From the NCBI RefSeq assembly GCF_000003605.2, contig NW_003120919.1:511985-543170 (forward strand): 31,186 nt of DNA. Direction: 5' to 3'. The DNA comes from Saccoglossus kowalevskii (taxonomy: Eukaryota; Hemichordata; Enteropneusta; Harrimaniidae). Position numbers and translations under genes: made by a program. The notes under the pieces were generated by a model that saw nothing but the letters and a program-made list of their open reading frames with translations, was not told where the DNA came from and ran no database searches. Shown here one piece after another: positions 1 through 31,186 of this stretch. Each line of letters begins with the position of its first letter. Positions within the stretch are counted from its first letter, which is position 1.

Positions 1-1
1 T

Positions 2-133
2 TTACAGCTGCTTGTCTCGTGCTTTACGTGTAGCCATGGTGTAGCCAAGTCCGGGCCCAAGTGTTTCACATTCCGACTCGTTGTGGTCGGAGTCCATGAC
101 ACGTAATTTGGTCACGAAAACCAAGTCTGCCAT
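2..133 (-). CDS. Possible first coding exon reading off the left edge, unknown product
   Basis: On the minus strand an ATG at 133-131 in a favourable start context (A at -3, G at +4) opens a 43-codon frame beginning MADLVFVTKLRVMDSDHNES and ending with TAA at 4-2. An in-frame stop lies upstream, so this Met is the natural start. The stretch is richer in CpG than the DNA to its right, and three GTCGAC sites lie upstream (near 235-318), which suits a promoter-proximal exon. A GT lies just before the TAA (AGCT|GTAA), so the frame could instead splice onward outside the window. I recognise no domain. It could be a chance ORF; a transcript would decide. Confidence 0.3.
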   Translation of the reverse strand: MADLVFVTKLRVMDSDHNESECETLGPGLGYTMATRKARDKQL

Positions 134-179
134 GTGCTCAAATTTTCTACCTTCTGTTTATACCTCAATGGTCTGATCA

Positions 180-213
180 ATTAAATCATGGAAGGTACCT
201 TCCATGATTAAAT
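180..213. mobile_element. 20-bp transposon footprint: fused terminal repeats with 7-bp target duplications
   Basis: Positions 187-206 read CATGGAAGGTACCTTCCATG, a perfect palindrome. It is flanked directly on both sides by ATTAAAT (180-186 and 207-213), an exact 7-bp direct repeat. The first 11 bases, and the last 9 read on the other strand, are identical to the tip of the 31-bp terminal inverted repeat of the 855-bp element at 23581-24435, which also has a 7-bp duplication. I read this as what is left after excision or near-total internal deletion of a copy of that family. It lies in the putative upstream region of the left-edge exon. Palindrome and flanks are seen directly; the excision history is inference. 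Confidence 0.75.
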
Positions 214-284
214 TTTCATAATCGCTTTACATACTGTCGACGTTCTTCTCCAAATTTCCTTTCATTCGTTTTCTTTCGTCACTG

Positions 285-318
285 TCATAGTCGACCTCAA
301 GACGGTTTCATAGTCGAC
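285..318. promoter_or_regulatory. Duplicated TCATAGTCGAC motif in CpG-containing upstream region
   Basis: TCATAGTCGAC occurs at 285-295 and again at 308-318, and a further GTCGAC lies near 235. The surrounding 215-330 holds more CpG than the AT-rich DNA that follows. Placement upstream of the possible minus-strand first exon suggests promoter DNA, but no TATA box or initiator can be defined. Confidence 0.2.
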
Positions 319-329
319 TGCTTGAAGAG

Positions 330-2598
330 CGAGAAATTCAATGAAATTAAATTTGTGGACGATCGTTAATGGAATGCGTGTAACTTGTACCTCGGACTTG
401 TACCTTGTGTTTGTTTTTGGTTTTTTCAAAAATTTAATAAAACATTTTGGCATTTGTTTTATGCACAGAAATACATATTTTATTAACAAAATGTATTTTC
501 CTATGAAAAAAAGCATATTTTTCTCTCCATAACAAGTTTACAAGTAGATGTTAATGAGGATTAGCCATGTTTGCAAATTACAAATGTCTATAGATTAAAC
601 TGAAATATCAACATAAATTCATATTTTCGTTTCATAGCAACACTCAAATTTATTTATTTTATCGTTTATCTAAGTGACTGCTGAAACTAGAGACAACCTC
701 GCTGTAAGTACAGACACACACAAGGGCCAAATGTACAAGTTTGATAAATTTCTGGTCATTATTCACCTGGGTAAGACAACATTTTTCTAGCAAAAATAAT
801 ACGCTGCAATCTTTAATTAAGGTAGCGAGAAGGGAAATTTTCATTTTGTTGACTTTTCAAGAATTTATGAAAAGGGTTACTTTAGACCTTGATAGATATT
901 CTCAGCTTTTAAAAAGATCAAAATTTTGAAATGCCAGCTGTGTTCTCCAATTTTCACTTTAGTGCTTGAAATTATTAGTTATCTGACACACGTAGTGGGT
1001 TCTATGATATCAGTGGTTAACAAGTTTGGCCATTCTTACAATAATGCAGCAAATCTGCAGTATTTTATTATCCAAAACTGTTTTTCACGTTTTTCTTGAG
1101 ATCAAGTTTTGATTCAGAGTGGCTTATTGGGGCCGCCGTCAAATCAAGGCTTCAGGCTAGAACATTCAAACTTACACTAATCGTTCACAAGCCAGTGACA
1201 TTTCGAAATACGTCTGGGTTTACCACAGAATAATAGTCTGTAAAAGGTGCCAAGTACAAAATAATTAGGGGACAAAAAACACAAACCTGCATAGAAATCA
1301 GAAGAATAGGTCTTTTGATTATTGGGAACACATTTCAATGAACTCGATTATGGACAATGCATGGTCAAAATTTCCCAGAAATTCCAAAGAGTGCTCTCGC
1401 ATCACGAATTTAGTCATTTTTACATTGTTCGCCATTTTTGTTGTCACATGGTAATTATGTACACAGTGACTTCCCAATTTGTGCGAACTTGTCCCTCTAT
1501 AATTAGACTTTTGAATCATATACACTAAATTACAGTTCCGACTGAGACAACAGACAGAGAATGCTTTATTCAAAAAACATCAAAGCCTGCACGCTACCTT
1601 AATGATTGTAATAAACAAAGCTGAAAGTGAGTGACATTGTTGAAAAAAATATCAAATATAAAACTGCATAAATCCAGAACATATCCACCAAAACATTAAC
1701 CCTTTGAATGACATCAAGTTGATGTAATATTTTGTATGTCTCTTTCAACAATTTTAATTTTCCATTGCCAACAGTTCATGACCAAAAGTATGATAAACAG
1801 TAAGAGGATATACTTGTGAAAGCTGAACAAATTTTACTCTGCTGTACAAAGAGAACATTTTCTAAAATCTGTATTAGAAACCGTGGCTTCTATTAAAATG
1901 GTACAATGCAACAGAGGGAATGCGGCTTTTATTAGAGCATCTACAATATGAGAATGATGAATTTTTGGTTCACAATTATTCAAAACAAATTGGTGCGACT
2001 TCTATTAGGGATGTGACATCTAATACAGTAAACTTGTGATCATACGGTAAAAAAATCTCGTCTGAAACTACGAGAGGAATGTATGCCTGAAATCAAACCA
2101 GTTATGGCTGCGTAAATACATGAAAGGTCTCTGAAAACTCCAACAGTGGAAATATACTGAACAATTTCTATTCAATTTTAAAATACGTAATTAAATTTCA
2201 ACTTTAGAAAACAAAACCGAAGCAAAGCATGCATGTATGAGCAATGTTGCAAACATGATACAATTCTGGGCATGTAGATTCCTGACTCGAAAATAATGTA
2301 CAAACCGATTCTGTGAAATAAAGCTCCAGTCAATAAAATGATGTAAACTACATACACTAACCCAACCTCACTAGTTTCAGAGTGGATTAAAACATTGTGG
2401 AGATGGAGCAGCAAGTTGGATTACAACACCAGTAGCTGAATTTATTTATTTTTTAAGTTTGTGGGAACATTCAAACAGTCTGAATTGGTTTGATATGCCA
2501 AATAGTTTTCAACAACAGGCTCATCGACCAGTGACTCATTGCAGAATAGCATCTACATGTAACCGCACAGGTAAGAATGCAATTCATGTTTTTCATCA
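330..2598. other. AT-rich non-coding DNA, nothing recognised
   Basis: Only short frames with no recognisable protein similarity occur here. Small details include a 15-bp odd palindrome ACATCAAGTTGATGT near 1710 following AACCCTTTGAATG, which may be half of a decayed MITE. No RNA gene or intact repeat is supported. Confidence 0.5.
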
Positions 2599-2602
2599 TT
2601 AA

Positions 2603-2727
2603 AAGCGCTGTGGTCGTCGCGCAGCACGTGTTCGAATTTCATGTAAATAAACAAGGTATTTTACACGCGTTGTATACGTCGCTATGAGTTCCATATCGAA
2701 CAGGACGCGGCGTGACGACTGCCCGCT
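2603..2727. mobile_element. CpG-rich imperfect inverted-repeat element at TTAA
   Basis: The left arm starts AAGCGCTGTGGTCGTCGCGC and runs to TGTTCGAATTTC. The reverse complement of the right arm starts AGCGGGCAGTCGTCACGCCG and runs to TGTTCGATATGG. The arms align over more than 30 bases with a few mismatches and one small gap. TTAA lies immediately outside each arm (2599-2602 and 2728-2731), consistent with a TTAA-targeting MITE. The stretch is far richer in CpG than its surroundings. GTTCGAATTTC resembles a tRNA B box, but the spacing to any A box is too short for a tRNA. The arms are seen directly; the class is inference. Confidence 0.45.
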
Positions 2728-2731
2728 TTAA

Positions 2732-5205
2732 GTAAAGAGGCAACAGCAATGACACAGTCAAATCCATCACAACAACTGCACATCAGAACACTAATAAAGT
2801 ATTAAAGGCAAACACACAATTCAAAAATAAGACAAACTATCATAAACATTCGGATATTTTAAAAATTATGAATTAAATTAGAACGCATTTGCCACAATTA
2901 GTGCGAACAATTAACTATGCCACACCATATTTTGGATTAAGTTTCAGGAATGAACTCAATCGCATCTGTAAAGTAACCATCAATGCAAAAACACATAGAT
3001 TTAAACCTTATCAAATTGCTTTAAACTTTATCATTCCAGCCCCATGTATTTTTACTTTTATTTTTAACTGTTTGTTCATGATTACGACCAATAAACGAAC
3101 AAAATCATATTTGTTATGTCATAGGAAGTCTCAATGTTTGGCTTTGAGTCGATTTTGGTGTAGGTATTAGAAAACACACAATTTACTTTTGTTCGTATCA
3201 GCACTCGTGTAAGGCAGAATAGAAGAGGAAAACAGAAATATTTTTTTAAAAAAATCACTCCAAAATAACAAAAACTATATAATGACCTAACCTTTATCAA
3301 TTCAGGATCCATAATTACCAATACAACAGAGGGGTAGAGTTCTTTGGCCAACACACTCGATTCTCAAAGATCAAAATTAAAATTTTCAAATGACCACCAT
3401 TTGCAATATTATTTTTTACACTTTATGTGGAAAATCTGTTTTTAGGAAAATACCATTTTACAAGAGGGGGTTTATAGCAAAGAGACTAACCAGCAAAACA
3501 TGTTTTTACAAGTTTCAGTTTAAAAAAAAAAACACTTCATCTATTGTCCAAAACTCACTTCATCAAATATAAAAAAATGGTTTCTTCCCAATATAGCAAA
3601 TGGCATAAAAAGACTAAACAACTAAATTGAATATTTTTTTTGTTTAACAATGGGTAGAAACAGTATGTTTTCCTCAGAACAGATCAAATGTCAGTGCTTC
3701 CCAAAACACAATGAACTTTCAGTATTTTTATTTGAACATTGGTGAGGCAAACTGAATACCGAAATACAAGTGAAAGGACAGTCAAAACAAAATAACAAGG
3801 TACTTATCCTTTTCACTACCAGTCCCCTCTTTTTATCACAAATTCACAAAATAGTCCCATTTATAGACTGCACATTCCTTCAGAAGATTGAGGCAAAAAT
3901 AGCCAACGTTTTAGTAAAAACGGAAGATTGACTCAAATTATGTCTGTTGGCTCTAAAATTAGGGTTCATTTCCAGAAATATTGAAGAACACAAGAAAAAA
4001 GTATAGAAAAATTTGGGCAAGAATATCTGGTGGTGAAAAAGTTAAAATGCTGTGTTGTATTATTTAGTATCAAGATAATAGCTTGCATAACCAACTAAAT
4101 AAAAACTAAGATGTACATTGTATGAAATGTATTTACTTTTATTCCACTACTAAATCTGACACTGCATAACTACCACAGTTAGCAGTTATTTTTGCTAGAG
4201 CAATTACTGTATAGGGAAGAAATGTGTTAACTCCATATTGGATTTGCAAAGGATTGTGGGATAGAAAAACTGAACACTTGAGGGCATAACTAGCATCTTC
4301 TCCATAAAACCGGATGATAAACCAGCTTTTTACCTCCCCGTTTTCAAGCAATGCATTAGTTGTTTTTAAAAAAAAATACTGTTATATTGTTCGACTTTCC
4401 ATTGATTTTACTGGGAAGATTGTTTTTTAAGAATTTTTTCTTGTTTTTGTTTGCAAGCTGTCTAACTATAGGCAACGTAGGGATATGCAAGTGCATCTGA
4501 TTCCTACTCATCCATTCTTATTTATGTTATTATTCTCTGTGTCACTAATGAAAAAAACATGCATCTATCTATCTAGTAAAAATTTGTGGTTGAATTTAGA
4601 TCAGTTTTAGAAGACAATTTAATTTGTATGACAGTGTCCAGGATTAAAAAATGGAGGACTTCACAATTTAGACTTGATTTGTAAAGAGTGACTGACTCCT
4701 TTTTTGAGATCGATGTAACCTCAGTTGAATAAAAGAATAGTCTGTGTAATGAACTGATAATGTTATGAATGTAATGCTCAATTAAATCCTGTTACTGGGA
4801 TTCAATACATCAGTTAGACATGATGTTAGGACCTCATAAAGGGGGCCTGGCATTTTTTGTGGTATATGTTGATAAAATTTAAATTTAATGCCTTTTAATA
4901 GATTAATATCAGTAACAGAGGACATCAATAAAAACAAAATTACACGACTCATTTGAATCTTCAGTAATGGTTGAAAGTTGTATCTAATGTTACATCAAGT
5001 TGTAATTAGTCTGATTTATGAGCTTTTTTATGAAATATATGGTTTGATATTCTTCTATGGAAATAATTGGATTTTACTTCCAGAAAACCTATAATGCATC
5101 CTTACTCATTAAAATAATTTTGACTATAGAAACCTCTGTAATTTACATACATGTGAGCACATTCAAGCAAAACTGGTTCAAACTGGTCATTTACAAGAAC
5201 AAAAT
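2732..5205. other. AT-rich non-coding DNA, nothing recognised
   Basis: Frames are short and carry no recognisable motif. Many A and T runs are present. No inverted-repeat pair, tandem array or RNA gene was found by eye. Confidence 0.5.
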
Positions 5206-5227
5206 CCAGCTCTAGAGGGCAGTATGC
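5206..5227 (+). promoter_or_regulatory. CTCF-like site
   Basis: CCAGCTCTAGAGGGCAGTAT resembles the bilaterian CTCF core (CCASYAGRKGGC with a following purine-rich tail) in the TAGAGGGCAG part. It is one of four TAGAGGGC-type motifs in the window. Binding is not shown by sequence alone. Confidence 0.25.
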
Positions 5228-5483
5228 ACACAAGATGTATGTACACTTTAAATACAGTATTTGCTCTATAATAAATAAACATAAACCAAAAAATTAAGAT
5301 TTATTATATGCTGGACCATTCAAAGAACATTTTGACTAAGACACACTTAACCAAGCACACATGCTATTATTAGAGATAATAAAATACTATAAACTTTGTT
5401 TTTTTTACAAAACTAACTATATTTCCTTTCAAGAATGATGAAACCATCATGCATTCACCAATAAATACAATTAAGTAGGACAT

Positions 5484-5500
5484 CCCCCCCCCCCCCCCCC
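5484..5500. repeat. Poly-C run, 17 bases
   Basis: A homopolymer of 17 C follows CAT and ends at GCC. It may be length-variable or a sequencing artefact. The opposite strand is a G run able to form stacked-G structures. Confidence 0.85.
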
Positions 5501-6039
5501 GCCTGTGATGAAGAAATTGCAATAAATGTTTCTTCACAATTTGCCAGTAATTGCATTAAAGAATTCTGTTCTATGCAATCCACTTCAAGACGCTAAAAAA
5601 ACACATTATTTATATTTTAAATTTTCTTTCTCTGACAAAACAAACTATCTCACAAAAAGGTAAGGAAATTCAAGTGACTATTTATGAAGAATGAAACATT
5701 TTATTTTTATAAGTATGCAAGTGTGTATTTAAATATCAAAGATTACAAGTTATGAAATTGTGCGTTTGAAAACAAAATGTTTACTTGTATGAGGAAAAAC
5801 ATAACTCAGCGTTTCCTGATTACAGTCCTACATGGATGGGTAATTGTTCCATACTTTATAAACTAGAGGAGCAATTCTGTGTCACAAATGTATTTCCTGG
5901 TAAGAACACAGCCAAACACATTATCCAATATAATATACACTAAAGGCATGTCCATGGTAAAAGTGATTTTTTATGATCTAGCATACAACACATGTACTTC
6001 TAAATAAAATAGCGACACATTTTACCTCAAATTTTCAAA

Positions 6040-6226
6040 TACTGTAGAATACTTTATTTTTGCTGAAGGAATGATTCAGTGAAAATAAGATCCAGCGAAT
6101 ATACCATTTTTTCCTGTATTTTACTTAAAACTTGTCAAAAATCAGTGAAAATAAATTCCGTACAAAACACCTGAAAAGTCATTTCAGCAAAAATTAATGC
6201 CAGCTAAAATAAAGTATTTCACAGTA
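6040..6226. mobile_element. MITE with ~20-25 bp inverted repeats and TA duplication
   Basis: The left end reads CTGTAGAATACTTTATTTTT from 6042. The reverse complement of the right end reads CTGTGAAATACTTTATTTTA from 6224. Both continue with TGCTG or GCTG. TA flanks both ends (6040-6041 and 6225-6226), as expected for a Tc1/mariner-type target. The interior holds two further related GTGAAAATAA-type segments and no coding frame. The inverted repeats are seen directly; the superfamily is inferred from the TA target only. Confidence 0.7.
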
Positions 6227-7682
6227 CTCTGTCAGTTTTTCAATCTCTATACTGATGCAATACAATATTTTAAGAGAGCAACAGACCAAAAAAAAAACTT
6301 CATTCCAGTCACGATTTCAATGCAAACTATATCAGAAAGAGAAAGTTGAACATTTTGTAAGTAGAACGGCATTCACACCACATTACAATGGCGTGGGTAA
6401 ACACTGGTACCTATGCATAGCATAGCATAGCATAATACGAGCAAGTAGCCAATTGTGTGGCATTCTCTTGTACCCCTCTACTTTCAAAGCAATTGTTCCC
6501 ATACCTCATGGCAGGCCTAACTATAGTAAGTTCATCCAATCCTAACAAAGGAAACCTAATTAAAATACCAATTTCTAGGGTTGTGAAATACACTAGTGCA
6601 AACAAAAAGGGCGACAATCGATTTCACTCGGATTCAGATTTAATTTGGCAATCGTATGTCAGTTGCTGGTCTCAGGGAACATAATTCAGTCAACAATTGG
6701 CATAACAGAGCTAAATTTATTTTTTATTTTCAAAGAATGCTGATAAACTCTGTGTGCCAAAGTCAACTATTGTCGACCATCATGAGTACATTTTTATTTC
6801 CATATTTTTTTTTAAAAGTTGATTATGACCAATAGATAATTGAAAACTGTTCATATGCTCAAAAATTAATGAGGAAGTTATATCTGAGTAACTCAAAAAT
6901 GTACAAAAAACTTGTTTGGAGGATAAAAAGACATTCAAAGTGTTAAATAATAGTAAATTACAAGCAACTGGTTTCATTTTATAAATGCATAGCTTTAGAA
7001 GACGTGTATGCTATTGTGAACAAAGTATATAAACACCACAGGTCAGCTTGCAGTCTATTTTTAGTGATGCTTTCATACGCTTTATATTAATGATTAAAGA
7101 GAAGTCAAGCCAAACAACAAAATGACCCCCCCAAGAAAAAGGATTATGGGTAAAGTATGACATCATAGAATCTGTTGTAAGAAATTGATCAGAATTTCCG
7201 AACAGAACAAAAAGTTGGCGACCGGCACTATTCTATTTGTTTATGATACACACAGGATGTCGGCCACTGGACCATCATTCTATTGTCCTTGTTGGTTTTA
7301 ACACACAATAACACAATGCAAAAAATTAACACAAGAAAACTTGAAAGAAGACACCGCTGTTCAAAATCAACGTACATGTGTGACATCGGCCTAATGCGTT
7401 TTTGTTTTAACCTTCTTCGATTGACCAGATCGAAATAAGTCATACATCAAGATAATGGAAGGAATGACAATGATAAATAAACAGAAGGAAGGATTACCAT
7501 TGCAAGTTTAGTTGTGTGTAGGATTTGTCGAGTTCACCTGCAGCGATGTGTCAAGCCATATTCAGTCAGGCATGCTTTAACAAAAAAAAATGGCTGCCAG
7601 GTCAGAGGTCAATGTCTCAAAATACGCATTTCAGACGTGATTGCGAAAATAAAATTTATATATTTTCTCTTTTATCAAAGCA
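6227..7682. other. AT-rich non-coding DNA with a short pentamer repeat
   Basis: Nothing gene-like is supported. A small tandem repeat of GCATA, four copies, lies at 6415-6434. Open frames at 6457-6684 and 7514-7720 show no known motif or matching splice signals. Confidence 0.5.
6415..6434. repeat. (GCATA)4 microsatellite
   Basis: Four perfect copies of the pentamer GCATA. Confidence 0.9.
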
Positions 7683-8246
7683 GAGATAGCTCCGCTGTTA
7701 GCAATGCACATTTCAATTAAAGAACAGAAGATATCATTAGAAACTGAACAATATGCATAGTATCAATGCTATGGGACTTGCTGTTTTTAACAAGAATTCA
7801 AAAATATCATTTTTCACCATAAATGATTGTGGTTTTTAACTAGAAGTCAAAAATATCACTTTTTACCAAAAATGGCAAAAATATTCATCAAAATAAGAGA
7901 ATTGAAGATATCATGAAAGGAACAAATTTGAGAGTGGTCCACATGTAGTACCTATATATGTAATATCAGAGCAATTGGACTTGGGGTTTTTAACAAGAAG
8001 TCGAAAATATCACTTTTTACCAAAAATGACAAAAATATTCACCAAAATTAGAGAATTGAAGATATGATCATGAAATGAACAAATCTGAGAGAGGTCTACC
8101 CAAGGTACATATACACCAAGTATCAAAGCATTCAGGCTCGTAGTTTTCAAGAAGAAGTTGAAAAAGTAAAACATTGACACAGACGACAGACAATGGACAA
8201 TCACTCATTAATAAGCTCCCCTGGACAAAGTCGACAGCGGAGCTAA
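7683..8246 (+). mobile_element. Hairpin-ended non-autonomous element, copy 1
   Basis: It starts GAGATAGCTCCGCTGTTAGC and ends GACAGCGGAGCTAA, so TAGCTCCGCTGT at the left is inverted at the right. A second inverted AGCTCC lies about 30 bp inside the right end, giving a terminal hairpin (AGCTCCCCT ... AGCGGAGCT). The interior is a tandem module of about 155 bp, recognisable by ATCACTTTTTACCAAAAATG near 7855 and again near 8008, each followed by AGAGAATTGAAGATAT. Two further copies (10938-11448 and 17371-17747) share order and sequence. No transposase is present. It could be a Helentron/pearl-like element or a TIR MITE; the class is undecided. Confidence 0.7.
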
Positions 8247-9090
8247 TAAAAGTTAAAATAATTAAAGTAGTTAAATCGTAGCTAGTAGAATGGAAAAAAT
8301 AATACTAATTAGCTCATGAATATTAATGACCTCATGAATGCATTATGGGAGATAATTTCTCATTGTATATAATGGAAAACTTGCCACTCTGAAAACTTGC
8401 TAAATATTTTTTTAAATATTTTCAAATATCAGGATTCATATCAATAAAAATATATAACTCGTTCCATGTTCATGTTCATGAGCAAACTACTGAGATATGA
8501 AGAAATAACTCCACCATAGGAACCAATGTAAAAATGATGATTTTTAATATTTTCCAAAACTTAGACTTGTTTTCTCAATTTTCAGTGTCCTGATAGTATA
8601 AACCAATAATAATGAGTACAAACAAACAAATTTTCAATTCGACTCATTATTTCATCTTTCGGTGCAAATGACCAGTTCTTACAAGTCATGTCTGCGTGCA
8701 TGCTAAAGTAAACCAGTGTGATGGACTATTGCAGCATTGTTTGGTTCAATCATAATACCCAATGCAGGTTAAGGCTCCAAAATGACTAAATGACTTCAGT
8801 TCTTACTGAATCACCAACCAATCAGACTGTTACAGACTGCTTTATTGTAAGGAAGGCACTAATTTGTTGATATCACAAAGAAACTACATGAACACAATTT
8901 GGATAATCAGGTGTAATCGCCAACCAGATTTTAAACTGACAAAGACATCAAATATAAAACGGATTGGATTTGGTGATGATTCTATGTGACACCAATTAGT
9001 AGAGCATGTGTTTACTAATAATACATGTAAATCTATGGCATACTTTGTTAGTTTTTTTTAATGATCCAGCATACAATATAAGCAATTTGT
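8247..9090. other. AT-rich non-coding DNA, nothing recognised
   Basis: Includes a near-palindromic TCATGAATATTAATGA around 8315 and a duplicated GTTCATGTTCATG near 8467. No gene or RNA is supported. Confidence 0.5.
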
Positions 9091-9694
9091 TATTTGAGTG
9101 AGTTTCTACAGGAGACTGGAAGAGGGTTAGGGTGAAAATGTAGTCCTAAATTCCATGAAGGTCAGAGAAATGAACCTGTGGAATAGAAACACAATGAACA
9201 TCAAATGTTTTATTTGAGTGAGTTTCTACAGGAGACTGTGGAAGGGGGTTGGGGTGAAAATGTAGTCCTAAATTCCATGAAGGTCAGAGAAATGAACCTG
9301 TGGAATAGAAACACAATGAACATCAAATGTTTTATTTGAGTGAGTTTCTACAGGAGACTGTGGAAGGGGGTTGGGGTGAAAATGTAGTCCTAAATTCCAT
9401 GAAGGTCAGAGAAATGAACCTGTGGAATAGAAACACAATGAACATCAAATGTTTTATTTGAGTGAGTTTCTACAGGAGACTGGAAGAGGGTTGGGGTGAA
9501 AATGTAGTCCTAAATTCCATGAAGGTCAGAGAAATGAACCTGTGGAATAGAAACACAATGAACATCAAATGTTTTATTTGAGTGAGTTTCTACAGGAGAC
9601 TGGAAGAGGGTTGGGGTGAAAATGTAGTCCTAAATTCCATGAAGGTCAGAGAAATGAACCTGTGGAATAGAAACACAATGAACATCAAATGTTT
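9091..9694. repeat. Tandem array, five ~120-122 bp units
   Basis: Units begin TATTTGAGTGAGTTTCTACA at 9091, 9211, 9333, 9455 and 9575. Units 2 and 3 (122 bp, with GACTGTGGAAGGGGGTTGGG) look identical to each other. Units 4 and 5 (120 bp, with GACTGGAAGAGGGTTGGGG) look identical to each other. Unit 1 differs from the last two mainly by GGGTTAGGG. Pairwise identity of neighbours shows very recent duplication. Two units are not a multiple of three, so this is not a coding repeat. Confidence 0.95.
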
Positions 9695-10937
9695 TAGAGA
9701 AATTCTTTCACCCATATTATACTACAAGTACATAGAAGAGAAGCATGAATTTACCAAGTCTGTGCATAGAACAATATTACAGGACAACACGTGGGACTCT
9801 GCTTTTACAATGATGACAATGATACTACCGTAGTGAGGGAAAATCAACTTTAACTTTAACTTGAGGCAATGATAAGGAATTTATCAAACTCGAGAAATTG
9901 ACATGTAAACAAGACATAAAATGTATAACACATTGTACAGGTCCATCTCAATGAACTGTACCCAACATGTAACACATGATTTACTAGCAAGTGGCTCAGA
10001 CATAAAGACACATCTATAAACTAATCAGTTAAGTGATTTACAGGCCTAATTGCTTCAAGGTCCTGGGATATAGAGACTTGACCTTACAATACAACCCTGA
10101 CACACTAATAACAAGTCTCTAGGGAAAAAAAATGCAACTGTATGAAAAGATTGAATACTTCCTATACCTGCCTTCATGGACCAGTGGAGACATCCATACA
10201 ACACCAGCTGTTCATTTCCCAACACTAGAGGGCAGCAAACAGGCTCTTCTATCAATTGTTTTTCTGGGATCTTAACTATTTACATACCATCTCATTTGTT
10301 CCCACCAAAATTTTTATGAAACATTTTGAATTTTTCTAGAATTTCTATTCATTTGAACCAAATGAACATAATTTTCCACTGGCACATGTCAAATTTTTGA
10401 GAACAAAATTATGTAAGTTTTATTTTCTGACAGATATAGACTTGGTTGTTAAAAAGATATGTTGTATGGTTTCACAGTCAATTGAAACAAGGTAGTGAAC
10501 AATGAACTGGCTCATAAAACAAATGTTATTCTATTCTTGACTACCAACTAACAGCCAGTTAACGGCCACCATAGTAACTGACCTGTAAAAGTACACGAAG
10601 TATCCAAAAGGTTAAAATGTCAGAAACAAGTAAGCACAACCCACCACTGACCTCTCTAATACTGCAGTTTGTCAAAGAGAAGATGCATACTCATAAATAT
10701 GCCATGGCACATACTCAGAAGAAGTCGCCCCCAAGGGAAGTCATGATTAATTTACGTGGCAGAAGGTGAACTCAAAGGTTGGGGTTAATGAGCATGAAAA
10801 CTACTACCTCAAGAATGTTTCTTTAAGTGTATGGTACACCTCCAGGCAGGATTAAACTGTTTTTCCCCCCAAATTTTGATTAAGACCGGTAACCTAATGA
10901 GAAATTGTTTATTTTGTCCAAAATTAACAACAAGCAG
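9695..10937. other. Non-coding DNA, nothing recognised apart from one CTCF-like site
   Basis: Open frames (one runs out of the last tandem unit to 9833) have no recognisable product. No inverted-repeat pair was found. Confidence 0.45.
10221..10237 (+). promoter_or_regulatory. CTCF-like site (best of four)
   Basis: AACACTAGAGGGCAGCA differs from the CTCF core form CCACTAGRGGGCAGC at only one core position. It has the same orientation as the sites at 5206 and 16768 and is opposite to the one at 13573. Confidence 0.35.
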
Positions 10938-11448
10938 CCTCTTGGCTGAGATAGCTCCGCTGTTAGTAATGCACATTTCAATTAAAGAACTGAAGATATC
11001 ATTAGAAAATGAACAATATGTATGGTATCAAAACAATCAGACTTGCGGTTTTCAACAAGTGAAAAATATCACTTTATACCAAAAGTTACAAAAATATTCA
11101 TCAAAATTAGAGAATTGAAGATATCATCATGAAAAGAACAAATCTGAGGTAGAACCACATGTATTACCTATATATGTAATATCAAAGCAAATGGACTTGC
11201 GGTTTTTAACCAGAAGTTGAAAATATTACTTTTTACCAAAAATATTCACCAAAATTAGAGAATTGAAGATATCATCATGAAATGAACAAATCTAAGAGGT
11301 CTACTCAAGGTACATATACACCAAGTATCAAAGCATTCAGGCTGGTAGTTTTCAAGAAGAAGTCGAAAAAGTAAAACATTGACACGGACGACGACGGACA
11401 ATCACTCATATGATAAGCTCCGCTCGACAAAGTCTACAGCGGAGCTAA
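10938..11448 (+). mobile_element. Hairpin-ended non-autonomous element, copy 2
   Basis: It begins CCTCTTGGCTGAGATAGCTC, then CGCTGTTAGTAATGCAC as in copy 1, and ends GTCTACAGCGGAGCTAA. The terminal hairpin is cleanest here: AGCTCCGCT at 11416-11424 pairs with AGCGGAGCT at 11438-11446, with CGACAAAGTCTAC between. Two internal modules are visible (CACTTTATACC near 11070 and TTACTTTTTACC near 11226). The left end shares CCTCTYGGCTGAGATAGCTC with copy 3, so the true 5' end may lie further left than in copy 1. Confidence 0.75.
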
Positions 11449-12218
11449 AAAAGTTAAATACAGAAATAAAATTTTCCACATGCGTTAAGATAGCAAGCAG
11501 GGAAAACAAATAACAATTGAGGGTTAGCCACACTTTCTCTAAAAGTTACTATAAAGCATGCTACTACACCAATCTATACACCATCTGTAAACTTAGATAT
11601 ACGAGTAGACTACTTAGGATACACATCCTAACTTTGTTCAAGAGATTACCTGACTGTCGATTTCACTGTTATTTTTTACTATTATGACTGTTTAAAACAT
11701 TTTTTAACACTTTCAGTCACGCGAATGACATGTAAATAAAACCATTTTCTGTTCACTGTGGGATTCTGTGTTGTATGTGAAATGGAACGTAAAAACAGGA
11801 GAAACAAAGGTCATAGCGTCGTAGTGACGACAAACATCGCGTGGGATTCGACAAACGCGAAGTATTTTAGGGGATATTTTAAAGCTCAACAATGTGCTGT
11901 ACATTGAATGATGGTCAATTTTGATGAAGTAAGGGTATTCAAAGGAAATATTCCTCTGTCAAAGGTCAGCCTTTCGATGTGAGCTACGAAATAAAGAAAT
12001 TCAAGTACAAAATCAAATAGTTTAATTTTTGCGGCAGATGTTCGCGAGATCTCCAGTTGAAAGGAAAAACACCTATTGCATGGGGAGTTCAAATTATTGT
12101 AGGGTGGAAAGACTATGACGTTTTATTCTGCCTTTATTTTAATTTTAACTATCACCAAATAACTACATGCTATTGACGATCAGTTGTAAACTTTGACAGG
12201 CTATAATTAGTACAGCAT
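11449..12218. other. Non-coding DNA with a patch of CpG around 11815-11870
   Basis: CpG dinucleotides cluster in GTCGTAGTGACGACAAACAT and the bases after it. Minus-strand frames at 11713-11904 and 11886-12092 show no known motif. Nothing further is supported. Confidence 0.4.
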
Positions 12219-12761
12219 ATGCGCTATTGTATCTACTACCTATATCCAAGTTTTCAGATAATGAATGGGTTGGTTCAGCAGCATGCTCAGCAACTTTCAA
12301 CTGCACAGACGGTTGATGGCTGTAAACTGGGAGGGTACATTAGACCCATTAGCAAGCGACTGCAAGGGTCAATAAAACCCATTCATCAGGACCTGCCATC
12401 CAATATTAGTAATCTAGGTTGTGTCCCTGGAAAGAATACACCTTACACTATGCACTGCCAACTCACCTACATACTAAAACCAATACAACAAAGGCCTTCC
12501 CTGTTTCCCTTATCAAATGTTCACACATTGCCAAGTAACTCAACAATTGCGAGGCAACACATTTCATTTTGTCATTTTCATCTAAACCAAGCCTTCACAC
12601 TGTATTTCCAAAATAAAATTACATGTAATTATTATACATTTGATAGCTTGCATCAAAATATTACAGAAATGAACATCTATTTTGTTAACATTACAATGTC
12701 TTTGACTAAATTGTACAATCCAAGGGCAAAGGCCTTCTTGACTAAATTTTCTACTTTTTGA
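12219..12761 (+). CDS. 180-codon open frame, possible exon, function unknown
   Basis: This is the longest open frame in the window. It has no recognisable domain. A possible internal exon at 12258-12334 is preceded by CCAAGTTTTCAG and followed by GGGAGG|GTACAT; it would read MNGLVQQHAQQLSTAQTVDG in frame. Low-complexity AT-rich DNA in the second half and lack of any known motif argue for a chance ORF, though 180 codons without a stop is uncommon at this base composition. Confidence 0.15.
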   Translation: MRYCIYYLYPSFQIMNGLVQQHAQQLSTAQTVDGCKLGGYIRPISKRLQGSIKPIHQDLPSNISNLGCVPGKNTPYTMHCQLTYILKPIQQRPSLFPLSNVHTLPSNSTIARQHISFCHFHLNQAFTLYFQNKITCNYYTFDSLHQNITEMNIYFVNITMSLTKLYNPRAKAFLTKFSTF

Positions 12762-12840
12762 CACCTTCGGTGGAGGCATAGTTTTCTGAAAAGACACTAC
12801 ATCTCCTGTTACATGCAAATACAACACTATTTTAATAATA

Positions 12841-13333
12841 GTTGCGTTCACGCACAGCTCCATAGCACGGGCTAAGAGGTCAAATTCCTTAGCCCATGCT
12901 TAGAAAACGTGCGTGAACGCTTAGCACGGGCTANNNNNNNNNNNNNNNNNNNNNNNNNNNNNNNNNNNNNNNNNNNNNNNNNNNNNNNNNNNNNNNNNNN
13001 NNNNNNNNNNNNNNNNNNNNNNNNNNNNNNNNNNNNNNNNNNNNNNNNNNNNNNNNNNNNNNNNNNNNNNNNNNNNNNNNNNNNNNNNNNNNNNNNNNNN
13101 NNNNNNNNNNNNNNNNNNNNNNNNNNNNNNNNNNNNNNNNNNNNNNNNNNNNNNNNNNNNNNNNNNNNNNNNNNNNNNNNNNNNNNNNNNNNNNNNNNNN
13201 NNNNNNNNNNNNNNNNNNNNNNNNNNNNNNNNNNNNNNNNNNNNNNNNNNNNNNNNNNNNNNNNNNNNNNNNNNNNNNNNNNNNNNNNNNNCAGCTTAAA
13301 TCTTAGCTGTACTTCGTGTAACGTGAACACAAC
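12841..13333. mobile_element. TA-flanked inverted-repeat element interrupted by an assembly gap
   Basis: The left end GTTGCGTTCACGCAC follows TA (12839-12840). The reverse complement of the right end, GTTGTGTTCACGTTACACG, is bounded by TA at 13334-13335. Inside the left end, TAGCACGGGCTAAG (12867 onward) is inverted as CTTAGCCCATGCTTA, and GCGTTCACGCAC is inverted as GTGCGTGAACGC (12909-12920), making a long hairpin. GCTTAGCACGGGCTA then starts again just before the gap, so the gap probably hides further hairpin or tandem units. A solo end of the same family lies at 14441-14484. Confidence 0.55.
12934..13291. other. Assembly gap (358 N)
   Basis: A run of N with no sequence. It falls inside a structured repeat, which is the likely reason for the break. 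Frames drawn through it are meaningless. Confidence 0.99.
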
Positions 13334-13572
13334 TAATAGAGCCAACCACACAAAAAGAAGGCTGCCATTTTACAGTGCATCAAAATGGGATTACAGGGCT
13401 TGAACACTATATACATGTTGTCTTCACATGTGTGGAAAAAGGTGGGGTTTGACTTGAGTAACTCACTGTTGGGGAAAAAAACATGTGTGACCCAGAACAG
13501 TTCAGTTTAGAATCAGAGCACTGGTGTTAAACTGGAGATGATCCACTTGTGAACAGGGTCTAAGGCTAAAAA

Positions 13573-13590
13573 AATGCCCTCTAATGGCAA
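13573..13590 (-). promoter_or_regulatory. CTCF-like site, minus orientation
   Basis: On the minus strand the site reads TTGCCATTAGAGGGCATT, close to the CCAxTAGAGGGC core. It is the only one of the four candidates pointing left. Confidence 0.25.
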
Positions 13591-14440
13591 TCCAATGGTA
13601 GGCGAATAAGGCGTGAAAAGGTTTGAACACCAAACTAAATGTAAACCACTGGGATGTATGAACAGAATGCAGATTTAGCTCACTGATAAGGAACATTTAC
13701 ATAGCAAATGCCATCAAAGGCAAACACACAAATTCCCTATATTATTCCTATAGACTACAGCAATTGTCTTATATTCAACCTTGAAAATAGAAGTTAAGTT
13801 CGAGGATTACAAGCACAAACGATTCCCTGGTACAATTGAAATCCCATCAACTTAATTTCCTCTGTATTTATTTTTGCAATTTTTTCCACTACATACACTT
13901 ATGAATGAAGAATTTGATTAGACACATACTTGTACTGTTACCTGTTACCTCCAGAGGAATTCTCATTCACATTTTAAATATTCCTTGATTCATCAGTTAC
14001 ATTGATCAATCATGCACAATATACACATCGGCAGTTTTACATTCAGAGCTGCACGCTCAACAAATAAGAACTGACAAAACTTAACAATGGACAGATAGTT
14101 ATTGGAAACTTGCTTTTAAGCTTGACTAGATTCCCATCAGAAGTGGGAAATCACTTTCAGGGCATCCAAGGGTTCTTATTTACAAATTAGACCGTATTTA
14201 TAAAAAGCAGAGAAATTCTGAAATCAAGGAATTGTTATTTAAAAAAAATTTACACAATGGTTGATGATAATAAAAGGAATAACAGTCGGTAGCACAATCT
14301 ACTGGTACACTTTCTGAATTTGCCTTGGGTATATTGTTTTAAAACTTGAAAAACAAGAATACCTTCCTAGTAACTATACTCGTAATCATAGTTAAAATGA
14401 CTGAATATTTTTGTATACATTCTTAACAAATTTGGGCATT

Positions 14441-14484
14441 CCTTAGCTCGCGCTAACCAGTTTCCTCTTGTGCGTGAACACAAT
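14441..14484. repeat. Solo end of the 12841-13333 repeat family
   Basis: CCTTAGCTCGCGCTAA followed by GTGCGTGAACACAATT matches, in the same order, the inner CCTTAGCCCATGCTTA / GTGCGTGAAC part of the 12841 element and its CGTGAACACAA right end. No opposite arm was found nearby. Confidence 0.45.
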
Positions 14485-16213
14485 TGGTCTATCCTAAATG
14501 CACTACTACTGAAATGCTACTTATCTAATTCTGTTTAATCACCAGAATAATAATTTACAGACAACATCAATAATATTTATGAACATTTTTGCCGAGATGG
14601 AAATATGAACACTGCACATTATGATATAAAGTGTCTATCTCTTCAGTTCTGACAGAACATTTGAGTTATTTTATTCATTCATTTGAAGACTAACAGAAGA
14701 AAGTTCTATTTACTTCCTTTATTAAAGAAGACTCCACGACTCATTTTGATAAGGACACTGACTTTTTTAAAATCAGGGCACCATTTTCTACAAAATAGGA
14801 TTACCACAAGCTTAGCAAGCTGGCAGAAAGTACATTTATTTTTGCACCAACTACAGCAGTAAAAGCCACAATTTTAACTGTAGCAGGTAGACACGCTAAC
14901 CATAAGTGCAAACATCCAGCATTAACATGTTTTCTCTCTTCAAAACACTGATTTGCTAATGCAAGATGTCGCTAATGACTTTATTATAAATTCAAAATGG
15001 CCAAGGCTTGGGGGTTTGTATACAGTAATCCGGAACATAAAAAACTGGGCGTTTCCTAATTACACTTGACAGTTTTTTTTTTTGTTTTTATGGAGGTAAT
15101 AACTGCACATTTGTTTTGGCACGCGACAGACAAGTATCGTGAAAACAGGAAATCAACAATGACAACAGAGATTCGTTAAATCAACATTTCACTATTACGT
15201 CATTTTACCACAATTCGCTAAAATTGCATGTCGCTTGTTGCAAGTTTTATAATTTGTTCACACAGGTATGCATAACTGGTATACTTCATAAAGACCATTG
15301 CCTTACGCCTTTACATTCATAATTCATTAATCTTAATTAAGCGTATCCAAGTTTCAAGACAATCCAATAGTACAGAATACGCCAAACGACCCATAATGGC
15401 AGTTTATTTTTAGAGTTTAGAATCATCGGTTGAGGTTTCAACCTTTTGACACAAACAGTAATAAATTTCACTACCAAGCACAATAAACTCAAATCATACT
15501 TTGCAGTGCAATACAACCAATACAAGCGAGTCTTGTATCAATCCGACGTGAGACCGAGAAATGAAGTGAATACATGGGTGATTAGAGAAACCTAGATTGT
15601 GTTTTATAGAAAACAATCAATGAGAAGTACAATACTATTGTTATAGCCACAGTATTAGCACTGGTATGAGACAAGGACAGCTAGTAAACATGCTTAACAT
15701 CACAAGACACGTGTTCTACATACAAGTACTCTAACAATAAACATACTAAGTAGACACAAGAAGACTAACCCAAGTCATTGAAAATGTCATAAATACTACA
15801 TATATACCTCTGGAAGATTTATTAAGTAAACAAATCTGCGTGAATTGATCAGCATTGAACATTTGTAAACTGTAAAACGTATATTCTTAAATGTTAAATA
15901 AAATGTTTTTCTATACAGGTATTACTGTAAACATGTCCCCTATAGCCAAATAGCAACATGAATAACTTAAACTAAGAACCACAGTGAAATGTGGTTGCTG
16001 ACCTTAGGATTTCAAACAGCCAACCATACAAAATTAATTAAAGTTTCAGGTAATTTCAGTCCCACAAGTGTGTTAGCTATGACCACCTTTAACCTAAATG
16101 ACATGCAACATGCAAATTTAATCATAAAATTAAACTTATTGTCATAAAATAAAATAGTCTGTCAAGGTCAACATACAAAATAACAAATCAATTAGGCTAG
16201 CCATTTTAAAGAA

Positions 16214-16384
16214 GATTAGAAAGGTATCATCAGAAAATGAACAAATCTGACAGAGGTTCACCCAAGGTACCTACATACTAAGTATCAAAGCAATTGAGTC
16301 GGTAGTTTTCAAGAAGTCGAAAATAGAATTCTTGGGGGATGGAAGGATGGACGGGCTGATGGAAGGATGGACGGACAGACGACC
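16214..16384 (+). mobile_element. Diverged fragment of the hairpin-ended family plus 20-bp duplication
   Basis: From GATTAGAAAGGTATCATCAG through GAACAAATCTGACAGAGG, CACCCAAGGTACCTACATAC and AAGTATCAAAGCAATTGAG to CAAGAAGTCGAAAAT, the order matches the last third of copies 1-3. It then diverges into a 20-bp direct duplication (GATGGAAGGATGGACGGGCT at 16338-16357, repeated with two changes at 16358-16377) and GACGGACAGACGACC. No terminal hairpin follows. This is probably an old relative or subfamily. Confidence 0.55.
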
Positions 16385-16767
16385 ACCTATAGAAATCTGT
16401 CCACTCAGTCAGTTGCGTATTTATATATACGTCACAAAAGGTCCATGCCAAGCAAGACACATTATAAGACCACGATACTTTAAATGTTTTCATTTCTAAG
16501 ATAGATTGTTGTGTTTTATGTTTTGTATTGAAATAAATGGACATGGTACATTTTTACATCGTTGATTACATGTGTAAAGCTGCATACATTCAACAATTGA
16601 ACACCAATAAGCAGAACACAGATCAGTCAGAGGTCATCCCAAGGTCTACCACAACAATTAAGTATTTGATAAACAAATGTACAATGTGTCAAAAACCACT
16701 GTAGGGGTACTGTTTGAACAACAATGATGGCATACAGACGAGTTTCAAAACAACAATCAGTGCCATA

Positions 16768-16785
16768 TGTCTATAGAGGGCGCTG
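16768..16785 (+). promoter_or_regulatory. CTCF-like site
   Basis: TGTCTATAGAGGGCGCTG has the AGAGGGCGCTG core typical of CTCF motifs, but the 5' part (CTAT) departs from CCAC. Confidence 0.3.
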
Positions 16786-17161
16786 CACGCTGGTAGTAGA
16801 AATGTCTTCTACTGGTGTTCTGATATCAAGATAACAATATCATGTTTCAGTGTATTCATGTGCTGATAAAGAGCAAGCCATCATATGCTTGTCTTGGCCA
16901 CCACTGAAGTACACAGCTTTGAAGGGTCTCTCAACTTTCCTCTGAGTAGGCTCAAAACAATATATGTCATCAGTCAATGTCACCAAGTACAAACAGTTCA
17001 ATAATTATCATGATTGATTTAAACCAAATAAAGAAACTTTTAAAATAACGATGAACAATGCACATGATTTCATTTTCGTTTTGTTGGAAACAAATTTTTA
17101 CTGAATTGACTATTTTTTTTTACAAGCAAAAATACCACCCAGTCAATTTACTTATTCAATT

Positions 17162-17352
17162 TTACCCTTTGAGCACCAAAAATGGGATAAATTTATTCAC
17201 TTTTTCCCCGTAATTTTCACTGAATGCCATCTTGATTTTAAAACTAAATGTAACGCTGCTTCTAATTTTTGATCAAAAAAGTTCCAAGCAGACTACAAAT
17301 AAAACTACCTTGTGGATTGGTGTCAAAAGTAGACTTTGGCACTCAAATTTGT
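17162..17352. mobile_element. Short MITE with CTTTGAGYRCCAAA-type ends
   Basis: The left end CCCTTTGAGCACCAAAAAT (17165 onward) pairs with the reverse complement of the right end, AAATTTGAGTGCCAAAG (17334-17350). About 13 of 15 bases agree. No clear target duplication is seen, so boundaries are approximate. The interior is AT-rich and non-coding. It ends about 20 bp before copy 3 of the hairpin-ended family. Confidence 0.4.
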
Positions 17353-17370
17353 CAGAGACAAAAAAACAAA

Positions 17371-17747
17371 CCTCTCGGCTGAGATAGCTCTGATGTTAGC
17401 AATGCACATTTCAATTAAAGAACTGAAGATATTATTAGAAAATGAACAAATCTGAGAGTACCTATATGTGCAAGCAATCAGATTTGTGGTTTTTAACTAG
17501 AAGTCAAAAATATCACTTTTTACCAAAAGAAATAAAAAATATTCATCAAAATTAGAGAATTTAAGATATCATCACGAAATGAACAAATCTGAGAGAGGTC
17601 TGCCCAAGGTACATATACACCAAGTATCAAAGCAATAAGAATTGCAGTTTTCAAGAAGAAGTCGAAATAGTAAAAAGTTGACACGGACGACAACGGAAAA
17701 TCACTCATATGATAAGCTCCGCTTGACAAAGTCGACAGTGACACTAA
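17371..17747 (+). mobile_element. Hairpin-ended non-autonomous element, copy 3 (short)
   Basis: It begins CCTCTCGGCTGAGATAGCTC and ends GTCGACAGTGACACTAA. It carries only one internal module (ATCACTTTTTACC near 17512), so it is shorter than copies 1 and 2. The outer end is mutated: AGCTCTGATGT at the left and CAGTGACACTAA at the right replace AGCTCCGCTGT and CAGCGGAGCTAA, which would weaken the terminal hairpin. It is probably older than copies 1 and 2. Confidence 0.7.
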
Positions 17748-18364
17748 AACATTAAGTAATTCATATACAAAATTAGTTGAGCATCATACTAGCTTTATTA
17801 GAAGCACAGCTTCAAAAGAAGCAAACACCAGGCAAAAACTGTATACATGTATACTGCATACTGGATACTGGATCATTGAAATATGATGTCATTTACATAA
17901 GCACATGTGCTTTTAAATAGGAGGAATATTCATGTGGTATGATGTTTGCAGGGATATTCACTAGGTTTTATAATCACTGATCTGTGAAAGAAATAGCTCA
18001 TTTGACTGTCATGTTCAGGGTTTTAATGCATCCATCAGTGAAAAACAAAATTAAAACCCAGACAGCATTTTATCGGAGTCCTACTACTCGAGCCAGCTCC
18101 ACTAAACCTTTGGGGTTGAACTTTGATAGGGTTGACTCCCAACATGGCCCGACCGTGTATACGCATCAGGGCCCAACTATCGTGCAGTGTTTCCTGTTTA
18201 TTCGAGATACAAGTACCTAAATCATAATACCAGTGCATTGTCTTTTCTACCTCCATGCTCTGTCTCGTGACTGTTTTTCTCCCAGCTCAACAGCATCATG
18301 CCTCCCCCCGACCGTGTAAAATGTATTAGAGATAATAATCTCCTGTTAATCGGTGGGAGGAACA
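17748..18364. other. Non-coding DNA with some CpG, nothing recognised
   Basis: CCGACCGTGTA occurs twice (near 18150 and 18308). Frames at 17984-18220 and 18035-18256 overlap on opposite strands and have no known motif. Confidence 0.4.
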
Positions 18365-18533
18365 GTAGTTAAGCTCTGATAAGAATGCTGCCGTGTGGAC
18401 ATAGCAAGTAGTTCAGCTCTGATAGAATGCTGCCGTGTGAACATAGCAAGTAGTTCAGCTCTGATAGAATGCTGCCGTGTGAACATAGCAAGTAGTTCAG
18501 CTCTGATAGAATGCTGCCGTGTGAACATAGCAA
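18365..18533. repeat. Tandem array, four 42-43 bp units
   Basis: Units start GTAGTTMAGCTCTGATA at 18365, 18408, 18450 and 18492. Units 2-4 look identical; unit 1 has three small differences, including one extra base. Because 42 is a multiple of three, a minus-strand frame (18346-18606) reads through three units as MFTRQHSIRAELLA repeats. No other sign of coding is present, so I treat it as a minisatellite. Confidence 0.95.
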
Positions 18534-20733
18534 TAGTATGAAAGCACAAATTTAAAATAGTTAAATGAGATACTGATGTAGATGTACTGTAATCATGCAG
18601 CTGCAACCAGACAACATTAAGTGATTAACTCTTATGACCTGGGTGAGGGTTAAAGAGAAAGTGTATTCGGTGAACTTATTGGCACAACATCTGGAATATT
18701 CAAACTTTGACAGTCTTGAATTTTTCTCTAAGGACAAAGCTTAAATTACACATTCATTTCACTGATGCAAGGAACTTGATAGATAAAGTATTATCAAAGA
18801 TGGACTGGAACAGGAAGTCAGTAGAAGACAAAAGATTTTGTCATTAGCGTGGGGGAAAGTTGGTCAGCGTAGGGGGGAAACAGAGGTGTTAATCTGAGAA
18901 TTTATTGTCTATTCTTGTTTGTGATTGGTCCTGTTTTGGGGGATCGTGATGTAGCTCCGTCTTCGAGAATGAGGTCTTCTGTCGCAAGGGATGGGCAGTT
19001 TGAAATTCTGTATGCGCACACTGGAAGTTTTTCAAATAAGGTGAATAAATGGTTGAACTGAGGTCAAAGGTCATATCACTTGTTAATTGTAACAGGGCCA
19101 CATCAGTGACCATAAGAATGAGTGAAATCTGATCAGGTTGTGTACAGAGTTATTTGTAGACGCATTACACAACCTTTACACCAAGCAACAAAGAACTACG
19201 AACAAGAACCTCTGCAAATAGATCAGATTGCTAAGAGACTTATTCCCACATTCAACTCCGGGTACACAACTATTCATGCAGATACAGATCTGTTAAAAAT
19301 AAATTCATAAATGGGTCCTACTGTTACTTTTAGAAAGGCATTTTTCTGGCCAAAATCTTAGAGCAATATTTTGCGCATAAATATGTTCTTACAATTTATT
19401 TATTCATTTTGAACCAAACTTGTAGCAAATGAAAAACGATTCACTACATGTCGTGATCAAAGTTTAGGAAAGATGACGCAAGATGACTTTGAGTTTAAAG
19501 GGTTTGGTTCACACAAAATGTATTTTATTATACAAAACTTGTAAACAGTACATTCATCTTAACACAGTCCCACTTTAGTATGTTCTAATACTGTTATTTG
19601 TTTTCATTATAATTTTGGAAGTCAATTTCACTAAATCATACAGTCAAATCATGCATCTTTGTCATACAGGTGAAGTTACTTTACACAGAAAGTTTATGGT
19701 AGCTGTTTTCACTAGCAAAGTGTTACAAAAACAATCTGTAAGTTGCTTATTGGTTCCATCTGACCTTACATGTACTTGTGTCAAGTTAAGGTGATATCAA
19801 AGATTTAACTAACAAAATAACATCAGATGCATTGAAAAATTTAAGGGATAAAATCTAAAAACCCATAATATTTTATTGTACAATAAATAAGTGGTTTCTT
19901 GTACATACAAGCAGTTGAAAAGTGACAATTATTCCCAAATTAATTATTTGTTGGATTTAAATTAGCTAGTTTCCCTGAAAAACAAAAAGTAATGCTACAA
20001 GGGGTAAAAAAACTTGTAGAACAGAGCACAAAGAACCAAACAATAGTGCCGGAAGGATGGCCTCTTATTCAGAGTATGTATTGTTTCATAAACTTACCTG
20101 ATCACGATTTACACATCGCCAAGGCCTTTTGGACGGAGACCTGTCTTCGAAATCCATGCTTGTCAAGTCACTATAGTAACTACAAGGATAGATTACGTGC
20201 CAAACTACTGGAACAACAACTTGGTAGTTTTCCGCTAAAAAATTTATGAACGATCTATATCGGTTAAGTATCACAGGCATGCAGTCAGTGTGCAAACAAA
20301 CTGCATTATTATGCCACGCTCCATAGACAACACTGAGAGACACACGTGGCTACACTTGGCAGGTATCCAAGGTAGTTCTCATTGGATGATCCATGTGTTT
20401 TGTACAACAATACACATGAATGCATTGTTCAACTCAACACAACAATGACAGTATTCCATTCATCCAGAAATTCAAAATCGTGAACACCCCCAACTTACTA
20501 AAAAATCAATGAAACTCCCATGCACGTATGCATTGTGTTGTTTAGAAACTTTCAGCATTTTGTGAGCAGTTCTTACAGACTGAACTGATACAAAAATCTA
20601 TGAAATTGAATGACAACTATTTTATTTACTAAGAACCTCATACCACAAAATACATCATTCTGTGACTGTATGCTTAAATTTTGGCAAACTTGCATGTTGC
20701 CATTACTTGGACTATATAGTGAAAACTTGCAAA
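18534..20733. other. AT-rich non-coding DNA, nothing recognised
   Basis: A short G-rich duplication (AGCGTGGGGGAAA / AGCGTAGGGGGGAAA) lies near 18846-18880. Several 60-85 codon frames occur on both strands without motif or convincing splice signals. Confidence 0.45.
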
Positions 20734-20844
20734 TCATATATCTAAGAACTGTGTGTGGAAAGAGTCAAAACCTGGCAAGGCCAGAACAAGATCCACTTCT
20801 CTGTCAATGAGGCCATTCTCACCTGAGTAATGCAGAGGTGTGAA
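20734..20844 (-). pseudogene. Ankyrin-repeat-like fragment, broken
   Basis: On the minus strand the frame reads FTPLHYSGENGLIDREVDLV and a few more residues to a TGA. TPLHY..ENG matches the ankyrin consensus TPLHxAAxxG at the start of helix 1. Immediately upstream is an in-frame TAA with no AG splice acceptor between it and TPLH, so this frame cannot be a normal exon start. Another frame upstream reads KDINSHLC after a T-rich stretch ending TTAG. I read it as a decayed exon or retrocopy scrap; chance similarity is possible because only one repeat is present. Confidence 0.25.
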
Positions 20845-22075
20845 TTAATATCCTTATCTAACCTTCAAAAAAATACCACATGGACAATAAACAAGTACAT
20901 GTATAAGGAAGACAATGAAACTATCAAGTACCCTGATTGCATGCAGATGTAAATTTATTTGATCACATTTCTTTTTTCATTTCTTTTATCTTGGTGCAAT
21001 GCAGTCGCCTTTCATGAATGAGGGTAAAGAAAGACGTTTGTTTAGTTTTTTTTCCCCACTGGGATATAGAAACTCTTTGACTTAAATGGATGGGTGTGGC
21101 CTATAATACTATAATTAGGCAAGACATTTTCTGAACTATGTCAAGGTCATAATATTTCATTGGTGTGGGAAGGTCAAGCAAAATCATTTTTTTTTAACCA
21201 CTATGCAAGTCTTCCCTGAGATGTTATATCAACACCTACCTGGCTCAATTTAACATCAACCAAGTCACACACATGAACACTGCCAATTTTACTTCACAAA
21301 ATGTTTATGACAACAAAAGTTGCAGCTACAAAATCTAAGATTTTTGTAAAATTAAAATCTGTGGTATTACAACTGGACAACAAGATATTTACGAATGTAT
21401 TGTATTTATATTTTCAGTTTAGTGTCATGTAGTATTATTTTCATGCACCATAAAGTCTATCTTTAATTTATTGTATCTTTATTGAGTTTTATGGGCAAGG
21501 TATTTAGTTGCCAAAACAACCAAGTTACAACCTTCATTGTCATGGTAACGAAGGATTATGCACCAGTGGTTAATATTTCATCTAGTAGTTACAAGCGATC
21601 TACATAAAACGCATTGGATCTATTTGAAGTCCAACTCCTGAAGCTGATGCAAGCTGTAAAAGGTTTTTTTGGTCATCATGGTTTTGTCCACCTTGCAAAC
21701 ACTCGATATTGTCACTTGTGATATAAACTTATCCACAGGTTGCTTATCAAAATGACAGGAGCATCTCAAGTCAAAATAAGTCATATTTCAATGGCCCGGC
21801 ATATACTAAATACAAATTTTGGTTAATGCATGCTTTTAATATGATTAAAACAAGTTATTGTTAATGACATAGTCCCTGTTAGAATTAGGGGAAATGTTAT
21901 TCATGCCAAAAATAAAGTTACAAACCAAAAGCACAGTTAATAATTGAGGGTGAATAAATGGCTGGTCTAGTATCAACAGAAATTAGATGAATTAATTACT
22001 CTTTTAAAAAGCTTGTATGTCAAGCTATGGCCAACTGCTGCATACACAGGTTTTGATTTGACTTTTTTTTTTGAG
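20845..22075. other. AT-rich non-coding DNA, nothing recognised
   Basis: No repeat pair, RNA gene or domain was seen. A small AAAATCT/AGATTTT palindrome is near 21330. Confidence 0.45.
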
Positions 22076-22348
22076 CAAATGTCAGGACAAGTTAGTACGT
22101 GTGGTATCTCATCCACCAGATCCAAAACTAAACTGGCAAAATATGGTGTCAGCGGAGATTTGAATACTGATTACTCAAGACGGGACATTTCAGAGGGAAT
22201 CAGAAGCGCTCATAAAAGTCTTGGCTGTACAAGCAGTTTGACTGGCACAGTCAGATCTTGCAAAAAAACATGTCAAACATGCTCACTGGTGCAACCACTA
22301 ACTACTGAAAAACAGTATTTATTTGTATTCTATGATTGTCTTCTTGAG
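22076..22348 (+). CDS. Candidate internal exon, 91 codons, phase 0-0, unknown Cys-rich product
   Basis: The frame is open from 22013 to 22402. Within it, GACTTTTTTTTTTGAG ends at 22075 as a pyrimidine-rich splice acceptor, and TTGAG|GTAACC gives a donor at 22349. The bounded segment is 273 nt, exactly 91 codons, beginning QMSGQVSTCGISSTRSKTKL and containing RSCKKTCQTCSLVQ near its middle to end. Base composition is less AT-rich than its flanks. I recognise no family. It could belong to a gene whose other exons lie outside the window, or be chance. There is no matching neighbour exon here. Confidence 0.3.
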
Positions 22349-22459
22349 GTAACCAAGAGGTGCAGTAGAGAGGGAGTGGTTCATGACAATAGTCCCTCAT
22401 AAAATTGAGTGATATAATTCTATAAAAGTATATGTTGTGTGCAGTATGGAAATGTGAAA

Positions 22460-22486
22460 GGGAGGGGGGAGGGAGGGATATATAAA
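22460..22486 (+). promoter_or_regulatory. G-quadruplex motif followed by TATA-like box
   Basis: GGGAGGGGGGAGGGAGGG (22460-22477) has four G runs separated by single A, fitting the standard quadruplex pattern. TATATAAA follows at 22479-22486. It lies about 110 bp downstream of the candidate exon. Promoter activity is only a suggestion. Confidence 0.35.
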
Positions 22487-23573
22487 CTTTTTATTACTCT
22501 TAGTCTTGCTTGCCTAATCCATACAAGAAGACAATTAAATTGGAAAGAAACCACTCTTGTTATTTTTTATGATAAAAATCACAAAACTTTTTGATACTTA
22601 TAATCTCTAACTTAAAAGTTAAAGATGGATGGATAAGGAGACCTGTGATAAAATAAATTACATTTATTGAGTTTTTGACAATTAAACGTGATCATGTATC
22701 ATTATAGTTAGGATAAGAGGTGAGCAAAATGTAGGGCAAGTTTGTCATTGCCTTGAATCAACTACTGTGTATCTTAGCATATCATACGGTGATTGAAACT
22801 GAAATACAGTTTTCCCCTTTTAGCAAACTGAACCAAAATTGATATTTCATGCGTGTTTACATTGGGATGGATGGATGTATGTTTATATTTTCTTGTTGAA
22901 TTTAACTCATTGCCCTGTACAATAGTAGTGTTCAGATTATACCAAGTATGGACTAAGATTTAAACTAATCCCATTTGTTTGCATATGAGCTAGACCTGGT
23001 CGTTCATGTACAAAAGGAAACAGCAGTTAGCACAGGCTAACATGAGCCCAAACTTGTTGCGAATATACAAATCTTCTGTAGTTTTAAATATTATTCAGAA
23101 CAGTAAGCAGAAAGTTCTACATGTCAGTTCTACAGTTATAAAACAATAACATCAACTGAAATAAAAGATTGTAATCCTCACATTCACAAGAATAACGAAT
23201 ATGTCGTACATTAATAGATTCTGACCTCAAATCTGACACCAACAGGTCACACATAATTCACAAAATGAAACCCCACATTTAGAAATACCTACATGTACAA
23301 AATGATTAATCATTTGATTTTGTTTGCCCTTTGAAAATATCCAGGTTCCACGCATTCCAATGTACAAACACCAAAACAGAGTAGCCTGCTACTGTGGTTA
23401 ATATATAGCAGATTTATAATTGAGATTAATTGGATGTCGCCATGACAAAACAGGTTTTAGTTCAAAAAATGTATTGTATGATTGCAATAATATGCACTTA
23501 ACAGGTAGGGAAGGGTGGATCATTTGACATAATTTTTTTTTGCACTAGTTTGATGATTAGCACAGTTGGCTGT
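22487..23573. other. AT-rich non-coding DNA, nothing recognised
   Basis: Short GATG(GATG) runs occur near 22624 and 22865. No gene, RNA or inverted-repeat pair is supported. Confidence 0.45.
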
Positions 23574-23580
23574 CTCCAAC

Positions 23581-23611
23581 CATGGAAGGTAAAAAGAGAG
23601 GAGATAGAACG
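23581..23611 (+). repeat. Left terminal inverted repeat of the 855-bp element
   Basis: 31 bases starting CATGGAAGGTAAAAAGAGAG. It matches the right end except for A instead of G at position 28. The first 11 bases also make the palindrome at 187-206. Confidence 0.9.
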
Positions 23612-24268
23612 CTATTGTTCTCCCTTGTTCGATGATCGTTTCGATTTATTTACTTGGTAAACAATTCCGTAATTGATTACGCAAATAATTAATATTCGGG
23701 TCGGCTCAATTCAAACATGACAACAAGCAAGACAGCAATATAACCATAACCCAACATCTTTCCCTATTTGAGTATTTCAATCATGGACAATAACTGTAAC
23801 AATCGTTAAAATGAAATGAAAAATATGTATTTATATGCTCATATCAGAAAACTGACACAACAATAACTGTTCGTGATCACACCAGGGTTTTAACATCGCA
23901 CCACCTTCCATATGATCACACACACAACGTATTTATAAGTATATTTGTTGTGTCGAGGCGGTAACAAAATGGCGAAACTATTGCGAAAAAATTTTGTTTT
24001 TTCAAACAAGACAAACAAGACAAAGCTTACTCTAAAGTACCTGACATAAAGTCCCACTTGAGCTTTTTGAATACTTCGGGAGACAACCGGGCGTGTAGTT
24101 TTTTCGTCTTTAAAAATGGAACAAGTTTACGTGCAGAGACCGAGCAGCGTATCATCCACTCACGCTGGAAAACAACTGACGAGTGCTTCGTTTCCGGTGT
24201 CGGGCCTTGTCAATGACCTATGACACGTGAACCTTTCTTCCGTCTCTTCACTGATGCGCAGTGCCACT

Positions 24269-24295
24269 CGTGACTGATTTTTTTTTTCAGTCACG
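24269..24295. other. Hairpin with 9-bp perfect stem and all-T loop
   Basis: CGTGACTGA (24269-24277) and TCAGTCACG (24287-24295) form a perfect stem around nine T. It lies inside the 855-bp element. It resembles a palindromic protein site or foldback rather than a terminator in this context. Confidence 0.6.
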
Positions 24296-24404
24296 AAAAA
24301 TGTGAGTTCAGCCCATTTTGCTGAGTTAATAAGCGGTACTATAAACAATAGCAATAAGGCGATATTGTCAGCTTGAAACAAAAGAAATAAATCGGATTAA
24401 AATT

Positions 24405-24435
24405 CGTCCTATCTCCTCTCTTTTTACCTTCCATG
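24405..24435 (-). repeat. Right terminal inverted repeat of the 855-bp element
   Basis: Read on the minus strand from 24435 it begins CATGGAAGGTAAAAAGAGAG and continues in agreement with the left repeat to 31 bases with one difference. Confidence 0.9.
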
Positions 24436-24442
24436 CTCCAAC

Positions 24443-27400
24443 TGAGCTGAAATTCTTCAAAAATAAGTTGTCACCCCCCCCCCTCTCCAATCCTAACACC
24501 CCAAACCCCAATAACCAGAAGATTATTTGTCATAAATGGCAGTTAGCATTTCCTTCTGAAACAGATTAAAAGTCAACCGTTAAGAGGAAAATCCTTACAT
24601 GCAAGCATGAATCCGGTACTTTTTGTTTACATTTTCTTTTTTGCAATGTTGTAGTATTTTTCATTACAAGATTTTTAAGAACTCTTGACTTTCAAATATC
24701 ATTGTAATATTTAATAGGAGATTACTCTTCTTCTCACCCATATTTATTTGAGTGTGGCCCACATAAATGTGTTCACCGTTTACAATAAAGATTTCTCATC
24801 TGATCTGATGAACAAAATGTTGCTGACCTGCAATCTGTTTGCTCACCGTTTACATTCACAAATGACAAAGCAAAAACATTATTCTAACAAGCATTAGAAC
24901 TTATACCAAGTTATATGGTCACATAGCGCATTGTTTGAAAACTTCTCTTATGTATCGTCTTTATGCTAATTGTAAACCAGCCACACTGGTATTTATATGC
25001 AGAGTGTAAACCGGCATTGTATTAACAAGAGATAACTGAACTAACTTTTAAACAGACATCCTGTTAACTACATAACCATGGCTTGACTTTACTGAGACAT
25101 CAAAGGCCATTACCCTAATGCACAAAAAGCTTGCCTTGGTGTGCGTAAAAAAAAAAAAAAAAAATCAGTTTTTCCCTATTAGTATAAGCCAAGCAATTTT
25201 ATCTAACTTTGCCTTGAAAATGGGTACTCTTTAAACTTCAAGTTTAAGCCTCACATAAATACTTCACAACTCATCTCCAATGACGAAGCTGTTACCAATT
25301 CTGATGGAAATTCTCGAGGGAAATACCGGTAAAGACTAGAGTGTTTATTTTGTTTGTCACACGATTGCCACAAAAAAAAATCAATGAGCAAATGACAAAC
25401 AGTTTAGGTAAGAGTTACAAGTGTAAATTGCATGAGGGTGCTTACTCAATTCTGACCAATGGGTTTATGAACTCATGGCGTTTTTTAAACTTGATTCTTG
25501 AGTCACCACAAAATTTGAGGGGGGCTTGAAGAGGGGTTTGAATATGGGTGAAGGCAACTCGGGGGACAATTCACAAAAGGTGTTATAAGTGTATTAGCAT
25601 CCTAAACTGAATTTTATTGCTCGATCAACTCTATTTAGGTTTATCTTATTTCAAACTAGACCTGCTCAATATGTGTGCCAAATTTTAAATGCGTTTAGGT
25701 TCTTGTATTGACCTGTATACGGTTGTTAAATTTAAAATATGCCGACTGGTTCCAAACTAGATCTAAAATAAGGTTAGTTTCAATTTTATATGCATGTATA
25801 TATTCTGTTTAAACAAACAAGAAAACAAACAAACGTATTTTGTAAGTCGAATCATTGCCTACGAATATCTACGAATTAACACCACTGTGCGCATTACGCA
25901 ATGACCGCCACACTTATGCCTCTTGTAAGAATTGCTGGTGTGAACTCAAGATTAGGCGATCCTTATCTTTTTAATTACTAAGCACAATTGTGCAGACATA
26001 ACTTCTCCCAGTGTTCTCCCAGTGAGAACATAATCCAACAATTTTCAAGTTCCAGGATTACTGTATTAGCATCACAGAGTAAACAAATGAAAGCTGAACT
26101 TGTCAACAATGATGAATGCATTTCTATAACTACAAATTGCTTTAAGATCTCCCAAAATACACAGGGATTTCAGATGTATGAATCAACTGTGCTTAAAAGG
26201 TCAATACCGCATTTCACTCATCAATAGAAGCTTGAGATTAATATATGTGTATAAAGACGTAGTGTTAGCAAAGATTTGGTGTACTTAAAATCTCATTGTT
26301 AACTAACATTTCAAGCTTATACGTGAACAATCAATATTTTAGATGCACTTCAAAGATCAAGCTAAGATGACGCTTACTTTTAGTATTTTAACTGATTCAC
26401 TTGACAAGAGTGTGGACTGGGTTGACATTTCAATCCAAGGACTGTACACCTCTCTTACCCTCCCTCAAGTACTGTTCCATCAAAGCAGTTTGGAGAGTGC
26501 AATCAACTTTTTCCACAACCCTATAAATTTGTGGATTTTAGGCCGCTGAACTTATTATTGCTGGTCCAATGCAGCCACTACAGCATTGTCTGAAATGACC
26601 GATATTTATCATTCCATGGTGCACGTCATTGTGGTGGGGGGGGGGTGAAAATTTATGACCACTCTGGGAAAATGTTTTCAGTTTTTTAACTGTCCAGTAC
26701 GCTTGATGGAAAAAGATTAAGACGATATCCAATCCACATTTTTGAACTTCATATATGCATTATTATTTATTACATTCTAATCAATGTCGTGCATCAATAT
26801 TTTATTAATAATGACATGCCATGAAAATTCTTTTATGAACATCATTTACCATGGAAACTCTGAATTCTCCTGATTAGATTGGAGTAAAGTGCAATGTATG
26901 TGTGCAGAGGATTTACTGTTCACTCTGAATTCACAGGGACAAGTCACAAGAGGAAGTTGTAGTAGACCCATGGGGCACACACCACTGTCTGCCAAGTGGT
27001 GTATCATGGGGATAAGCACAAATTTCTTGTGAAGATGCTTTTAGCTCTGCTTTTGACCCCATTACTTTGAATAACCCAATTAACACATTTTCCCCCTAAG
27101 TGTCTTGTCCACTACATCGTTATTCATATGCTAATGATACGCAAATGAATAAGACAATAAAATTACTGATGAATGGGTTCTCACCAACATTAGGGGAGGG
27201 AATCGCATAATGGCACTATGCATATGAACAGAATAAATTCAATCATTTACTCTGCTGCCATGGAAACAAATCCCAGGTACTTGAGGCTTCAAGAATGTCT
27301 ACACATTCAAAATTTATGGCTGCTCCTATCAGATCCTTCTTGCTAAGCATTCCAAATGTACTACTCTACGCCCAAGGCCAAAACACAGGGATTAACACAA

Positions 27401-28105
27401 ACAATCCTTTTGTAAAAAAACATTCTGTGGTATTCTTGAGATAAATAAACAACACTCATTTGATTAGTGTTTTCAAAATTGTCAGATTAAGCAACATTGT
27501 ATTCTAACTTTTTATTATTTGAACTTCTAAACAGTGATGGGGGAATTTCAGGGTATATCTGACCCCCAACTGACAGTAAGTATTTGCACAGTGTATTCAA
27601 ACATGCAGAGTTACATTAATAATATCCCAGATGATAAGTATGAACTGTGTGGTTAAGTCTGATAATATTGAAAACATAAGCTACCAAACAGAAAATAAGC
27701 ATGAAGGGATAATCAGAAAAAGCTTGAACACTGAAACAAACTGGCACAGAACCAACAGGTGGCCAAGATTCATTTGGCCAGTGATTCAGTGATTTCAATT
27801 TTCACTGCTAGGGATGATTTAACGACATTAACGACATGTTAAGATAACATTTTGTGGAAGTTGCCAAAACTTGTCTTTAGAATCCCAGTGGAATTGTCAC
27901 TACTACAACATCACTGCGACTTAATGTCTCCTTAAATTAAAACAGTCTACCATAATGCATTGAACAATAATTTCATCATACTGCAATCTGCTATCAAGGT
28001 CACAAACAATTACAATTATTTCTACTCAAGCGACTCCTTGAAAGACTCGGGAAACTTTCCAAAAACCCATATAGCCCAGACATTGCTGAAACCATCTTTA
28101 GAATT
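24443..28105. other. AT-rich non-coding DNA with homopolymer runs
   Basis: Contains a C10 run (24474-24483), an A18 run (25147-25164) and a G10 run (26636-26645). A repeated TTCTCCCAGTG lies near 26004. A small hairpin ACACCACT-GTCTGCCA-AGTGGTGT lies near 26980. Several short frames have no motif. No gene is supported. Confidence 0.45.
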
Positions 28106-28303
28106 ACTGTGAATGAAAAAGCAACCCAACCAGCAGTACTGCAATGTACCGGTAGCTAACAGTTTTGCAAATAAAATAGAAATATTGATAGTTCAAAAAT
28201 AAAAGTTTGTAATGGTAAACTGATATCAATATAGCTACCTTGTTAGCAAAACAGGAGCTGTATATTGCAACACTGCTGGCTGGGTTGCTTTTTTGTTCAC
28301 AGT
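28106..28303. mobile_element. 198-bp MITE with ~44-bp inverted repeats
   Basis: The left end begins ACTGTGAATGAAAAAGCAAC. The reverse complement of the right end begins ACTGTGAACAAAAAAGCAAC. Both continue CCARCCAGCAGTRYTGCAAT, agreeing at about 38 of 44 positions before gaps appear. The interior is AT-rich without coding capacity. A TA-like context is present at both ends (TTA), but the target duplication is not clean. Confidence 0.8.
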
Positions 28304-30599
28304 TACTACATCAAATGAATAGTCCAATAAACCCACCATGACAGAGGTGTTAAATCAACTGACAATTACCGACATAATGGACATTCACGATTTGAAAACT
28401 TGATCATGCTTTGCAATTTTGCTACAGCGCACTCCATGACACTGTCATATGGTTGTGCTGTTCCACAGCATGTCATTCAAATGGCATTTTGACATATAGC
28501 AATGCAGTAAGCTCACCAAGCTACATTTACCTGCTGCCATCAACACGTAACAAAAAAAGTGCTTCTGTTTAACACTTTGATGCTTTGGGTGAAGTCTACT
28601 TGCAGGAAAGATCCAGCTTTTTTATATCTTGGGTCAGAAACACTGTAAAAACATATTCAGAGCAGAAAACAGTGTTGTAGACCAGTGCACATAATCGGAC
28701 ATGAAATGCTATTCTGAATAAATAAAAAACATGAAAAAAAAGAGCTCGTCAGGCATGGCAGCCAATACCATCAGATATAGTCTACACTGTCCACCAAGTT
28801 GATCAGATAAGTCACCACTATATACATTTGTGTAATAATGATAAAAAGACAAACAGAATCAGATTGCCAAGTACCCACCCCATCTCACAAATATACATGG
28901 GAAAGAAGTTCCTCTATAATTACCTAACAGTAATTAAAAGTAAATACCCACAAGTAAACTAAACAAAGACAACCTGACACTTTCGTTTCAACAGTGAAAA
29001 AAAAATCCACATCTACTCTATAAAATAAGTTTTGATTGATAAAAACAAAATTTAAAGCAGAATGATACATTGTCAGTTATGAAACTCTCATTTTAAATAG
29101 TTAACACTTTGCTGTCAGACAGAATTGGTTAAAGTTAGGGGAGTTCAGCAAGTTTGTAGTATTCAATGAACGCAATGGCACCCCGCTGAGACAGCCAGTG
29201 GGCTTCACTTGTTCCTTTTTACACATTTCACAAACACACAATGAGAGAGAAGTCTTTGTGATCACACTCGCTACCAACTTATTTTGTTCACTGGGCACAA
29301 TTCTACGCATTAGTGCAGGAAAGCCAGTTCATTTATTATTACAAGTTCAGTAATTTAGTTTGAGGGTTAAAGTGAATGCATGCTGTGACAATCAAGATGA
29401 AACAGACAAGGCACATTTTGTTAATAATAGTTTTGCTTCAACACTTGCAAAATTCACAATTAACAATATAGCTAGAATTTAATTTTAGCAACAAAATGTG
29501 TGTTAATATAATTTAATTAAAATTCACTTTGAAAATACATTCATAACTAGTAAGAGAAGGACTGTGAGAAACAGGGGGGAGGGACAATTTTTTTTAAAAA
29601 ACCCAGCACAAATTAAAGAAGATACTGAATTTTTACTTTCTGGGGGTAATTACAAGTAGTTATTTCAGGAAACTTCTTAAAGGAGAAAACAAAACTTCGA
29701 AACTATGGGAAGACCTAATGTGTTGTACATAACATTGAGTTGTTTTGCTCTGCTAAAATTGTTCCCCTTTACAGCAAAAATTGAGGAACACCACTGGTGG
29801 TACTGCATGTGTAACAATGTGGAGAGCAAACAAAGGAAACTATAAGTTGAATGTTCTGAGAACCCTAAAACCTCAGTGAGAATTTGTGAATGAAAAAAAA
29901 ACAAAAATAAATGAAATTAAAATTTTTTTAATCTACCTGAGTAAATACATATCATGCAATTCTGTAGTATATGGAATACAAATTCCTGAACATAACGTTA
30001 CTATGGCAACATGTAAGCAATGAACCCAAAAGAAAAAGGTCAGTTCGTCTTTACATATAGTGTACTAAAAAAAAAATGGTGAATGGACTTGCATAGGCTA
30101 TAAAAATGTTCACCTTAATATGAAAGGTCGGCAAAAAGGTTAAAAACTGGGACATTCATTTTTTTAGCCCTCTGAAAAAGTTCAGGATTCAAACTTTAAA
30201 CCACAATACACTCAAATTAACAGAATAATTGTATTATACTGGTTTAACACTTTTAAAATAACAAACAAATAAAGGGTAGAGTATAACTTTACAGGAGAAA
30301 AAAAATATGCAAGTATTGAAACTCGTGATGGGAGGAGTAGCCAGGAAAAATAAATAATAAACAATCATGTGGTGGACCTGTAGAGCTCTTCAAAGTATCC
30401 AGTAGCCAACTTTTGAAACCTAATACAGCAACCTCAACAGGGGATTCCATTTGTGGTTATTGTTTAATCCAACAGGACTCCAGGTTAATTCAATAGCCTT
30501 AACGTGGGTGTTGGGTTCCATAAAGCATATCAGCATATAATGATATTGTGTCTTGTACAAACAATAATGTCATAATGCAATGTCACGAACCGTAATTTC
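28304..30599. other. AT-rich non-coding DNA, nothing recognised
   Basis: No repeat pair, tandem array, RNA gene or coding exon was recognised. Minus frames at 29101-29310 and 29677-29904 carry no known motif. Confidence 0.45.
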
Positions 30600-31186
30600 A
30601 CGGTAATCGGTGTTGCTATGTTAAATTTGAATCGTGTGCGTTATTTTGATGGTAGACAAGTGTGTTTACACAGCCGCACGGGCGAGACACACGTACTCCT
30701 CGGCAAGACGAACAGGTAGCCGTTTTGCACTTATTACATTTAGAAAACTGGCACGCTATAAAATCCGCATACATGATTTAAATATAAATAATCACAACAC
30801 GCTTCGTTTGCTTGACATTTATTTTTCGCCACAATTCCTGTCAACCGCCAATCTTATCTTATGTTTTCCCTCCATTTTGATCGTTGATAATAACGTTACA
30901 AAAATCACAAACTGTGAGAAGCACTTGTCAGCCTGGGAGCTCCTTCCGGGGTCGACGGTCCGATTAGTTTGCAGTCCAAAACAACTCAACAAGTAAGCAC
31001 ACACTCAGTTAATCACGCAGAAGTGTCCCCAAACTTGCATGCAAGTCGAACGCAGCGTTTCAATAGTGGCAGAGGGTAACACGGCAATTACTAGGTTCGG
31101 GAATTCCCAAAAATGGCGAAGACGTGGGAGGTCACGCAAATTTGCTACTTATTGTATTTTTGTCGCGAACGATAATAAAATCAAAA
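30600..31186 (+). promoter_or_regulatory. CpG-enriched, promoter-like right edge
   Basis: CpG dinucleotides become frequent from about 30620 (for example CAGCCGCACGGGCGAGACAC) to the end, unlike the preceding kilobases. CCAAAAATGGCGAAGACG near 31107 resembles a YY1-type start-proximal site and also supplies an ATG (31113) in good context for a 20-codon frame. CTCAACAA|GTAAGC at 30993 is a strong donor. Together these suggest a rightward first exon or exons continuing past the window. No product can be named. Confidence 0.3.
30634..30992 (+). CDS. Open frame ending at a splice donor, possible first exon, unknown product
   Basis: A frame opens at 30634 (MCVILMVDKCVYTAARARHT) and stays open to AAC AA|GTAAGC, where the stop codon is created only by intron sequence. 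It would encode about 119 codons before splicing. The middle is AT-rich and no domain is recognisable. A minus-strand frame overlaps it (30819-31004). This could equally be 5' untranslated exon or chance. Confidence 0.15.

Follow-up and report, generated by a model that had tools for sequence, protein, structure and literature searches.

Positions 180–213 of the DNA stretch analysed here, a 31,186-nucleotide piece of the Saccoglossus kowalevskii genome to which we refer as the window, carry an excision scar of the P-superfamily type. Its parent is a P-superfamily family with the end CATGGAAGGTACTAACGGAAGG, and not the family of the 855-bp element found elsewhere in the window. The scar was probably not made locally but inherited inside a dispersed repeat, and its 20-bp form was most likely derived from a 32-bp form by a 12-bp deletion between GTAC words. 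A preliminary description of the window had correctly proposed a P-type scar, but our results depart from that account in the parent, in where the scar arose, and in the length of the stubs; one possible new quantitative trait has emerged.

A perfect palindrome between 7-bp duplications

As previously described, the scar consists of ATTAAAT, the 20-mer CATGGAAGGTACCTTCCATG, and a second, exact ATTAAAT, and the 20-mer is identical to its own reverse complement (Table 1). The perfect symmetry around the scar extends over 26 bp (184–209), and none of the other three perfect palindromes of at least 16 bp in the window is as long. The tip CATGGAAGGTA, searched with up to one mismatch, occurs at four places in the window, all of them exact, compared to 0.63 expected; two of these are the arms of the palindrome and the others are the tips of the 855-bp element, which is likewise flanked, as had been noted, by an exact 7-bp duplication (CTCCAAC).

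Table 1. Positions of the scar, the surrounding repeat, and the 855-bp element in the window.
Feature	Position	Strand	Basis
Dispersed-repeat stretch carrying the scar	1..398	.	Limits set by the end of the query at 398 and by N preceding the window
Left copy of the 7-bp target-site duplication ATTAAAT	180..186	.	Sequence; same duplication in scar-bearing repeat copies
Perfect 20-bp palindrome CATGGAAGGTACCTTCCATG, in which the stubs of two transposon ends overlap at GTAC	187..206	.	
Right copy of the 7-bp target-site duplication ATTAAAT	207..213	.	Sequence; same duplication in scar-bearing repeat copies
7-bp target duplication CTCCAAC, left of the 855-bp element	23574..23580	.	
855-bp non-autonomous P-superfamily element, of a family other than the scar parent, with the tip CATGGAAGGTA in common	23581..24435	.	
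Left 31-bp terminal inverted repeat of the 855-bp element	23581..23611	+	
Right 31-bp terminal inverted repeat of the 855-bp element	24405..24435	-	
7-bp target duplication CTCCAAC, right of the 855-bp element	24436..24442	.	

In the genome to which the window belongs (572,110,611 bases, or 572 Mb, in 4830 contigs), the 20-mer is present at 13 exact places, compared to 0.0002 expected from the base composition of the window. On symmetry alone, the palindrome could have arisen by chance or have a regulatory role, with no link to transposition, but the excess of exact copies together with the 7-bp duplications leaves such an origin with a practically negligible probability, in agreement with the earlier judgment that chance was very unlikely.

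The preliminary description had also placed the scar just upstream of a possible first exon. This was not supported: of the 13 stop-to-stop frames of at least 95 amino acids in the window, the seven outside the N stretch matched no Pfam family, a search that short exons could escape. No Rfam match was found in the window. Two tandem arrays are also present, one at 9090–9696 with five copies of a 120-bp unit (98% alike) and one at 18364–18537 with about four copies of a 42-bp unit (96% alike).

Scars of the same kind throughout the genome

Joints of two tips, searched as CATGGAAGG followed by 0 to 30 bases and CCTTCCATG, were identified at 139 places in the genome, compared to 0.06 expected, and backward-pattern controls returned no place in the whole genome for either the 20-mer or the tip-to-tip pattern. 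Flanks were compared in a sample of 78 scars, comprising the first 50 of the 139 joints, eight further places of the 20-bp form, and 20 other scars; this sample includes L017 and counts as two the window site (L005) and L010, which share flanks. A perfect 7-bp duplication is present at 49 of the 78 joints, and at least six of the seven bases agree at 69. The remaining nine match at fewer than six bases, and one of the 13 exact 20-mers (L008) has a duplication of only 4/7 bases. Perfect duplications of 5, 6, 8, 9, or 10 bp were found at none of 77 scars, and when the left flank of one scar was paired with the right flank of another, only 5 of 5852 mismatched pairs gave a perfect 7-bp match. The search for other tip-bounded copies with 7-bp duplications that the preliminary description had called for was thus strongly positive, and the genome-wide scars agree with its reading of terminal-repeat stubs between the copies of a 7-bp target duplication.

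Across 34 sites with a perfect duplication, the duplicated words have a palindromic motif in common that favours T at +2 and A at +6 and extends past the duplication to T at -2 and A at +10. Counting both strands, T is found in 55/68 cases at -2 and in 57/68 at +2, and A occupies the mirror positions, +10 and +6.

Two of the scars are more complex. In L118 (C2077:8307-8377) an additional CATGGAAGGTA lies between the left GTCAGGC and the scar, and the 7-bp duplication is perfect when this additional tip is counted, so that it resembles a copied insert from repair. In L124 (C3050:49237-49313) the right tip of the scar doubles as the start of another end, CATGGAAGGTAGTAGGGACAG, suggesting that scars or elements are nested there.

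The parent of the scars

The 855-bp element has inverted arms of 31 nt with 97% complementarity. Among the six full elements of this type that were read, four have a 7-bp duplication; in the remaining two an 8-bp duplication fits, with 8/8 and 7/8 matching bases. A second family is defined by the sequence CATGGAAGGTACTAACGV, which has 132 exact matches in the genome, scars included, and opposed pairs of which bound short elements. Ten such pairs were inspected at their ends, and the end was found to be about 33 bp long, CATGGAAGGTACTAACGGAAGGAGCCACGACGC. In these ten elements, hereafter the GTACTAACGG family, the 7-bp duplication is perfect in seven, matches at 6/7 bases in two, and is unreadable (N) in one; the terminal repeats of about 33 bp differ by 0–3 mismatches in nine, and the tenth has a one-base gap after approximately base 19. 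Two members read from end to end are 871 and 927 bp long and 83% alike; at the threshold applied, neither matched the 855-bp element at the nucleotide level.

The exact 17-nt stub of the GTACTAACGG-family end, GTACTAACG, is present in 62 scars (22 + 40, both counts from searches favouring long stubs), whereas the exact 16-nt stub of the 855-bp family is present in a single scar genome-wide; L057 and L083 resemble that end. Of the 97 scars whose sequence was inspected, at least 62 were therefore made by the GTACTAACGG family. The preliminary description had named the terminal repeat of the 855-bp element as the source and had divided the palindrome into its first 11 and last 9 bases, a reading that would have the two stubs joined through TA. 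The tip that both have in common and the 7-bp duplications at both loci are compatible with this origin, and the division is a possible one; yet it is one division only, and it is opposed by the count of one scar versus 62 and by the 32-bp copies at the same site as the window scar, which spell GTACTAACG and so indicate the other parent. We consider it very improbable that the 855-bp family left the scar, and this family was rejected as the parent.

Placement in the P superfamily

The assignment of the 855-type family is based on a copy at C3427:133882-138514, which is bounded by ends of this family and is decayed, without a matching target duplication. Its ends are 87% identical to the 855-bp element over bases 144–855 and 95% over bases 1–59. 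Inside this copy we identified PF12017, the P-element HTH domain (E 6.7e-5; 23.6 bits at a cut-off of 23), and PF21787, an RNase H domain (33.3 bits, above the cut-off, with one internal stop). These P-type transposase signatures between 855-type ends tie the family to the P superfamily. Across genomes, PF21787 has 13 matches in the acorn worm's own genome and none in 14 control genomes.

The GTACTAACGG family would belong to the same superfamily, judging from the common tip, the length of the ends, the 7-bp duplication, and the form of its scars. The terminal inverted repeats are 31 bp in the 855-bp element and about 33 bp in the GTACTAACGG family, where about 31 bp is expected for the P superfamily. 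Two further traits of the superfamily are present, namely a target duplication of 7 or 8 bp (in the scars, the GTACTAACGG elements, and the 855-type elements) and a palindromic target motif wider than the duplication (34 sites).

Among the candidate loci examined, no transposase-bearing copy could be tied to the GTACTAACGG family. A P-type match on contig C2502 has one such end 3.9 kb away, but no second end was found in the stretches retrieved, and it was set aside as a candidate for the transposase of this family; similarly, PF21787 is matched by a 610-aa frame on C1630, yet the 4.5 kb examined there showed no pair of matching tips. On C2502 (L109, 327000-330600), fragments of a P-type transposase adjoin frames whose translations, judged by eye, resemble part of a LINE.

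Length of the tails and the joints between them

The stubs may also carry information on where the ends were cut. In the 62 scars with an intact 17-nt stub, the match to the end reaches base 18 in 22 and base 19 in 17, and it reaches base 20 in none; the chance of 0/17 at base 20 would be about 0.008 if that base were random. Some of the A's at base 19 could also be credited to the opposite stub, though not easily in L117, L122, L123, L125, and L126. As 17 of the 62 stubs reach 19 nt and none 20, the comparison suggests tails of 19 nt in the GTACTAACGG family, i.e., a 19-nt stagger, compared to 17 in Drosophila, and the stubs in the scars point to a cut inside the terminal repeat. The 17-nt stagger cited in the preliminary description is thus shorter than the longest stubs here. 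An upper limit of 34 bp (17 + 17) for the scars, which fitted 55 of the first 57, was dropped once stubs of 18 and 19 nt had been found.

Joints were classified in 97 scars, with L010 omitted as a repeat of the window site and the first 19 nt of the GTACTAACGG-family end taken as the tail on either side. In this model, seven tail joints with an overlap of at least 2 nt are possible, the longest overlaps being GTAC and CATG with 4 nt each. Five of the seven are detectable by the search pattern, and all five occur, together in 44 of the 97 scars: the 32-bp joint with overlap CG (25 scars), the 20-bp joint with overlap GTAC (12), the 23-bp and 26-bp joints, both with overlap TA (3 each), and the 24-bp joint with overlap AC/GT (1). 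Single-base overlaps account for 12 scars. The other 41 go beyond simple overlap joints; four are blunt joins, and the rest include mutated 32-bp forms and apparent copied inserts (e.g., L067, L115, and L116).

The scars could alternatively be very small mobile elements in their own right, each insertion of which duplicates 7 bp, as they lie at many places with 7-bp duplications of their own and a common palindromic target motif. We give this very little credence. Scar lengths range from 20 to 44 bp and the middles are variable, in the manner of end-joining products, with blunt joins and apparent copied inserts among them, and units of this size would seem too short to hold binding sites for a Drosophila-type transposase.

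Probable inheritance within a dispersed repeat

The scar in the window is embedded in a repeat. With window positions 1–398 as the query, 45 matches at 36 genome places were obtained, including the window's own, and 20 further repeat places were retrieved and compared at the scar site. The 20-bp scar is present at the same site in 10 copies, the window and L010 among them; point changes have altered it in some of these, and in L145 it is one base short. Four other copies (L143, L144, L146, and L147) have a 32-bp scar at this site, with GTACTAACGTTAGTAC in the middle. The ATTAAAT duplication is common to the 20- and 32-bp forms; its left copy is mutated in L144. The presence of one site in many copies suggests that the scar in the window was probably inherited with the repeat. 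The earlier reading of L005 and L010 as two alleles became unnecessary once the repeat family had been found, and a shared repeat boundary at position 398 was discarded, as the query itself stopped there and only the L005/L010 alignment breaks at that point.

The 32-bp copies are more distant from the window than the other 20-bp copies, both in identity to the repeat query (80–88% vs. 91–96%) and over the compared flanks (92–94% vs. 96–98%). The site is adjoined by GATCA in all 10 copies with the 20-bp scar and by GATCG in all four copies with the 32-bp scar and in L149. L150, on a long branch, retains the left part of a 32-type scar, yet has GATCA. A tree of the repeat copies (about 200 bp, rooted on L149) agrees with an order from 32 to 20 bp, with several supports being low. 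L149 and L151 are without the palindrome but rearranged at the site; L152, L154, and L156 align poorly across it, and L153 and L155 have N there. Leaving aside the rearranged L149 and L151, no clean empty site was found among the repeat copies compared, nor any allele with a full element at the scar site. The window and L010 have CATGG at a position where CGTGG is found in most 20-bp copies, and the perfect symmetry in the window may therefore be due to a later CpG change.

The 20-bp form could instead have been made directly by end joining through GTAC, in an excision separate from the one that gave the 32-bp form. GTAC is one of the two longest overlaps that the tails offer, and a further 11 places, with different flanks, also have the 20-bp form. 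At the window site, however, both forms lie in one and the same repeat with the same duplication, and the 20-bp scar is restricted to copies that carry GATCA and are nearest to the window, which makes one insertion and a later deletion the simpler reading. We therefore regard direct joining as unlikely here and prefer a 12-bp deletion from the 32-bp form.

Taken together, we think it likely that a CATGGAAGGTACTAACGGAAGGAGCCACGACGC-ended P transposon inserted in the repeat and was excised to leave a 32-bp scar, which was amplified and shrank to 20 bp, and that the 855-bp element was uninvolved. In this history, the P-superfamily transposon would have entered an ancestral copy of the dispersed repeat and duplicated ATTAAAT, as the flanks suggest. 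A staggered cut inside the terminal repeats would then have left long 3' single-stranded tails of tip sequence on both flanks, in line with the anatomy of the scars and by analogy with the Drosophila P transposase, and the tails would have been joined at their pairing CG dinucleotides, giving the 32-bp palindromic scar of the form seen in four repeat copies. Multiplication of the repeat would have spread the scar with it; many copies have it at this one site, and the order of events is presumed. One branch may then have lost the middle 12 bp between the two GTAC words, as the distribution over the copies suggests, and further amplification of this 20-bp branch would have produced the window as one of its copies.

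Comparison with known P-superfamily systems

The closest parallel is the Drosophila melanogaster P element. Its tip starts with CATG and its terminal inverted repeats are 31 bp (PMC2895639; PMC7776569), and the P transposase cuts 17 nt inside these 31-bp ends (PMC7776569). According to Table 1 of PMC2895639, the excision junctions retain the duplication and up to 17 nt of each end, with small overlaps, and have the same arrangement as here of duplication, stub, stub, and duplication. Palindromic joints via self-complementary dinucleotides occur in both systems, one through AT recurring in 14 Drosophila isolates, and small insertions, many of them templated, are found as well (PMC2895639). The two systems differ in the duplication (8 bp in Drosophila, 7 here) and in the tails (17 nt, against stubs of up to 19 nt here), and the Drosophila junctions come from a laboratory assay, whereas those described here are natural scars in an assembly, one of which was probably copied with a repeat.

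Galileo, also of the P superfamily, resembles the families described here in its mostly 7-bp and few 8-bp duplications (PMC4168063), one 855-type copy here fitting 8 bp, and in a palindromic target motif wider than the duplication (PMC4168063), the motif here reaching -2 and +10. It differs in its target consensus, GTANTAC, and in its long and extendable ends (PMC4168063), compared to ends of about 31–33 bp here; the word "footprint" is absent from the portions of that paper drawn on here (PMC4168063). P elements and P-MITEs of Anopheles gambiae are similar in that short non-autonomous elements have ends of 27–31 bp in common with transposase-bearing ones (PMC1562414). By contrast, their duplications are 8 bp, and the corresponding portions of that paper describe no excision scars (PMC1562414). 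Zebrafish Pdre2/THAP9 is a P-type element whose end also starts with CAT, but with 13-bp ends and an 8-bp duplication (PMC10983969), and Drosophila P elements excised by zebrafish THAP9 show larger flanking deletions (PMC10983969).

Implications

The P-type excision junctions that we found in print in the open-licence literature come from laboratory assays, and natural P-superfamily footprints in a genome were not encountered among the titles surveyed there. The locus in the window offers a caution for the interpretation of such footprints, since even a perfect footprint may have arisen elsewhere than at the locus where it is found. A single assembly here offers dozens of confirmed natural junctions and 139 candidates, from which the position of cleavage, the joints made in repair, and their later decay could be followed. 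We hold it to be an evenly balanced proposition that the genome preserves a natural archive of P-type junctions showing the position of the cut, in a lineage with a 19-nt/7-bp stagger instead of 17/8, where healing often proceeded via annealing of 2–4 nt of the tails and where scars were copied within repeats and shrank along their own palindrome. The archive leads to a testable prediction, namely that a 19-nt stagger with a 7-bp target may exist in a group of transposases known for a long stagger of 17 nt.
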